Notes: generated from the sequence alone by a model not told the origin. A stretch of DNA of 64,000 nt from Bdellovibrio bacteriovorus HD100 (GCF_000196175.1 NC_005363.1:3596001-3660000), one strand, 5' to 3'; positions 1 to 64,000 are shown, counted from the stretch's first letter. Translations and numbers: made by a program.

Positions 1-172
1 GCCAAGGTAGACGGAATCGTGACGACTGCGCTGTCAGCGTCGCTGGCGCGGAAGACGCCGTCAGCTTAAAGCTGACCAAAGGATTCCCCGTACTGGTGCC
101 ACCCTTGCTGCTTTGCTGACAGGAGGTCAGCATAAGGGCGGCGCCTGTGATGGCAGTTAAAACTAATTTCAT
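1..172 (-). CDS. lipoprotein, N-terminal part only (GTSTGNP type)
   Basis: The gene reads leftward from ATG at 172 and runs off the window edge, so only 57 residues are visible. They show a signal peptide ending in the lipobox LTSC with Cys18, then a Ser/Gly/Thr-rich stretch containing GTSTGNP. A lipoprotein anchored to a membrane is the safe reading; the function is unknown. The start follows a GGGAGA ribosome site that lies over the end of the upstream regulator gene, only 4 bases away. It is therefore probably the last visible gene of a three-gene operon. The reading frame was translated by hand from the reverse strand. Confidence 0.75.
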   Translation of the reverse strand, partial: MKLVLTAITGAALMLTSCQQSSKGGTSTGNPLVSFKLTASSAPATLTAQSSRFRLPW

Positions 173-176
173 ATCT

Positions 177-1043
177 TTATTCTCCCACACTTCCGTCTTT
201 TACAGAGGAATTTTGCGTCAACGGGAAGGCCGTCAACTCAATGTGATATACTTCCATACCCTTTTGAACTGTGGAATTTTCCACACGCTCCAGGTCATTC
301 AAGGCCTTTTTTAGAATTCCCTGCACCAGTTCGAACTGATCACGGGTGATCGCCGTCGTGTGCCCCAAAAGAAGTCGGTCCGCCCGGGGGACCTCTTCGA
401 TAGACACCTTGGCCCAGTCGAGCATCTGGCGATGAAACTCCCCTAACGAGATCTTAAAGACCCCTTCGTGACAGTCCAGCTGCTTTTGCACGACGAGATA
501 TTTTCCATCGGCATTCTTTTCAATAAATTTGAACTGGACCAGGAAAGCCAAGGCCTCCTCAATTTCCTTCTGGGAAATCCGGCCCCGCAGTCTGTCCTGA
601 ATCCAGGCCGGGTCTTCTTTAAAATCCGCTGTGTTCACCAGCTCTCTGATCGCGACATAGTACCAGCGACTCAAATACTGATGCACTTCCAGTTCCAACT
701 GATGTGATTCCCGATAGTCTTTCAGCCTTTGCAGCTCGGTCAGAGCCTTCACACGGTCCTTTGGATCTTCAGATTCTGCAATCACCTGAAGAAGCTCCAG
801 GTATCTGGCCTCTTTGGGTGTCAACATCAGATGGGGCAGCAGCTTTACAAAGGATCTCTTGCTGAGCTTTCTCTTGCGGGAAAAACACATAGGCAGGTAG
901 CCGGAGGCCATCCCGGCCTCCTTTGCCACCTGACGAAGACTGAATCCTTTTTCTCGAACCTTGAGATAGTCTATCCAGTCTATCAAAAATTCCAGGTAGT
1001 CATGATATTCCTGTATCAAAGGTTTCTTAACTACCGTCGCCAT
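177..1043 (-). CDS. TIGR02147/DUF4423 family transcriptional regulator
   Basis: This 288-residue protein has the layout of the TIGR02147 family, which is expanded in Bdellovibrio and Fibrobacter. An N-terminal helix-turn-helix (about residues 35-75, with FSLRQVAKEAGMASGYLP) is followed by the DUF4423 region, which contains a winged-helix-like segment (about 145-190) and a terminal part ending in the family-typical HIELTAFPLT. A good AAGGA ribosome site precedes ATG 1043. It lies 17 bases after a lipoprotein gene and 4 bases before another on the same strand, which suggests it controls exported proteins encoded beside it. Ligand and target operators are unknown. Assignment is by family resemblance. 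Confidence 0.88.
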   Translation of the reverse strand: MATVVKKPLIQEYHDYLEFLIDWIDYLKVREKGFSLRQVAKEAGMASGYLPMCFSRKRKLSKRSFVKLLPHLMLTPKEARYLELLQVIAESEDPKDRVKALTELQRLKDYRESHQLELEVHQYLSRWYYVAIRELVNTADFKEDPAWIQDRLRGRISQKEIEEALAFLVQFKFIEKNADGKYLVVQKQLDCHEGVFKISLGEFHRQMLDWAKVSIEEVPRADRLLLGHTTAITRDQFELVQGILKKALNDLERVENSTVQKGMEVYHIELTAFPLTQNSSVKDGSVGE

Positions 1044-1060
1044 AACAATTCCTTGCTGAA

Positions 1061-1915
1061 TTAGTCTTCCACTTCATCTTCATGCTCTTCGATCTCGCAG
1101 TCACCATCATCGTCTTTTCCGAGCTTGCCGGCGGCTTCAAGACCTTTGCGGAAGCATGTGTACAAATCCTGCGCTGAAGAGTCGATGAGCGGACAAAGAT
1201 TCACACCCGCGACTCTGTTGCTCGAAGTGATATTCACGTTGGAGGTCACCCCCGACAGATCTATCATTTTGAACAAATCAGCCAGCTTGATCGCCATCAG
1301 AACATTCGACGATTCGCCAAGATTGATACCACCCGCACCGCTGATCTTAAATTCGGTGCCGTCATCCGCCGAATAAGTCAGCTGGTTGCCCGCCACAGTC
1401 GCTTCAAAATAGATGCTGTTTCCGGCCAGCCCCATGGGTGCCTCTGCCGGCAGAACGGCGTCTTTCTCTAACTTCATTTTGATGCGGCGATAGACTCCCG
1501 CCGGAACCTCTGCAACCCCAAACGATGTCGGTGCGGCAGAAAGAAGATCCACAACAAAAGGCCCGCTGAACTCGATGCTGTCTTCAGCCCCGTCGTCCTC
1601 AGCGGAACTGACTTGTTCTGTCATCTCGAGCTCCACCTCTTTCACCACCACCCAGGCCTTGGACAGGGTCACATTCGCTCCTGACGCATCCGTCATCGCT
1701 GGAGCTGGTAACGCCATGGCCGCTGGCATAAACAGATTAAGCCATGGATGCTCAATCTTGTACTTGGCAATGGTCGATGCCTGCGAAGACCCTGTCATGG
1801 TCAGAGCCGTGGAAACCGTCCCGGACGAAGCCGTCTGCTGGGAACAGCCCACCATACTCAATGCGGCAAATCCTGCTATCACTGTCTTTACTGTCTTTAC
1901 TGTCTTGCTATTCAT
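1061..1915 (-). CDS. DUF4382-like lipoprotein with acidic tail
   Basis: This 284-residue lipoprotein has a signal peptide and lipobox SMVGC (Cys24). The middle region resembles DUF4382-type beta-rich domains: a V-V-K-E-V-E-L strand, then FVVDLL, then PAGVYRRIKMKL around residue 140. The C-terminus is strongly acidic (DDDGDCEIEEHEDEVED) and could bind a divalent cation, although no full EF-hand is seen. Near the N-terminus Lys-Thr-Val is repeated three times, encoded by three tandem 9-base units. A strong AGGGAGGGA ribosome site precedes ATG 1915. It is the first gene of a lipoprotein-regulator-lipoprotein operon. The cellular role is unknown. Confidence 0.8.
   Translation of the reverse strand: MNSKTVKTVKTVIAGFAALSMVGCSQQTASSGTVSTALTMTGSSQASTIAKYKIEHPWLNLFMPAAMALPAPAMTDASGANVTLSKAWVVVKEVELEMTEQVSSAEDDGAEDSIEFSGPFVVDLLSAAPTSFGVAEVPAGVYRRIKMKLEKDAVLPAEAPMGLAGNSIYFEATVAGNQLTYSADDGTEFKISGAGGINLGESSNVLMAIKLADLFKMIDLSGVTSNVNITSSNRVAGVNLCPLIDSSAQDLYTCFRKGLEAAGKLGKDDDGDCEIEEHEDEVED
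1881..1907 (-). repeat. three tandem 9-bp repeats in a lipoprotein signal peptide
   Basis: Three copies of a 9-base unit (ACTGTCTTT, ACTGTCTTT, ACTGTCTTG on the plus strand) lie end to end inside the first codons of the lipoprotein gene. They encode Lys-Thr-Val three times. Gain or loss of a unit would keep the reading frame. Confidence 0.85.
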
Positions 1916-2207
1916 AGTCCCTCCCTGTTAAAGAATCCGACATCCTGTCTGTGATGAATCTTCGGGTTGAATCGGTATCGAACTGCAATCTGAAATCAGG
2001 ATACTTTACTTATCGCCATTCTCCACAAAAAGTTCACAAGTGTGATCATTTTAATTTTCGTGTTCAGTATTTATCTAGTTAAATTGTATACTTATGATCA
2101 ATAAAATAGCGTCTCATCGCGGGATCAATTGATTTTGTGATCATCTCACCCCGAGACCCGAGGCCCTCAACCAGCCCCGACTTTGCCTTTTGATGCCCTG
2201 TTTTTCT

Positions 2208-2236
2208 TTGTCATCGCGGCAGGGGCATTCTATATT
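2208..2236 (+). promoter_or_regulatory. sigma70-type promoter of icd
   Basis: A TTGTCA box (2208-2213) and a TATATT box (2231-2236) are separated by exactly 17 bases. Transcription would start near 2243, giving a leader of about 34 bases with an AAAGGA ribosome site before ATG 2277. The rest of the 361-base gap from 1916 is AT-rich, presumably holds the divergent promoter of the lipoprotein operon, and shows no gene. Confidence 0.65.
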
Positions 2237-2276
2237 TTCAGGGCTTCTATAATCCAATCACAAAGGACACCGACTT

Positions 2277-3506
2277 ATGAAAAAAATCAAAGTTGCCAAT
2301 CCCGTCGTTGAACTCGACGGCGATGAAATGACAAGAATCATCTGGAAATTCATCAAACAACAATTGATCCTTCCATACCTTGATATCGACATTAAGTACT
2401 ATGACCTGGGCATGGAGCATCGTGATGCTACCAACGACCAAGTAACTGTTGACGCTGCGGAAGCGATCAAAAAGTACAACGTGGGTATCAAATGCGCGAC
2501 GATCACTCCTGACGAAGCTCGCGTAAAAGAATTCAACCTGAAACAAATGTGGAAGTCCCCGAACGGCACTATCCGTAACATTTTGGATGGTACTGTATTC
2601 CGTGAACCCATCATCTGCAAAAACGTTCCACGTCTGGTTCCTAACTGGACAGCTCCCATCTGCATCGGTCGTCACGCTTTCGGCGACCAGTACCGTGCAA
2701 CTGATTTCGTAACCAAAGGCAAAGGCAAGCTGACTGTGACTTTCCAGCCTGAGAACGGTGGAGAAACGATCACTCACGAAGTTTACAACTTCAAAGGCGA
2801 TGGCGTTGCTTTGACTATGTACAACACTGACGAATCCATCACCGGTTTCGCACGTTCTTGCTTCAACCAGGCGTTGACCAAGAAATGGCCGTTGTACCTT
2901 TCCACTAAAAATACCATCCTGAAAAAATACGATGGTCGCTTCAAAGACATCTTCGAAGAGATCTATCAAAAAGAATTCAAAGCGAAGTTCGATGCTGCTG
3001 GCATCACTTACGAGCACCGCCTGATCGACGACATGGTTGCTTCCGCTTTGAAATGGAATGGTAACTTCGTATGGGCATGTAAGAACTACGACGGCGACGT
3101 TCAGTCCGATACAGTAGCTCAAGGCTTCGGTTCTTTGGGTCTGATGACTTCCGTATTGGTCACTCCAGACGGTAAGACTATGGAATCTGAAGCAGCTCAC
3201 GGCACAGTGACTCGTCACTACCGTCAGCACCAGCAAGGCAAACCAACTTCCACGAACCCAATCGCTTCCATCTTTGCATGGACTCGCGGTCTTGAGCACC
3301 GTGGTAACCTGGATAACAACCAGGAGCTTGTGAAGTTCGCTCAGACTTTGGAAAAAGTCTGCGTTGAGACTGTTGAAGCTGGCTTCATGACCAAAGACCT
3401 TGCCGTTTGCATCTATGGCGACAAAGTTCCAGCTGACAAGTACATGAACACGGAGCCGTTCCTGGCGAAGTTGGATGAGAACTTGAAAAAAGCTCTTTCC
3501 ATGTAA
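2277..3506 (+). CDS. icd: NADP-dependent isocitrate dehydrogenase
   Basis: This enzyme oxidatively decarboxylates isocitrate to 2-oxoglutarate in the TCA cycle, making NADPH in the cytoplasm. The 409-residue protein matches the eukaryote-like dimeric NADP-IDH subfamily in length and sequence. It starts with [16 protein letters not shown], has the substrate segment [17 protein letters not shown], the [10 protein letters not shown] helix, and the [15 protein letters not shown] cofactor region near residue 300. It is a single-gene unit with its own promoter and terminator. The codon choice is typical of a highly expressed gene. The long open frame on the opposite strand is a shadow of this gene. 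Confidence 0.97.
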
Positions 3507-3533
3507 TTGATTTGTCCTAAATGACAAAATGAA

Positions 3534-3564
3534 AGAGGAGCCCCGCAAGGCTCCTCTTTTTTTA
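3534..3564 (+). terminator. Rho-independent terminator after icd
   Basis: A 9-base-pair stem AGAGGAGCC/GGCTCCTCT with a 6-base loop is followed by seven T residues. The T run touches the stop codon of the convergent gene at 3562. Confidence 0.93.
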
Positions 3565-6303
3565 TTTCTGCAGCGTCAGTCGGCGCACTTGTTTTTGCAC
3601 GCTTTCATCCACTGCCATCGGAGTCACCTCAAGATAGGCCTCTACGACTTTATCCTGAAGAACCATCAGGCGTTTCATGTTGCCGGTGTATTCAATTTCC
3701 CCGGCCGTGACTTCTTCGGCTGAAGGCATGCGGGTTTCATAAACGCCGTTTTTATCCTGCCAGGACAGAATCACATATTGCTCTTTCACGTTGCCAGCAG
3801 CGTCCTTCACATCCTTCACCTGCAGTTTTCCGTGGAAATCCAGACCCAGAGTGAATTCCAGCGCCTTGATATTCTTTGCGGCCAGAGCTGTCGCATAGTG
3901 AGTGCGAAGGCCTTCAACTGGAATGCGCTGGCGGATCACGAACTTCAACAGGTTTTTGCTGAACATGCTGTTGCGGCGAATCGCACACAGAAGTCCTTGT
4001 GTCGGATCATCGTGCTTGCTGCAATCCGTTTTCCCCGTGAGCTTCCCCCACCTGTCTGCAAGGCCTGGCAACAGAGGCTCCCCGACCATCAAAGCTTCCT
4101 GGGCGATGGCGGAATTCACCAGCGCCAGTGCGTTTTTCAGCCAGTATTGAGAGCGATTCCAGCTGATGTTATAGCGTTCTTTCAGAACTGATGGATCTCC
4201 TTTTAAGGCCAACCAATCAGCCTTGTCATAGGAAAGAATCGGATGCAGAACCAGCAGACTTTCCACGTAGCGCTCAAGGCCTTCGGTGGAAATCAGATTC
4301 TTCAGATCATAATTGCCGGCATCAAATGCCGGCCTCTCGGAGCGATTGGCATAACCCACCTTGCGCACCAAAGCTTCAACATTCGCCGCCGGCAGATGCA
4401 GACCCGTGGAATAAACCGGATATCTGATGATGTCCTGATCTTTCAACGCCTCCCACAGCGGGGCATACATATCCTCATAGAAGTTCGCAAGTTCATCCGC
4501 TTTCTGATTGGCCACCAGCTGAATTGGATTTTCCAAAGCTTCTGCTCTTCCAAAGGCGCGGGTCATGCTTTTCTGGCAGGTTTCAAAGGTGGATTCACCC
4601 GCGGAACGAACGAACTCCACCAGCGAGCCTTTGTTCTTCAGTGCATTTTTTAGAAGCTCTTTGGTGACATCACCCGTGGCAACACTTCCCAGACGATAGG
4701 ACTTTGTCGTGTCACCATTGAGGCTGACGCCGAACTGAACCATCTTTTCACAGGCAGCGATTTCGGTATGCAGAAGAATTCTTTGCGATTCAATTTGCTG
4801 AACAACCAGGGACTTGATCGAACGCAGTTCTGCCATCTGCTGAACGTGGTAGGACTCGACCATCACCGCAAGATCGCGGATCATGACCATGGTTTCCATC
4901 TGCATTTCAAGCATCTGCTTTTGCATGCGCTTGATTTCAGCCAAATCACGTTTAATCTCTTTCATGTCCGCGGCCATTTGCGCGTCAAGGCCACCACCGC
5001 CCAAAGCTGCGCCCAACAAGGCCGGACCGGGACCGCCAGCCATCATACTCATGGCACTGATCAATCCGCCGGAAGAATAAGCCTTCATCACCGCCTGTCC
5101 AATGTTGATTGCCGATGTCACCGTGCGAGCTGTGTCGATGGCTTTTCGAATGCCCGGATCCAGATTAACCCCCAGAGTGACTGCGATCTTTTCAGTCGCA
5201 TTCAAAATATTATCCAGGCGTCCCGCCGCAGAAGCGGCACTGCTGACGAAGATCTCTACATTTTTATTGATGGATTGCGGCTCACTCAAAGGCCCATTCC
5301 CAGAACCTGTTTGCAGGTTTCCGGTCAAAGCATCATTCATCAGACGCAGGGTTTCGACCCGGGTTGCCGGACGGAACTCAAGATCCCAACGGCCTTTTTT
5401 AATGTCATTACCAAGACCCTCCAGCGCCCCACGCGCGGCCTGCAAGTCTTGGTTCATTTGTTTGCGGTTGTCGTGAATGACCTGGACCAAAGAAGCCGCT
5501 TCACGCACTTTCGCGGCGACTTCGATCACCTCGCGCGCTTTGCGGATGAAATCCTGCACGCTTGGGTTTTTGACCAACTGATCCACAACGGCACCGGCAA
5601 CCAACCCGATCACCACTAATTTGGTGTTGTCATCATCGTGAAAGTTATAAGCCGACAGGATCTTGTCGTAGTTCTTCAGAATCTCAACAGTCTTTTCGAT
5701 GGCTTCCGCCCGAGGGGATCTTGCCGCTTGTGCCAGCTTCTTCTGATCTTCAGGACTGAGCTGCTGAATGTAGTGCGGCGCCAGTTCCTGCGCCACTTTC
5801 TGGGCACGGTCAGAGTAAGTCTTTAACAAGCTTTGCATCGCTTCGTTCTGGCGCTGAATCTGCAAAGTCAGATTAAAATCATCATGAATACCCTTGGCAC
5901 TGAAAGACATCTGATTGTAACGATAGTTCACTGTGTAGCTCAGAACCGCCGGATCATTTTTGAAGCCCAGAGTCTGCAGCATGTAAATGCTCTTGGCCAT
6001 CTGGCGGTCTTTTTCAAAAGCCGTAAGAACATTTGAGTCTGCAGGATAAGAGCGCAGATAAGATTCGCGCTGGGCTGAATTTAGATAAGGCACCAACAAA
6101 CGCGCCAGCGCCGGGTTGGGCTGGGCTCCGGCCGCCATCTGCTCCCAGAATGGGAAAAACGCCGCCGAACTTTCCGACTTGCCTTTCTCGTCTTGATTGT
6201 CACCCTGAGTACGGATGATCTCCCGCACGGTTTCTTTCTGTGGCGCACAGGCTGATAGAATCATCATCGCACTTACCGTTGTGGAAATTAGTTTTCTATT
6301 CAT
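3562..6303 (-). CDS. large alpha-helical lipoprotein, unknown function (913 aa)
   Basis: The chosen start ATG 6303 follows a GGAGG ribosome site and gives a signal peptide with lipobox LSAC (Cys19), so the protein is probably a membrane-anchored lipoprotein. It is mainly helical. It has a Gly-rich hydrophobic patch (about residues 425-455: GGLISAMSMMAGGPGPALLG), then a long charged coiled coil (about 460-540: KEIKRDLAEIKRMQKQMLEM). A C-terminal globular part follows. The start overlaps the stop of the collagen-like gene (ATGA, 6300-6303), so the two are translationally coupled. The hydrophobic hairpin beside a coiled coil recalls pore-forming or tether proteins, but this is speculation and I do not recognise the family. 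Confidence 0.85.
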   Translation of the reverse strand: MNRKLISTTVSAMMILSACAPQKETVREIIRTQGDNQDEKGKSESSAAFFPFWEQMAAGAQPNPALARLLVPYLNSAQRESYLRSYPADSNVLTAFEKDRQMAKSIYMLQTLGFKNDPAVLSYTVNYRYNQMSFSAKGIHDDFNLTLQIQRQNEAMQSLLKTYSDRAQKVAQELAPHYIQQLSPEDQKKLAQAARSPRAEAIEKTVEILKNYDKILSAYNFHDDDNTKLVVIGLVAGAVVDQLVKNPSVQDFIRKAREVIEVAAKVREAASLVQVIHDNRKQMNQDLQAARGALEGLGNDIKKGRWDLEFRPATRVETLRLMNDALTGNLQTGSGNGPLSEPQSINKNVEIFVSSAASAAGRLDNILNATEKIAVTLGVNLDPGIRKAIDTARTVTSAINIGQAVMKAYSSGGLISAMSMMAGGPGPALLGAALGGGGLDAQMAADMKEIKRDLAEIKRMQKQMLEMQMETMVMIRDLAVMVESYHVQQMAELRSIKSLVVQQIESQRILLHTEIAACEKMVQFGVSLNGDTTKSYRLGSVATGDVTKELLKNALKNKGSLVEFVRSAGESTFETCQKSMTRAFGRAEALENPIQLVANQKADELANFYEDMYAPLWEALKDQDIIRYPVYSTGLHLPAANVEALVRKVGYANRSERPAFDAGNYDLKNLISTEGLERYVESLLVLHPILSYDKADWLALKGDPSVLKERYNISWNRSQYWLKNALALVNSAIAQEALMVGEPLLPGLADRWGKLTGKTDCSKHDDPTQGLLCAIRRNSMFSKNLLKFVIRQRIPVEGLRTHYATALAAKNIKALEFTLGLDFHGKLQVKDVKDAAGNVKEQYVILSWQDKNGVYETRMPSAEEVTAGEIEYTGNMKRLMVLQDKVVEAYLEVTPMAVDESVQKQVRRLTLQK

Positions 6304-7517
6304 TGCACACCTCCGACATTTTGTTCGCGAGTCACACAGGAAGTTCCGCTGTCCAACAAGGTCACACACAACTCACCCAAAGCGCCCACTGCGCCGGGCT
6401 TGCCTTGAGCACCCACGGGGCCTTCTTGACCATTGGCACCAGCTTTTGCCTTTTTGCACATACGAGCGGGAGCTCCGGCATCACCACCGGCTCCGCCTGG
6501 CTGACCTTTGCCTCCAGGGCCACCAACTCCAGGCAATCCAGGAAAGAACAAAGCTTGATATCTGAAGAGTTTGGCTTTCTTCACGGTTAGATAAAGCGAG
6601 CCGGAGGAACCTCCCGGGAAGCCATCAAAGCCAGTGCCGCCCTGAACACCGTTCGTACCCGTCGCACCATCCGTCGGCTGGGAGATACAGATCGGACGAT
6701 CGCCCCCTTCACGGCGGGGACCGACAGCAATAAAGTCAAATTCACCTGGGCGACCCGCAGCCGCTTTCGCTGGAGGAACCTGAGTTGCATCCACGCCTTT
6801 TTCACCCTGAGCTCCGGGATGACCGTGCATTTGAAACACAAAAGTGCCGTTTGCAAATCCGGCATTCACAATCAGTCGACCGCCCCCTTTGCCAGGAGCC
6901 TTGTAAGTCACAGAGTGTTCAAGTTCTTGTTCATCAAAAGTCTTGATACGCGCCACAAGGTCGCTGTGAATTTCTTCGGCATCAATTTGCAGATCACGCC
7001 CTTCAGTTATTAAAGAACCTTCAGATCCGAAGGACAGCTTGCCCAACATCAGTCGGTTTGAATCAAACTGATAGTCTGAGATTCTGACTTGTTCCTTGAT
7101 TTCAAGATCTTTCAGCAAGCGCACTTCATGCACCAGCTGCCCGCGATTTGTTTGAATAACGTATTTATAATGCCAAGGACGAAGATTTGATTTCTGATTC
7201 GTCGGGCGATCGATCACATCCGCCCCCTGAACAGGAACATCCACTGAATAACCCGTATGCATATCCAGTCTTTTAACGGAATCAATACCAAAGCTGCTGT
7301 TGTCTTTGACGATCTTCACCAGCAATGCTGTCCCGCCAGTTTCACGCTCTGCCGTCACCGAAACACTGACGTCAGGATCCGCATCCGACTTTGGATCCGG
7401 TATCTGCGGAGTTTCACCCTGAACTGTGCCTTGGGGGGCTTTTTGAGAGTCCGACCCTGGCTGGCAGCCCGCCAGAAACAGAACCATGGGAACGATCAAG
7501 AAATAATGTGGCTTCAT
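6300..7517 (-). CDS. collagen-like Gly-X-Y repeat lipoprotein
   Basis: This is a 405-residue lipoprotein with lipobox FLAGC (Cys18) and a good AAGGAGA site before ATG 7517. Residues about 60-220 look beta-rich. From about 230 the sequence turns into broken Gly-X-Y triplets such as GHPGAQGEKG, GFDGFPGGSSG, GLPGVGGPGGKGQPGGAGGD and GANGQEGPVGAQGKPGAVG, as in bacterial collagen-like proteins. These are interrupted by short segments carrying cysteines (RPICIS, ARMCKK, ELCVTLLDSGTSC). It would sit on the cell envelope and perhaps project outwards. It overlaps the 913-aa lipoprotein gene by ATGA, so the two products probably act together. The exact role is unknown. Confidence 0.85.
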   Translation of the reverse strand: MKPHYFLIVPMVLFLAGCQPGSDSQKAPQGTVQGETPQIPDPKSDADPDVSVSVTAERETGGTALLVKIVKDNSSFGIDSVKRLDMHTGYSVDVPVQGADVIDRPTNQKSNLRPWHYKYVIQTNRGQLVHEVRLLKDLEIKEQVRISDYQFDSNRLMLGKLSFGSEGSLITEGRDLQIDAEEIHSDLVARIKTFDEQELEHSVTYKAPGKGGGRLIVNAGFANGTFVFQMHGHPGAQGEKGVDATQVPPAKAAAGRPGEFDFIAVGPRREGGDRPICISQPTDGATGTNGVQGGTGFDGFPGGSSGSLYLTVKKAKLFRYQALFFPGLPGVGGPGGKGQPGGAGGDAGAPARMCKKAKAGANGQEGPVGAQGKPGAVGALGELCVTLLDSGTSCVTREQNVGGVQ

Positions 7518-7585
7518 GAATATCTCCTTTTCTTCGCAAAAGGGAGATATCAAGTCCCGGGCCAGCCTCGAAAACCCGTCAGATC

Positions 7586-7615
7586 AAATTAAAACGCCGA
7601 AGACTTGCCTCGGCG
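7586..7615 (-). terminator. terminator after the M15-like lipoprotein gene
   Basis: Read on the minus strand, CGCCGA and TCGGCG form a hairpin followed by TTTTAATTT. It separates the M15-like gene from the collagen-like operon. Confidence 0.7.
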
Positions 7616-7665
7616 TCCGGTCCGTCCCTGAATTTGGACGGACAATCTGGAATGCAGGATTCAAA

Positions 7666-8421
7666 TTAGTTGCAGCTTTTGCCCCAGGTGTTGGCGGTTC
7701 TGTCACCCACACCGATATGCAAAGAGGCGCTGCCATAGTGACCAATCGCACGCAGGCGCTTGGCTTTGCGCATTTTACAAAGTTCACGGAAGGCACGGTC
7801 GGCTTCACTGTTGCTGGAAAAACGAACGTCGATGGAAGTTCCATACGGGTGACGGCCGGCAGCCCCGCCCACGTTTTTGTTGTAGGGTTCAGGTCTCCAC
7901 CAGTTGTAGATCTGGCTGATCTTGATCCCTTTGGCGGAAAGATCCTGAAGGATGCGAACGCCCTCGATAGGGTACTTCCAGGTGCCTTCAACCGGGTGAA
8001 TCAGATTGTGCGCCTGAGATGAACCATAGGTGCACTTGAAAGTGTTGGAGCTGCGCGGGTTCGGACGAACAAGCTCATCACACCAGGAGGATCCGTTTGT
8101 TTCTTTGGAGCACTTCTGCAGAAACTCTTCTTTTTTGGACAGACCCAGGTTCACTTGTTTCTTTTGTGATGTTGAAGCTTTCACACAACCCAGCGCCTGA
8201 ATATCTTCACTGATGGCTTCACTAATGTCGTTGTGAATGTGATCGGCAATATCGTGACTGTCTTCGGCCGTGGTGTCTGTTGGGTCGGTGATATTCTGGG
8301 AATCATTTTGTTCTGAAGAAGTGCTGGAATAGTTCTGGAAGTCTTCCGATCCCCCCTGGCATCCGATAAGAGGCAAGCCCAGAGCGACGATCATGGCGAT
8401 AGCGTGATTCTTAATTTTCAT
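7666..8421 (-). CDS. lipoprotein with M15-type D,D-peptidase-like domain
   Basis: ATG 8421 follows AAGGAGAT and begins a signal peptide with lipobox LIGC (Cys21); the total length is 251 residues. Residues about 25-90 are a Ser/Thr/Asp-rich linker. The C-terminal 110 residues contain WRPEPYNKNVGGAAGRHPYG then TSIDVRF, which fits the His-x-x-Gly-x-x-x-Asp zinc motif of M15 carboxypeptidases (VanY/DacA-like). A final SASLHIGVGD resembles the last His of the site. It may cut peptide cross-links in self or prey peptidoglycan. The usual HxH is reduced to a single His here, so activity is uncertain. Confidence 0.75.
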   Translation of the reverse strand: MKIKNHAIAMIVALGLPLIGCQGGSEDFQNYSSTSSEQNDSQNITDPTDTTAEDSHDIADHIHNDISEAISEDIQALGCVKASTSQKKQVNLGLSKKEEFLQKCSKETNGSSWCDELVRPNPRSSNTFKCTYGSSQAHNLIHPVEGTWKYPIEGVRILQDLSAKGIKISQIYNWWRPEPYNKNVGGAAGRHPYGTSIDVRFSSNSEADRAFRELCKMRKAKRLRAIGHYGSASLHIGVGDRTANTWGKSCN

Positions 8422-8650
8422 CTGATCTCCTTCATTGCGTTTTCGCAAGGAAGTGTCAGCCTACAATGCTTACATATTTTTCATAGACAGGACCCCCACC
8501 TTCTGGAGGAAGGGGCAGTAAAAAGCGAGGGAGTTTTAGGTCACGAATGCGGATTCAGAGAATACTCTAAAAGCAGATTTGTCTTTTAGCACTGGACCCA
8601 CCATTCCAAGACCAAAAGAAGTATAAATGATCAAACACCAAGGAGTTTTC

Positions 8651-9220
8651 ATGAAGCACCTGCTGCTGTCCGTTTTGCTATTCTCTTCTACGAGCTTCGC
8701 CTTTGCGCAGGATCTGCCTGTTGTAGACCAGGTGGACATCCCCCGCTATATGGGAAAGTGGCACGAGATCGCCTCGATCCCCCAGTCTTTTCAAAAACAG
8801 TGTGTCAGCAACACCACGGCCGAATATGAATTACTGACCGACACCAACGAAGTGAAAGTTTTGAATTCATGTCAGACTGAAAAAGGTGATCGCAGCCAGT
8901 CCGAGGGCCGCGCGAAAGTGACCGACCCCACGACGAACGCAAAACTGAAAGTCACCTTCGTGAAAATTGGAGATCGCTGGATTTATATTTTCGGAGGGAA
9001 GTACTGGATCATTCGTCTGGATGAAAACTATCAATTCGCTATCGTGGGCCACCCTAGCCGCGACTATGGCTGGATTTTGTCCCGCACTCCGGATCTGCCG
9101 GCGGCGACTTTGAAGGACCTGACAAGCTTCCTTCAGGAAAAAGGCTATGATCCGTGCAAGTTCCTAACAACCCCGCAGGACGGCGGCCTTACCGAGAAAA
9201 AGCCTCTGTGCCAACTGTAG
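8651..9220 (+). CDS. periplasmic lipocalin (Blc-like)
   Basis: Start ATG 8651 follows AAGGAG; the upstream in-frame ATG at 8627 lacks a site. The 189-residue product has a signal peptide ending in AFAQ. It then has the lipocalin signature YMGKWHEIASIPQSFQKQC, several beta-strand stretches, and the conserved closing part YQFAIVGHPSRDYGWILSR. Lipocalins of this bacterial (Blc/ApoD) group bind lysophospholipids or fatty acids. E. coli Blc is an outer-membrane lipoprotein, whereas this copy has no lipobox Cys and should be soluble in the periplasm or released. Its last 32 bases overlap the end of the convergent gene. Confidence 0.92.
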   Translation: MKHLLLSVLLFSSTSFAFAQDLPVVDQVDIPRYMGKWHEIASIPQSFQKQCVSNTTAEYELLTDTNEVKVLNSCQTEKGDRSQSEGRAKVTDPTTNAKLKVTFVKIGDRWIYIFGGKYWIIRLDENYQFAIVGHPSRDYGWILSRTPDLPAATLKDLTSFLQEKGYDPCKFLTTPQDGGLTEKKPLCQL

Positions 9221-10142
9221 GCAGCACACTTTCAAGCTCGCGAATCAGGTTCTGATTGGCGAGCTCCCACTCGGGTTCTTCTTCCGACTCCAGATCCTGC
9301 GCCAACACTCTTAAGATGCAGAATAAAATCCAGTCAGACATTTCCTGGGATTGATCAGCATTTTGCGGCCACAGGTGCTTCCCCACGAACGCTCTGGCCG
9401 GAGAAAGTTTCACGTGGTCCTCGGACAACAGATGTTCCCACTTGGGATCCGGCTGCGAAGAGAAATCCCGCAGACGGATGTAGTTGTACTGAAAGTCATC
9501 CAGCCCGTCGTGATACAAAGCCTTCACCATCGCCTGGCGATCCTGAAAATGATAAACCGCCAGCACATCGGCAAAGAATTCGGCATAAGCAGCCATGCGG
9601 GAACTGATCAAGCGAAACTGCGGTGAATACACCAGATTCGTCGAATCCCCAACAAACGAAACGTCGCTGGCACCCTTTAAGATCGCAAGCTTTCGCGCCG
9701 AAAGCTGATCCAGCTTGGAAAAAAGATCAGCAAACTCAGGACCGGCGGTCGTTCGCAGGTGTTCATGAAAAATCGCATGCCCGTATTCGTGAGCCGCGCT
9801 GGTGTACAAGTTTGAAAGATGAGTCTCATACTTGCGCCCGTACTTGCCATAAAACACCATACGATAGGGCACCTGCACAATGTGACCGTTGTCAAAACTG
9901 GCATTGTCGGAAGGACCGCCAATCACAAGATTCACAGCCGCAGAGGAATTAAAGGTCACCGCCATTTGATTGAAGATGTCTGACAGAGATTTCGCCAGCG
10001 CGCAGTCTTCGTGTTCAAGAAACACCACTTCACGCACAACCCCGGTGACACCGTCACAGGATACCGAAGTGACGGCCTGAGCCGGCAAAGAGGATAAAAG
10101 CAGAGAAATAAAAAAGCCCAACATGCCCCGAAATATAGACAC
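9189..10142 (-). CDS. secreted protein with HExxH zinc-peptidase motif
   Basis: The protein is about 317 residues from GTG 10142; an ATG at 10124 (311 residues) is an equally possible start because neither has a clear ribosome site. The signal peptide ends SSLPAQA. The motif SAAHEYGHAIFHEH at about residues 115-128 is a zincin HExxH, and the downstream SRMAAYAEFFADVLAVYH contains Glu residues that could be the third zinc ligand. A secreted metallopeptidase acting on prey or self envelope proteins is plausible, but the family was not identified. The gene is convergent with the lipocalin gene and overlaps it by 32 bases. Confidence 0.8.
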   Translation of the reverse strand: MSIFRGMLGFFISLLLSSLPAQAVTSVSCDGVTGVVREVVFLEHEDCALAKSLSDIFNQMAVTFNSSAAVNLVIGGPSDNASFDNGHIVQVPYRMVFYGKYGRKYETHLSNLYTSAAHEYGHAIFHEHLRTTAGPEFADLFSKLDQLSARKLAILKGASDVSFVGDSTNLVYSPQFRLISSRMAAYAEFFADVLAVYHFQDRQAMVKALYHDGLDDFQYNYIRLRDFSSQPDPKWEHLLSEDHVKLSPARAFVGKHLWPQNADQSQEMSDWILFCILRVLAQDLESEEEPEWELANQNLIRELESVLPTVGTEAFSR

Positions 10143-10180
10143 GTTGAGCTTGATTCGAAATAGGTGTGGAAAGAATTACC

Positions 10181-10546
10181 CTATTTTACCTTAACTTTAA
10201 TCTTGGCGTTGGTTTTGGAGCGGCAAGTGGATTCCATCGCAACGGTGGAGCACTCCATTTTTCCGCAGCTCAGGGTCAAGACACGGTTTTCTTTATTCAG
10301 ATCTTTGATTTCGGCTTTCCAGTCGGCGCAGGCTTTTTTCCAGTTCACACGGGCTTCTTTCAGAAGTGGAGCTGCATCGCCTTCGACTTCGTCTTCGCTT
10401 TGGATGACTTCGTATTCGTTTTGGGTTTTAGAGCCTTTTTTGATTTCGATGGTGGTGTCACCATCAGCCGGGATGTCTTTCACGCCGACGGATTGAGCAA
10501 AAGCAAAGGAGCTGATCAGGGACAGGGAAAGGATCAATTTCATCAT
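10181..10546 (-). CDS. small secreted protein, unknown
   Basis: ATG 10546 (MMKLILS) follows GAGGTG at proper spacing, giving 121 residues. The signal peptide ends SFAFAQ. The mature part is charged and contains four cysteines (KKACADW, LSCGKMECS, STCRSK), probably forming two disulphides in the periplasm, and ends in a Lys/Val tail. No family is recognised. It stands alone, separated from the next gene on its strand and preceded by the GC-rich repeat region. Confidence 0.8.
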   Translation of the reverse strand: MMKLILSLSLISSFAFAQSVGVKDIPADGDTTIEIKKGSKTQNEYEVIQSEDEVEGDAAPLLKEARVNWKKACADWKAEIKDLNKENRVLTLSCGKMECSTVAMESTCRSKTNAKIKVKVK

Positions 10547-10619
10547 AGGTTTCACCTCGGTAAGTTGAATAATCCTCGCGCAAGGATTGAGGAACAGCAA
10601 GCAACGACCCACCCCAACA

Positions 10620-10800
10620 ATTCCCAGTTAACCCTCCCCTCACTCCCACCCCTCTCCCGGGGGCAAGGGGCAAAGCCCCAAAAGGGGGGAAAGGGGCCAA
10701 GCCCCAAAAAAGCGGCGCCGAAGGCCAGCCAGAAAAACCGCGGCGCCCGCAGGGCCAGCCAACAATCCCCCAAAGCACCACCGCCCAGTTACCCCATTCC
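10620..10800. repeat. GC-rich low-complexity intergenic region
   Basis: This non-coding stretch is dominated by runs of C and G, with internal repeats. GGCCAGCCA occurs twice, AAGCCCCAAAA-like units occur twice, and CCCAGTTA followed by CCC occurs near both ends. The part CCCCTCTCCCGGGGGCAAGGGG resembles a REP half-site. Open frames here are composition artefacts. No gene or RNA is recognised. Confidence 0.6.
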
Positions 10801-10810
10801 CCCGTATTTT

Positions 10811-10979
10811 CGCTAACTTCGGGTATTTCAGTTAGTTTGGGAGGGGAACCCCCGAAGGAGGGCCTCTGGCGGGGCCACGATGGCCCGAACCGGGGCCCCG
10901 CCCCGGCGCCAGCAGAGCCCGGACGGCGTGCCCGATTAACGGGGTTCCCAAACTAACTGAAATGCGCGGCGAGTTATCG
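10811..10979. repeat. nested inverted repeat element upstream of ffs
   Basis: Outer arms are ATTTCAGTTAGTTTGGGA (10825-10842) plus ACCCC (10848-10852), against their exact complement at 10941-10963. The left arm has a 5-base insertion (10843-10847). Flanks at 10811-10824 and 10964-10979 extend the pairing imperfectly. Inside, GGCGGGGCC (10868-10876) pairs with GGCCCCGCC (10894-10902), and further GC-rich pairs lie between. The whole piece of about 170 bases could fold as one long hairpin. It has no open reading frame of note. It may be a REP/MITE-like non-autonomous element. Confidence 0.75.
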
Positions 10980-11014
10980 AATGTAATCCCCCCACCAATG
11001 GGATACATCCAGCG

Positions 11015-11114
11015 GTGGCCGGGTCCCATACAATAGCTCTCTTGACGAATCCCGCTAGGTCCGGAAGGAAGCAACGGCACTCGAGGGACTATGTGATATG
11101 GGGTGCTCGGCCAC
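11015..11114 (+). ncRNA. ffs: signal recognition particle RNA (4.5S, small bacterial type)
   Basis: The conserved SRP core GGTCCGGAAGGAAGCAACGG lies at 11058-11077 with its GGAA tetraloop. The ends pair: GTGGCCGGG-TCCCATA at the 5' side with TATGGGG and CGGCCAC at the 3' side, giving a rod of about 100 bases. Eight T residues follow directly (11115-11122) and would act as terminator. The RNA binds Ffh and targets membrane and exported proteins to FtsY and the translocon. An SRP RNA gene also lies directly upstream of dnaX in Bacillus, so the location agrees with the assignment. Confidence 0.93.
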
Positions 11115-11150
11115 TTTTTTTTCCTGTTTCATGATCTTGAGGGGTGGATT

Positions 11151-12968
11151 TTGTCTTATCAGGTGATTGCACGCAAATGGCGTCCCCAATCATTTACCGA
11201 CGTTGTCGGGCAAAATCATATTACCCAAACACTTTCCAATGCTCTTAAAAACGGTCGCTTGCCTCACGCCCTGCTTTTCACAGGTCCGCGTGGTACAGGA
11301 AAAACTTCTTCTGCCCGTATCCTTGCCAAAGCTCTTCGCTGTCCGAATGCCCAGAACTTTGTTCCGTGCAATGACTGCTATTCGTGCAACGAGATCGCGG
11401 GCGGTTCCAGCATTGACGTGATCGAGATCGATGGAGCTTCCAACAACGGTGTGGATGCGATCCGTGAACTTCGCGACACTGTGGCTTTCATGCCTTCCAG
11501 TGGAAAATACAAAATCTATATCATCGACGAAGTGCACATGCTTTCCACCAGCGCCTTCAACGCCCTGTTGAAGACATTGGAAGAGCCGCCGGCTCACGTG
11601 GTGTTCATCATGGCCACCACCGAAGTGCACAAGATCCCGCAGACGATTCTGTCCCGCTGTCAGCGTTTTGATTTCCGCCGTATCTCCACCCGCTCTATCA
11701 CCGAACGCCTGAAACTGATCTGTGATCGCGAAGGCGTGACGGCGGATGATGAGGCTTTGTGGGTGGTGGCTCGTCAAGGTGACGGATCCATGCGTGACTC
11801 GCAAAGTTTGCTGGATCAGGTGATCACTTTTGCCAACGGTCCTTTAACCCGCGCCAGTGTGGTTGAAATCCTGGGTCTGACGGACCGGGCTTTGCTTTTT
11901 GAAACTTTGAACGCCCTGATTGATCGCAACTCTCAGGCGGTTTTGAAAGTGATTGAGAAAATCGCTGCGGCCGGTTTTGAGCCGCACTTGTATTCTCAGG
12001 ATCTTTTGGAAATGATCCGCAACCTGCTTCTGATCAAAGTATCTGAAGCCCAAGCCAGTCAGATTCTGGAAATGCCGGACTCTGAACTGCAGGCTTTGAG
12101 CGAAATGGCTCAGCGTCTGCCGGAAGAAGACATTCACATGCTCTTCGACATGGCTTTGAAGGGGGGCTCGGACATTCCGCGCGCCCAGGACCCTCGCATT
12201 GTACTTGAAGTGACTTTGCTGCGCATGGCTTCTGCTCCCAAACTTGTGGATCTGAAGACTTTGTTGCAAGGCGGAGCTATCCCCTCTCACAGCGCAGGTG
12301 GGGCCAGGCCCTACGTTCCGCCGGTAAGCCTTCCCGTAAAAGGACATGATCGCATCGAAGAATCCCAGAAGGTTCTGGATGGACCGACCGGTCTTGAGGC
12401 GATGAAGGCAGCACTGAACAAAGCTTCTTCCGCGGCCTCTTCCCTGAAATCAAATCCCGCACCAGCGGCAAAGCCTGCGGCGACCGCACCGGCCGCTCCG
12501 GTTCCGGCAGCTCAACCAACTCCGGTTGTTGAAAGCAAACCGAAAATTGCCTCTGGTTCCACCTCTAAAGAGCGCTGGGTGAACTTTGTTGAACTGCTTC
12601 GTCAGGACGACGCTTTGTTTGCAGCGAAAGTGGAAAATTTACTGTTTGTTAAGGAAGAGGGAAAGCTGATCAGCCTTGGCGTTCCTGTGAAATTGGCCTT
12701 TCTGAAAGACCAAATGGCTGACGCCCAAGTGCGCAAAAAACTACAGGGATTTATTGATTCGTACTGGGGTGCTGGGTATTCTTTTGAAGTATTGATGAGT
12801 CGTGATCAGGTCGGCGAATCCGCCCAAGCCATCCAGCAGAAAAAAGTGCAGATGGCCGAAGAGGATCTGCGCAACAAGATCATTGAAAACCCGATGGTTA
12901 AAGCCGCTCAAACCGTGTTCAAGGGACAGATCAAGTCCATCGTTGAACTGAACAAGCGCGGCCACTAA
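11151..12968 (+). CDS. dnaX: DNA polymerase III subunit gamma/tau
   Basis: This is the clamp-loader ATPase and tau organiser of the replisome. I place the start at TTG 11151 (MSYQVIARKWRPQSF) after GAGGGG, because an upstream frame would overlap the SRP RNA. The 605-residue protein has the Walker A motif GPRGTGKT (45-52), zinc-module cysteines C64, C73, C76 and C79, IIDEVHML (Walker B), and the SRCQRF sensor segment. A Pro/Ala-rich linker at about 430-465 precedes the tau C-terminal region. It is followed after 13 bases by ybaB and then recR, the classical dnaX-ybaB-recR order. No convincing frameshift site for a short gamma form was seen. Confidence 0.96.
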   Translation: MSYQVIARKWRPQSFTDVVGQNHITQTLSNALKNGRLPHALLFTGPRGTGKTSSARILAKALRCPNAQNFVPCNDCYSCNEIAGGSSIDVIEIDGASNNGVDAIRELRDTVAFMPSSGKYKIYIIDEVHMLSTSAFNALLKTLEEPPAHVVFIMATTEVHKIPQTILSRCQRFDFRRISTRSITERLKLICDREGVTADDEALWVVARQGDGSMRDSQSLLDQVITFANGPLTRASVVEILGLTDRALLFETLNALIDRNSQAVLKVIEKIAAAGFEPHLYSQDLLEMIRNLLLIKVSEAQASQILEMPDSELQALSEMAQRLPEEDIHMLFDMALKGGSDIPRAQDPRIVLEVTLLRMASAPKLVDLKTLLQGGAIPSHSAGGARPYVPPVSLPVKGHDRIEESQKVLDGPTGLEAMKAALNKASSAASSLKSNPAPAAKPAATAPAAPVPAAQPTPVVESKPKIASGSTSKERWVNFVELLRQDDALFAAKVENLLFVKEEGKLISLGVPVKLAFLKDQMADAQVRKKLQGFIDSYWGAGYSFEVLMSRDQVGESAQAIQQKKVQMAEEDLRNKIIENPMVKAAQTVFKGQIKSIVELNKRGH

Positions 12969-12981
12969 AAAAGGAGATTTT

Positions 12982-13305
12982 ATGAAGGGTATGCCCGGCG
13001 GAATGGCCCAGCTGATGAAGCAAGCCAACCAAATGCAGATGAAAATGAAGAAAGCCCAGGAAGAACTTGCAAAAGTTGAGTACGAAGCAACTTCCGGTGG
13101 CGGCGCTGTAAAAGTAAAAGTGAACGGCGACCACTTGATCACGGCATTGACCATCGACCCTGAAGTTTTGAAAGCTGGCGATGTTGAGATGCTTCAGGAC
13201 ATGATCCTGTCTGCAACCAACGAAGCAGTTAAAACAGCCCGTGATACTTCCGCTAAAGAAATGGAAAAAATCACTGGCGGCCTAAATATCCCAGGAATGT
13301 TCTAA
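12982..13305 (+). CDS. ybaB: YbaB/EbfC nucleoid-associated protein
   Basis: This 107-residue protein is typical of YbaB/EbfC, small dimeric DNA-binding proteins that coat the nucleoid. The N-terminal helix MAQLMKQANQMQMKMKKAQEEL forms the tweezer-like coiled coil. The centre has VEYEATSGGGAVKVKVNGD and the C-terminal helix includes LILSATNEAVKTARD-like sequence. A strong AAGGAG site precedes ATG 12982. It lies between dnaX and recR, as in most bacteria. Confidence 0.96.
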   Translation: MKGMPGGMAQLMKQANQMQMKMKKAQEELAKVEYEATSGGGAVKVKVNGDHLITALTIDPEVLKAGDVEMLQDMILSATNEAVKTARDTSAKEMEKITGGLNIPGMF

Positions 13306-13363
13306 GGCTGGCCTGCGGCCACAGTGCTGAGGGCGCCACGGGCGTCCGAAGCTGGAGTAGTAA

Positions 13364-13978
13364 GTGTTACATATTTCTGCCCTTGAAAAATTAGTCCACG
13401 AGTTGAGCCGTCTGCCTGGTATCGGGCCGAAGACTGCTCAGCGTCTGGCTTATTACATTCTGCGCACCGGGAACGAATACCCGGAGCGTTTGAGTGAGGC
13501 GCTTTTGCGCGTCAAGGCTGAAGTTCACGACTGCCCAACCTGCTTCAACTACACCGACACGGATATCTGCCGCTATTGTGAGGATTCTCACCGTTCGGAT
13601 GAATCCATCTGTGTGGTTGAAGAACCCTCCGACATCATGAGAATTGAATCTTCGGGCGCATTCCGTGGCCGCTACCATGTTTTGCATGGGGCGATTTCCC
13701 CACTGGAAGGCATCGGTCCCAAAGAATTGAAAATCAAAGAGCTGATCGACCGTGTTGAAGACGGTTTGAGCGGCACAGGTCCTGCGATCAAGGAAATCAT
13801 CCTTGCATTGGATGCAGACCTTGAGGGCGACACCACCATTTTGTACCTGGCAAAGCAGCTGCAGGGCAAAGGCTTGAAACTTTCTCGCATTGCCCATGGA
13901 GTTCCTATTGGCAGCGACATCGATTTCGTAGATGATAGAACGATGGGTCGCGCCCTGCAAAACCGCGTGGAGCTGTAA
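13364..13978 (+). CDS. recR: recombination protein RecR
   Basis: RecR works with RecF and RecO to load RecA on gapped DNA. The 204-residue protein has the helix-hairpin-helix LPGIGPKTAQRLA, a C4 zinc finger (CPTC...CRYC, about residues 57-74), and a Toprim domain starting ICVVEEPSDIMRIE. The start is GTG 13364 with GGAG six bases upstream. The last base of its stop codon is the first base of the mglA start (TAATG, 13976-13980), so expression of the two is coupled. Confidence 0.97.
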   Translation: MLHISALEKLVHELSRLPGIGPKTAQRLAYYILRTGNEYPERLSEALLRVKAEVHDCPTCFNYTDTDICRYCEDSHRSDESICVVEEPSDIMRIESSGAFRGRYHVLHGAISPLEGIGPKELKIKELIDRVEDGLSGTGPAIKEIILALDADLEGDTTILYLAKQLQGKGLKLSRIAHGVPIGSDIDFVDDRTMGRALQNRVEL

Positions 13979-14571
13979 TGTCCTTTATTAACTACAATGC
14001 CAAAGAAATTCACTGCAAAGTCGTGTACTACGGCCCCTCCCTGGGCGGTAAAACCACGAACATCCAGTGGGTTTACCAAAAAACAGCGGAGGACCAAAAA
14101 TCCAAGCTGGTGGCATTGAATACGGACATCGAGCGCACCCTGTTCTTTGACTTCCTGCCATTGAACGTCGGCGACATCCGTGGTTTTAAAACCCGCTTCC
14201 ACCTGTACACCGTTCCAGGTCAGGTTGTTTACGATGCTTCCCGCAAGCTGATCCTGAAAGGATTGGATGGTGTGATATTCGTGGCGGACTCCCAAATTGA
14301 ACGTATGGATGAAAACTTAGAGTCCCTGCGCAATCTGGAAAGAAATCTGGAACAACAAGGCTACGACATCCGGGAAATCCCGCTGATCATGCAGTACAAC
14401 AAGCGTGATTTGCCGAACGTGGCGTCCCTGGCAGAGCTTAGAAGTGCTCTGAACCCTTATAACGCCCCTGAAATCGAGGGCTGCGCTTCTGAAGGCCGTG
14501 GCGTCTTTGAATCGCTTAAAACCGTTTCCAAATCCATTATCAACGTTCTAAAAGGCGGAACGACTCTGTAA
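13978..14571 (+). CDS. mglA: MglA-family polarity GTPase
   Basis: MglA is a small Ras-like GTPase. In Myxococcus it sets cell polarity for gliding. In B. bacteriovorus the homologue (Bd3734 in strain HD100, from memory) affects prey entry together with RomR. The 197-residue protein has the P-loop YYGPSLGGKTTN (about 18-28), the PGQ switch region YTVPGQVVYD, and the guanine-specificity motif QYNKRDLP. It overlaps recR by one base and precedes nadA. The cognate GAP MglB is not in the window. Confidence 0.94.
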   Translation: MSFINYNAKEIHCKVVYYGPSLGGKTTNIQWVYQKTAEDQKSKLVALNTDIERTLFFDFLPLNVGDIRGFKTRFHLYTVPGQVVYDASRKLILKGLDGVIFVADSQIERMDENLESLRNLERNLEQQGYDIREIPLIMQYNKRDLPNVASLAELRSALNPYNAPEIEGCASEGRGVFESLKTVSKSIINVLKGGTTL

Positions 14572-14603
14572 AACTTGGCCGTCATGGCTGGGCTTTTGTG
14601 GGG

Positions 14604-14631
14604 TTGCATTTCGTTCTCTTCGTGCTATATG
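14604..14631 (+). promoter_or_regulatory. probable promoter of nadA
   Basis: TTGCAT (14604-14609) and TATATG (14626-14631) are 16 bases apart in the 105-base gap between mglA and nadA. A start near 14638 would give nadA a leader of about 40 bases. This rests on pattern only. Confidence 0.45.
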
Positions 14632-14676
14632 AGGCCCATCTGTATTCATTTGGGTTACAATAGGCCCGAGGTAGAT

Positions 14677-15642
14677 ATGTCTTATGATATTGCTGCTGAT
14701 ATTCAGCGCCTGAAAAAAGAAAAAAACGCCGTCATTCTGGCTCACTATTATGAAGATGGTGATATCCAGGATATCGCCGACTATGTCGGTGACAGCTTCT
14801 ATCTGGCGAAGATGGGCCAACAGGTACAGCAAGACACCATCCTGCTGGCCGGTGTTGTGTTCATGGCTGAAAGCGTGAAGATCCTAAATCCCACCAAAAC
14901 AGTTTTGGTTCCGGACATGGAAGCCAGCTGTTCTCTTGTCAAAGGCGCGCCTTACGATCAGTACCTGGCGTGGCGCCGCCAGCACCCGGACGGGATTGCG
15001 GTGACCTACATTAATTCCAGCGCGGAAGTGAAATCCATTTCTGATGTGATCATCACTTCTTCCAATGCTCAGCAGATCGTTGAATCCATTCCGAAAGACC
15101 GCAAGATCTTGTTCGGACCGGATCAGCACCTGGGTCGCTGGTTGATGAAAAAACTAAATCGTGAATTTGTCCTGTGGCCAGGGGCGTGCGAAGTGCACGT
15201 GCTGTTCAATGCCCGCAAACTTCACGAACTGATCGCCCAACACCCGGATGCGGTGGTGATTGCGCACCCTGAGTGCGATGAATCCGTGTTGCAGTATGCT
15301 TCTGTGGCAGGCTCCACTTCCCGTTTGCTGGAAGAGGTTCAGAAAAACCCGGCGAAGAAATTCATCGTGGCCACTGAAACTGGTATTTTCCACCAGATGC
15401 AAAAACTTCGTCCGGACGTGACGCTGATTCAAGCGCCGGTTCTGGATGCCGGTTGTTCTTGCAACAACTGCCCGTACATGAAGATGAACAACATGGAAAA
15501 GATCAAACACGCTTTGGAAACATTCCAGCCGCAAGTGGGCCTGGATGAGGCATTGCGCCTGAAAGCCAAGGTGTCTTTGGATCGCATGATGGACATCACC
15601 AGCGGCAAACCTGTCAGCTGGCCTGCGGAATTCACGGTTTAA
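14677..15642 (+). CDS. nadA: quinolinate synthase
   Basis: NadA condenses iminoaspartate and dihydroxyacetone phosphate to quinolinate in NAD synthesis, using a [4Fe-4S] cluster. ATG 14677 (MSYDIAADIQ), with GAGG upstream, was preferred over the earlier in-frame ATG. The 321-residue protein has the family hallmarks: AVILAHYYEDGDIQDIADYVGDS near the start, cluster cysteines in DMEASCSL, GACEVH and CSCNNCPYMKMN, and NSSAEVKS. NadB and NadC are not in the window. The phosphopantetheinyl transferase-like gene follows after 7 bases. Confidence 0.97.
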   Translation: MSYDIAADIQRLKKEKNAVILAHYYEDGDIQDIADYVGDSFYLAKMGQQVQQDTILLAGVVFMAESVKILNPTKTVLVPDMEASCSLVKGAPYDQYLAWRRQHPDGIAVTYINSSAEVKSISDVIITSSNAQQIVESIPKDRKILFGPDQHLGRWLMKKLNREFVLWPGACEVHVLFNARKLHELIAQHPDAVVIAHPECDESVLQYASVAGSTSRLLEEVQKNPAKKFIVATETGIFHQMQKLRPDVTLIQAPVLDAGCSCNNCPYMKMNNMEKIKHALETFQPQVGLDEALRLKAKVSLDRMMDITSGKPVSWPAEFTV

Positions 15643-15649
15643 TTCTTTT

Positions 15650-16186
15650 ATGGACTCTTTGGTTGTATCTGAAAAACTGACAGAGTCCGCGCGAAAGCTT
15701 CTTCAGTCTCCGGGTTTGCAAATTCATGCCCGCCCGGAATGGGGAAGCCACAATCCCGCACATCGCGACCTGATCCGTGCGGAAATTCAAAAACTGCTTC
15801 CTGAAAACTGGCACTCTTCCACTTCCCACACGGAAGGCTTGGGTGTCATCATTCTTTCGGCTTCGCCAATTGGTGTGGATGTCGAAGTCACCGAGCGTGT
15901 GACTGACAAAACCGTGGCCCGCGTGTCGTCACAAGAAGAACTGGCGGCGGCCCCGAGTGCGGCGGCCTTGTGGTGTGCGAAAGAGGCGTGTTTTAAGGCG
16001 CTTCGTTCGTATGATCAGCCGTCGGTGATCTCTAAAATTTCTATAGGGGCGTGGGAAAATATAGATTCTCATACTGAGACATTCTGTCTTTTAAACCCTG
16101 AAGCGTTTAATTCCTCCTCTGAAAACAGGGGTGTCGTGATGAAAATTTCCACCTGGAGTTTGGCCTTTTTTATTTTTCCCTCTTAA
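15650..16186 (+). CDS. 4'-phosphopantetheinyl transferase superfamily protein
   Basis: This 178-residue protein carries the two diagnostic patches of the family. PIGVDVEVTERV holds the Mg-binding Asp/Glu (GxDxE), and WCAKEACFKALR holds the second Glu and the Lys (W-x-x-KEA). An upstream SSTSHTEGLGV resembles the CoA-binding S-x-SH segment. Such enzymes move the phosphopantetheine arm from CoA to an acyl carrier or peptidyl carrier protein. The protein is longer than AcpS and shorter than Sfp. The ribosome site is weak, so it may depend on nadA translation 7 bases upstream. Confidence 0.82.
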   Translation: MDSLVVSEKLTESARKLLQSPGLQIHARPEWGSHNPAHRDLIRAEIQKLLPENWHSSTSHTEGLGVIILSASPIGVDVEVTERVTDKTVARVSSQEELAAAPSAAALWCAKEACFKALRSYDQPSVISKISIGAWENIDSHTETFCLLNPEAFNSSSENRGVVMKISTWSLAFFIFPS

Positions 16187-16256
16187 CTTTGGTCGAGTCC
16201 TGCCGAAGAGTTTATTAACCGACGCTAATGCAGTTTGTTTTTAAGGTAGGTGAAAA

Positions 16257-16649
16257 ATGGGAAGTTCAAAATACAACCGCAGAGTGGCTCCAAGGACCGA
16301 AGTCTCTCCCATTCATATTTCGTATCTCACTTCACTGGATGACTTTGCAAAAATCGCAAAGAACAGTGAGATTGTCGAAGCCTCTTCCACCGGACTTTTG
16401 CTTCTGGTGAAGCGCGAGGATCTGATTCCATCAGCCCTGCGCAAGACGCTGACGCTGGATTGCCTGATTGGCGACCGGGTGTTCATGCATCTGGAAGAAA
16501 TGAATCTTGAAATCTCTGGCGTGATTACACGCACGCAGCTTCTGGGCAAGAAAGGCTTCTATGTGGCTGTGGACTACAGCGACGAGGCTCCGGAATACTG
16601 GCGTGAGTGCCTGATGGATCTCTTGCCCCGTCCGGGCGAGCTTGATTAA
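16257..16649 (+). CDS. PilZ-like c-di-GMP-binding domain protein
   Basis: This is a 130-residue single-domain protein. It has RRVAPR near the N-terminus (the R-x-x-x-R of PilZ), then EASSTGLLL in place of D/N-x-S-x-x-G, followed by alternating strands including MNLEISGVITRTQLLGKKGFYVAVDYS. PilZ proteins read c-di-GMP and often affect motility. The first position of the second motif is Glu rather than Asp or Asn, so binding is likely but not certain. It has AGGTAGG upstream and its own terminator, so it is a single-gene unit. Confidence 0.75.
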   Translation: MGSSKYNRRVAPRTEVSPIHISYLTSLDDFAKIAKNSEIVEASSTGLLLLVKREDLIPSALRKTLTLDCLIGDRVFMHLEEMNLEISGVITRTQLLGKKGFYVAVDYSDEAPEYWRECLMDLLPRPGELD

Positions 16650-16668
16650 AACACCACGAAAACCACCA

Positions 16669-16702
16669 GTCGCGGGGTCGAAAGATCCCGCGACTCTTTT
16701 TT
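16669..16702 (+). terminator. terminator after the PilZ-like gene
   Basis: GTCGCGGG (16669-16676) pairs with CCCGCGAC (16687-16694) around a 10-base loop and is followed by TCTTTTTT. Confidence 0.9.
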
Positions 16703-16767
16703 GCAATCTTTTCAGCCAAATGCCATTTGATTGGCCGGTCCCTTAAACGCCCTTTAAGATCCCGCCC

Positions 16768-17517
16768 ATGAAACTTTGGCTGTTCACCCTGACATTCCTG
16801 GCAGTGCTGGTTCCGTCCCACGTGGCGGTTCAGCGCGTGTTGTGCCCGGCTCTTTTGCCGGTCAATGCCAGCGCCTCTGTCATCGAAGGACTTTCCGAAG
16901 ATCAGCTGAACCAGCTGCTGGCGCTTTTCCAAAAGTCTTATCCCGATATCGATTTTCAATCCAGTTGGTACAACGACACCATCAATGCCCAGGCTTTGCG
17001 TTTTGACGAGTCAAAACTGATCATCGTCTATGGCGGTTTGGTGCGTGAATCCACCACCACGCCTGACAGCTTGGCGTTGATGATCTGCCATGAGGTCGGT
17101 CACCACAAAGGGGGTGCGCCTTATTTCAGAGATGCCGATGGCCGGGACACCTGGGCTTCGGCTGAAGGCGCTGCGGATTATTATTCCATTCGTGGCTGCT
17201 TCACGCGCATTGCTTCGATGATGAAGACCCCGGCAGCGCGCCTGTCGGAACGCGATGAAGCCTTGCTGGAACAAACCTGTGCTAATTCCGCAAAGCCCAC
17301 CGTGTGCCGTCGCGCCTTGCAGTCCGGCGCCCTGATGGCGAAATTGCAGTGGAATGTCTTTCCCAACAATCAGCCCGTTCCCGCTCTGGATGCCGAAGAC
17401 AGCAATGTTCCGGCGACCACCTTGCTGGGATATCCAAGCCCGCAATGCCGCTTGGATACTTTCCGCGCCAGCGCTTTGCTGCAAGAACGCCCGTCTTGCT
17501 GGTACCGCCCTCTTTAA
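16768..17517 (+). CDS. secreted zincin-like protein (HEVGHH)
   Basis: This is a 249-residue protein with a signal peptide (MKLWLFTLTFLAVLVPSHVA). The motif ALMICHEVGHHKGG, with HExxH at residues 108-112, and the following ASAEGAADYYSIRGC, with a Glu about 30 residues later, fit an M48/gluzincin-like zinc site. Six or more cysteines suggest disulphides outside the cytoplasm. It differs from the HEYGH protein at 9189-10142 except for the motif. It may degrade envelope proteins during predation; this is inference. No ribosome site is evident upstream of the ATG. Confidence 0.78.
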   Translation: MKLWLFTLTFLAVLVPSHVAVQRVLCPALLPVNASASVIEGLSEDQLNQLLALFQKSYPDIDFQSSWYNDTINAQALRFDESKLIIVYGGLVRESTTTPDSLALMICHEVGHHKGGAPYFRDADGRDTWASAEGAADYYSIRGCFTRIASMMKTPAARLSERDEALLEQTCANSAKPTVCRRALQSGALMAKLQWNVFPNNQPVPALDAEDSNVPATTLLGYPSPQCRLDTFRASALLQERPSCWYRPL

Positions 17518-17634
17518 GGCATCAGGTGTCTTATATTTTGACAGCTCCGTTTCTTCAGATCGAAGCAGGATTATTTTAAACAGGTACAGGCCTTGCTTTA
17601 GAGAAGAACTCGAATCAACCAAGGAGTCTGTTCC

Positions 17635-18123
17635 ATGAAGATCGCCGCCACGTCCCTGCTGTTTTGCTCTTTGCTTCTAAGTGCCCTTTCCGCCTCGGCG
17701 GGCATGACCAGCGGGACCATCGGGGTGAGTCTGACCATCGTGGAGGCCGGCCGTCTTTCCTCAGACGTCACCAGCGAACCTTCCCAGCTTCGTGATATCA
17801 AAGCCCTCAGCATTCTGACGGAAGCCAAAGATGGCGCGGTGGTGGATGTGTACATCAATCGCCAACTGATCACTTCCGTGCGCTCACAAAAAGGTGTCGT
17901 GAACTTTGAGCTGAATTGGACATCCGAAGACAAAATGAATCTGGAACTGAGATCCGGCGGCAAGGTGCTTGAGCCGTTGCAGACTGCCTATATCACTCCA
18001 AGCACGACGATGATTCCGAAGATGTCGTCCCAAGCGTATCAGCGCCAGGTGCAGGTCACCAATGACGATGGAACTCAAAGCACCAAGACGATTGAAGTGA
18101 AGACCGTGGTGGTTGAATACTAA
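17635..18123 (+). CDS. secreted protein, unknown
   Basis: This is a 162-residue protein with a signal peptide ending ALSASA and a good AAGGAG site. The mature part is predicted beta-rich (GTIGVSLTIVEAG, GAVVDVYINRQLITSV) and ends in a Thr/Val-rich strand. There is no cysteine in the mature part and no recognised domain. It could be a small periplasmic or outer-membrane-associated beta-sandwich protein. It is followed by a shared bidirectional terminator. Confidence 0.75.
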   Translation: MKIAATSLLFCSLLLSALSASAGMTSGTIGVSLTIVEAGRLSSDVTSEPSQLRDIKALSILTEAKDGAVVDVYINRQLITSVRSQKGVVNFELNWTSEDKMNLELRSGGKVLEPLQTAYITPSTTMIPKMSSQAYQRQVQVTNDDGTQSTKTIEVKTVVVEY

Positions 18124-18163
18124 GTGGTTATTGGAAATTAGAAATTGGATTTAGGAATGAAAT

Positions 18164-18193
18164 AAAAAACCCCGCTATGTTGGCGGGGTTTTT
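18164..18193. terminator. bidirectional terminator
   Basis: AAAAAACCCCGC and GCGGGGTTTTT flank a 7-base loop between two convergent genes. The A and T runs on each side allow termination in both directions. Confidence 0.92.
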
Positions 18194-18197
18194 CTTT

Positions 18198-18833
18198 TTA
18201 TAGATCTGAGAATGGTGGCAATCCGATTTCTGAAACCAGCACTACTGAATAGTGTGGAGGCAGGAACCAGCTCAGGGCTTCGGCGATGCCCTGGTGCTCT
18301 TTGGTTGGGGGATTACCCAACGCTTCCAAAGAGAAAGCCAGATCGTAGTGTTTGCGGTCCTGGCTCATCACCAGAATGCGTGGGCGCAGAACACCCTGAT
18401 CGCGGAAGAATTCTTTCAGAATATTGCGAACGTACTGAGGCAGATAGTGTGGTGCCGGTGGACCTGCGTGCAGACCCTGACCTTTTTCCATTTCCACGGT
18501 GCCTACCGGAGACTGAGCAGCCTCTTGATAGAAACGGCCGGTTTCTTTGAAGCTCCAAAGCATGCCGTAAGTGAAAACATAGTCAGGATAAGACTTCATC
18601 GGATTCACAACCAAGCCCACACCTTTGGTGGCGGCCCATTGCATGATTTTGTTTGCGGGCTCTGTTGCTTCCGCACCGGTCTCCACCAGCAGATAAGGCC
18701 AGCCGTCCGGTCCTTGTTGAGGGACTTCGTGGATCAGCTTGACGTTGCCTTGAGTGACCGCCATGAAAAAGTCGATCTCCCACTGATGGTCACGTTGTTC
18801 ATCGGGGGTGTTTACGATTTCAATCAGGTTCAT
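18198..18833 (-). CDS. conserved hypothetical cytoplasmic protein
   Basis: This is a 211-residue protein from ATG 18833, chosen because AGGAGT lies just upstream; an earlier in-frame ATG has no site. It lacks a signal peptide. It contains WPYLLVETG, VGLVVNPMKSYPDYVFTYGMLW and a C-terminal LSWFLPPHYSVVLVSEIG, suggesting a mixed alpha/beta cytoplasmic fold. No family is recognised. It follows the L,D-transpeptidase gene on the same strand, but a terminator lies between them, so it may have its own weak promoter or depend on read-through. Confidence 0.7.
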   Translation of the reverse strand: MNLIEIVNTPDEQRDHQWEIDFFMAVTQGNVKLIHEVPQQGPDGWPYLLVETGAEATEPANKIMQWAATKGVGLVVNPMKSYPDYVFTYGMLWSFKETGRFYQEAAQSPVGTVEMEKGQGLHAGPPAPHYLPQYVRNILKEFFRDQGVLRPRILVMSQDRKHYDLAFSLEALGNPPTKEHQGIAEALSWFLPPHYSVVLVSEIGLPPFSDL

Positions 18834-18847
18834 AGTCACTCCTAAAA

Positions 18848-18877
18848 TACAAAAAGGCCGGGGAAACCCAGCCTTTT
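18848..18877 (-). terminator. terminator downstream of the L,D-transpeptidase gene
   Basis: On the minus strand AAGGCTGGG pairs with CCCGGCCTT (one G-T pair) and is followed by a run of T. It sits just before the ribosome site of the next gene. Confidence 0.8.
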
Positions 18878-18952
18878 TATGCCCCTTTCGGGGCGAGGTC
18901 AACAAGCCACCAGAGCGTGTCGTGAGAGATCGGGCTTATTAAAGCCCCGCTC

Positions 18953-19693
18953 TTAATATTCCTCTACGATAACGATTGTTTTGTAACCCTTTTCGTAACG
19001 AACTTTGCCGTTCTGGTCGTACTTAGGCTGACCAGTGCGAGTATCCAGCACTGGAACAATGCCACGGTCCGCTGCAGTCACAGCACGATGGATGGTTTGA
19101 ATCTGGTTTTTATGAACGCGAACACAACCAGAGGAAGCGCGTTTACCCAGCATCGCTTCGCCCGCCGCTTCACCACCGGAAAGATCCGGTGGCACCTGGT
19201 GAACTGCCAAACCGCGGGTTTCATTGAAGAACATCGCAAATGGCATGTGGAACTTGGATTCGCCAGAACGGTAGTTGTAACCGTGAACACGTTTGATGGT
19301 GTAGAAACCACGAGTCGTGTGTCTCCAGTGAGAGGACGTCGCCCCTTTGAAGATCTTGTTTACAACGCCACGAACTGCGCTGATGTATTCAAGGTCTTCA
19401 CGGCCCGTGGAAACATATGTGGAAAGCATCAACTGACGGTTCGTGTACAGGCGCAAAGTCTGAGCCTGGGAACCGGAAGCCGCTTTATTGATCACAATCA
19501 CGTTTGTGTACTGGTTCAGGTAAGTTTCGCCGCGCAGGTAAGCCTGCTCATTGAACAGACGACCACGAGGAGCTTCGTAAGAGTCCTCTACCATCATACG
19601 GCGCTCAAGTTCAGAGCGGGATTGAGCAAATACATTAAAGGATGCCAAAGTCGCAACCAGCAAAACACCAAAGACAGTCAGCAGACGATTCAT
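18953..19693 (-). CDS. L,D-transpeptidase (YkuD family)
   Basis: This is a periplasmic enzyme that forms 3-3 cross-links or attaches proteins in peptidoglycan through a catalytic Cys. ATG 19693 follows AAGAGGAGT and starts a signal peptide ending NVFAQ. The 246-residue protein has the YkuD strand NVIVINKAASGSQAQTLRLY near residue 65. It also has FHMPFAMFF, GLAVHQVP (the His) and KRASSGCVRVHKNQI (the active Ser-x-Gly-Cys-Val-Arg). B. bacteriovorus uses L,D-transpeptidases to reinforce the bdelloplast wall, so a role on prey wall is possible. The terminator at 18848-18877 ends the unit. Confidence 0.93.
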   Translation of the reverse strand: MNRLLTVFGVLLVATLASFNVFAQSRSELERRMMVEDSYEAPRGRLFNEQAYLRGETYLNQYTNVIVINKAASGSQAQTLRLYTNRQLMLSTYVSTGREDLEYISAVRGVVNKIFKGATSSHWRHTTRGFYTIKRVHGYNYRSGESKFHMPFAMFFNETRGLAVHQVPPDLSGGEAAGEAMLGKRASSGCVRVHKNQIQTIHRAVTAADRGIVPVLDTRTGQPKYDQNGKVRYEKGYKTIVIVEEY

Positions 19694-19874
19694 GATCACT
19701 CCTCTTAGAAAATAATTCCGCCCCACGGACAAAATTCGTCGTTTCAAGATGGAGAGCTATCTAGCAGAAAGATTACACAGCCCGTACAAAAATTGTGCAT
19801 TGTGTAACAATTGTGTATTCAAGAATTTTGTTCAAGCAAAGGAGTGCTAAATAAATGACGGCAGATTTTGGGCA

Positions 19875-19899
19875 TAAAAAAACCACCTTGGCGGTGGTT
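19875..19899 (-). terminator. terminator after tRNA-Val
   Basis: On the minus strand AACCACC pairs with GGTGGTT around a 5-base loop and is followed by TTTTTT. Confidence 0.9.
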
Positions 19900-19923
19900 G
19901 ATTTAAACTTCTTGGAAGAAGTT

Positions 19924-19999
19924 TGGTAGGGAGTACAGGATTCGAACCTGCGACATCCACCTTGTAAGGGTGGCGCTCTACCAACTGAGCTAACTCCCT
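19924..19999 (-). tRNA. tRNA-Val (anticodon UAC)
   Basis: Read on the minus strand, the acceptor AGGGAGT pairs with ACTCCCT. The D-arm is GCTCAGTTGGTAGAGC, the anticodon arm CCACC-CTTACAA-GGTGG has anticodon TAC, and the T-arm is GCAGG-TTCGAAT-CCTGT. The CCA end is encoded at 19924-19926. UAC reads valine codons. The gene is alone, with a terminator directly downstream. Confidence 0.96.
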
Positions 20000-20066
20000 A
20001 TTGGTATCGAGAGGACCATTTCTAGCAACGGTCCGTCCCTTAATCAATATCTTTTTTTAATAATCC

Positions 20067-20636
20067 CTATTTTTTTAGGGTCTTCAAGTCGTCCATGCAG
20101 GTTTTCTGGGTCAAAGTCGCTGAAATCTTCATAATTTGCATATGAATCAGCTCCTCAGTCCCACGCTGCTCCAGCGCCCCGAAGGAAAGAAGCATCACAG
20201 CCTCCGTCGGCAGGTTTCCGCGCAACGGTGGAAGTGGAGAATCTTTCTGATCAAAGGCTGTCAGCTGAACACGGAAGGTCGTTCCGGCCTTGCTGGTCAT
20301 CTGAGAAAGAACCTTTTTGTTTCTTTCAATACCCACACCCGTCGCAATCACACGGCAGGTTTCACCATCAAACTGCTTCACCTGAAGCTGACGTGTCCCA
20401 GTGGATTTCTGACGAACCACTTTCAGTGCGAAGTAGGAAGTGAAGTCACCCTGTTGGGCTTTCCAAAGACCCTGGATATCCTGCCATGGGAATGGCTGCG
20501 CCAGGTGCATTGGCCATGGGACCCAGCGGTCATCGCTGGCTGGCATAATGTGCTCTTCATCCTTTGCAAACGCGGTTGCAGAGAACGTCAGTCCCGATAG
20601 AGTCACCAAAGTTGCGATCAAAATTTTGCTCAACAT
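20067..20636 (-). CDS. secreted protein, unknown
   Basis: This is a 189-residue protein with a signal peptide ending ATAFAKDE and an AAGGGGG site before ATG 20636. The mature part begins with a Trp/Pro-rich stretch (DDRWVPWPMHLAQPFPWQDI) and continues with beta-strand-like segments (YFALKVVRQ, LQVKQFDGETCRVIA). Two cysteines may form a disulphide. No family is recognised. It starts 9 bases after the TPR/winged-helix gene, so they form an operon. The regulator may act on envelope genes including this one. Confidence 0.75.
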   Translation of the reverse strand: MLSKILIATLVTLSGLTFSATAFAKDEEHIMPASDDRWVPWPMHLAQPFPWQDIQGLWKAQQGDFTSYFALKVVRQKSTGTRQLQVKQFDGETCRVIATGVGIERNKKVLSQMTSKAGTTFRVQLTAFDQKDSPLPPLRGNLPTEAVMLLSFGALEQRGTEELIHMQIMKISATLTQKTCMDDLKTLKK

Positions 20637-20645
20637 GAATCCCCC

Positions 20646-21749
20646 TTAGTGCTCGAAATGAACTCGAGCCGCTTTATTCATGTAATATCCGTTTTTGGCT
20701 CTAAAGATATATTTAGGTTTTTCGTAATCCGGTTCAATCAGTTTACGCAGACGTTTGATGGTCACGTAAATCTTATTGTCGTGGATGGCAGGATCATAAG
20801 GCTGCTTCCAAACATTCTCAACCAGGAATTCTTTGGAATAAATCTGACCCTGGTTCTGAACGAACAGACGCAGAAGATCCAATAATATGAACTGGTTTTT
20901 AAAATCAATGCGACCCAGCTTCTTTTCGATCACAGAGTGGTTTGCCTCATCAAAGATAAGGTCGAAGTTGCTCTGGGTTTCGCCACCGATTTTTTCCGCC
21001 AGGTTTTTCACCATGCGCGCCAGACGTTTGTGGTTTTCAGTGTCCACAGATCTTTGCGCCAAAGTGATGTAAGTGCGGGCCATGTCCTTGTCGCCGATTT
21101 CAAAGTAAGTGTCCGCCAGAGCGCCCATCAGATAGTTGGACATAACCACGTTGCGGGTTTCACGAACGATATCATAGGCCTTCCACAGAACCTCGATCGC
21201 TTCGTCGTACTTTTTCATCTGTTTCAGGATGTCGGCGTTCAGGAACAGAGAGGACGCCTGCAGATCCGGCATCTGATAAACCTGGAAGAAGACCTGAAGA
21301 TTGTAGATCTCTTTCAAAGCATCAGAATAGCGAGCGGAAGACGGATGCGAGTACACCATCGCAAGACCGAAGATGGCGTGACAGATGTCTTCCTTGTTGT
21401 CAGAAGCAAGTGCGATAGCCAGAGCCTTTTGGAGATAGTCCATGGCTGTGTCGATTTGACCTTTGTAAGACGCACACACCGCGAGCGTGTAGTACGTTTT
21501 GGAATTCAGTTCGAAGCCCTCTTTCAGAACCAAATCCTGGAGTTTTTCTTTTGTCAGATTTACTTCTTCAAATTGCTCACGCTCTGCAAAGATACGCAGA
21601 AGCAAATTGATGCACTTCAAGTATTGAGAGAAATTCTTCTCGGCAAAGAAAGCTTTGGTCGCTTCCTGAAGATTGTCCACGGCAGGCGTGAACTCTCCCC
21701 GGTCGTAATAAAGCTTGCCGAGCTCGAAAGCACGATCAGTAGGGCTCAT
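20646..21749 (-). CDS. TPR protein with C-terminal OmpR/PhoB-type winged helix
   Basis: In this 367-residue protein about residues 1-245 are tetratricopeptide-like helical repeats (AFELGKLYYDRGEFTPAVDN, TYYTLAVCASYKGQIDTAMD, MGALADTYFEIGDKDMART). Residues about 265-360 form an OmpR/PhoB winged-helix DNA-binding domain with QGQIYSKEFLVENVWKQ, the recognition part NKIYVTIKRLRKLIE and the wing YIFRAKNGYYM. There is no receiver domain. The order (TPR first, DNA-binding last) is the reverse of SARP-type regulators. It probably binds a peptide or protein through the TPR part and regulates transcription. No ribosome site is visible, so initiation may be weak. Confidence 0.85.
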   Translation of the reverse strand: MSPTDRAFELGKLYYDRGEFTPAVDNLQEATKAFFAEKNFSQYLKCINLLLRIFAEREQFEEVNLTKEKLQDLVLKEGFELNSKTYYTLAVCASYKGQIDTAMDYLQKALAIALASDNKEDICHAIFGLAMVYSHPSSARYSDALKEIYNLQVFFQVYQMPDLQASSLFLNADILKQMKKYDEAIEVLWKAYDIVRETRNVVMSNYLMGALADTYFEIGDKDMARTYITLAQRSVDTENHKRLARMVKNLAEKIGGETQSNFDLIFDEANHSVIEKKLGRIDFKNQFILLDLLRLFVQNQGQIYSKEFLVENVWKQPYDPAIHDNKIYVTIKRLRKLIEPDYEKPKYIFRAKNGYYMNKAARVHFEH

Positions 21750-21956
21750 AAGGTCTTAAAACTCCAAAACAAAAAACAAATTACTCGCGAGGGACAGGTT
21801 TTTACAGATTGTCAGGAATACGTCAATGTAAGACGCGGACAGTTGCTCATTATTTGAGCATAGTGAGAATTGATTTCAGGAATGTAATGCGCCCGTAATA
21901 AAGCAGGCTGAATTATCGCGGTGTGCGAGACAAAGAAATCGCTAGGAGAGCGCTTT

Positions 21957-22220
21957 TCAGCGCTTCTGGAACTTCTTCCACTCCTGTTCGGGCATCAGAC
22001 TGACACTTTCAGTATTCGGATCAAAAACAATGCGCACGTGACCTTTATCGATCTGCTTTTGCACCTGCTGCATCTTCGTTTCGTAAGAGATTTCACTGAC
22101 GCCGTAGTCGGTGCCCTCGCGCTGAATGAAGTTGTCGATCACTCCCCTTAGGGCCTGCTCAGACAAGACTTCCTTGGGGATTTCAATAGGGGCGGCGTTT
22201 TCCGGGTTGTTCTCGTTCAT
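21957..22220 (-). CDS. yheU: YheU/UPF0270 family protein
   Basis: This 87-residue protein contains IEIPKEVLSEQALRGVIDNF and REGTDYGVSEISYETKMQQV, the hallmark of UPF0270, and ends NTESVSLMPEQEWKKF. The family function is unknown. The N-terminal dozen residues (MNENNPENAAP) are extra compared with E. coli YheU. AAGGA lies upstream of ATG 22220. It has no close same-strand neighbour and seems to be a single-gene unit. Confidence 0.9.
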   Translation of the reverse strand: MNENNPENAAPIEIPKEVLSEQALRGVIDNFIQREGTDYGVSEISYETKMQQVQKQIDKGHVRIVFDPNTESVSLMPEQEWKKFQKR

Positions 22221-22383
22221 AACACTTCCTTTATCACAGCCCGCCCAAAGACGGGCAACGAAAATGAGTAGCCCTTTCAGGCGAAAGGCTTAAGGCGAGT
22301 TTTGACTGCTAACATAAGGAATTTTCCGAAGTTCGTCAAAAATCAGTGAAAATAACCAAAGCCCCCCAAACGAAGGATTCTGA

Positions 22384-23739
22384 ATGAAGAACCTGCCACG
22401 GATTATTTTGTGTTTGAGTCTGACGACTGCTCTTTCTGCGTGTTCAGGGGGCTTTAGCGGAAAGAAGTCAGGACAGGATGATCAGGCTTCAGAAAACCCT
22501 CCACAGTCAAGCCCGACGCAGCCGCCAAGTCAGTCTCCAGGTCAGGGACAAACGCCAACACCAAGCCCAGAGCCGGTTCCAGCACCTGCGCCGGAAGAAC
22601 CGGCTCCGACTCCAGAACCATCGCCAGCTCCAACTCCGGAAGAGCCTACTCCTGCGCCCGCGCCAGCACCGGAACCTGCGCCTGCACCAGCGCCGCAGCC
22701 AGCCCCAGAACCCGCTCCTGTTCCGGCTCCTACGCCGGATCCAACGCCTGCTCCAGTTCCAACTCCAACTCCGGAGCCTTCGCCAGCCCCTGCGCCGGAA
22801 CCAAGCCCTGCGCCCGCTCCGCAACCGACTCCGGATCCTGCTCCTGCGCCGACCCCGGCTCCAGAACCAGCACCAGAGCCAACTCCAGCTCCGACTCCGA
22901 CTCCGGTGCCTGTGCCAGAACCTGCGCCCGTTCCTGAACCTGTGCCGACGCCAGTCAGTGGTTGTCCAGAGAACTATGAACTTGTCGCGGCTAACAGCAC
23001 AGTGAAAACCGAGGCGTTCTGTATTGCGAAATTTGAAATGAAAAAAGTGGGCGGAAAAGCTGTTTCGACGGCCGCGAACAAACCTTGGCTAGCGACGAAA
23101 GCCGCGGCCATCGACGCGTGTGCCGCTCTGGGGGCGGGTTACCGCCTGCCAACAAATTCCGAATGGAATGCGGCAGCCCTGGAAATTTACTACAACCAGG
23201 AAAACTGGATCGACAAAAACAAGAAGGACACTTTGTACACCGGATACTATTCCGGCTGGAGTGAGCCCGTGGAAGTCAAAGACCCCACCAACCCTTACGA
23301 CAGCACCGGCAAAACCAGCGGCAGCGAGCGCCGAACCTTCGTTCTTGCCAGTGGCAAAGTGATCTGGGACTTTGGCGGTAACGCCTGGGAATGGGTTAGC
23401 GACACCATCTATGGCAATTCGTACAACCCGGATCTTTCAAGTTTCTATGGACGCCAGTATCACAACAATAATTGGGATGTGAAACCGGGCTCCAAAGCGC
23501 TGTTTGATTTCACCGGCCTTGCAGACGCCGGCAAGAAAGACACCTCCATGGGGAACCTGTTCGGAGGCAGCTCTGGCAAAGTGATCCGTGGGGGCGCGCT
23601 TTGCATGCACTCCAAAGGCACGACGGGAATTTTCACAGCCAATATCGGGGACATCACCGCCGATGAAATGCAGGCCCCAGCCTCGTGGAATCTGAAGATC
23701 AACAACATCGGCTTTAGATGTGTGACGAAGCCCCAGTAA
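22384..23739 (+). CDS. lipoprotein with Pro/Ala repeat stalk and FGE/SUMF1-like domain
   Basis: This 451-residue protein has a signal peptide with lipobox LSAC (Cys20). Residues about 39-190 are a low-complexity stalk of repeating Pro-Ala/Pro-Thr-Pro-Glu units. Residues 194-451 form a formylglycine-generating-enzyme (SUMF1)-like fold: [51 protein letters not shown] and IGFRCVT. In bacteria these C-type-lectin-related domains include both enzymes and binding modules. The stalk suggests surface display of the domain away from the outer membrane. GAAGGA precedes ATG 22384. The enzymatic cysteine pair was not confirmed, so it may be an adhesin. Confidence 0.88.
22498..22955 (+). repeat. Pro-rich coding repeat (CCX-GCX type)
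   Basis: Degenerate tandem units of 6 to 18 bases encode Pro-Ala and Pro-Thr-Pro-Glu. Different codons are used in successive units, so this is protein-level selection rather than a young DNA expansion. Confidence 0.85.
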
Positions 23740-23882
23740 GAGGGCGTCTAAGGGATAGACACCTGTTGGCCCGGTGACGGCCTCAGCAGTTCGTGGAAAC
23801 TCAGGGAGGGAGACAGAGACATCTGACTCCCTTTTATTTTGGCACCCACCTTGCCCTAGGTAATAGGGATAAGGAGTTCGCC

Positions 23883-24692
23883 ATGAGATGGAAAGCTTTT
23901 ACCGCCTTTGCTGCCACCAGTTTAATTACAGCCTGGGCCCACGCCAAGGCCCCCACCACCAAAGCTGAATTCTGCGAAATGGCCCACAAGCCGGCCACGA
24001 TGCGAGCCCTTCTGGCTGATACCGACAACCAACTTTCTTTCACCAATCGTGGTGGCCTGGGTGATGCCGGCGTGTGCTGGTGGCATTCCATGTTCACCCG
24101 TAACGCCAACTATCTGGCCATCTATCGCCCCGATGAACCGCGCCCCAATCGCAATGAAGCCCGCCAGATCATCATGGATATTGCCGCCAACCGCGGCGTG
24201 GTCGAAATTCCGGGCTTTAAAAATCTGTCCGAGTTTTCATACGCCCATAGCAGCGAAATCCAGCAGTCCCTGGAAGGGGGGCAGATCGTCGATGGCGGAT
24301 TGCTGTTTGGCTGGGTTCGTGGAGTGACGGGAAATCATGAGATTCCCGCAGATGAATTAAAAACCCGCATGGACCAACTGTATATGGAAGTCAGCAAAGG
24401 GATCATCCCTTACCAGATGCTGCAGATTGAAGGCATCACAGCCCACGCCTGGCTGGTGGTAAACATGAAAAAAACCGCGAACGGCTACATCCTGACGGTC
24501 CACGACAGCAATTACAGAGGCACCTACAATGTTGTGTACACTGACGGCATGACTCAGCTTTCAGATTATCAGGCCGTCCCCTACACCAGCCGCAACATGA
24601 TGGACTATGCTTCCTATGAAACAGCACTCAAGAACTTCTGCAAACGCGGCTTCACCGCCAAAGACCTGCGCGAATCCCGCAGCAAGAGATAA
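23883..24692 (+). CDS. secreted protein with possible Cys-His catalytic pair
   Basis: ATG 23883 follows AAGGAG; the 269-residue product has a signal peptide ending WAHAK. GGLGDAGVCWWHSMFTRNA offers a Cys followed by an aromatic helix, as in papain-fold enzymes. GITAHAWLVVNM then YILTVHDSN would supply His and Asp/Asn in the expected order. I infer a papain-like (C39/C58-type) peptidase or transglutaminase fold, but no exact family is recognised. It stands alone after the FGE-like gene, with a strong terminator behind it. A secreted cysteine peptidase would fit a predator's hydrolase set. Confidence 0.7.
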   Translation: MRWKAFTAFAATSLITAWAHAKAPTTKAEFCEMAHKPATMRALLADTDNQLSFTNRGGLGDAGVCWWHSMFTRNANYLAIYRPDEPRPNRNEARQIIMDIAANRGVVEIPGFKNLSEFSYAHSSEIQQSLEGGQIVDGGLLFGWVRGVTGNHEIPADELKTRMDQLYMEVSKGIIPYQMLQIEGITAHAWLVVNMKKTANGYILTVHDSNYRGTYNVVYTDGMTQLSDYQAVPYTSRNMMDYASYETALKNFCKRGFTAKDLRESRSKR

Positions 24693-24698
24693 AAACAA

Positions 24699-24727
24699 AA
24701 AGGCCGGTATTTCTACCGGCCTTTCCA
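24699..24727. terminator. bidirectional terminator between convergent genes
   Basis: AAAGGCCGGTA and TACCGGCCTTT form an 11-base-pair stem with a TTTC loop. It serves the gene ending at 24692 and, on the other strand, lon. Confidence 0.93.
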
Positions 24728-24765
24728 ATTCGACCTAAATCAAATTTTTAATCTCTACTTCACTC

Positions 24766-27261
24766 TTAGTGGTGGTGTACCGACTGACCCGTGTACTGAG
24801 CTTTGATTCCGAACTCGCGCTCCTTTTGAATCTTGAACAATTCTTTTGGAGACTTAATGTCCAGAGCATTGATCAGAACCTGATCCACATGGTCCACCAG
24901 GATCACTTTCAGATCTTTCATTACATCCTTAGGGATGTCCTTAAGATCCTTTTCGTTCTCCTTAGGGCAGATGATCAGCTTGATGCCACCGCGGTGAGCA
25001 GCAAGGATCTTCTCTTTCAGACCACCGATGGCCATCACACGTCCACGCAATGAAACTTCACCCGTCATCGCCACTGTGCGCTTCACAGGGACTTTCATGA
25101 TCGCTGACACGATGGAAGTCGTCAGTGCGATACCTGCAGAAGGACCGTCCTTAGGAACTGCCCCCTCTGGCAAGTGGATGTGCACATCTATATTCGAGAA
25201 ATATTCTTTGTCCAAACCGAACAAAGGACCTCTGGATCGAACATAGCTCATCGCCGCCGCACAGGATTCTTTCATCACATCACCCAGCTGACCGGTCACA
25301 GTGAACTTGCCTTTACCAGGCACCACGCTCACCTCGACAGCCAGAAGGTCACCGCCCACTTCCGTCCAAGCCATACCGTTCGTCAGACCGATTTCGTTTT
25401 CAGTCTCGATCATACCGAACTTGTACTTGTGCGGACCCAGAAGCTCGACCAGTTTCTGCGGAGTAACCACATAACCTTCGTTCTTCTTCGTGGAGGTCTT
25501 CGCTGTTTTCGCGCCTTTTTTGGCAGCCACAGCTTTTTTATCTGTTTTAGCTTCGGCTTTGAAGTTTTCCAAAGTTTCGTTCATCACGATATCTTTAGCG
25601 ACCTTACGAGCCACGTTTGCAAACTGTCTTTCCAGGTTACGAACGCCCGCTTCACGAGTGTAATAGCGGATCACATCGCGGATGGTGTCATCCTTGATGG
25701 TGACTTTGTAGTCTTTCAAGCCGTGGTTTTCCAACTGCTTAGGAACCAGGTAGTTCTTCGCAATGTGGAACTTCTCCTGCTCGATATAACCTTCAAGGTT
25801 GATGATCTCCATACGATCCAAAAGAGGTCTTGGAATCGTGTGCAAGGAGTTCGCTGTCGCGATAAACATCACTTTGGACAGGTCATATTCAAGCTCCAGG
25901 TAGTGATCCTGGAAGTTGTTGTTCTGCTCAGGGTCCAAAACCTCAAGCATCGCAGCCGCCGGGTCACCTCTGAAGTCATTGGCCATTTTGTCGATTTCAT
26001 CCAGAAGAACCAGTGGATTACCTTTGTCCACTTTACGAAGCGCCTGCAGGATTTTACCTGGCATCGCACCAACGTAGGTTTTTCTGTGACCGCGAATTTC
26101 TGCTTCGTCACGCACGCCACCCAAAGAGATACGTGCAAATGGACGATTCAAAGATTCCGCGATGGATCTTGCCAGGGAAGTTTTACCCACCCCCGGAGGA
26201 CCCGCCAGACACAAGATAGGCCCTTTCATATCTTTGGAGATGGACAAGACTGCCAGGTACTCCAGGATACGGTCTTTGACTTTTTCCAGACCCCAGTGAT
26301 CGTCATCAAGAATGCGCTGGGCATTTTTGATGTCATGTTTTTCTTCTGTGTAGTCAGCCCAAGGCAAAGACAGAACCCAGTCGATATAGTTGCGAACAAC
26401 TGTCGCTTCCGCAGACATAGGTGACATCATTTTGAGCTTTTTAATCTCTTTCATGACCTTGTCTTTAGCTTCCTGGCTCATTTTTTTGTTCTTGGTCTTG
26501 ATCTCAAGATCCTGAAGCTCTGCCTGGTAGTCGTCTTTTTCACCAAGCTCCTTCTGGATGGCCTGCATCTGTTCATTCAGATAGTACTCTTTCTGAGAGC
26601 GCTCCATCTGCTTTTTCACGCGCGTGCGGATCTTCTTTTCCACTTCAAGGATTTCGATCTCGCCCGTCATCAGGTTCAGAAGGTGTTCCAGACGCTTGGA
26701 AGGATCGATGATCTCCAAAACGGTCTGTTTGTCTTCCAGCTTCAGATTCAGCTGAGCCACGATGATATCTGCAAGCTCCCCTGGGTTTTCGATGGTGGAT
26801 ACACGCATCAAAATCTCTGGTGGAATGCGCTTGTTCAGCTTCACGTAGGTCTCGAACGTTCCTTTTACGGAGCGAACCAAAGCCTGAGCTTCAACGATGT
26901 TGGTAGGATCTTCATCCAGGGCTTCAACCGCCACCGTGAAGAAATTATCGTTGTTTACGAAATTCTTAATCTTTACACGGCGTTTACCTTCCACCAGAAC
27001 TTTAACAGTTCCATCCGGCAGGCGAAGCAATTGGATGATCGTTCCAACTGTTCCGATTGCAAAGATATCTTTGGGTTCGGGATTGTTGGTTTTGGCGTCC
27101 TTTTGAGCGGCCAAAACGATGTCGGTTTGTTTGCTCATCGCCTCTTCAAGAGCGTTGATGCTCTTTTCACGACCGACAAACAAAGGCATCATCATATGCG
27201 GAAAAATGATGAGGTCTCTTAGGGGCAAAAGTGGTAGTTGTTGTACTTTTCCCTCGCTCAT
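24766..27261 (-). CDS. lon: ATP-dependent protease Lon
   Basis: Lon degrades misfolded and regulatory proteins in the cytoplasm. The 831-residue protein has the LonN substrate domain ([20 protein letters not shown]), the AAA+ module with Walker [13 protein letters not shown], and the C-terminal peptidase with catalytic Ser708 ([10 protein letters not shown]) and Lys751. A Lys/Ala-rich low-complexity insert (about residues 565-590) separates the ATPase and peptidase domains and is absent from E. coli Lon. It ends in three His residues. AGGGAGGGA precedes ATG 27261. Upstream lies a perfect palindrome that may be an operator. Confidence 0.98.
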
Positions 27262-27284
27262 AATCCTATCCCTCCCTGTGGGTT

Positions 27285-27300
27285 AACGAGCAGGCTCGTT
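27285..27300. promoter_or_regulatory. palindrome AACGAGC-AG-GCTCGTT in the lon leader
   Basis: A 7+7 base inverted repeat with a 2-base centre lies 24 to 39 bases upstream of the lon ATG, in the leader or promoter. It does not match CIRCE or HAIR. The 319-base gap to 27580 also holds five CCTAA-type motifs near 27301, 27460, 27479, 27533 and 27550. No gene is seen in the gap. Confidence 0.5.
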
Positions 27301-27580
27301 CCTAATTAGAACCGAACCAAATCTGCTTAGGTTAAAAAATCCATCTCAACCATGAGCAAATTCTTATACTCAGTCTAACTATGTGTATGATTGCTGGGAA
27401 GTAAATATATTGCAGGGAAAAAGACTTCTGGTCCTAGAAGCGAGTCCAATTTGCCCTAATTTTAGGCATCATAATCAGCCCTAATGCTAACCGAAAATAA
27501 TTCTAATAAACGTCGGAAATTGAGAATCTTTCCTAATTGTAATTCCAGGTCCTAACATTTTTATGCCCTTTTAGCCCATT

Positions 27581-29128
27581 TTGTTCGATAAGTGCTATGT
27601 GACACCCAGAGACAGCAAAAGATGGTTCCGCACCAACTCGCTATCACTCAAGCTGCTTATAGCGACTTGGGCTGTTAGCTCGTTTGCGACACTGATTCTT
27701 ACCGCATTCCAACTCATCATGGACTATCAAAGAGATTTTGATAAGTTGCAGAACAACTTTACCATCATCAAGAACTCTTACCTTGATTCCATGGCCGAAC
27801 ATCTGTGGTCATATGACACTCGACTTCTTGAGATTCAGCTCGATGGTCTGGGCCGTTTGCAGGGTGTCAGCTATTTGCGCCTGGTCGCTGACAACAAGAC
27901 CATCTACGAAACCGGAAAATCTGATCCCACCGAAGAAAGCCACAAACGCTTCGATATCTATCACAAAAACACCAATGAGATTCTGGGTGCACTGGATGTC
28001 GAACTCGACATCAAAAGCCTGCGCGAAAAGTACTTCCAGGAAGCGATTTGGATCTTTATTCGCCAGGCGGCCAAAACCGCGGTCGTGGTGTTCTTCCTTT
28101 ACTTCATCTTCAACCGCATTCTGGTGGTTCATATCCAGCACATCGCCCGGTATCTGGCGGAAAACCGGGGCCGCGATGCCAAGGATCTTGAACTGAAGCG
28201 CCGGGCCCACAAGGGCCAGGATGAACTGGATGTTCTGGTGGAATCCATCAATCAGTTCCGTTCAGAATTGCTGGAAGCCAACCAAAAGCTGGAAAGCCTG
28301 AATCAGGCCCTGGAACAAAAGGTCGCCGAACGCACGCGCCAGTTGACCACCAAAAACGAAAGCCTGGAAAAGGCAATGATGCAGATCAAACGCATGCAGG
28401 CGACCCTGGTGGCCCAGGAACGTCTGGCCTCTTTGGGAAGCCTGACTGCCAGCGTGGCGCATGAAATCCGCAATCCACTGAACTTCGTTCTGAATTTCAG
28501 TGAGCTTTTGACGGACTCTGAGAATCTGGAAGAGATCAAAGAGATCAGTCGAGTGATTCTGAAACACAGTCAGCGCATCGATCAGATCGTGCGTTCCATG
28601 CAGATCCTTTCGGGTTACGACAGCGACGTGCTGGAAGTCGCTGACATCAATGAAATTGTGAAAAAGTCCTATCAGGACACGGTTTCAACCCGTTCTTTGG
28701 GTTCAAGCTACGTGCCGCCGAAAGTGACCTACCGTCTGGGCGAATCGGTCAAAGCACCGGTTTACACCACATCCCTGCTGCGAGCCCTATCCAACATCGT
28801 GGACAATGCGATCCATGCTTTGGAAAAGAAAGTGCGAGCAAATAAGAACTTTGAACCAGAACTTATTTTGTCCACAGCAGTGCGCGGGGACATGGTGGAG
28901 ATCACCATCCGCGACAATGGTGTGGGCATCCCGACGATTCTGGGAGAGAAAATCTTTGATCCGTTCCTGACGACAAAATCTGCGGGTGAAGGAGCTGGAC
29001 TCGGCCTGACTGTTGCTTTTAATATTGCCCAGAAACACGGTGGCACATTAAAATACAACAGCGAGTTCGGGCAATGGACAGAGTTTTCGATGTCCCTGCC
29101 CCTTACACACGAAAGACCGAATTCATGA
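27581..29128 (+). CDS. membrane sensor histidine kinase
   Basis: A 515-residue kinase. Transmembrane segments lie at about residues 23-46 and 165-187, with a periplasmic sensor domain between them. A charged coiled coil follows (KVAERTRQLTTKNESLEKAM), then the HisKA domain with phospho-acceptor His294 (SVAHEIRNPLNF). The ATPase has the N box (SNIVDNAIHAL), the G1 box (IRDNGVGIP) and the G2 box (GEGAGLGLTV). The start is uncertain: TTG 27581 or GTG 27599. Its stop overlaps the ATG of the response regulator (ATGA), so the two form a two-component pair. The signal is unknown. Confidence 0.93.
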   Translation: MFDKCYVTPRDSKRWFRTNSLSLKLLIATWAVSSFATLILTAFQLIMDYQRDFDKLQNNFTIIKNSYLDSMAEHLWSYDTRLLEIQLDGLGRLQGVSYLRLVADNKTIYETGKSDPTEESHKRFDIYHKNTNEILGALDVELDIKSLREKYFQEAIWIFIRQAAKTAVVVFFLYFIFNRILVVHIQHIARYLAENRGRDAKDLELKRRAHKGQDELDVLVESINQFRSELLEANQKLESLNQALEQKVAERTRQLTTKNESLEKAMMQIKRMQATLVAQERLASLGSLTASVAHEIRNPLNFVLNFSELLTDSENLEEIKEISRVILKHSQRIDQIVRSMQILSGYDSDVLEVADINEIVKKSYQDTVSTRSLGSSYVPPKVTYRLGESVKAPVYTTSLLRALSNIVDNAIHALEKKVRANKNFEPELILSTAVRGDMVEITIRDNGVGIPTILGEKIFDPFLTTKSAGEGAGLGLTVAFNIAQKHGGTLKYNSEFGQWTEFSMSLPLTHERPNS

Positions 29129-29523
29129 TCCACATTGTGATAGTCGATGATGAAGCAGACACGCATCTGCTTTATAAATTGAAGTTCAAAAAGCTGTTTG
29201 CGCACTGGGGAGATCTTAATCTGACCTCTTTCCTGAATGCGACGGACTGCCTGGACTTTCTAAACACCCCGGAAGGGGCCCAGGTCGACCTGATTCTTTC
29301 AGATATCAACATGCCCGGCATGGACGGGTTTGAACTGCTTCAAGCGGTAAAGGGCCTGCATATCAAGGTGCCCTTCTATATGGTCAGCGCCTATGAATCC
29401 TCGGAATTCCGCAACAAGGCCGAATCCCTGGGGGCCACCCGTTTCTTAAGCAAACCTGTGGATTTCAGCCGCCTGGGCGATGCTGTCCGTGAAGACCTGA
29501 AACTTTCAGACTCAGCGGTTTAA
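29125..29523 (+). CDS. single-domain response regulator
   Basis: This 132-residue receiver domain has no output domain. Acidic residues near the start (IVIVDDE), phospho-acceptor Asp60 (LILSDINMPGMDG), the conserved Thr/Ser site (YMVSAYES) and Lys (FLSKPVD) are all present. It overlaps the histidine kinase gene by 4 bases and should be its partner, acting by protein-protein contact like CheY or as a relay. Its last 12 bases overlap the convergent solute-binding-like gene. Confidence 0.94.
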   Translation: MIHIVIVDDEADTHLLYKLKFKKLFAHWGDLNLTSFLNATDCLDFLNTPEGAQVDLILSDINMPGMDGFELLQAVKGLHIKVPFYMVSAYESSEFRNKAESLGATRFLSKPVDFSRLGDAVREDLKLSDSAV

Positions 29524-30384
29524 AAGCATCCAATCCTTCACATCATCCTGAAAAAAGCCCGATTCGCGGTAGGCGCGGTGAAGAATCCCCTCCTGATCCA
29601 GGAAATGACGTCCCTTTTCAAGGGCCTGATGCAACTCGATACCTCCAGGATATTTTTTGGAAGTCATCCAGTGGCGCGTGCCCTTCAGGTTCACCTTGTA
29701 GTTTCGGACCGGCACATAAATCTCTTTCCCCACTGTGAAGGTCTTGTCGGGGGTGTTTCTAAATGGTGCCAGAGTAAAATCCACCCGTCCTGAAGAAACC
29801 ATCTTCGTCATCATCTCCCAGTGGCCGACTTCAAAAACCTTTCCCACGTTCAGGTTGTGAAGTGCTTTTACGTCCGGCCCCCAGTCGGGATTGGTGACAG
29901 CGGAAAAATTCGGGAAATGTTCAGGGAATTTGGCATTCAGAAGCTTCTGATGCCCGGGACGGGTGTAAATCCCCACCACGAATTCTCCATCACGAATCAG
30001 TGGTTCGGTCTTCAGCACTTCGGAATCAGGCACACTTTCCGCCCAGGCTGAATTTGCCAGGGCCGCCACCTTGCCCTTTCGCAGCTGCTCAAGAAGGCGC
30101 CCCGTGGAGGGAAGCCCCACCAGTTGCACCTGCCCCGCAAACTTTCCATGTCGCAAAGCCTGCATGAATAAAACAACTTCAACGACATCACGCCGTGAAT
30201 GCTTGCCATCAAATTTAGTGATTTTCACCGGATCACGTTCCTGCAGGAATAATTTGTAATCCCGCAGCACATCTTCAATCAGACCCACCCGCACAACCTC
30301 AGCCGCACTCGCAGGCTGAGCCACCAAGAAAGCGTGCAGGAATAAAAAAAGAAACGATCCGAGTGCCATCAGTTGATTAGACAA
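29512..30384 (-). CDS. periplasmic solute-binding-like protein
   Basis: This 290-residue protein resembles the family 3 substrate-binding fold (SBP_bac_3-like). It has a signal peptide ending PASA, then VVRVGLIEDV, KGKVAALANSAWAES, GRVDFTLAPFRNT and a terminal helix. No permease or ATPase is nearby, so it may be a sensor component or orphan receptor. TTG 30384 with GAAGG five bases upstream is a better start than ATG 30369, which has no site. It is convergent to the response regulator, overlapping it by 12 bases. Confidence 0.75.
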   Translation of the reverse strand: MSNQLMALGSFLFLFLHAFLVAQPASAAEVVRVGLIEDVLRDYKLFLQERDPVKITKFDGKHSRRDVVEVVLFMQALRHGKFAGQVQLVGLPSTGRLLEQLRKGKVAALANSAWAESVPDSEVLKTEPLIRDGEFVVGIYTRPGHQKLLNAKFPEHFPNFSAVTNPDWGPDVKALHNLNVGKVFEVGHWEMMTKMVSSGRVDFTLAPFRNTPDKTFTVGKEIYVPVRNYKVNLKGTRHWMTSKKYPGGIELHQALEKGRHFLDQEGILHRAYRESGFFQDDVKDWMLLNR

Positions 30385-30433
30385 TGAGGCCTTCGGATCG
30401 TCAAAACAGTTACTTAATCTTGTGTATTTCTTG

Positions 30434-30461
30434 AAAAGCTCCCCGACTAGGCGGAGCTTTT
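30434..30461 (-). terminator. terminator hairpin over the clpX stop codon
   Basis: AAAAGCTCC and GGAGCTTTT form the stem; the loop contains the clpX TAG (30447-30449). On the minus strand it ends in a short T run. Confidence 0.75.
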
Positions 30462-31742
30462 CTTTTTCGCTTCTTCTTCCTCAGCACGAATTTCTTCGTC
30501 CGTTTTGTACACGAGCATCGGTTGTGCGCCTTCGTTGATCACGTTTTCATCGATCACAACTTCCTTCACATTGTTTTTGGAAGGAATGTCGTACATCACA
30601 TCCAGCATCGCTGTTTCCAGAACTCCACGCAAGCCGCGGGCACCGGTTTTACGTTTCAAAGCCATCTGGGCCACAGCACGCAGGGCTTTTTCCGTAAACT
30701 TCAGTTCCACACCCTCAAAGCTGAAGAGCTTCTGGTACTGCTTCGTGATCGCATTCTTCGGACGAACCAGGATGTCGAGCAAAGCTTCTTCATCCAATGG
30801 CGCCAGAACCGCAATCGCCGGCAAACGACCGATGAACTCTGGGATCAGACCGAATTTGGAAAGATCGTCCGGCTCCACTTTGGAAAGCAGATTCGCGCTC
30901 TTTTCAACTTCCTCGGAAGTGCGGATGTCCGCAGCGATACCCATGGTTTTGTTCGTCGTTCTTTGTTCGATGATCTTATCCAGACCCACGAACGCACCAC
31001 CCACGATGAAGAGGATGTTCGTCGTATCAACCTGGATGAATTCCTGCTGAGGATGTTTACGACCGCCCTTCGGAGGCAGGTTCGCCACAGTACCCTCAAG
31101 GATTTTCAACAATGCCTGCTGCACACCCTCACCGCTCACGTCACGCGTGATGGACGGGTTTTCAGACTTACGGGAGATCTTGTCGATCTCATCCACGTAG
31201 ATCACGCCTTTTTGCGCTTTTTCCACGTCATAGTCTGAAGCCTGAAGCAGGTTCAATACAACGTTCTCAACGTCTTCACCGACATAACCGGCTTCCGTCA
31301 AAGTCGTCGCATCGGCCATCGCAAATGGCACATTCAGAACCTTGGCAATTGTCTGAGCCAACAAAGTCTTACCGGAACCTGTCGGACCGATCAAAAGGAT
31401 GTTGGATTTTTGCATTTCAACGTCAGCGGATTTTTTACCGCCGGACATCGCATTCACACGCTTGTAGTGATTGTGGACCGCAACTGCCAAAGTTTTCTTG
31501 GCTTGCGTCTGACCGATCACATAGTCATCAAGGTAAGTTTTGATGTCGGAAGGCTTGGGAACTTTGAACGTGCCCTTGACTGCCGTCTCGCGCTCTTTTT
31601 CCTCGTCAATGATGTCATTGCAAAGATCGATACACTCATCGCAGATGTACACGCCAGGGCCGGCGATCAATTTTTTGACCTCTTTTTGGCCCTTGCCACA
31701 GAAACTGCATCTCAAAGCACCGTTGGTATCTTTAGTTGTCAT
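30447..31742 (-). CDS. clpX: ATP-dependent Clp protease unfoldase ClpX
   Basis: ClpX unfolds tagged substrates and feeds them to ClpP. The 431-residue protein has a C4 zinc-binding domain (Cys12, Cys15, Cys34, Cys37), Walker [13 protein letters not shown], Walker [11 protein letters not shown], and the GFGA-related ClpP-docking region. It ends in an acidic/lysine-rich tail. AAGGAT precedes ATG 31742. The gene follows clpP after 6 bases in the common clpP-clpX order. Trigger factor, often first in this operon, is 10 kb away and reads in the opposite direction. Confidence 0.98.
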
Positions 31743-31748
31743 CGGCTC

Positions 31749-32387
31749 TTATCCTTTTTTTGCCTTACGGGATTCAACCACATGATCAAGCAAACCGAAC
31801 TCTTTCGCCTGATAAGGATCCATGAAGTTATCGCGTTCCATGGCCGCTCTCAAGGTGTCATAGTCTCTGCCAGTGTGTGTCTCGTAGATGCGAGTCAATT
31901 TCTCTTTTGTTTTCACAAGTTCTTTGGCGTGGATTTCAATGTCCGTCACCTGACCGGATAGACCCCCGCCGGACAAAAGCGGCTGGTGAATCATGATACG
32001 GGTGTTCGGCAGGCTGTAACGCATGCCCTTCGTACCCGCGGTCAGCAGCAACGAACCCATGCTCGCAGCCATACCCATGCAATAGGTCGCCACGTCGCAC
32101 TTTACGAACTGCATAAAGTCGTAGATCGCCAGGCCTGCAGACACGCTGCCCCCTGGGGAGTTGATGTACAAATGAATCGGCTTTTCAGGATTGTCCACTT
32201 CAAGGAACAACATCTGGGCAATAATAGAGTTCGCCACCTCATCAGTAACGGCAGTACCAAGAATGATAATGCGGTCTTTTAGTAGTCGGGAGTAAATATC
32301 GTAAGATCTTTCACCCTTTGAGGTCTGCTCGATGACGTAAGGTATGAGGGCCACTGCTGTCTCCTGTGGTTGTGATTGAGGTGTCAT
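31749..32387 (-). CDS. clpP: ATP-dependent Clp protease proteolytic subunit ClpP
   Basis: This is the self-compartmentalised serine peptidase of ClpXP. The 212-residue protein has the catalytic triad Ser109 (GMAASMGS), His134 (MIHQP) and Asp186 (MERDNF), inferred by alignment to E. coli ClpP. It also has the oligomer-forming [11 protein letters not shown] segment. The N-terminal propeptide is short. AGG lies about 10 bases upstream of ATG 32387. The intergenic region to pepA is 117 bases and divergent, so both promoters are there. Confidence 0.97.
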
Positions 32388-32435
32388 ACTGTGCTACCTA
32401 TCGGAATACTATGGCAGGACTTTATCAAAAAGCCT

Positions 32436-32463
32436 TTGACCCCTAAAACTGCTGTGCTACATC
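32436..32463 (+). promoter_or_regulatory. candidate pepA promoter
   Basis: TTGACC (32436-32441) and TACATC (32458-32463) are 16 bases apart in the clpP-pepA divergent region. The -10 box is weak. Confidence 0.35.
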
Positions 32464-32504
32464 TATTAACGCACAACAAAACCGAATAATATTAAGGGGT
32501 TTTT

Positions 32505-34007
32505 ATGGCTTTCAACTTACTTAACAAAGACATCGACACATTGACCTGCCCGGCTTTGGTCGTGTTTTCCAAGTCTTCTTCTCAAAAAGACAAGCTCGCA
32601 AAAGTGACTCATTCTGAAATTCACAAAGCTTTGCTGCCATCTTTGGAAGAAAAAACAATCTCCGGCAAACATCAAGAGACTGTTGTTTTCCGTGAATTCA
32701 GCTTCAAAGGTTTCCGCCATGTCATCGTGGTGGGTCTTGGTAAAGAAAACGAAATCACTCACGAATCTGTTCGTCAGTCCATGGCTTCCGCTTACGAGGC
32801 GATCAAAGCTTTGAACGTGACTGAAGCCGCTGTTCACTTCGACGGCATCACGGCTGGTAAAAAAGACGCTGCGGATTTCGCAAAAGCGACCGCAGAAGGT
32901 CTGATTCTGACTTCATACGTTTTCAACGAATTGATGTCTGGCAAAAAAGAAACCAAAGAGATCAACGTTCACGTTGTTTCCAAAATGGGTAACGACAAAG
33001 CTGTGAAAGCTGCTTTCAACGAAGGCGCGATCCTGGGTTCTGTTGTGAACTTCTCCCGCCGTCTGGGCGATTTGCCAGGCAACCTGATGACTCCAACCAT
33101 CCTTGCAGACTCTGCAGTTGAAGGTGCCAAAGGCATCGCCAACCTGAAAGTGACTGTTTGGGATAAAGCGCGCATCAAAAAAGAAAAAATGGGCGGCCTT
33201 CTGGGCGTTTCCAACGGTTCTGATCAAGAGCCTCGTTTCATCATCATGGAATACAAAGGCGCAGCCGCTTCCAAAAAGCCAGTGTGCTTCGTGGGTAAAG
33301 GTCTGACTTTTGACTGCGGTGGTATCTCCATTAAGCCAGGCGCTGGCATGGAAGAGATGAAATACGACATGTGCGGTGGCGCGAACGTTATCGGCACCCT
33401 GCTGGCGATCGCAAAATTGAAATTGAAAGTGAACGCCGTGGGCCTTGTGGCTTCCACTGAAAATCTGATCAATGGTTCTGCGACAAAACCAGGTGATGTT
33501 CACACAGCTCGCAATGGTAAAACATTCGAAGTGAACAACACAGATGCTGAAGGTCGTTTGATCCTGGCGGACGCTCTTTCTTACGCAACTGAATTGCAAC
33601 CACAAATGATCGTGGATGCAGCGACTTTGACAGGTGCGATGGTTATCGCTTTGGGTAACACTCACACGGGTTACTTCACTCGCAACTCTGCTTTGAAAAC
33701 GAAAGTTGAAAAAGCCGCTGCTGAATCCGGCGAATGGGTTTGGAACATGCCTTTGACAGACTTCCACGTGAAAGACATGAAGGGCACTTACGCGGACCTT
33801 TCCAACATCTCTTCCGGCAAGGGCGCAGGTTCTGCAACAGCAGCCGCCTTCCTGGAGCAGTTCGTGGGCGAAGGCATCCCTTGGGCGCACTTCGATATCG
33901 CGGGTACCGGCTGGGCTGTAGGCAACCGTTTGCCTTATTGCCCTAAAAAAGGTGCTTCCGGCGCAATGATCCGTACCTTCGTTGAAATCGCGAAGCAGTA
34001 CACATAG
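32505..34007 (+). CDS. pepA: leucyl aminopeptidase (M17)
   Basis: This cytoplasmic dimetal exopeptidase finishes peptide breakdown, which suits a predator that lives on prey protein. The 500-residue protein has the usual N-terminal macro-like domain. The catalytic half has GKGLTFDCGGISIKPGAGM (metal and catalytic Lys), MKYDMCGGANVIG, and NTDAEGRLILADALSYA (metal ligands Asp and Glu). AAGGGG precedes ATG 32505. It is a single-gene unit ended by a strong terminator. The rich A/T-ending codon choice matches highly expressed genes in the window. Confidence 0.97.
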   Translation: MAFNLLNKDIDTLTCPALVVFSKSSSQKDKLAKVTHSEIHKALLPSLEEKTISGKHQETVVFREFSFKGFRHVIVVGLGKENEITHESVRQSMASAYEAIKALNVTEAAVHFDGITAGKKDAADFAKATAEGLILTSYVFNELMSGKKETKEINVHVVSKMGNDKAVKAAFNEGAILGSVVNFSRRLGDLPGNLMTPTILADSAVEGAKGIANLKVTVWDKARIKKEKMGGLLGVSNGSDQEPRFIIMEYKGAAASKKPVCFVGKGLTFDCGGISIKPGAGMEEMKYDMCGGANVIGTLLAIAKLKLKVNAVGLVASTENLINGSATKPGDVHTARNGKTFEVNNTDAEGRLILADALSYATELQPQMIVDAATLTGAMVIALGNTHTGYFTRNSALKTKVEKAAAESGEWVWNMPLTDFHVKDMKGTYADLSNISSGKGAGSATAAAFLEQFVGEGIPWAHFDIAGTGWAVGNRLPYCPKKGASGAMIRTFVEIAKQYT

Positions 34008-34034
34008 TTTTTCAGTCACAATCTGAGAGCTTTC

Positions 34035-34070
34035 ATCCCCTCCAGCCCTGGCTGCGAGGGGATTTTTTTT
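34035..34070 (+). terminator. terminator after pepA
   Basis: ATCCCCTC (34035-34042) pairs with GAGGGGAT (34056-34063) around a 13-base loop and is followed by seven T. Confidence 0.92.
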
Positions 34071-34236
34071 GTCACCACTGACTGATCCGGCGACATCCCC
34101 TCCCCTTGGCAAATTCCTGAAACTTGCCCCAGATCCCCTAAAATGGGCTCCTGTGGCCCCGTACCCGGCTTTTTTGGTAATGCCTGACTGGCAAGGGCTT
34201 TGCTCTTTAGGGGCTATCAACCAAAAAGGATAGATT

Positions 34237-34872
34237 ATGAAAAAACCGGTACTTTCCCTGATGGCTCTTTTGGCGTTTTCTTCGACCTCTGTGGCCGATG
34301 TGAACTCTTACCTGCGCGAGCTGCAGGAAACTGAAAAAATGATCAAAACCACGGTGGCGATTCAGTACACCTGCGATAAAAACTTTGGCTTTGTGACCTT
34401 TGCCAAAGACAAGTTCACCATGAACTTTGGCAATATGATCCATATGAAAAAAGGGTCCTATTCCGGCAAGCTGATTTCGTCAGGCCGCACTGACAAACAG
34501 ACCTTCACAAAACAAGAGATGAACGCCCTGGAGTTCATGCCGGAATACCTGAAAGGGGTCCGCTCCAATTCCAACGACGGCCTGGAAGATGTGATCATCA
34601 CCATGGAAAAAGAAATTTCTTCTGCTGTGGATCGCAGTAATGCCGTGATCGCCAGCAAGGAACTGACAGAAGAAGTGAAAATGAAAGGTCGTCTGACCCA
34701 TATCGATCACCGCACCGGCACAGTGGAAGCCGAAGACTGCGATCTGGTGATTCATAAATGTGAAGGTGTGATGTGCGCAACCCGCGTGGTTCTGGTGCAC
34801 TATAACAAAGCCAAAGCGTTCAAACCCATCACGATGGATGGAATTGAACACTCGGCTGTTTCAGGAAAATAA
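34237..34872 (+). CDS. secreted protein, unknown
   Basis: This is a 211-residue protein with a signal peptide ending STSVA and AAAAGGAT upstream of ATG 34237. The mature part holds helical segments (YLRELQETEKMIKTTVAIQY) and beta-strand stretches. Cysteines near DCDLVIHKCEGVMCATRV may pair. No domain is recognised. It is convergent to the gene ending at 34900, with a small hairpin (ACTCCGA/TCGGAGT, 34879-34897) between them. Confidence 0.72.
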   Translation: MKKPVLSLMALLAFSSTSVADVNSYLRELQETEKMIKTTVAIQYTCDKNFGFVTFAKDKFTMNFGNMIHMKKGSYSGKLISSGRTDKQTFTKQEMNALEFMPEYLKGVRSNSNDGLEDVIITMEKEISSAVDRSNAVIASKELTEEVKMKGRLTHIDHRTGTVEAEDCDLVIHKCEGVMCATRVVLVHYNKAKAFKPITMDGIEHSAVSGK

Positions 34873-34899
34873 ATCTGAACTCCGAGTCCGTCGGAGTAC

Positions 34900-35532
34900 T
34901 TACCAGCTAAAGACGACCGGGTGGCCCAGAGTTTTGGCCACCTCGTCGCTTTCCACGACCAGCGCCTCTGAAGCGCTTTCATTGACAAGTTTCACAGATT
35001 TCAAAAGCCACGTGCGTGGCCATTCTTCAGGAAGATTTGCAAAACGCACGGTCACTTTAGGGCCTTCATTGAACTGGAATTCTCCATCGCCCGGATGCTC
35101 GCCCAGAATCTTTTGCACTGGAACATACAAGGCATTGATACGGGACATGTCTGAAGAGACATCACAACGCCCCTCCACTTCCATCTGAGGTTTGTCGCCC
35201 CCGACAGAAACACCTTCCGCTTCAAAACTCAAAAAGACCTTTTGGAATTCCTGACAGGCCAGCTTCTTGCTGCCGCCCTCATCAACGAAGACAAAGTGCC
35301 CCAGCCCGATTCCGGCGCCTTGGGTGTTCTTTCTGATTTCCAAACCTGCCAGCAGTCGGTGACGGACAGCCTCTTGCAGCTGTTCTCCGCGCAAATGAGA
35401 GAAGTCGAAATTGTTTCTGACCGCTGCGGGATCGCGGGTGATTTGATATTCATCTGTGTTGGATTTTAAGAAAGCAAAGCCTGCCACAAAACACACTGTG
35501 AACAGACCGACCACTCCGTAGAATTTTCTCAT
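34900..35532 (-). CDS. membrane-anchored or secreted protein, unknown
   Basis: ATG 35532 follows GAGGG. The 210-residue product begins with a hydrophobic segment (FYGVVGLFTVCFVAGFAF) with no clear cleavage site, so it is a signal anchor or a poor signal peptide. The rest is probably periplasmic, with beta-rich parts (FVFVDEGGSKKLACQEF, KVTVRFANLP) and a Cys pair. It resembles no family I know. Confidence 0.7.
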   Translation of the reverse strand: MRKFYGVVGLFTVCFVAGFAFLKSNTDEYQITRDPAAVRNNFDFSHLRGEQLQEAVRHRLLAGLEIRKNTQGAGIGLGHFVFVDEGGSKKLACQEFQKVFLSFEAEGVSVGGDKPQMEVEGRCDVSSDMSRINALYVPVQKILGEHPGDGEFQFNEGPKVTVRFANLPEEWPRTWLLKSVKLVNESASEALVVESDEVAKTLGHPVVFSW

Positions 35533-35675
35533 ATTTGCGATCCCTCTTTTGTTTAGAATAACACGGGACTTTTTCGACATATCCTACTTTGTGGTGTGCT
35601 GGCCGTAAGTCGCAGAACTTTGCCTACCTAGGTCGAGGTGAAATTCCCGTAATACTGCCTGAAATATTTTCCATT

Positions 35676-35691
35676 GTTCCGGCGCCGGAAC
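35676..35691. promoter_or_regulatory. perfect 16-bp palindrome GTTCCGGCGCCGGAAC
   Basis: This self-complementary sequence lies in the 270-base gap between the divergent genes at 35532 and 35803. It could be an operator for a dimeric regulator, possibly the TIGR02147 protein encoded just downstream, but this is inference. Confidence 0.5.
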
Positions 35692-35735
35692 GCCCGCCAT
35701 CCCCCTAAAAAGCGGTAATTACCAAACTGATATTA

Positions 35736-35759
35736 CCTCAACTTTATTGAGGTTTTTTT
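35736..35759 (+). terminator. orphan terminator upstream of the TIGR02147 cassette
   Basis: CCTCAA (35736-35741) pairs with TTGAGG (35747-35752) and is followed by seven T. No gene on the plus strand ends before it, so it either ends a small RNA or acts as an attenuator 44 bases before ATG 35803. GGTAAT (35714-35719) can pair with ATTACC (35732-35737), which would compete with the stem base. Confidence 0.7.
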
Positions 35760-35802
35760 CCCCTTTTAGTCTCTGAGAAAGCATGCAATAAACCCAATCC
35801 TT

Positions 35803-36552
35803 ATGAATAAGACGTCCGAATTTCTATTAAACGAGTATCAAAGACGACGCTCTTCAGCGCCTCAATTGACCAATGCCCAATTTGCGAAAATCCTGGGTAT
35901 TCCGTCCAGCCGCCTCAGCGACTACATCAATGGCCGCCGGATCATGACCATGTCCGTGGGAAAACAGGTTATCAAAGGCCTGGGCATGGGCGAGAACGAC
36001 TTCATTCATCTGAAGAACCTGATCGAATTCGACAAACGCAAAGTCAAAACTCTGCTGCCAGAAGTACAGCTCAAAGAAGACGAATTCGGCGTCATCTGCG
36101 ACTGGTACCACTTTGCGATTCTGGCTCTGGTGCCGGTCAAAACATTCCAGCCCAACGCCAACTGGATTGCCGACCGCCTGAACATCCCGGTGGAAGTCGC
36201 CCAGGCAGCCATCGAGCGCCTGTGCCGCCTTGGTCTTTTGCAGATCGAGGACGGAAAATTCATCGTCACACACAAACAACTGGAGACCAGCCACAACATT
36301 CCGTCTGAATCCCTGCGCCGCTCTCACAAGCAGTCTCTGGTACAGGTTCTGGACAACATGGATCGCGTTCCTCTGGATCTGCGTGATGTGACTTCCATCA
36401 CATTCCCAATGAACCGCAAGAAAATCCCCGAAGCAAAACGTCTGATCAGAAACTTCCGTCGCAAAATGGCCACCCTGATGACCCAGGGACCTAAAACGGA
36501 CGTTTACAATCTGAACGTGCAATTGTTCCCGGTAACGAAGGTGCAAAAATGA
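35803..36552 (+). CDS. TIGR02147/DUF4423 family transcriptional regulator
   Basis: This 249-residue protein is a second member of the family found at 177-1043. A helix-turn-helix lies at residues 22-60 (LTNAQFAKILGIPSSRLSDYINGRR), followed by the DUF4423 part with WYHFAILALVPV, a winged-helix-like segment (WIADRLNIPVEVAQAAIERL) and the closing VYNLNVQLFPVT. It lacks a clear ribosome site. Its stop overlaps the start of the exported-protein gene (ATGA), so the regulator and its neighbour are made together. The leader contains a terminator-like hairpin and a palindrome. Confidence 0.87.
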   Translation: MNKTSEFLLNEYQRRRSSAPQLTNAQFAKILGIPSSRLSDYINGRRIMTMSVGKQVIKGLGMGENDFIHLKNLIEFDKRKVKTLLPEVQLKEDEFGVICDWYHFAILALVPVKTFQPNANWIADRLNIPVEVAQAAIERLCRLGLLQIEDGKFIVTHKQLETSHNIPSESLRRSHKQSLVQVLDNMDRVPLDLRDVTSITFPMNRKKIPEAKRLIRNFRRKMATLMTQGPKTDVYNLNVQLFPVTKVQK

Positions 36553-37796
36553 GATTCTGCCAACTTGTCATCACCTCCCTGCTTTCTCTGATTGCGGTGT
36601 CCGCTCACGCCAACAACTGGTATGACCGCGGTAACGCCGGCTTTGCCCTGTTCTGCGCTGGCCAAGCACCGATCGTTCTGGATCTTTACGAAGTCTCCAC
36701 GCGTGAACTGGGCGTCGTGAAGTTCTCAAAGGCTGACACTGCTGTGGATAAAGCCGTGGATCTTGCCTCTCGTCTGAATTCTGTGGATCCTGCCCGCGCC
36801 CGTCAGTACAAAGACAGCGCCTTGGACTTCATGGCTTCTGCGCAGTTTGTGACGGATCTGGGTATTCGCAAGACTCCGGATCTGGGACTTGTGACTGTGC
36901 CGGCGGAATGCACCCTTGAGCAGGTTGTCTTCCAAAGAAACCCGTCCATTCTGAATAAAGCCCGCTATGTGGTGAATGCCAACCTGTGGAACCAGCTGGA
37001 TGCCGACAACCAGGCGGCCTTGATTCTTCATGAAGCCATCTATCGCGAAGTCATCAACAGCACTGCCAATGAGCTGTTCTCTGAACGTGTGCGCATCTTC
37101 AACGGCATTATTCATTCACATCAAGTGCTGAGCCTGCTGAAAACAGACTATTTGAAACTGCTGCAGGAACTGCACCTGACCACTTACGAGGAAAATGGCC
37201 TGAAGATCTCTTTGGGTTACACCACGCCGGAAGGTTTCTGGGTGGACTCTGAAGTGTTCATGGATGGCATGGGCCGCATTCTTTCGGCCTCTCTGGCAGC
37301 CAACCAGTACTTCGGTTACGGCGGCATGGAGTACGCCTGCATCGGCAGCACGGTGGCTGAAATGGGTCGTGTGACTCTTGATGACGGCAACATCCGCACA
37401 CTGCGCGTGAACCCTGACTTTGCCCGCGACGGCGCCTGCAACCTGCCAATGCTGATCGTACCGGATAGCAATGGTTTTGCGATCTTTGGCAACATGTGGT
37501 TCTTTGGTCGCGAGCAGAATTTGATCCGTGTGGATGGAACGCTGAACAAGAAAGCTCAGCTGGCCTACAAAGGCATGACGTACGAACTTGTGCCGGATCT
37601 TTTCAAAACGGGCGTGTACAACACCACCTTCACATTTGACTCAAAAATGAATCTGATCGAAGTCGGCTTGGGTGGAACCCCTTGCCTGAATGAGACTGAA
37701 GACAAGGTTCAGTTTGTCCAAAACCTGGCAAACGGCGAAGGCACCGTGGCTCTCTCGGATACAGGAAAGCCGGAGCAGATTCCGGTTTGCCGCTAA
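36549..37796 (+). CDS. exported protein coupled to TIGR02147 regulator
   Basis: This is a 415-residue protein with a signal peptide ending VSAHA. The segment ALILHEAIYREVIN (about residues 158-171) carries a His-Glu pair similar to the HExxx helix of peptidases, but lacks the second His, so activity is doubtful. The C-terminal half is beta-rich with cysteines (EYACIG, DGACNLP, GGTPCLN). I do not recognise the family. It overlaps the regulator gene by four bases and ends at a strong terminator. Confidence 0.78.
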   Translation: MRFCQLVITSLLSLIAVSAHANNWYDRGNAGFALFCAGQAPIVLDLYEVSTRELGVVKFSKADTAVDKAVDLASRLNSVDPARARQYKDSALDFMASAQFVTDLGIRKTPDLGLVTVPAECTLEQVVFQRNPSILNKARYVVNANLWNQLDADNQAALILHEAIYREVINSTANELFSERVRIFNGIIHSHQVLSLLKTDYLKLLQELHLTTYEENGLKISLGYTTPEGFWVDSEVFMDGMGRILSASLAANQYFGYGGMEYACIGSTVAEMGRVTLDDGNIRTLRVNPDFARDGACNLPMLIVPDSNGFAIFGNMWFFGREQNLIRVDGTLNKKAQLAYKGMTYELVPDLFKTGVYNTTFTFDSKMNLIEVGLGGTPCLNETEDKVQFVQNLANGEGTVALSDTGKPEQIPVCR

Positions 37797-37804
37797 GACA
37801 AAAG

Positions 37805-37838
37805 AAAAAGGCCCGCTCTTTTCAGAGGGGCCTTTTTT
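37805..37838. terminator. terminator after the TIGR02147 cassette
   Basis: AAAAAGGCCC pairs with GGGCCTTTTT with inner GCTC/GAGG pairs; T and A runs make it usable on both strands before the convergent gshA end. Confidence 0.9.
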
Positions 37839-37855
37839 GTTTTTAGAATATTTAA

Positions 37856-39112
37856 TTACTGCTTACCGCAACCCACCGGCGTATAGCCCTTAAAGACCGC
37901 ACCCATCTCCTGAGCCTCCATGGCAATCGCCAACAGACCCAATTTGGCAGTCCAGCCGTAAACGTTTTCCTGTGGGCAGCCCGGCGTATTGATCGCCAGA
38001 TCCGACACACACAAACGCTTATAAACCGCTCCCGGACTGTTCAAACTTTCAGTGGAGCTTTTCTCGGCATGCGTGCGCAGGAAGCCCCCGACAAGCTCGC
38101 AGCCCACCATATAAATCACCGGCTCGGCGCTGGCACCGTCGGCTTCCACGATGGAAGGAATGCCTTCCTGGATGATGACTTCTTCCACATCACGGCCCCC
38201 TTTGGCCGCTTTCATTTTCTTGCGGGATTTGTAGGACCAGGCTTTCACTTCCTCACCGGATCCCACACGGATCACTGCCAAACCATAAGTGCCGGCGTTG
38301 TTTTTCACAAACACGAACGGCTCCTGGCTGATACCGCGTTTTTTATACTCTTCTCTCAGGCGCGCCAGCATCTGGTCGACTTTTTCAGCCAAAGCATTTC
38401 GGCTGTTTTCATCCCCGATATCGAAGTGCTCAAACAGCTCGGTTTCAACTCTAAGCAGGAAAGGGTCAATCTGGGCCACTTCCGCAAATTCGCTGGCCAG
38501 TTGGTTGTAGTACTTGAAGTATGTGCTTTTCTTGCGCTGATACCAGCCAAGCTCTCGGGGCGGGTTCATTGGGAAATCAATCATGGTCGGGGCCCATTCT
38601 TCATAGGCTTCCGAAAAGTCATTGTTGCTGATGATCAGATCCGGAGTGAAGCTTTTCAGAAGCTCCCCCCCTTTCAAAGCAGAATGCACAACCACTTCAT
38701 TGCCCGCAGAGCTGGTCAGATTCAAAGGCTCTGGCAATTCACGGGGGATCGCCACTTTCACCACGCGGCCCGTGGCTTCGATCAGCTTGCGGATGGTGTG
38801 AACGTTCTCCCAATAGAAGGCGTTGTTGGTGTGCTCTTCGGTCACCAGCATGATGTTCTTGATGTTGGCGCCATAATGCTTGGTGATGTACTTGTCCACC
38901 AAGGCCGGCGCGGATTCCTTGTCCGTCGGGCAGATATTGTTAAAGCCTGCCGGAAAAATGTTGGCATCGACGTTGGAAATCTTATAACCCGAATCACGAA
39001 TGTCATAGCTGGAATAAATCGGATAAGACATGTTTGCGGTCTTGGAGGCAAACCAAGCGCAGATCTCGTTCATGTTGGCGAGAGTTTGTTTGTGCAGAAT
39101 CAGTTTCGCCAT
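37856..39112 (-). CDS. gshA: glutamate-cysteine ligase, ferrooxidans type
   Basis: This enzyme makes gamma-glutamylcysteine, the first step of glutathione synthesis. The 418-residue protein matches the T. ferrooxidans-type GshA family (TIGR02049), which is unlike E. coli GshA. Recognisable patches are YPIYSSYDIRDSGYKISNVD, NIMLVTEEHTNN, FVFVKNNAGTYGLAVIRVG, and IIQEGIPSIVE. It has AAGGAGAT before ATG 39112 and is the last gene of an operon with two ArsA-like ATPases and a TPR lipoprotein. A gshB is not seen in the window. Confidence 0.9.
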   Translation of the reverse strand: MAKLILHKQTLANMNEICAWFASKTANMSYPIYSSYDIRDSGYKISNVDANIFPAGFNNICPTDKESAPALVDKYITKHYGANIKNIMLVTEEHTNNAFYWENVHTIRKLIEATGRVVKVAIPRELPEPLNLTSSAGNEVVVHSALKGGELLKSFTPDLIISNNDFSEAYEEWAPTMIDFPMNPPRELGWYQRKKSTYFKYYNQLASEFAEVAQIDPFLLRVETELFEHFDIGDENSRNALAEKVDQMLARLREEYKKRGISQEPFVFVKNNAGTYGLAVIRVGSGEEVKAWSYKSRKKMKAAKGGRDVEEVIIQEGIPSIVEADGASAEPVIYMVGCELVGGFLRTHAEKSSTESLNSPGAVYKRLCVSDLAINTPGCPQENVYGWTAKLGLLAIAMEAQEMGAVFKGYTPVGCGKQ

Positions 39113-39143
39113 AGTATCTCCTTAAGGCCAAAAACAACAGAAA

Positions 39144-40256
39144 TTACAGATTAGGATCTTCCGAGGGAACCACTTTGGGAGGAAGAGGTATAGTGGCTTT
39201 CTCTTCATCAGGCAAGAGCGAGTCGGCTTTGACTCGACCGGACCTGCGCAGGCTGTTCAGTCGCTGGGATTCCTCGGTCAGCCCCATGACTTCGTCGTTC
39301 GTATATACAATATTCTCGGTTTTCTTTCTCACGTCAGCCAGGAAGGCGAAGAATTCTGTTTCGTGAGAATTCATTTTCTGCCCGCCAAGGGGTTTGTATA
39401 ATTCGGCCTGATCCATCAAACCCAAAAGTTCGGCACCCAAAGCAGACTGCAAACGGCGCTGTTCACGCTGGGAATCCACCACGGTGAACAGATCCCGATA
39501 AGTTTCCTGCAAGCGGGTTTTTGCACGCGTGGACCAGTTGGCGTCATTCAGCCGCACGGCTCTGAAAAGGTAAATCTGCACCAGCTTCTGCCCGCGCACG
39601 AAGGCCTGAAAGTTCTGCACGCCCAGTTGATTGGTCGAAACTCCACCCATTTGCACATAGGTTTTTGCCAGCCACTCTTTGGGAAGTTCCGGCCCTTTTT
39701 CAGCTTGAACCTTTTCAATTCCGCGTTCTGCTTCATTCAAATAAGCGACAGCTTCGTCTTCGCGATCCTGACGGCCATAGACGATGGCCAAGCGTGCGGG
39801 AATCTCGGCTGCTGCGGTTTCAAGGGGCAAATACTGACCCAGCTTTTTTGCATCCAATAAAGATGAAACTGTGCGCAGGTCATCACCTTGCGCCTCGTAG
39901 GCAAATGACATGCGATACAGGGCCTGGGCGGCAATCTGGGGTTGATAGTTGCGGGTCTTGACAGCGACATCACGGTAAAGCTCCAAGGCCTCTTGCCAGC
40001 GCTCAAGGCCGGCCAAAGACTGTGCCTCCCCCAGACGGGCTGCCTGCACGAAAGTGGACTGCGGGTGCAGACCCTGGAATTCTTTATAAAGAATCAAAGA
40101 CTGCTCGAAGCTTCCACTGTTTAAAACTTTTTCTGCATTGGAGATCTGAGAAATCTCGGTGGCGCGCACCGCTTGATTTTCATCTGGCTGACTTCTTTGC
40201 CCCAGCAATGAACAACCTGAAAGCAAAACCAGGGCGGCCGACAGAATCAGTCTCAT
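39144..40256 (-). CDS. TPR lipoprotein
   Basis: This is a 370-residue protein with lipobox LSGC (Cys15). The mature part is built of tetratricopeptide-like helices (VLNSGSFEQSLILYKEFQGLHP, GEAQSLAGLERWQEALELYRD, ALYRMSFAYEAQGDDLRT), recalling BamD/YbgF-type periplasmic scaffolds. The C-terminus is charged and Pro-rich. ATG 40256 overlaps the stop of the ArsA-like gene (ATGA), with AGGAG upstream. It may hold an envelope partner of the ATPases encoded before it. Confidence 0.82.
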   Translation of the reverse strand: MRLILSAALVLLSGCSLLGQRSQPDENQAVRATEISQISNAEKVLNSGSFEQSLILYKEFQGLHPQSTFVQAARLGEAQSLAGLERWQEALELYRDVAVKTRNYQPQIAAQALYRMSFAYEAQGDDLRTVSSLLDAKKLGQYLPLETAAAEIPARLAIVYGRQDREDEAVAYLNEAERGIEKVQAEKGPELPKEWLAKTYVQMGGVSTNQLGVQNFQAFVRGQKLVQIYLFRAVRLNDANWSTRAKTRLQETYRDLFTVVDSQREQRRLQSALGAELLGLMDQAELYKPLGGQKMNSHETEFFAFLADVRKKTENIVYTNDEVMGLTEESQRLNSLRRSGRVKADSLLPDEEKATIPLPPKVVPSEDPNL

Positions 40257-41326
40257 GCTTTCTTTTCTCCTTCGACAATCAGGGCGCTGAGTTCTTCAAG
40301 TCCTCCCAAATCGGAAATATCTTTCACCAGATCGGGGATGCGGAAGACCCGGGCCTGACTCTTCATGCCCGACTCAAACTGCTGATACAGTTGATCCCTC
40401 TGATTGTAGTAGGACCTCATCTGAGAATACAACTTCACAAGGTCTTCATGGCCTTTTCCAAGGTCCTGAGCCGAACGGAGGTCCAGCCAGTACGGGAAGA
40501 CACGGTTTAAAACCACCGTGCCCAGATGATAACCGCCTTTTTTAATCTCACGGGAGAAGTATTCAGCCTCTTTCAGTTTGGCCTGATCAAAAGCCGTCAC
40601 CAGACAAAATTGTGTCGTCGGTGACACCAGCATACGATGCACATCAATGGTGCGGGCCTGCAGCTTCCCCTGCCACTGCTCGATGTTGACAAAGAAATCA
40701 CCCAGTTCCCGAATAAAATTCGAGCCGGTCAGGGATTCCAGAATTTTTAACACCTGACGGGTTCCGGTCTGCAACAAGTGACCGAAGAAGCCGCCTTTTT
40801 TTCCCTCAGGATCACGGAACCACTTCGCCACGCCCTCATTGAAAAGGGCGGAAAGCTTTTGCGGGGCATTCAGGAAATCAATCGCATGCTTCGTCGGCGG
40901 AGTGTCCAGAACGATCAGATCAAACTGGCCGGATTCGTAACAGGAATAGAGTTTTTCCAGCGCCGTGAATTCCTGCGAGCCACTGAGGTTTGTGGAAAGC
41001 TGCTTGTACAGACTGTTGTTGAAGATCTTCTGGGCTGACTCCGTTTTCTTCGCCGCACGGGCCACAAAATCATCAAAGGTTTTTTTGTGATCAATCACAG
41101 AAGCATAAAGTTCACCCTTGAAATTCTGTCCTGGCACTTTTGTGATGTCCTTGGTGCCTTCAATTCCCAGAGTTTGTGCCAGGCGTTTCGCCGGATCGAT
41201 GGTCAGCACCAACACGCGTTTGCCTTCCTTGGCCGCCAGCACGGCCAACGAAGCCGCAATCGTGGTTTTACCCACGCCGCCACTTCCGACACAGACCAGA
41301 ACTTTGGTGTCCTTAAACAGGCTCAT
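40253..41326 (-). CDS. ArsA/GET3-family ATPase, second of tandem pair
   Basis: This is a 357-residue deviant Walker A ATPase: CVGSGGVGKTTIAASLA at the N-terminus, LVLTIDPAKRLAQTLG, and FDLIVLDTPPTKHAIDFL (switch II). The family includes arsenite pump motors and the tail-anchored-protein carriers GET3. No arsenic genes (arsB, arsR) are nearby, so arsenic resistance is unlikely. ATG 41326 follows GGAGG and overlaps the upstream ATPase stop (ATGA). The pair probably forms a heterodimer. Confidence 0.9.
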   Translation of the reverse strand: MSLFKDTKVLVCVGSGGVGKTTIAASLAVLAAKEGKRVLVLTIDPAKRLAQTLGIEGTKDITKVPGQNFKGELYASVIDHKKTFDDFVARAAKKTESAQKIFNNSLYKQLSTNLSGSQEFTALEKLYSCYESGQFDLIVLDTPPTKHAIDFLNAPQKLSALFNEGVAKWFRDPEGKKGGFFGHLLQTGTRQVLKILESLTGSNFIRELGDFFVNIEQWQGKLQARTIDVHRMLVSPTTQFCLVTAFDQAKLKEAEYFSREIKKGGYHLGTVVLNRVFPYWLDLRSAQDLGKGHEDLVKLYSQMRSYYNQRDQLYQQFESGMKSQARVFRIPDLVKDISDLGGLEELSALIVEGEKKA

Positions 41327-42192
41327 TTCAACACCTCCGTCGTTTTTTCCACCAGAGCCCAGGCACTGGATTCGAAATACAAAGGCACGCGGATGACCTG
41401 CGGGCTCAGCTCCTGGGCCTGCGCCCACATCTGATTCTGTCGCCGGATGTGGCCGTCCAGATACTCGGCAAATTTCGACAGATCCGAATTTTCAGCCTGC
41501 ACTTCCTGCAAAGTTTTTTCCGACACCGGGGCCTCAATCATCTTGTTCATGATAAGCTCGGCGGTGACACCGAATTCATTTTTCAGTCGCGCGACCAGCT
41601 CAGAGGCTTCTTTCAGCGGAAGTTCTTCCGGCAAAGTGACCACATGGTATTTACAGATTTCAGGATTACGAATGTGGGCGTCGATGCTGCGGCTTTGTTC
41701 ACCCATTGGCCCGAACTGCACAGCCTCGGCCATGCCCTTTGGGGCTTCAAGCAAAGCAATGAAGTGACCCGTGGCGAAGGCATCCACCACGATGCAATCA
41801 AACGGCAGAGGTGGGCCGTGCTTGCGGGGACCACTGGTGACCTTTCCCAGGATCGCAAGTTCCGGCAGTGCCGGGGCCACGTTGATAAAGGCTTTCATCA
41901 CTGCATTTTCAAAGAAGAGCTTCGCCAGGCTCTCCACTTTGATGAAATGGCGGGCGTATTCCTGCAAACAGGCCTCGCCGGTCCAAAGAGCAACAGAAAG
42001 CAGAGGCCTGATTGTAACTGGTTGGAACCCAACTTGGGGTAAACCAAAGAAATCCTTAAAGAAACTCTGATCTCCAAGCTCTACAAGGAGGGTGTTTTTA
42101 CCCTCTTGGCTCTTTTTAAGCGCTAGGGCCGCGGCTAAAACCGACTTTCCCACGCCCCCTTTTCCGGTCACAAAGTGAATCTCTTGCTTCAT
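41323..42192 (-). CDS. ArsA/GET3-family ATPase, first of tandem pair
   Basis: This is a 289-residue ATPase with HFVTGKGGVGKSVLAAALAL (deviant Walker A, here GKS instead of GKT) and FDCIVVDAFATGHFIALLEAP, which is a changed switch II. It is shorter than its partner and more diverged in the catalytic area, so it may be a regulatory subunit. The ATG 42192 start was chosen because it places the P-loop near the N-terminus as usual; the ribosome site is weak. It is the first gene of the gshA operon, divergent from tig. Confidence 0.87.
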   Translation of the reverse strand: MKQEIHFVTGKGGVGKSVLAAALALKKSQEGKNTLLVELGDQSFFKDFFGLPQVGFQPVTIRPLLSVALWTGEACLQEYARHFIKVESLAKLFFENAVMKAFINVAPALPELAILGKVTSGPRKHGPPLPFDCIVVDAFATGHFIALLEAPKGMAEAVQFGPMGEQSRSIDAHIRNPEICKYHVVTLPEELPLKEASELVARLKNEFGVTAELIMNKMIEAPVSEKTLQEVQAENSDLSKFAEYLDGHIRRQNQMWAQAQELSPQVIRVPLYFESSAWALVEKTTEVLK

Positions 42193-42227
42193 AGGTTCTA
42201 AGAGTGTGGCTGACCTCTGATTTATAG

Positions 42228-42247
42228 GCATTACGCATAGCATTACG
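42228..42247. promoter_or_regulatory. direct repeat GCATTACG in the tig/ArsA divergent region
   Basis: GCATTACG occurs at 42228-42235 and again at 42240-42247, one helical turn (12 bases) apart, just upstream of the tig -35 box and in the leader of the divergent operon. It could be an operator. Confidence 0.4.
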
Positions 42248-42248
42248 G

Positions 42249-42277
42249 TTGCCTAAAGTCGGCCCGTCTTTTAGTAT
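42249..42277 (+). promoter_or_regulatory. tig promoter
   Basis: TTGCCT (42249-42254) and TAGTAT (42272-42277) are 17 bases apart. The start near 42284 leaves a leader of about 37 bases with AGGAG before ATG 42321. Confidence 0.55.
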
Positions 42278-42320
42278 CCACCAGTTTATAACGCGTTGGC
42301 GTAATCTAGGAGAAATAGAC

Positions 42321-43634
42321 ATGAAATCGAATGTAGAAAAGGTCTCTAACCTTTCCAGAAAATTGAACATCGAAGTTCCTGCAGCGGCTGTTCAAACGGC
42401 TTTCCAAAAAATCTTCAATGGCATCCAAAAAGAAGTGACCATCAAAGGCTTCCGTAAAGGGAAAGCTCCTTTGGCGACAGTAAAAAGCCTTTACGGTGAC
42501 CGTGTAAAACAAGACGTGGTTCAGGATCTGATCCAGAAGCACTACGCTGAAGCACTGAACGAGCACAAACTTGAGCCGATCAGCTATCCAGAATTCGAAT
42601 TCGCTGATCCAACAGAGAACAAAGACTTCTCTTTCTCTGCAGCATTCGATGTTCGTCCAGAGATCACTCTGAAAAAATACGAAGGCCTGGAAGTTGAAAA
42701 AGAAAAAGCTGAATTCGACCCTAAGAAGATCGACCAGGTTCTTGAAAACATCCGCGCTTCCCGCGCAACTTTCGAAGTTGTTGCTGAAGACCGCGCTGTA
42801 AAAATGGGCGATATCGCTGTTATCAACTTTGAAGGCTTCATGGGCGGCGCGCCTCTTGAAAACGGTTCCGGCACAGATCACCACCTTGAACTGGGCGCGA
42901 AACAATTCATCGAAGGTTTCGAAGACGGTATCGTAGGAATGAAAAAAGGCGAGACTAAAACTCTTTCTTTGAAATTCCCGGATCCATACCACTCTGCAGA
43001 GCTTGCTGGTAAACCAGTAGAGTTCAAAGTGACTCTGAACCAGATCAAAGCCAAAGTTTTGCCTGAATTGACAAACGAATTCCTGGCGACTCTGGGCGGT
43101 CCTTCTGATCTTGAGACTTTGAAAAAATCCATCCAGGAAGACCTTGAGCAAACTGAAACCAAACGCATCGAAGACGCTTTCAAAAACCGTCTTTTGAAAA
43201 CTTTGGTTAAAGAAAACCCGGTTGAAGTTCCTCCATCTTTGATGAAAGAACAAAAAGCGTCTTTGGTTGAAGACTTCAAAAAACGCATGTCTGAACAAGG
43301 CATGGGTCCAGATGACTTCGCGTCTTACGTTGAAAAATGGGATGGCGACTTCGAAAAGACGGCTGCTGAAATGATTCAGTCTTCTTTCCTGGTTGATGCT
43401 ATTGCCAAAAAACATGACTTGTTCTGCAAAAAAGAAGACCTGGATGCGAAATTTGCTGAGTACGCTCAACAAACTGGCATCGAAGAATCCCGCATCAAGG
43501 AATTCTACGGTCGTCCAGAGCAGGCTTCCCGCCTGACTTACATGCTGACTGAAGAGAAAGTGATCGCTTTCCTGAACAAGTCCGTGAAAGTAAAAGAAGT
43601 TCCAGCGGGTTCTTTGAAAGAAGAAAACCACTAG
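42321..43634 (+). CDS. tig: trigger factor
   Basis: This ribosome-bound chaperone and prolyl isomerase handles nascent chains. ATG 42321 (MKSNVEKVSNLSRKL) follows AGGAG. The 437-residue protein has the N-terminal ribosome-binding domain with GFRKGKAPLATVKSLYG (the signature loop), an FKBP-like domain (KMGDIAVINFEGFMGG, FIEGFEDGIVGMKKGE), and a helical C-terminal chaperone domain. Codon choice is A/T-ending, as in other highly expressed genes here. It is a single gene with a clear terminator and is not joined to clpP. Confidence 0.97.
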   Translation: MKSNVEKVSNLSRKLNIEVPAAAVQTAFQKIFNGIQKEVTIKGFRKGKAPLATVKSLYGDRVKQDVVQDLIQKHYAEALNEHKLEPISYPEFEFADPTENKDFSFSAAFDVRPEITLKKYEGLEVEKEKAEFDPKKIDQVLENIRASRATFEVVAEDRAVKMGDIAVINFEGFMGGAPLENGSGTDHHLELGAKQFIEGFEDGIVGMKKGETKTLSLKFPDPYHSAELAGKPVEFKVTLNQIKAKVLPELTNEFLATLGGPSDLETLKKSIQEDLEQTETKRIEDAFKNRLLKTLVKENPVEVPPSLMKEQKASLVEDFKKRMSEQGMGPDDFASYVEKWDGDFEKTAAEMIQSSFLVDAIAKKHDLFCKKEDLDAKFAEYAQQTGIEESRIKEFYGRPEQASRLTYMLTEEKVIAFLNKSVKVKEVPAGSLKEENH

Positions 43635-43670
43635 TCTTCTGAATTTCCGTTCCGAAGTTTTAATCTTCCA

Positions 43671-43705
43671 AAGCCCGTCAGGCTGATGCTTGACGGGCTT
43701 TTTTT
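43671..43705 (+). terminator. terminator after tig
   Basis: AAGCCCGTCA and TGACGGGCTT form a 10-base-pair stem with a GC-rich loop, followed by five T. Confidence 0.93.
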
Positions 43706-43764
43706 ATGCCCGAAGGTGGCAAACACTTTAGTCCAGCCCGGCTTTGTCCGATGAATCTGGAAGT

Positions 43765-45627
43765 ATGCACGTACTGGCAGCTGGCTGTATCATTCTGGGA
43801 CTGCTCTTCAGTTCCTCCGTTTTTGCAACTTCGACGACATCTTTGATCGACGAAGCCAAATCCCTTGCGGGGACTGATCCTCGCAAAGCCCTGCATTTGC
43901 TTTCACTGATTGAAAACTCGGCTGCGAAAAACGAACCCCTGCTGCTGGCCGAAAAGGATCTGCTGAAATGCGAGATCCTGGTCGACAATGACGATCCCAA
44001 AGAAGCATTAAAATCCACCAGCCCTTATCTGGGTCACGCTTCTTTGCCACCTGATGTGCTGATGAATCTGGAGCTTTGTCATTTTTCGGCGCTGGAGGCC
44101 TCGGGCCAGGCGACCAAGGCGATGGAAGGCCTGACCTATCTGCTGGAAAAAAGCCGCCAGCTGCACCTGCCCGCCCAACAAGGCAAGGCACACCTGAACA
44201 TGGGTCAGCTGCTGTCTTATCAGAATCAGTTTTCGGAAAGCCTGAAGCATCTGTTGCAGGCCAAAGAGATCTTCAAAAAGCTGCAGGACTCAAACGAAGA
44301 GCGTATCACTTTGAACTCGATCGCCGTGCTTTACGGGCGCATGGGGGAACACGAGCGCGCTCTGGAATACTTTGGCGAAGTTCTGCAGAAAAACCGCGAC
44401 CTGAAGAAAACCCGCAACGTCGCCGTCGTTCTTTACAACATGGGCCGCCGCTATGAAGACCTGAACCAGTTTGAAAAATCACGCGAGCATTTCGCAGAAT
44501 CCCTGAAGATTCACCGCGAACTTGGCAACACCAAGTCCATCGCCGTTGTCGAGCGCGCTCTGGGAGGCCTTTACAACAGCATGAACCAGCCGCTGAAGGC
44601 GCTGGAGCATCTGAAGACTGCCGTGACCACTTTGGAAGGCATGAACCTGCCTAAATCTCTGGGGCAGTTGTATTTTGAGCTGGGTCGAACCTACGCTAAG
44701 CTGGGCGACAACAAGCAGGCTTTGTTGAATTTAAAAAAAGCCCATGGCCTGAACAGCAATCCAAACTCAGTGCAGTTGGCGGCGGATATTTTCTCGGAAG
44801 AAAGCCGCATCTATCAAGGCTCGGGTCAGTGGAAGCAGGCCTATACGGCCTTAGAAGGTTTTAAGAAGTATTCAGACCAGATGCACCTGATTCGCGCCGA
44901 TGAACAATTGCGCCAGTTGAATTTCAAGTTTGATCTGAGCAAAAAAGAAGAGGCCAACAGGATTTTGAAGGCCCAAAACCAGTCCCAGGAAAGACAGCTG
45001 AAGGATGCTCATCGCATCCAACGTCTGCAACTGATGTCTCTTAGTCTGGTGGTGCTGCTGCTCAGTGTGACGGCGATCTTCACAATCCGTCAGGTGCGCA
45101 CCGCCCGTCGCATGCGCGAACTGGCGATGACGGACGAGCTGACCCGCATCCCGAATCGTCGTCATGTGCTGGAATACGCCCAGCAAAGCATTAGCACCTG
45201 CCAGCGTCAGGGCAAGTCGATGTCCGTGGTTATCTTTGATATTGATCACTTTAAACGCATCAACGACACCTTTGGACATGCTGTGGGTGATGAGGTGATC
45301 AAACGTGTTGCGGAGATTGGCAAAATGGCCTTGCGCAAAGGCGATATGATTGGTCGAATTGGCGGAGAAGAATTCCTGCTGATCCTGCCCTTCACTGAAC
45401 CACTGCCAGCAAAGGAAGTGGCTGAACGCCTCCGCCGCGAGATCTCGCTTTATGACTTCACCGATTTAGCTCCGAACTTAACTGTGACCGTCAGTGCGGG
45501 CGTATCCTGCTACACCGCCACCGACAAACAAGGCCACATCGACAGCCTGATTCAGCAGGCCGATGAAGCTCTGTATTCCGTCAAGCAGAACGGCCGCAAT
45601 GGCGTAAGCTTGCGGTTGGTGTCGTAA
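43765..45627 (+). CDS. TPR-containing diguanylate cyclase (GGDEF)
   Basis: This is a 620-residue protein. A signal peptide or anchor (MHVLAAGCIILGLLFSSSVF) is followed by periplasmic TPR repeats (about residues 90-400). A coiled coil and one transmembrane helix (LQLMSLSLVVLLLSVTAIF) follow, and then a cytoplasmic GGDEF domain. Active motif GGEEF is intact at about residues 533-537, with IFDIDHFKRINDTFGHAVGD before it. It makes c-di-GMP in answer to a periplasmic signal. B. bacteriovorus has a few such enzymes (dgcA-D) and this could be one of them. The start is uncertain (TTG 43744 or ATG 43765). The ribosome site is weak. Confidence 0.93.
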   Translation: MHVLAAGCIILGLLFSSSVFATSTTSLIDEAKSLAGTDPRKALHLLSLIENSAAKNEPLLLAEKDLLKCEILVDNDDPKEALKSTSPYLGHASLPPDVLMNLELCHFSALEASGQATKAMEGLTYLLEKSRQLHLPAQQGKAHLNMGQLLSYQNQFSESLKHLLQAKEIFKKLQDSNEERITLNSIAVLYGRMGEHERALEYFGEVLQKNRDLKKTRNVAVVLYNMGRRYEDLNQFEKSREHFAESLKIHRELGNTKSIAVVERALGGLYNSMNQPLKALEHLKTAVTTLEGMNLPKSLGQLYFELGRTYAKLGDNKQALLNLKKAHGLNSNPNSVQLAADIFSEESRIYQGSGQWKQAYTALEGFKKYSDQMHLIRADEQLRQLNFKFDLSKKEEANRILKAQNQSQERQLKDAHRIQRLQLMSLSLVVLLLSVTAIFTIRQVRTARRMRELAMTDELTRIPNRRHVLEYAQQSISTCQRQGKSMSVVIFDIDHFKRINDTFGHAVGDEVIKRVAEIGKMALRKGDMIGRIGGEEFLLILPFTEPLPAKEVAERLRREISLYDFTDLAPNLTVTVSAGVSCYTATDKQGHIDSLIQQADEALYSVKQNGRNGVSLRLVS

Positions 45628-45628
45628 A

Positions 45629-45760
45629 CACACTAGTCCTACTCATCTTCAGACACCGCTCTCCATCTACGATATCCGTGCCACCCCGAAAGAGATTGCC
45701 GCAGTTGATTTGTACTTTGACTATTTAAGGGCCTGCAGCCTGACCATTCCGGCCTATTAA
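45629..45760 (+). pseudogene. possible gene remnant (open frame without start)
   Basis: After the GGDEF stop, 43 codons stay open in another frame and end at TAA 45758-45760. The last part, LSIYDIRATPKEIAAVDL then YFDYLRACSLTIPAY, looks protein-like, but there is no ATG, GTG or TTG near the start with a ribosome site. It may be the tail of a lost gene. Evidence is weak. Confidence 0.25.
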
Positions 45761-45763
45761 CAT

Positions 45764-46066
45764 CTATTCGCAGCGATTCACACGGATCAGTCGTTCAACG
45801 CCCTCATCGCTGACAAAAACCAGAATGCGATTGGCATTAGTAACTTGAATTTCCAAATAACGCAGACTGGAGTCTTCAGCAACTTCTTTTCCAAACAACT
45901 GCGCGGCCTTATCAGCATCTCCAATGAAGCACACTGAGTCTGAAACAAATAGATCATAAGCAGTGGGGCAAGCGTGTTTTTCTCCGTCCCAATGGCATTG
46001 AATCTCAGCCGCCATTGCAGAACTTGAAGCAAACACCATCGCAGCAATAATCAAAGCGCTTTTCAT
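45764..46066 (-). CDS. small secreted protein, unknown
   Basis: ATG 46066 follows AAGGGA. The 100-residue product has a signal peptide ending AMAA, then EIQCHWDGEKHACPTAYDLF, SDSVCFIGD and a C-terminal NRCE. Four cysteines suggest two disulphides in the periplasm. No domain is recognised. It is divergent from the TonB-like gene. Confidence 0.75.
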   Translation of the reverse strand: MKSALIIAAMVFASSSAMAAEIQCHWDGEKHACPTAYDLFVSDSVCFIGDADKAAQLFGKEVAEDSSLRYLEIQVTNANRILVFVSDEGVERLIRVNRCE

Positions 46067-46242
46067 AAAATCCCTTTCCCGGAAGTCGTTTGCAGGTCCT
46101 TTACCACAACCTCCTAAAAGCTGACAAAGGCCCGGACAGCCCTGAAATAAGTACAGGCCCACCACCCCCGAGCTGCAACCCAGCCCTAGCAGGGGTGGCC
46201 CGGGAATTGATAGTGCACTCTTGGATAGCTACAGGAGTGCCT

Positions 46243-47610
46243 ATGGGTTTTAACCTCGATAACGACAAGTCAAAGTCTGAAAATCAGATGAGTCTTTTTG
46301 ACTATCAGCTGCCGAACGCTGACTTTGCCCCAGCAAAGAAGTCTGGTGCCGATAACACGGCCCTGGATTTTGATGCCTTCCTACTGGCGCACCGTGAACC
46401 CGAACAAAGCAAAACCTCTCGATTCCTGACGATCTCTGCGACTATTCACGCGGCGGCAATCCTGATTGTAGCAATGATCACCGTGCCCTTGGTGGAACAG
46501 GTTAAGACCGAAACCATCACGATCGAGATCGAAGACGTGCCCCAGCGCCTGATCACTCCGCGCGGAGCGAAAGTGCCACCAACTCAAGGAGGCACACCGG
46601 TGGCGGCGGATACTCCTGTCGTGGAAAAACTGGAAGACGCTGGCAGCCCGGGTGATGTGGTTGTCGCCAAACCCAAAGCGGAAGCCAAAGCCAAAAATGT
46701 AGACAAAGCTCCGAAAGCTTTGCCTGTGAAAGCCACCAAGTCTGCTGCAAAACCTTCCGTGGCAGCCGCCAAGGGCGGTCGCAGCGTGGCCCCGAAAACA
46801 GCTTTCAAAGCTGTTCCTATGACGATTGATGATATTGAAGCTCCGGAACTGGATGAAGGCCAACTGGCAAAACACGCCGTCGCTTCGAGCATGAACGAGG
46901 ACTTCAACGAAGACTTTGAAAACGTGGACCGCGCCCAAGGTGCGGCTTTGGAAAACGAAAAGAAGTCGATGGAGGCTCTGGCGGCCGCATTGGCTTCTGA
47001 ACAAGACGAAACCCTGGCTGCTTTGGATGAAGAAAACAAAGCTGAAGCTGACCAGCTGGCAGCCCAGCAAGCAGACCTGCGCCAAAGAAACTCCAAGGCG
47101 ATTGCTTCTGCACTGGCCAATGAACGTGCTGCCGCGATGGCGGCGGCCGCTCGTGAAGCGGCCGAGCGTGAAGCTCGCAGCAAAAAAGCCGGCCTTGGTG
47201 GCGAAGGCAATGGCCGAGGCATGGGTAAAGGTGCCGGCGCCGGAAACAGTGGTTCTCCAGGTCAGGGCACACAATTGGCTGGAACTCCCACCGGCGTTCG
47301 CAGCCTGGATCAGCTTCGTCAAATGCCAGGCAACCCGCGCCCGCAGTATTCTCGCGAAGAACGTCGTCGCGGTGATCAAGGGGCTGTCGCCTTTTACGCC
47401 TACATCACTAAAGAGGGTTACCCTCAACAGTTTAAAATGATGAAGTCGACTGGCTTCCGTAATCTGGATGCGAAAACCCTGGCCGCGCTGAAAAAATGGC
47501 GCTTCTATCCAGGTCAGGAAGGCTGGGTGGAGCTGCCATTCCGCTGGGACCTTAAAGGCGGGGCCGTGGAAGATGGCGGGATGTTGCGACGCAGCGTGGG
47601 CCGAAGATAA
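46243..47610 (+). CDS. TonB-like energy-transducing protein
   Basis: This is a 455-residue protein from ATG 46243 with AGGAG upstream. A cytoplasmic N-terminus (about 60 residues) leads to one transmembrane helix (about 67-85: ATIHAAAILIVAMITVPL). A Lys/Ala/Pro-rich periplasmic region, an Ala/Glu coiled coil, a Gly-rich hinge (GLGGEGNGRGMGKGAGAGNS) and a C-terminal TonB domain (AYITKEGYPQQFKMMKSTGF, LKKWRFYPGQEGWVELPFRW) follow. TonB couples proton motive force via ExbB/ExbD to the outer membrane. No exbB or exbD is in the window. The cytoplasmic segment is longer than in E. coli TonB, closer to AgmX/gliding-type relatives. Confidence 0.87.
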   Translation: MGFNLDNDKSKSENQMSLFDYQLPNADFAPAKKSGADNTALDFDAFLLAHREPEQSKTSRFLTISATIHAAAILIVAMITVPLVEQVKTETITIEIEDVPQRLITPRGAKVPPTQGGTPVAADTPVVEKLEDAGSPGDVVVAKPKAEAKAKNVDKAPKALPVKATKSAAKPSVAAAKGGRSVAPKTAFKAVPMTIDDIEAPELDEGQLAKHAVASSMNEDFNEDFENVDRAQGAALENEKKSMEALAAALASEQDETLAALDEENKAEADQLAAQQADLRQRNSKAIASALANERAAAMAAAAREAAEREARSKKAGLGGEGNGRGMGKGAGAGNSGSPGQGTQLAGTPTGVRSLDQLRQMPGNPRPQYSREERRRGDQGAVAFYAYITKEGYPQQFKMMKSTGFRNLDAKTLAALKKWRFYPGQEGWVELPFRWDLKGGAVEDGGMLRRSVGRR

Positions 47611-47626
47611 GAACAGACCAAAAAAC

Positions 47627-47654
47627 AAAAGGGCTCCACACGGGGCCCTTTTTT
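47627..47654 (+). terminator. terminator after the TonB-like gene
   Basis: AAAAGGGC-TCC pairs with GGGGCCCTTTT and is followed by a T run. Confidence 0.85.
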
Positions 47655-47687
47655 CGTTTCAGCCCCTTTTCGGAGCGTTTTAGGCAT

Positions 47688-47719
47688 AAAAAAAGCCCTT
47701 GGACGTCTCCAGGGGCTTT
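47688..47719 (-). terminator. terminator after the small basic protein gene
   Basis: On the minus strand AAAGCCC-C-TGGA pairs with TCCA-A-GGGCTTT and is followed by T residues. Confidence 0.85.
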
Positions 47720-47747
47720 GAGCTAAGTGCTTTAATTCAAAAGACAA

Positions 47748-47876
47748 TTAGTCTTTGAAAAGAGTCTTTGCAGACTTTGTAGTGCCCTTAGTGCGGTTTG
47801 CAGCTTTACGCTTTTTGCCGCTAGTCGCTTTTTTTCTTTCGCGAATATATTCAGTCTTTTTTGTTTTTGAAGCCAT
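47748..47876 (-). CDS. 42-residue basic protein, unknown
   Basis: ATG 47876 follows AGGGGA at five bases. The 42-residue protein starts MASKTKKTEYIRERKK, continues with ATSGKKRKAANRTKGTTK, and ends SAKTLFKD. About 14 Lys and Arg make it strongly basic, like small ribosomal or nucleoid proteins. There is no signal peptide. It has its own terminator, and its good ribosome site and A/T-rich codons suggest strong expression. I infer a nucleic-acid or ribosome-binding role; no known family is matched by eye. It was found by reading the minus strand directly. Confidence 0.82.
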   Translation of the reverse strand: MASKTKKTEYIRERKKATSGKKRKAANRTKGTTKSAKTLFKD

Positions 47877-47912
47877 TTTATCCCCTAGGTTTTTAACGGA
47901 ATGAGTTAGTTA

Positions 47913-48740
47913 TCAAAACGGAATCCCCAAGTCAACTGAATGCCTGTAGTCCCCAGACTCCTTGGGATTTCCTTCATAGGCATAGTTCAAAGCGAATCTA
48001 GGGCCATTAAAGCCCAATCCAGCCGTCAGAAGCTCCCTATTGTCGTTGGTGTCGTTATAGTACCCCAGGCGGCTGACCAAAAATTTATTCACATAGGTTT
48101 CCAGCCCCCCCATGACTTCGGATTCGGTGGTGGCATCCACACGAACTCGAACCATTCGGTTGTGGATAAAATTGAATCCCGCCCCAGCCGAGGTTTTGCG
48201 ACGAAGGTCTTCCGGGGCGTCTGTGTTCTCTCCGAACAGATTGTAACCGACCAGTGCCAACCCGATGTGCGGACGAGGTGTGTAGATAAATCCGATATCC
48301 GCATTGGTCTGCCGATACGAGGTGGTCGGCAGCTTTTGCTCACGATAGTGACCGGTGATACCCATCGCCCACTTTTCTGTCGCGAACTCTGCCAGCGTCA
48401 AAGTCATATCACTTTCTTCAAGCTTCCCCAAAGAAAGCTCCGACGTCTTTTTCACAAACGCAAAAGCCGCCGGCATCGCACTGTCCTTTGTGTTATCGCT
48501 CAAACTGACGGCGAACTGATTTTCTGCGAATGAAGAAAAGAAATGACGGCCTTTTAAGTGCACCATAGTACCCGGATTCATGAAGGACACATCGCCAGGC
48601 TCCACCGTCGCACGTCCAGTTCGGCCCGTGGCTGCGGAAGCAGAGGAATTATAAACTTGGGCATGAGCCGCGTTCACGCTAAGATAAAAGCAGAAAAAGA
48701 CAGAAAGTTTTTTTAACAAGCTCAAAGGATGGGGCATCAT
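47913..48740 (-). CDS. outer-membrane beta-barrel protein
   Basis: This is a 275-residue protein with a signal peptide ending AHAQ. Alternating hydrophobic strands (FAVSLSDN, KWAMGITGHYR, HIGLALVGYNLFG, FLVSRLGYYN, RFALNYAYEGN) and a terminal Phe (DLGIPF) indicate an outer-membrane barrel. The N-terminal GRTGRATVEPGDVSFMNPGTM resembles the plug region of FadL/PorV-type proteins. The ATG at 48740 (or 48737) follows GAGGTG. Its start codon overlaps that of the divergent M23 gene by two bases. Confidence 0.83.
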   Translation of the reverse strand: MMPHPLSLLKKLSVFFCFYLSVNAAHAQVYNSSASAATGRTGRATVEPGDVSFMNPGTMVHLKGRHFFSSFAENQFAVSLSDNTKDSAMPAAFAFVKKTSELSLGKLEESDMTLTLAEFATEKWAMGITGHYREQKLPTTSYRQTNADIGFIYTPRPHIGLALVGYNLFGENTDAPEDLRRKTSAGAGFNFIHNRMVRVRVDATTESEVMGGLETYVNKFLVSRLGYYNDTNDNRELLTAGLGFNGPRFALNYAYEGNPKESGDYRHSVDLGIPF

Positions 48741-49845
48741 GAATCTTCACCTCGTAACACTAGTGAGTGCATTTCTTCTGGCATTCACATCCTATCAATC
48801 GGCCCAGGCCGGAGCCAGCACATTTACCGCAAAACCAGTTCGCCTTGGCGACAATCTGATTTCAATTCTGCGCCAGCATGGCTTTTCTCAGAGTGAACGT
48901 GAAACAGTTGTAGGCTCAAACAGCAAGCTTCGCAACCTCTTCCTCACTCTCGACACACGCTATCTGGTTCGCCAATTGAAGGGTGAAACTGAGCTTCGCA
49001 TGTTTGACTCACAAACCTCGGACGCCTTCCGCATCATCAAAAAAGCCGGCAAGGTGCAGGCGTTTGCTTATGATCCGCAATACAAAATCAGCCACACCCG
49101 CGTGGAAGGCAAAGTGTATGGATCCCTGCTGGGTAGCATTCTGGCTAAAATCAACAGCAACTGGGTGGCGACTCGTTTTATGGATGCCTATGCCTTTGAT
49201 ATCGCTCCCCGCGCGGTCAGCCGTGGCGCTGATTTCTGGCTGGTGGTGGAAAGAAAGTTCGAACAAGGTCAGTTCGTAAAATACGGAGAGGTTCTGCAGA
49301 CTTCACTGGATATCAGCGGCAGACCAGTTCAGAAGAAGTTTGTCCGTAACAACAAAGGCGGAGGTGTGTTCTTTGCCGCCGGCGACCTGCTTGAAAACAA
49401 ACCGTTCTATGCGCCCGTGGACTATCTGAAAATCGCCAGCCGTTTTAAACCCAACCGCGTTCACCCGATCACCAAACGCCTGCAACCGCACCTGGGGATC
49501 GACTTTGAGCTTCCGGTGGGTGAGCCGGTTTATGCTCCCCGCAAGGGCACGGTGGTTCGCTATGGGCGCAATCACGCGGCTGGAAATTACATCATCCTGC
49601 TGCACTCCAATGGGATGGAGACTGCTTACAATCACCTTCATCGCATTGATAAAAGAATCCGCCAGGGCTTGAGAGTTTCTGCCGGGGAAAGAATCGGTGA
49701 AGTGGGTTGCACAGGTTACTGCACCCGACCGCATCTGCATTTCGCGGTAAAGAAAAAGGGCCGAATGGTCGACCCTATCAAGTACATCAAATCTTATCCA
49801 TCACACATGGAAGCGATGCTGGAAGCGCGCGTAGCTGCAAACTAG
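48739..49845 (+). CDS. M23 family peptidoglycan endopeptidase
   Basis: This is a 368-residue protein with a signal peptide ending SAQA. The N-terminal half has LysM/OapA-like character (LRQHGFSQSERE, VEGKVYGSLLGSI). The C-terminal half is a zinc peptidase with His251 and Asp255 in HLGIDFELPVG, and HLHF (His332 and His334) in PHLHFAVKKKG. Members cut peptide cross-links of peptidoglycan for cell separation or prey entry. AAAGGA precedes the ATG, which lies inside the divergent outer-membrane gene's start. Its stop CTAG is shared with the convergent gene. Confidence 0.93.
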   Translation: MNLHLVTLVSAFLLAFTSYQSAQAGASTFTAKPVRLGDNLISILRQHGFSQSERETVVGSNSKLRNLFLTLDTRYLVRQLKGETELRMFDSQTSDAFRIIKKAGKVQAFAYDPQYKISHTRVEGKVYGSLLGSILAKINSNWVATRFMDAYAFDIAPRAVSRGADFWLVVERKFEQGQFVKYGEVLQTSLDISGRPVQKKFVRNNKGGGVFFAAGDLLENKPFYAPVDYLKIASRFKPNRVHPITKRLQPHLGIDFELPVGEPVYAPRKGTVVRYGRNHAAGNYIILLHSNGMETAYNHLHRIDKRIRQGLRVSAGERIGEVGCTGYCTRPHLHFAVKKKGRMVDPIKYIKSYPSHMEAMLEARVAAN

Positions 49846-51095
49846 TCACGCGTGCAAACGGTCACCCAATGCATACAACGGCTGTTGGGAACCGTGGTTG
49901 AATAGCTTCCGTTTTCGCGGAAGCATTCTTTCGTCAGGTCATATTCGGTCACCGGAGCACCGTTAATGGATTCTTCCTTGTAACAGGAAACCCCGCCCTT
50001 CGGAACCACACACTTCAAGGCCACATTCACGTCCCACTGATCCGCACGCAGATGACGGCGCATCACTGCCAATTCAGAACGGTAAGTGGCGTTGCCCGAG
50101 ATGTCGCTGTAAGACTGTGCCGGACAAAGCGAAGAGGCATCCTGGGTTCTGATCACCGCATAACGACGACCACAGTTCCAGCTCTTCACAGAGCCATTTG
50201 CTGACTGGAGGTCATACTCGGAAATACTGGAAAGAATATTATTCGGATTGTTCACCGCCGCGCCACTCACTGGAGCTGGCGTAAACACCAAGGAATACCC
50301 TTTACCATACGCCGTCTTCACAGGCGTTGTGGCTGCCGGAGAACGAACCTCATACAGCTCGCCATTGTTTGGCATGAAGGTCAGACTCAAAATAGCCGCC
50401 GTCATGAAAGTGCTGCGGTATTCATTTGCCAGTGATTCACTGGAATTGAAGTTCATCTGAGCTTCCATCACACGGGACTCAGGCGAAAACGGGAAATAGT
50501 TCGCCGTCGTGTTTTTCTGAGCGAAAGAATCCATCACCAGGGAGTCCGTCAAAGGCGCCACCAGAGGGATCACGTCCGTCCACAAAGTCAGTTTGTTCGT
50601 GGCCGTGTAAACATCCGTCAGACTGTTCTTCACACGAATGGCCATCGTCGCCACGGCACCGTTGTTGGCCGGAGAGTCAGCAAGATATTCCTTGTACTGA
50701 TTTTCAGTCAGCTCGGTTGCTGGATAGACGGGATTGAAGTTCGTGTCGGCATAATCAAAGAATTCATTCGTCAGTTTGATACCACCGGTACTGTAGGCAC
50801 CGGCCTTGATAGAGAAGAAAGCGGGATTGTTGCGCAGATGAGTGTCCGCGCAAGAGTTGTAGGTGATCGTGTCAAACCCTGCATCGAAGGCAAATGGAAT
50901 GGCGGACACCTTGGCTCCGGTTGTGGAACCGTATTTCGCCGAAAGTTCAGCATCTGTCAGGCCGGCATCCAGAGTGCTGTCCAGGTCAGAATCAAATCCG
51001 GCCTTTCCGCAGTTCTGGAACGACACAATCAGCACGAAGGAGGCAAAGATGCCGCCCACTGCACGCCAGGTCGCCTTTTTAAAACGCACTTTCAT
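49842..51095 (-). CDS. exported protein with FQNC lipobox-like site
   Basis: ATG 51095 follows GGGGAG. The 417-residue protein has a hydrophobic N-terminus ending VSFQNCG (Cys at about residue 29), which resembles a lipobox although Gln and Asn are unusual before Cys. The rest is Ser/Thr/Asn-rich and beta-like, with a cysteine-rich end (WNCGRR, LKCVVPKGGVSCYKE, ECFREN, SRCMHWVTVC). No family is recognised. Both this gene and the M23 gene stop at the palindrome CTAG (49842-49845). Confidence 0.78.
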   Translation of the reverse strand: MKVRFKKATWRAVGGIFASFVLIVSFQNCGKAGFDSDLDSTLDAGLTDAELSAKYGSTTGAKVSAIPFAFDAGFDTITYNSCADTHLRNNPAFFSIKAGAYSTGGIKLTNEFFDYADTNFNPVYPATELTENQYKEYLADSPANNGAVATMAIRVKNSLTDVYTATNKLTLWTDVIPLVAPLTDSLVMDSFAQKNTTANYFPFSPESRVMEAQMNFNSSESLANEYRSTFMTAAILSLTFMPNNGELYEVRSPAATTPVKTAYGKGYSLVFTPAPVSGAAVNNPNNILSSISEYDLQSANGSVKSWNCGRRYAVIRTQDASSLCPAQSYSDISGNATYRSELAVMRRHLRADQWDVNVALKCVVPKGGVSCYKEESINGAPVTEYDLTKECFRENGSYSTTVPNSRCMHWVTVCTRD

Positions 51096-51226
51096 GGAAT
51101 ACTCCCCTGTACCTAGACTAACATATCTCTTTTCGGCATATTGGCGAAAAACAGCAGTCTTTTTCATATTGAGACAGGCCTCGTTAAGGCTTGTCTTAGA
51201 ATGAAACGTTTGAGATTTTATAGGCT

Positions 51227-52111
51227 ATGCCAAGAGTTAAAAAAGCCATTATCCCCGCTGCCGGCCTCGGAACCCGTTTCCTGCCTGCCACCAAGACTGT
51301 CCCGAAAGAAATGCTGACCATCGTGGACGCTCCAATCATTCTGTATGTGGTGGAAGAAGCCGTGAAAGCCGGGATCGAGGACATCATCCTGATCGCCGGA
51401 CGTGGCAAACATGCCATCGAGGACTTCTTTGACACTTCTTACGAGTTAGAAGACAAACTGGCCAAAGACGGCAAAGAAAAACTGCTGGAGCGTGTGACCC
51501 GCATCCGTGATTCCGCGAACATCATCAGCATCCGCCAAAAACAAGCCATGGGCTTGGGCCACGCTGTGCTGTGCGGGCTTCCGATTGTGGGTAAAGAGCC
51601 GTTTGCGGTTCTTCTGGGGGATGAAATCACCATGGGCTTCCACGGGGAACCGAACGTGACTTCCCAGCTGGTCAGCTCTTTTGAGGAAACCGGGACTTCC
51701 ACCATTTCGGTGATGAAGGTCGAAGACAAAGACGTCTCCAAGTACGGCATTGCCGAAATCGAGGAAAAATCCACGGGCTTCTTCAAAGTGACTTCTTTGG
51801 TGGAAAAACCCAAAGCCAGTGAAACCAACAGCCGCTGGGCTCTTCCGGGTCGTTATGTTTTTGACAATGCGATCATGGATATTCTGCAAAATGCAAAACC
51901 AACCCTGAATGGTGAAATCCAACTGACTGACAGCATGAAGGTGCTTTGTGCCCAGCACGGTCTGAACGCCATGACATTCACCGCTCAACGTTTTGATGCC
52001 GGCGACAAGCTGGGTTACCTGCAGGCCAATATCGAGCTGGCCCTGCAAAGTCCGGAGCTGAATCAGGAATTGAAGTCCTACATCCTCAGCCTGGCCGAAA
52101 AACTGAAGTAA
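51227..52111 (+). CDS. galU: UTP-glucose-1-phosphate uridylyltransferase
   Basis: This enzyme makes UDP-glucose for glycans and lipopolysaccharide. The 294-residue protein has the nucleotide-binding start KKAIIPAAGLGTRFLPATK, the PKEMLTIVDAPIILYVVEEA segment, VLLGDEITMG and LVEKPKA. The length fits the bacterial family. The ribosome site is weak. The next gene follows after 10 bases, so galU, the secreted protein and priA may form one operon. Confidence 0.96.
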   Translation: MPRVKKAIIPAAGLGTRFLPATKTVPKEMLTIVDAPIILYVVEEAVKAGIEDIILIAGRGKHAIEDFFDTSYELEDKLAKDGKEKLLERVTRIRDSANIISIRQKQAMGLGHAVLCGLPIVGKEPFAVLLGDEITMGFHGEPNVTSQLVSSFEETGTSTISVMKVEDKDVSKYGIAEIEEKSTGFFKVTSLVEKPKASETNSRWALPGRYVFDNAIMDILQNAKPTLNGEIQLTDSMKVLCAQHGLNAMTFTAQRFDAGDKLGYLQANIELALQSPELNQELKSYILSLAEKLK

Positions 52112-52121
52112 GGAGTTCCCG

Positions 52122-52979
52122 ATGAAGAAAATAATTTTCTCCGCCGCCCTTTCCACTTTGCTGCTGCCCGCTTTGGCGACGGCGTACATTCTTCCGACTC
52201 GCACGATCCTGCAGAAAACCAGCGAGAACGCTGGCTCTGGCATCTACGCCATTGAACAGGAAGTGCAGTTTTCCAATGGCGAAGAAACAACCCTGGTAAA
52301 AGAAACCTGGCTGGTCGACAGCGACCGCACCCTGCGCCTCACGGTGACTGGCGGCAAGGACCTGCAAAGCTCTTTCCGTCTGCAGTTTGTCTATAACGGC
52401 GGACAAAAATGGAGCATGACCGGCGGCAACCGCAAAAGCGAAAAGCTGCCGGAAGAGTTTTTGGAAAAATTCCTGAACATGCGCAATCCAGAGATCTTCG
52501 CCAACACCCTGGCGCATTTCAAAATTGTTCCTGCAGGTGCTTTTAATAAAAAACCACTTCCAAAAAACGCCGCTGATATCAAACACGACCCGGAAAGCTG
52601 GGTGCGATTTTCCCGCACCGGTGGGGTCGTAAACTACGCTTTGGGTGTGGCAACTCCGGTGGATCAGGAGGCAGGCTCTGCCGGCATCTGGATCCAGCAG
52701 GATGAATTCGTGGTGCGCAAGCTGCGCCTGCCAAGTCAGGTCGAGATGAGCGCGAACAACTATAACAACTTCGCCCGAAACCTTTCTTATCCGCGCTCCC
52801 GCACCATTCGCTGGGGCAACAACACTGTGACCATCCGTCTGATCAGCGCTTCAGCTCGCCCACAAACAGCCGTGGCCCTGTTCCAACCTTCTTCTTTGGA
52901 TACGAACCTGAAATGGGATGGCATCAACTCTTTGGCAACGAAAGACGTTATCACGGAGTTCTACACGAGGTTTAGATGA
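52122..52979 (+). CDS. secreted protein, unknown
   Basis: This is a 285-residue protein with a signal peptide ending LATA and AAGGAG upstream. Many strands (IEQEVQFSNGEE, TLRLTVTGG, FRLQFVYNGGQKW) give it a LolA-like or beta-sheet look, but no family is recognised. Its stop overlaps the priA start (ATGA), so the two are translated together. This is odd for an exported protein and a replication helicase. Confidence 0.75.
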   Translation: MKKIIFSAALSTLLLPALATAYILPTRTILQKTSENAGSGIYAIEQEVQFSNGEETTLVKETWLVDSDRTLRLTVTGGKDLQSSFRLQFVYNGGQKWSMTGGNRKSEKLPEEFLEKFLNMRNPEIFANTLAHFKIVPAGAFNKKPLPKNAADIKHDPESWVRFSRTGGVVNYALGVATPVDQEAGSAGIWIQQDEFVVRKLRLPSQVEMSANNYNNFARNLSYPRSRTIRWGNNTVTIRLISASARPQTAVALFQPSSLDTNLKWDGINSLATKDVITEFYTRFR

Positions 52980-55021
52980 GTTCGACGCAACTTTGGAAAG
53001 TTGCGGCCGACGCTCCTCTTCCTGAGGCATTAACTTACAGTTCAGACCTGCCCCTGCAAAGAGGCCAGCTGGTCACTGTGCCCTTGGGCCGCGGTGGACG
53101 AAAAGTCCATGGTCTGATTCTGGGGCCGACCCAGGAAGTTCCCGACTTTGAAGTCAAGGCTGTGGATAGCATTGTGGAAGAATACGCCCCCCTGCCAGAG
53201 CCCTATGTGAAATGGCTGGAATGGCTGGCGCAGTATTATCTGCATCCCGTGGGTCAGGTTGTGCAATCGGCTTTTCCGCCACTGCGAAAAACAGAAAAGC
53301 AGCGCGCTTCCAAAAGGCCGCCGGTCATTCCACAACTGGAAGCAGACTCGGCTCTAAACCTAACAGACGAACAGCAAACGTGCTTTGAAAGCATTGCGAA
53401 GTTTTCCAGCTTTTCGACCCACTTGCTGTTTGGCGTGACGGGCTCTGGTAAAACTGAAGTGTACCTGCGTCTTTTGGACAAGGTTCTTTCCGAAGGCAAA
53501 CGCGGCATCGTGCTGGTGCCCGAAATTTCCCTGACACCCCAGTTGATTCAGCGTTTTGCGCGTCGATTCGGCGACAAGATCGCGGCTTTGCATTCGCAAC
53601 TGACAGATCGCGAACGCACCAACCAATGGTGGGACATTGTCGAGGGACGAAAATCCATTCTGATTGGCGCTCGTTCCGCCTTGTTCTGTCCGATCGACAA
53701 TCTGGGTCTGATCATCGTCGACGAAGAGCACGAGCCCAGCTTCAAGCAGGATGAAAAATTAAAATACAACGGCCGCGATGCCGCCGTCATGCTGGGTAAA
53801 CAGATGAACTGCCCAGTGGTGCTGGGATCCGCAACACCAAGCCTTGAAACCTGGAAAAATGCGGTCGAAGGAAAGTATCACCTGCACCGCCTAACCCGCC
53901 GCGTGGCCAATCGTGCTTTGCCGGATATTGAAGTCATTGATTTAAGAAAATTGAAATCCGATGACGAGGAAAAACAAAAGGCCATCACCAAGTACTCACA
54001 TTTGCCTTTTTGGCTAAGCCCTGACCTGTACGAACGCATGCATCAGGTGTTGGACCGTGGGGATCAGGCGGCACTATTCCTGAATCGTCGTGGGATCGCC
54101 CAGATGGTGGTGTGTCCCGCCTGTGGTCACACCCGTGAATGTCCGAACTGTGATATTTCACTGACCCTGCATGCGCACTCGCATCTGATTTGTCATTACT
54201 GCGACTATCACGAAAATTTCAAAACCAAATGTCCGGACTGCAAAGAGGGACAACTGGAAGCCATCGGTCTTGGCACCGAACTTTTGGAAACGGATTTGAC
54301 CCGCCTGTTCCCGGGCAAAAAGATCGCCCGCGCAGACCGCGATGAAATTCAGAGCCGGGCCGATCTGGAAGACCTGATCGCCAATATGGAATCCGGGGAT
54401 ATCGACATTCTGGTCGGCACCCAGATGATCGCCAAAGGTTTGGATTTCCCGAAGCTGAAACTGGTGGGATTGGTGCTGGCGGATGTGGGCTTCAATCTGC
54501 CTGATTTCCGCGCCACCGAAAGAAGTTTCCAACTGATCACACAGATGAGCGGCCGCAGCGGCCGGCACGTCAAAGACGGCGAAAGCCCGGGGCTTGTGAT
54601 CATTCAAACCTTCAACACGGAACATGACAGCATCACGTTTGCAAAGAACCATGACTTTGAAGGCTTTGCCACGCATGAACTGGAAATCCGCTCCGCACTG
54701 AATTACCCACCCATGGGCCGTCTGGTCAGCTTCCGCATTCAAGGAACTAAACTGGGACAGGTTGAGGAAACCGCGAGACTATTGGCCAGAAGAGCGCAGG
54801 CGTTGAAAACTCAATTCCCGCAATATGGCTCGATTGAAGTCTTGGGCCCGGCCGAGGCTCCGCTGTCGAAACTGCGAGGCCAATTCCGATATCATCTTCT
54901 AATTAAAACTACGCAGCCTGCAGCTGCCAATCCCTTTTCAAGACAGCTCTTGGGCGACCAGGATTGGGTTCCTTCAGGGGTTAAAATATTAATCGATATT
55001 GATCCAATGAGTTTGCTTTAG
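52976..55021 (+). CDS. priA: primosomal replication restart helicase PriA
   Basis: PriA restarts stalled forks by loading the replicative helicase. The 681-residue protein has an N-terminal DNA-binding domain, Walker A GVTGSGKTEVYL (about 153-161), the DEEH box (IIVDEEHEPSF), helicase motif GSATPSLETW, and a zinc domain with eight cysteines (CPACGHTRECPNC, CHYC, CPDC). QMSGRSGRH is the motif VI equivalent. It is a little shorter than E. coli PriA. It overlaps the upstream secreted-protein gene by four bases. Confidence 0.97.
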   Translation: MSSTQLWKVAADAPLPEALTYSSDLPLQRGQLVTVPLGRGGRKVHGLILGPTQEVPDFEVKAVDSIVEEYAPLPEPYVKWLEWLAQYYLHPVGQVVQSAFPPLRKTEKQRASKRPPVIPQLEADSALNLTDEQQTCFESIAKFSSFSTHLLFGVTGSGKTEVYLRLLDKVLSEGKRGIVLVPEISLTPQLIQRFARRFGDKIAALHSQLTDRERTNQWWDIVEGRKSILIGARSALFCPIDNLGLIIVDEEHEPSFKQDEKLKYNGRDAAVMLGKQMNCPVVLGSATPSLETWKNAVEGKYHLHRLTRRVANRALPDIEVIDLRKLKSDDEEKQKAITKYSHLPFWLSPDLYERMHQVLDRGDQAALFLNRRGIAQMVVCPACGHTRECPNCDISLTLHAHSHLICHYCDYHENFKTKCPDCKEGQLEAIGLGTELLETDLTRLFPGKKIARADRDEIQSRADLEDLIANMESGDIDILVGTQMIAKGLDFPKLKLVGLVLADVGFNLPDFRATERSFQLITQMSGRSGRHVKDGESPGLVIIQTFNTEHDSITFAKNHDFEGFATHELEIRSALNYPPMGRLVSFRIQGTKLGQVEETARLLARRAQALKTQFPQYGSIEVLGPAEAPLSKLRGQFRYHLLIKTTQPAAANPFSRQLLGDQDWVPSGVKILIDIDPMSLL

Positions 55022-55062
55022 TCGCAGGCCTTACCTAAAATAAAAGGTTAAGGACCAATGAA

Positions 55063-55902
55063 ATGATTCAATGCCCGCGATGTGGAATACAAGTGACCGA
55101 ATTGCACCCGGTGGATCCGGAGCTTATCAGTAAGCTTCAGGCCGCTGGTGAAGGCAATTTGCCTCCACAGGTTTGTGCAGGATGCATTTCGGATCTGAAG
55201 CGCACGGTCGCCACCAGCAGTGGTGGCGTGTTGATGCAACAAGAACGCGCGCGCGAGCAGCACCGTCTGCAACTTTGGAAAAGCCGCGTGATGCTGATCA
55301 AAAAAGCGCGCATGTGCATGAGTCAGAAGCTTTATTCTGAAGCCGCCATTTCCTACGAAAAATATCTGAAGATTCTGGACATCGTCTTTGACATCAAAAA
55401 AGGTGAAAAGCTGAAACCCGAAGCTTTCAAAGAAAGTGCACGCACCACCGAGCTGACCGTCGTGGCTTCGGTGTACTGGGATCTGCTGCGCATCTACGAC
55501 ACCCATGAAAAGTATCAGGATCGCATGATGAATGCTGCCAAACAGCTTTCCATGTTCATTCAGTTCACACCGATTTATCCGGACATCATCCGCAAGGCTG
55601 AATCCTTCCAGAAAACCGCGAAGAACCCGCAAATCGTAAAACAGTTCCTGAAGATGTCCGACAAAGAACGCCCTCGCTGCTTTATCGCAACTTCGGCCTT
55701 TGAAAACCCGGCCGCCTTTGAGGTGATGCAGCTTCGCGCCTTCCGCGACACTCAACTGCGAACACACATCTGGGGCAGAAAGTTTATCGCTGTTTACTAC
55801 AGGTACTCCCCTCACATTGCATGCTTACTCGATAAGCACTCCTGGCTGAAACCCTCAGTCAGAGCCGCTCTCCGCGTTTTGATTAAATGCGTTAGCAGAT
55901 AA
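55063..55902 (+). CDS. zinc-ribbon/TPR-like protein with CFI-box C-terminus
   Basis: This is a 279-residue protein. The N-terminus has a CPRCG/CAGC four-cysteine zinc ribbon (residues 4-41). The middle is a helical region (KLYSEAAISYEKYLKIL). The C-terminal end has CFIATSAFENPAAFEVMQLR, RAFRDTQLR and FIAVYYRYSPHIACLL, which matches the CFI-box-CTERM domain seen at the ends of many bacterial proteins of unknown role. No signal peptide is seen. It follows priA by 41 bases. Function unknown. Confidence 0.8.
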   Translation: MIQCPRCGIQVTELHPVDPELISKLQAAGEGNLPPQVCAGCISDLKRTVATSSGGVLMQQERAREQHRLQLWKSRVMLIKKARMCMSQKLYSEAAISYEKYLKILDIVFDIKKGEKLKPEAFKESARTTELTVVASVYWDLLRIYDTHEKYQDRMMNAAKQLSMFIQFTPIYPDIIRKAESFQKTAKNPQIVKQFLKMSDKERPRCFIATSAFENPAAFEVMQLRAFRDTQLRTHIWGRKFIAVYYRYSPHIACLLDKHSWLKPSVRAALRVLIKCVSR

Positions 55903-55954
55903 TTCGTCCGTTTGAGGCTTGCAAAGCGGCTTCCTTATGAGGGAAGGTATTTGC

Positions 55955-57100
55955 ATGGCTCATATCTACGATTACGCAATTATTGGCAGCGGACTTACCG
56001 GACTTAGCATCGCAGCGGCACTTAGCCGCGAAACAAAAAACATCGCCCTGATCGAAGCGGCGGATCTTCCTTTTGGTTCCAACAAAAAGGTCAACTTCCC
56101 GACCGGCCCGATGAACAACGGTCTGCGCTTTGTTCCGGACTCTGTGCTTTCTGAAAAAGCCCTGCGCTTTTTGGGAAGCCTGATTGGCGTGAATGTGGCG
56201 CCGGAAGCTTCGGAAGAAGCTCCCGTGACCTACGAAAGCGGAAACTTCAAGACCTTCCTGGGTTTTGGTGAAAACCCGCCGGCGTTCTATGAAGAGTTCA
56301 GCTACTTCACTTCCAGTAAACGCCTGGATCTGGCGGTAGAGCCTTATCAGTGGACCCAGATGCTGTTTGAAAAATTCACCGGCACTTTCATGCCGCGTTC
56401 TTATGTGACCAAGTTCCACCAGGAAGGCGAGCGCGTGACTCACGTCACAGTGAACGGCTCCAAAACTGTGCACGCTCAGAACTTCATCTTTGCCGGCTCT
56501 GTGAAAGATCTGGCTTTGCTTCTTCCGGAAGACGCGATTTCCGTTCGCGCCCGCACGAAGCTTGCTAAAAACACTTACTGGACTTCTTTGTGTCTGGATA
56601 TCTGCCACGCCAAACCGGTGACGGACTCTACGGCGATGCACGTTTTGAACGGCACCACTCAGGATGAAATCGGTCCATGCGTGGGCAAGTTCCACGCACC
56701 GGTTGAAGTCGAAGGGGTCCCATTGCAGGCATCCCAGTGGATGACTTTCATCGAGCAGGAAGTGACCGAAGACAGCGAAGTTGTGGGTACGGCTTTGAAG
56801 AAAATCAAACGCCAGATCAAACGCGCTTATCCGGAAGCTTTGGACAACGTGAAGCTGGAAAGAATCTTCGTGACTCCGATCATCGCGGGCAATGGCGACA
56901 TCAAACTGAGCGCCAATCTGACCATGCCGGAACTTGAAAATCTGTGGATTGCTTCCGCAACAGTGCACGAGCAGAAGAATCTGGTCGGCGCACTTTTGCA
57001 GGCTGAAATGGTTGTGGCTTCTTTGGGCTTCAAAGTTGAAGCGGCCGAGACGTCTGCTGTTTCCGATGAATCTGAATCCATGACAGAGGCTGCTCTTTAA
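55955..57100 (+). CDS. FAD-dependent oxidoreductase, unknown substrate
   Basis: ATG 55955 follows GGAAGG; earlier starts (TTG 55919, ATG 55937) are less likely. The 381-residue protein begins with a Rossmann FAD-binding motif (YDYAIIGSGLTGLSIAAALS) and an acidic strand end (NIALIEAAD). The body recalls amine oxidase/protoporphyrinogen-oxidase-like enzymes, and the C-terminal LENLWIASATVHEQKNLVGAL contacts FAD in relatives. The substrate is unknown. Its stop codon overlaps that of the convergent kinase (TTAA). Confidence 0.85.
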   Translation: MAHIYDYAIIGSGLTGLSIAAALSRETKNIALIEAADLPFGSNKKVNFPTGPMNNGLRFVPDSVLSEKALRFLGSLIGVNVAPEASEEAPVTYESGNFKTFLGFGENPPAFYEEFSYFTSSKRLDLAVEPYQWTQMLFEKFTGTFMPRSYVTKFHQEGERVTHVTVNGSKTVHAQNFIFAGSVKDLALLLPEDAISVRARTKLAKNTYWTSLCLDICHAKPVTDSTAMHVLNGTTQDEIGPCVGKFHAPVEVEGVPLQASQWMTFIEQEVTEDSEVVGTALKKIKRQIKRAYPEALDNVKLERIFVTPIIAGNGDIKLSANLTMPELENLWIASATVHEQKNLVGALLQAEMVVASLGFKVEAAETSAVSDESESMTEAAL

Positions 57101-58446
57101 GCCTCTTCCAACGGCAGGGTGAAGTGGAACGTGGTTCCCTCACCCAGCTTGCTTTCCACCTTGATATCCCCGCCCATCATCTCGACCAGGTTTTTACAAA
57201 TCATCAGACCCAAACCAGAGCCGCCATATGTGCGGGAAATCGAGACGTCCTCTTGTGAGAAGCTGCGGAATAGTTTAGACATATTTTCCAGACGAATGCC
57301 CCTGCCGGTGTCTGACACTTTCCACACATAGTGGCCCGAACCAGGTTGTCTTTGCAGACTAATACAGACGCGGCCCTTGTCCGTGAACTTTACCGCATTG
57401 CCAACAAGGTTCATCAGAATCTGGCGCAGGCGGTGAGAATCCCCCAGCGCAAACGCGGGAATGGATTCATCGATGTCAACCTCCAGCTGCAGATTCTTTT
57501 CCTGGCACTTGGCCTCGAAGATCTTAAAGATGTCCGTGTGCAGCTCTTTGACATCAAACTTGTGGCGATCAATCTGCAAAAGGCCGTTTTCTATTTTTGA
57601 AATATCCAGAACATCATTGATGATATGCAAAAGCGAATCCGAGCAGCGCTGAATCGTCTGGACATAGTCCGTCTGGTCCTTATCCAGCCTGGTGTCGCGA
57701 AGAATATCGGAAAAGCCGATGATGCTGTTTAAGGGAGTGCGGATTTCATGGCTCATGTTGCTCAGGAATGTGGATTTGATTGAGGATAACTGCAAAGCCT
57801 CTTCGCGGGCCTGCACCAGTTGATATTTGGAGTAGGCCATTTCATGCAGTTCCCCGCGAATGCGCTCAATACCAATGATAAGGATGATGTCTTCAATTAA
57901 GATCCAGGCTGCGTGCTCCAGCCACCGCCACTGGTTGCTTTCGGCCACCCCATAAAGCGAGATCGGCAGCAGACACCCCCGCAGAATGTGATCTGTGATC
58001 ACGATAAAGGACGCCACCCCCAAAAGCCCGACATCCTTATAGAAAGCCAGGGCCGCCAGTGAAACAAAGACATGGAAGTGCGTTTCGATCCGTCCCCCCG
58101 ACAAATGGATGAACAGGATCGAGAAACACATCTGCGAGACGGCCACCACATAGCGGGTCCACTTTTCGCCTGGAAAAACATAGACACAATAGACCGCAGG
58201 CAGACTGAAAAGCCCCCCGAAAATCAGCCCCACAAAGGCGTTTTCCACCGCCCCGGAAAAGCTTCCCAGCCACGTCGTGGGGGTCAGCAAAATGCCCATG
58301 ACGATAGCCGCAACCCATTGAATTAAAAGAAGTATTGAGAAACCGCGATCCACGCGAATGTGGATGTCCCTGGATTGCTCCAGGAATATTCGCTGCACCT
58401 GTCGTTGTGCTTCCGGATCGTTCCGACCGCCCCTTGATTGGTTCAT
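57097..58446 (-). CDS. membrane histidine kinase
   Basis: This is a 449-residue kinase. The first 200 residues hold about six transmembrane helices (ILLLIQWVAAIVMGILL, FVGLIFGGLFSLPAVYCVYV, ILIEDIILIIGI), a MASE-like membrane sensor. HisKA has phospho-acceptor His233 (SNMSHEIRTPLNSI). The ATPase has the N box (LMNLVGNAVKF), the G1 box (VSDTGRGI) and the G2 box (GGSGLGLMICKNL). No receiver domain is attached and no partner regulator is adjacent. GGTGGG precedes ATG 58446. Confidence 0.93.
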   Translation of the reverse strand: MNQSRGGRNDPEAQRQVQRIFLEQSRDIHIRVDRGFSILLLIQWVAAIVMGILLTPTTWLGSFSGAVENAFVGLIFGGLFSLPAVYCVYVFPGEKWTRYVVAVSQMCFSILFIHLSGGRIETHFHVFVSLAALAFYKDVGLLGVASFIVITDHILRGCLLPISLYGVAESNQWRWLEHAAWILIEDIILIIGIERIRGELHEMAYSKYQLVQAREEALQLSSIKSTFLSNMSHEIRTPLNSIIGFSDILRDTRLDKDQTDYVQTIQRCSDSLLHIINDVLDISKIENGLLQIDRHKFDVKELHTDIFKIFEAKCQEKNLQLEVDIDESIPAFALGDSHRLRQILMNLVGNAVKFTDKGRVCISLQRQPGSGHYVWKVSDTGRGIRLENMSKLFRSFSQEDVSISRTYGGSGLGLMICKNLVEMMGGDIKVESKLGEGTTFHFTLPLEEA

Positions 58447-58654
58447 TTCCCACCGCTTACGTTCTAGATTTATTGGGAGACTACCCCTTCATTATCGCAA
58501 TTTACCCGGGGCGTCTAAACAACTTTTAATAAACTCGGCGTTTTGTAACGAAAGCGTCTCAGAAAAGAGCTCCAAAGACTGCTTGCGGTCAATGGCGCCC
58601 TGTGATATCCCGAGAGTCCAACAATAAGCACTCACAGGCATCAACTGGTCCCCC

Positions 58655-58739
58655 AAGTACTGAAAAAGGGGGTCTTCCGGCGAAACAAAAAAAGCTGGCT
58701 CTACCTGCGAGGACGATTAACCAGAAAGGAAGTACTACC
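58655..58739 (+). promoter_or_regulatory. possible rpsB leader structure
   Basis: In the 293-base gap before rpsB, GGTCCCCC and GGGGGTC can pair around AAGTACTGAAAAA (about 58650-58675), and a purine-rich stretch runs to AAAGGAAG before the ATG. Ribosomal-protein S2 leaders often bind S2 for feedback, so this is a candidate, but no known motif could be confirmed. Confidence 0.35.
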
Positions 58740-59681
58740 ATGGCACAAGTGACCATGAAAGAAATGCTAGACGCTGGAGTCCACTTCGGACATCAAACAC
58801 AGCGTTGGAACCCAAAGATGAAACCTTATGTATACACAGCTCGCGGCGGTATTCACATTATCGACCTGCAAAAGACTGTTGTACGCGCAAACAAAGCTGC
58901 TGAGTTCGTAAAAGAAATCGCTGCTAACGGTGGTCGTTTGATCTTCGTTGGTACTAAAAAACAAGCGATCGAACCAATCCAAGAAGCTGCAGCAAAATGC
59001 GGTCAGTACTATGTTACTAAGCGTTGGTTGGGTGGCATGATGACGAACTTCGAAACGATCAAATCTTCTATCGATCGTCTTCGCAAAATCGACACCATGA
59101 AAGAAAAAGGTGAATTCAACTACCTGACTAAGAAAGAGCGCGCGAAGCTTGAAAAAGAATACCTTCGCCTGACTGATTTCCTTGCTGGTATCCGCGACAT
59201 GAAGGAAATGCCTTCCGCAATGTTCGTAGTTGATTTGCCAAAAGAGCACATCGCAGTTGCTGAAGCAAAACGCTTGGGCATCCCGGTTGTAGCTATCGCT
59301 GATACAAACTCTGACCCAGAGTCTGTTGATTTCGCGATCCCAGGCAATGACGATGCTATCCGCTCCATCAAGTTGTTCTCCAACTTGGTAGCTGATGCTT
59401 ACCTTGAAGGCGCTAAAGAGTGGGAAGGCAAACTTCGCACTATGACTGACAAGCAATCTGACGTTGCTAAAGAAGCAAAAGCAGATGGCAAGGAAGAAGC
59501 TCCTAAAAGACGTGGTGCTGGCGCGAAAGCTGGAGCTAAAGAAGCTCCTAAGAAATCCGCTGGTCCTGCAGTTGTTAAAGCCACTAAATCTCGCAAACTT
59601 GTTGCTGCTGGTACAGCAGAAGAAGTTGAGATCCAAGCTGAGCTTGAACAAGGTCAGTCTACTGACGAATCCGCAGAGTAA
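58740..59681 (+). CDS. rpsB: 30S ribosomal protein S2
   Basis: ATG 58740 (MAQVTMKEMLDAGVHFGHQT) follows AAAGGAAG. The 313-residue protein has the family hallmarks: VHFGHQTQRWNPKM, GRLIFVGTKKQA, KRWLGGMMTNF, and IPVVAIADTNSDP. The first 235 residues match ordinary S2. The last 75 or so are an extra Lys/Ala-rich tail (KRRGAGAKAGAKEAPKKSAG) ending in an acidic segment. It starts the conserved block rpsB-tsf-pyrH-frr-uppS-cdsA-rseP. A terminator follows directly. Confidence 0.97.
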   Translation: MAQVTMKEMLDAGVHFGHQTQRWNPKMKPYVYTARGGIHIIDLQKTVVRANKAAEFVKEIAANGGRLIFVGTKKQAIEPIQEAAAKCGQYYVTKRWLGGMMTNFETIKSSIDRLRKIDTMKEKGEFNYLTKKERAKLEKEYLRLTDFLAGIRDMKEMPSAMFVVDLPKEHIAVAEAKRLGIPVVAIADTNSDPESVDFAIPGNDDAIRSIKLFSNLVADAYLEGAKEWEGKLRTMTDKQSDVAKEAKADGKEEAPKRRGAGAKAGAKEAPKKSAGPAVVKATKSRKLVAAGTAEEVEIQAELEQGQSTDESAE

Positions 59682-59698
59682 TCTGCAGGTCGTTCAAA

Positions 59699-59726
59699 AA
59701 AGGGTGGCCTAGCCACCCTTTTCTTT
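59699..59726 (+). terminator. terminator between rpsB and tsf
   Basis: GGGTGGC and GCCACCC pair around a 3-base loop and are followed by TTTTCTTT. It would limit read-through into tsf. Confidence 0.88.
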
Positions 59727-59802
59727 GTCCTGAATCTAAAAACTTAATTTATATTGTCATCGGCGGCCCGCCCGCGATGCAAAAAACTAAGGAGTCTTCC
59801 TA

Positions 59803-61444
<1,642 letters not shown>

Positions 61445-61457
61445 TAAGGAGACAGCT

Positions 61458-62018
61458 ATGGCTATCGCAGACGTTAAAAAGAATGCACAAGCAAAAATGG
61501 AAAAGACTCTGAACTCTTTGTCTGAAGAACTTAAAAAAGTTCGTACAGGCCGTGCTCAGGTTTCCATGCTGGACGGTATCCGTGTGAACTACTACGGAAC
61601 TCCATCCCCGCTATCCCAGGTGGCTTCTATCTCCACTCCGGATGCAAAATCCTTCCTGATTGCACCTTGGGAAGTCGCTATCCTTAAAGACATCGAACAA
61701 GCCATCATCAAGTCTGAACTGGGCATGGCCCCAATGAATGACGGTAAAGTGATCCGCTTGAAAGTTCCTGACCTGACTGAAGAGCGCCGTAAAGACCTGG
61801 CGAAACAAGTTAAGAAAATCGCTGAAGAAGCACGCGTAGCTGTTCGTATGGCTCGTCGTGATGCCAACGATGAAGTCAAAAAACTTCAAAAAGACAAAGC
61901 TGTCAGCGAAGACGAAGGCAAAAAAGCCGAAGCGGACATCCAGAAAGTAACTGACGATTTCATCAAGAAAGTTGATCAGGTTGCTGAAGAAAAAGAAAAA
62001 GCGATCCTGACCATCTAA
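61458..62018 (+). CDS. frr: ribosome recycling factor
   Basis: RRF splits post-termination ribosomes with EF-G. ATG 61458 (MAIADVKKNAQ) follows AAGGAG. The 186-residue length is standard. RTGRAQVSMLDGIRVNYYG, LSQVASISTPDA and VRMARRDANDEVKKL identify it. Confidence 0.98.
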   Translation: MAIADVKKNAQAKMEKTLNSLSEELKKVRTGRAQVSMLDGIRVNYYGTPSPLSQVASISTPDAKSFLIAPWEVAILKDIEQAIIKSELGMAPMNDGKVIRLKVPDLTEERRKDLAKQVKKIAEEARVAVRMARRDANDEVKKLQKDKAVSEDEGKKAEADIQKVTDDFIKKVDQVAEEKEKAILTI

Positions 62019-62038
62019 TCAGGGACTTTCAAAAGATC

Positions 62039-62773
62039 ATGGGAATGCCAAAACATATTGCCATCATTATGGACGGGAACGGTCGTTGGGCTCAGCTCAA
62101 ACGCCGTCCTCGCACGTTCGGGCATATCAAAGGCACCCGTGTCGCAAAAAAGATCATCACGGCGTGTTCACGCCGTGGGATCAAAAACCTGACCCTGTAC
62201 GCTTTCAGCACGGAAAACTGGTTCCGCCCTCAAGAGGAAGTAAGCCTTTTGATGCTGATCCTGAGCCGTTACCTGAAACGCGAAACCGAAAATCTGGTCA
62301 AAGAAAACATCCGCTTCTCGGTGATCGGCGATCTGTCCCGCCTTCCTCTAGATGTTGCCAATGCCATCGAAAAATCCATCGAAGCCACATCTCAATGCAC
62401 AGGCCTGAATCTGGTCTTTGCCTTGAGCTATGGTTCTCGCCAGGAAATCACCCAGGCCGTGCGTGATATCGCGGAAAAAGTCGCCGCCGGGGAAATCTCC
62501 CCTGCGGAAATCGACGAATCCGTGATCAACTCCGCCCTGAGCACTTTCCCGACGCCGGATCCGGATCTGATCATCCGCACCAGCGGCGAGCAGCGACTTT
62601 CGAACTTCCTTCTGTGGCAGGCTGCGTACTCTGAATTCTATTTTACAGAAGTACTGTGGCCCAACTTCACCGAGTCTCACCTCGACGAAGCCCTTCAGGC
62701 TTTTGCGATGAGACAACGCCGTTATGGCAAGGTCTCATCCAATGACAACAACCATGAAAAGCTTCCTAACTAG
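62039..62773 (+). CDS. uppS: undecaprenyl diphosphate synthase
   Basis: This cis-prenyltransferase makes the lipid carrier for peptidoglycan. The 244-residue protein has PKHIAIIMDGNGRWAQLKRR (the catalytic Asp), TLYAFSTENW, and PDPDLIIRTSGEQRLSNFLL. Start ATG 62039 has only a distant AGGGA; ATG 62045 is an alternative. It overlaps the cdsA start region. Confidence 0.97.
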   Translation: MGMPKHIAIIMDGNGRWAQLKRRPRTFGHIKGTRVAKKIITACSRRGIKNLTLYAFSTENWFRPQEEVSLLMLILSRYLKRETENLVKENIRFSVIGDLSRLPLDVANAIEKSIEATSQCTGLNLVFALSYGSRQEITQAVRDIAEKVAAGEISPAEIDESVINSALSTFPTPDPDLIIRTSGEQRLSNFLLWQAAYSEFYFTEVLWPNFTESHLDEALQAFAMRQRRYGKVSSNDNNHEKLPN

Positions 62774-63578
62774 AGCGGTTTCGGCCCTTATTGCCCTTGC
62801 GATCATCATCGGACTTTATGTCTCGTTGGGGGTTCTGGGACTGAAAATCGCCGTGGGTCTGATTGTTGTCATCGGCAACTGGGAACTGATCGGCATTTTG
62901 TTCCACAATGAAAAATCCAAAGTCATAAAAACTCTTTTCCGACTGATGACCTATGCCGTGTTCGCAGCGTCGATCACTTCTTTGAGCATGGGTTCCATCA
63001 TCTATGCTTTGGCGACCATCGTGATGATCATCACAGTTCTTTTGTCTTCTCACAAAGAAGGCAATCTGGAATACATGGCCTCAGCTCAGGCAAAATCTGC
63101 GCTGGGTCTGTTCTATATGGGTCTTTTGCCTTCCTTTGCTTTCCGTTTATTGGATCAGGCGTATGGACTTTACTGGTTCATCTTCCTGCTGGCGGTAGTA
63201 TTTGCTGGCGACACTCTGGCGTATGTTTTTGGCGTCTTGTTTGGCAAAAACAAAGTCATGCCTTCTGTATCCCCTAAAAAATCCTGGCAGGGTTCTATCG
63301 GGGGCATCATCGGCTCTGTGGCGGCAGGTCTGATCTGCTGGTTGTTCCTGTTTCCGGAAAACAGCGTGGGTGTCTTCCTGCTTCTGGGTGGCATCTCTGG
63401 GTTTGTGGGCCAGTTCGGAGACTTCTTCGAATCTTTGCTAAAACGTGTGGCGGATGTGAAGGATTCGGGCAAAATCATGCCAGGTCATGGTGGTGTCTTG
63501 GATCGAGTCGATGGGGTCCTATTCGCAAGTCCTGTTGTTTTGGGCGGAGTTTTGATTCTATCTCATCTTTTGTCCTAA
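62742..63578 (+). CDS. cdsA: phosphatidate cytidylyltransferase
   Basis: This membrane enzyme makes CDP-diacylglycerol for phospholipids. The 278-residue product is very hydrophobic, with about eight helices, and carries the CdsA signature SPKKSWQGSIGG, then GDFFESLLKRVADVKDSGKI, and MPGHGGVLDRVDG. Possible starts are ATG 62724, 62742 and 62754; I prefer 62742 for its distance from AAGG. The gene overlaps the end of uppS by about 30 bases. Confidence 0.95.
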   Translation: MTTTMKSFLTRAVSALIALAIIIGLYVSLGVLGLKIAVGLIVVIGNWELIGILFHNEKSKVIKTLFRLMTYAVFAASITSLSMGSIIYALATIVMIITVLLSSHKEGNLEYMASAQAKSALGLFYMGLLPSFAFRLLDQAYGLYWFIFLLAVVFAGDTLAYVFGVLFGKNKVMPSVSPKKSWQGSIGGIIGSVAAGLICWLFLFPENSVGVFLLLGGISGFVGQFGDFFESLLKRVADVKDSGKIMPGHGGVLDRVDGVLFASPVVLGGVLILSHLLS

Positions 63579-63654
63579 GAGAAACGTCGAGCCCCCCAGG
63601 AAAAATCCCTTAATTTTCTACCCCTTAATCCTTGGCTCACTCTAGAATGGACCA

Positions 63655-64000
63655 ATGGATATTTTCTCATTCTTACAATCTGGTTTGTCTGCAATTGTTC
63701 CATTTGTCATCCTGCTGGGGATCCTGATCTTCGTTCATGAGCTGGGACACTTCCTTGTCGCCCGCTGGTGCGGAGTGCGTGTTGAAGTCTTCAGTCTGGG
63801 CTTTGGAAAAAAGCTGCTGACCTATAAAAAAGGTGACACCACTTATGCGCTTTCATTGATCCCGCTGGGTGGATACGTGAAAATGTTCGGCGAACAAAAC
63901 GGCGAAGGCATTTCGGAAGAGGACAAGAAAGTCTCTTTCACCCATAAAAACGTATGGCAGCGTATCGCCATCGTTCTGGCCGGTCCGTTGATGAACTTCT
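63655..64000 (+). CDS. rseP: RIP metalloprotease RseP, N-terminal part
   Basis: Site-2 intramembrane zinc protease, here cut by the window end after 115 residues. The N-terminal helix carries [20 protein letters not shown] with the HExxH zinc motif. It is followed by [17 protein letters not shown] and the AGPLMNF segment of the second membrane helix. In E. coli it cleaves anti-sigma factor RseA. The gene starts 76 bases after cdsA, so dxr, which lies between them in many bacteria, is absent here. Confidence 0.95.

Follow-up and report, generated by a model that had tools for sequence, protein, structure and literature searches.

To our knowledge, polyglycine-II bundles are represented by few solved structures so far, namely phage tips, springtail antifreeze proteins and a few others. 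Collagen-like adhesins of the Scl1/Scl2 type have long uninterrupted tracts, are trimeric and are anchored to the cell wall. In the tip protein gp38 (S16 and PP01), Gly-rich motifs form polyglycine-II (PGII) helices as loop extensions of a beta-helix, and these helices are parted by hypervariable loops for which receptor binding has been proposed (PMC6851490, PMC12892980). In the springtail PPII-bundle proteins, the length of the helices is invariant (PMC10235112). Recognition proteins are also described in Bdellovibrio, where the MAT are trimeric beta-prism fibres and the MIDAS adhesins are vWA-domain proteins, with a lipobox in Bd0875 (PMC10769870, PMC11003981). Here we describe two lipoprotein genes of Bdellovibrio bacteriovorus HD100, located in a 64,000-nucleotide stretch of its chromosome (the window, from whose first letter all positions are counted). 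One of them encodes a protein with glycine tracts, referred to below as the Gly protein, which a first-pass annotation of the window had read as collagen-like.

Layout and conservation of the gene pair

Both open reading frames proposed in the first-pass annotation are present on the minus strand. The gene of the Gly protein spans positions 6300-7517 (405 residues, MKPHYFLIVPMVLFLAGC; lipobox LAGC, lipid Cys18), and that of the helical lipoprotein spans positions 3562-6303 (913 residues, MNRKLISTTVSAMMILSAC; lipobox LSAC, lipid Cys19), with an ATGA stop/start overlap (CA-ATGA) of the two at 6300..6303. Both proteins carry a lipoprotein signal with a lipobox, and alignments showed the lipid Cys to be invariant, for the helical protein among its aligned paired homologs and for the Gly protein in alignment A5. 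The +2 residue after the lipid Cys is not Asp in either HD100 protein, and both lipoproteins are presumed to be anchored in the outer membrane.

A strong hairpin at 3531..3560 (no strand assigned), returned by the hairpin scan, lies between the pair and the convergent icd-like gene and is a terminator candidate for both. Upstream of the pair, a CGCCGA-loop-TCGGCG hairpin followed by a T-rich stretch (7595..7615, minus strand) was recognised by eye and is absent from the list of the scan. This hairpin is probably the terminator of the gene upstream of the pair; therefore, the pair likely forms a two-gene unit of its own.

The helical protein was found in 11 of 60 relatives by search and in 36 of the 369 genomes of the phylum by profile search. 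In the close clade, which covers Bdellovibrio, one sister genus and Bacteriovoracaceae, a Gly-tract lipoprotein gene lies directly 5' of the helical gene in all 23 loci (21 genomes) that were readable upstream, and the proposed conserved lipoprotein pair thus withstood the comparison of neighbours in relatives. At one of the loci analysed (L028), an IS3-like insertion lies between the two genes, and the Gly protein is truncated by the same insertion. The genes flanking the pair differ between groups. In addition, a scan of genome contigs with a single sequence gave no match, and a profile scan of contigs returned 11 loci (Bdellovibrio, Bacteriovorax, Bacteriovoracaceae and 'Proteobacteria bacterium' records), the latter resting on one peptide pattern, so that gaps elsewhere do not mean absence. 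In the distant clade of the helical protein (L029, L030, L074-L078 and others), the upstream slot instead holds an exported protein of 130-208 residues with a coiled-coil-like end.

In relatives, the two genes are spaced by -4 to +23 bp, indicating that the order is kept but the overlap itself is not. Moreover, a separate, strong ribosome-binding site (GGAGGTGTGCAATG; GGAGGT) lies a few bases 5' of the start of the helical gene. Therefore, translational coupling need not fix the stoichiometry, and the stoichiometric complex that had been suggested from the overlap could not be upheld on this ground.

The trees of the two proteins have 12 of 15 splits in common (shuffles: mean 0.23, maximum 4), an agreement that partly represents common species history. 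Furthermore, the pairwise distances of the two proteins correlate (r=0.90), and in a genome with three paralogous pairs (G017) the members stand at matching places in both trees. No described pairing of this kind was found in the open-access literature for the words searched. Taken together, the two genes are co-inherited among predatory relatives and their partnership is well supported, and the two proteins may form a physical complex.

The pair is patchy: of the Bdellovibrio-genus genomes searched, only some 50% contain the helical protein, suggesting that predation as such does not depend on the pair. Its neighbours are icd-, lipocalin- and DUF4382-type genes, with no evident predation cluster around. 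This setting, the large size and long helices of the helical protein, and the fact that lipoprotein signals by themselves do not give surface exposure would all suit an architectural role, in which both proteins face the periplasm or the inner leaflet of the outer membrane and scaffold the envelope, with no cell recognition. However, a patchy occurrence inside a single genus and varying genomic positions would rather be expected of an accessory surface trait, and the Gly protein has variable loops and evolves faster than its helical partner. We regard such a role as rather unlikely.

Glycine tracts of the 405-residue lipoprotein

The AlphaFold run on the Gly protein, which took 13 homologs and yields a prediction rather than a structure, gave in order a disordered linker, an Fn3/Ig-like stalk domain (residues 48-136; 7110..7376, minus strand) and a domain of beta strands plus glycine tracts. 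In VIA-align, the Fn3-like domain reached Z ~7-10 versus Fn3/Ig-type beta-sandwich domains, a common arrangement. The predicted beta-rich scaffold (residues 137-231; 6825..7109) ends in an 18-residue strand (214-231), and is followed by glycine tract 1 (residues 232-243; 6789..6824), glycine tract 2 with Gly-X-Y repeats (residues 284-306; 6600..6668), a strand joining tracts 2 and 3 (residues 307-325; 6543..6599), glycine tract 3 of the Gly-Gly-X type (residues 326-347; 6477..6542) and glycine tract 4 (residues 360-380; 6378..6440), all on the minus strand.

Gly-X-Y triplets cover residues 232-243 (4 triplets), 284-304 (7), 327-338 (4) and 360-383 (8). None of 20,000 shuffles matched the total number of triplets, whether the full-length protein or just the Gly domain was shuffled, and the longest tract was reached in 2 of 20,000 whole-protein and 17 of 20,000 Gly-domain shuffles. 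This result confirmed that the interrupted Gly-X-Y triplets noted previously are real. The cysteines described with them are present as well, although they are ordered rather than scattered, with Cys at columns 277, 354 and 384 in 14/18, 19/20 and 11/20 homologs, respectively.

The lengths of these elements were compared across 20 aligned homologs of the Gly protein, which include unpaired ones. In all 20, tract 2 has 23-24 residues, the joining strand 18-19 and tract 4 21, and tract 3 varies between 22 and 25 residues. In contrast to these near-constant tracts and strand, the loops between tracts range from 10 to 64 residues. Gly occupies every third position in tracts 2 and 4; only in tract 3 are two of three positions conserved Gly, the pattern to be expected if this helix is buried in a polyglycine-II bundle and packs against others on two of its sides.

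The Pfam Collagen model scored 9.6 bits against the Gly protein, below the cut-off of 27.2, and in the tracts Pro takes 9% of the X and 12% of the Y positions, with Gly at 19% of X. As a single chain, the Gly domain was predicted by AlphaFold with pLDDT ~93-97 over most of residues 220-390, with the exception of a lower-confidence loop near 260-280. A trimeric collagen-like fibre in stoichiometric complex with the long lipoprotein, as first envisaged, would agree with the real Gly-X-Y periodicity and the conserved pairing. Nevertheless, the tracts are Pro-poor, only 4-8 triplets long, length-locked and interleaved with beta strands, tract 3 is of the Gly-Gly-X type, and the collagen score lies far under the cut-off; the assignment as a collagen-like protein is thus not supported, and the fibre is very improbable. 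The confident monomer model likewise argues against the need for a homotrimer. The Gly protein is probably not a collagen rope, and from its sequence and the AlphaFold model we infer that the Gly domain is a compact single-chain bundle of polyglycine-II helices.

Fold searches returned no PDB row that spans the Gly domain. A phage tail-fibre family was matched weakly by residues 222-382 (E 0.0018). No match was obtained when both proteins were compared with phage records by tblastn, which thus gave no evidence of phage origin.

Matches to the Gly-bundle profile were found in 98 of the 369 phylum genomes, and in most of these cases the helical partner is absent. As this family is far commoner than the helical one (98 vs. 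36 of 369), its basic role does not need the helical partner. At one locus (L107), the Gly-bundle gene overlaps by ATGA with that of an 884-residue partner, which is unrelated to the helical family and contains an uncharged hydrophobic stretch of 50 residues. At another (L095), the partner is a 745-residue lipoprotein that may be distantly related to the helical family; the profile comparison gave a probability of 80%, but over no more than 54 columns. The large proteins beside L061, L068, L071, L075 and L099 are not helical-family relatives according to profile comparison.

The 913-residue helical lipoprotein

The 913-residue protein represents an unnamed family of ~30 members for which no known fold was found, and of its AlphaFold model only the C-terminal half is good. 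In the N-terminal half, long helices were predicted on both sides of an uncharged Gly/Ala-rich hydrophobic patch (residues 408-439; 4987..5082, minus strand), with low confidence around the patch. These 32 residues lack D, E, K and R and contain 50% Gly plus Ala. The patch alone is only mildly unusual, given that 3% of shuffles of that single sequence reach it. Almost all of the ~30 homologs have an uncharged Gly/Ala-rich run at the equivalent position, and the distant clade of the family has a second such uncharged stretch near residues 110-190. The patch is followed by a long coiled-coil-like helix (residues 441-510; 4774..4983, minus strand) of low to middling pLDDT, and the hydrophobic patch beside a coiled coil that had been noted earlier is borne out to the extent of this model. 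The C-terminal helical core (residues 510-893; 3625..4776, minus strand) contains the invariant Cys518, Cys576, Cys761 and Cys773 and the family signature IAQExLxxGExLL...C...C..xxNxLxxKNLL.

Scans of both proteins with Pfam, NCBIfam, PHROGs and PADLOC gave nothing above cut-off, and PDB sequence searches with both profiles returned collagen peptides and noise only. Isolated weak hits in homologs, for example an HSA-domain match in two of them, were treated as coiled-coil artefacts. Similarly, no match in Foldseek and VIA-align searches with the 913-residue model rose above the level of noise to be expected with helical models; the rows for AhlB, SmhB and colicin Ia (Z 6-8.4) fall within this noise and were counted neither way.

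In ClyA-type toxins, two long helices flank a hydrophobic head (PMC6602965). The general plan of these toxins (AhlABC and SmhABC) resembles the one predicted, with low confidence around the patch, for the helical protein, whose uncharged stretch would likewise lie between long helices. The helical protein could accordingly be pictured as an alpha pore-former for membrane attack, with a hidden hydrophobic hairpin that inserts once the Gly-bundle partner binds; the presence of the stretch in nearly all homologs, the second one in the distant clade and the uncharged hydrophobic stretch in the unrelated 884-residue partner at L107 would be in keeping with this. However, neither sequence nor fold matched pore-forming toxins significantly, and the helical protein is a lipoprotein rather than a soluble protein, is much larger than such toxins and has a large C-terminal core. 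A pore-former is, in our assessment, unlikely.

Proposed working of the pair and comparison with described systems

We tentatively propose, with somewhat less than even confidence, that the pair comprises a glycine-bundle recognition lipoprotein and a helical partner, which would act together as a two-lipoprotein functional unit at the outer membrane. The Gly protein would consist of a lipid anchor, the Fn3-like stalk and the beta scaffold, topped by a single-chain bundle of the polyglycine-II type, and its head would be formed by variable-length loops between length-locked helices. The partner would be lipid-anchored and mostly alpha-helical, with the Gly/Ala-rich hydrophobic tip between long helices, and the four invariant cysteines of its core could make two disulphides. 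The glycine-bundle head may recognise a ligand, which could be the envelope of prey or of a neighbour, or a glycan, and the helical partner may pass on or use this contact, perhaps by meeting a membrane itself. That the head recognises the surface of prey or of a neighbour is a guess, as is membrane contact by the partner. Surface location with prey attachment is a plausible candidate role of the pair. Weighing against the proposal are the wider spread of the Gly-bundle family, the different upstream neighbour in the distant clade, the patchiness of the pair and the fold searches, in which no match spanned the Gly domain. A further-reaching version, in which a widespread polyglycine-II lipoprotein family of predators is paired in a conserved module with membrane-active helical lipoproteins as an undescribed recognition-plus-attack device, seems quite unlikely to us.

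If the two-lipoprotein proposal is true, the polyglycine-II bundle would be widespread as a cell-surface fold among Bdellovibrio-like bacteria (family present in 98 of the 369 phylum genomes), the natural variation of loops in the Gly-bundle family could encode partner specificity, and the pair would offer a first clue to the unnamed family of ~30 large helical lipoproteins. 'Collagen' labels on such proteins can mislead if the bundle reading holds. Redundancy among the recognition proteins of Bdellovibrio means that single deletions may show little.

The gp38 tip and, by inference, the Gly protein both combine short Gly-rich helices, variable loops between them and joined beta strands in one chain. 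Whereas gp38 contains ten motifs, the tracts of the Gly protein number about four and are longer. gp38 is joined to the gp37 trimer through an attachment domain; no such N-terminal domain was found in the Gly protein, which is lipid-anchored and starts with the lipoprotein signal and the Fn3-like domain. The likeness to gp38 does not extend to an established homology. The springtail (snow flea) antifreeze proteins are Gly-rich polyproline-II helical bundles with a fixed helix length, GGX repeats and disulphides, in likeness to what is seen or predicted for the Gly protein; they are, however, free, small arthropod ice-binding proteins without beta scaffold or lipid anchor. Gly-X-Y periodicity is common to the Gly protein, the streptococcal Scl1/Scl2 and Pfam Collagen, with weak, sub-threshold matches, but the tracts of the Gly protein, unlike those of Scl1/Scl2, are short and interleaved with strands. 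Collagen-like proteins are unmentioned in the reports on MAT and MIDAS (PMC10769870, PMC11003981). The MAT fibres and the MIDAS adhesin Bd0875 are surface recognition proteins of the same organism and are unrelated in design to the pair, although the lipobox of Bd0875 is a feature in common with both lipoproteins.

Genes adjoining the pair

Directly upstream of the pair lies a lipoprotein gene (7666-8448, minus strand) whose product, when inspected by eye, resembles a VanY/M15-type peptidase; it had no Pfam match at an E-value of 0.01. Its adjacency to the pair is kept only in the two closest relatives. At locus L028 (coordinates of loci are locus-internal), an IS3-like insertion (5262-6466) lies between both genes of the pair and also truncates the Gly-bundle gene.

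An additional two-gene set, encoding an exported protein of ~200 aa followed by a protein of ~800 aa, was found close to several pairs (L061, 9759-12730; L068, 8545-11606; L071, 4623-7908). These proteins gave no family matches where scanned, and in a profile comparison the large ones were not relatives of the helical protein.

Gly-bundle genes in other settings

The genome that carries the pair holds a second gene for a Gly-bundle lipoprotein, this one unpaired (L031, 6130-7257; about 541,400-542,250 in genome coordinates). Several further Bdellovibrio genomes have counterparts of it. The internal MKYGLMGMLVVILVSTAGC is probably the true start of this gene. At L107, the Gly-bundle gene shares an ATGA stop/start overlap with a gene for an 884-aa protein (7577-10231), which contains a 50-residue uncharged hydrophobic stretch and weakly matched LeoBC in PADLOC (E = 7e-5).

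Operons of conjugation-like appearance

At three loci (L096, L101, and L104), unpaired Gly-bundle lipoprotein genes stand first in operons of conjugation-like appearance, which also encode a small lipoprotein, a 96-aa membrane protein, and a large ATPase that, judged by eye, looks VirB4/TraC-like.
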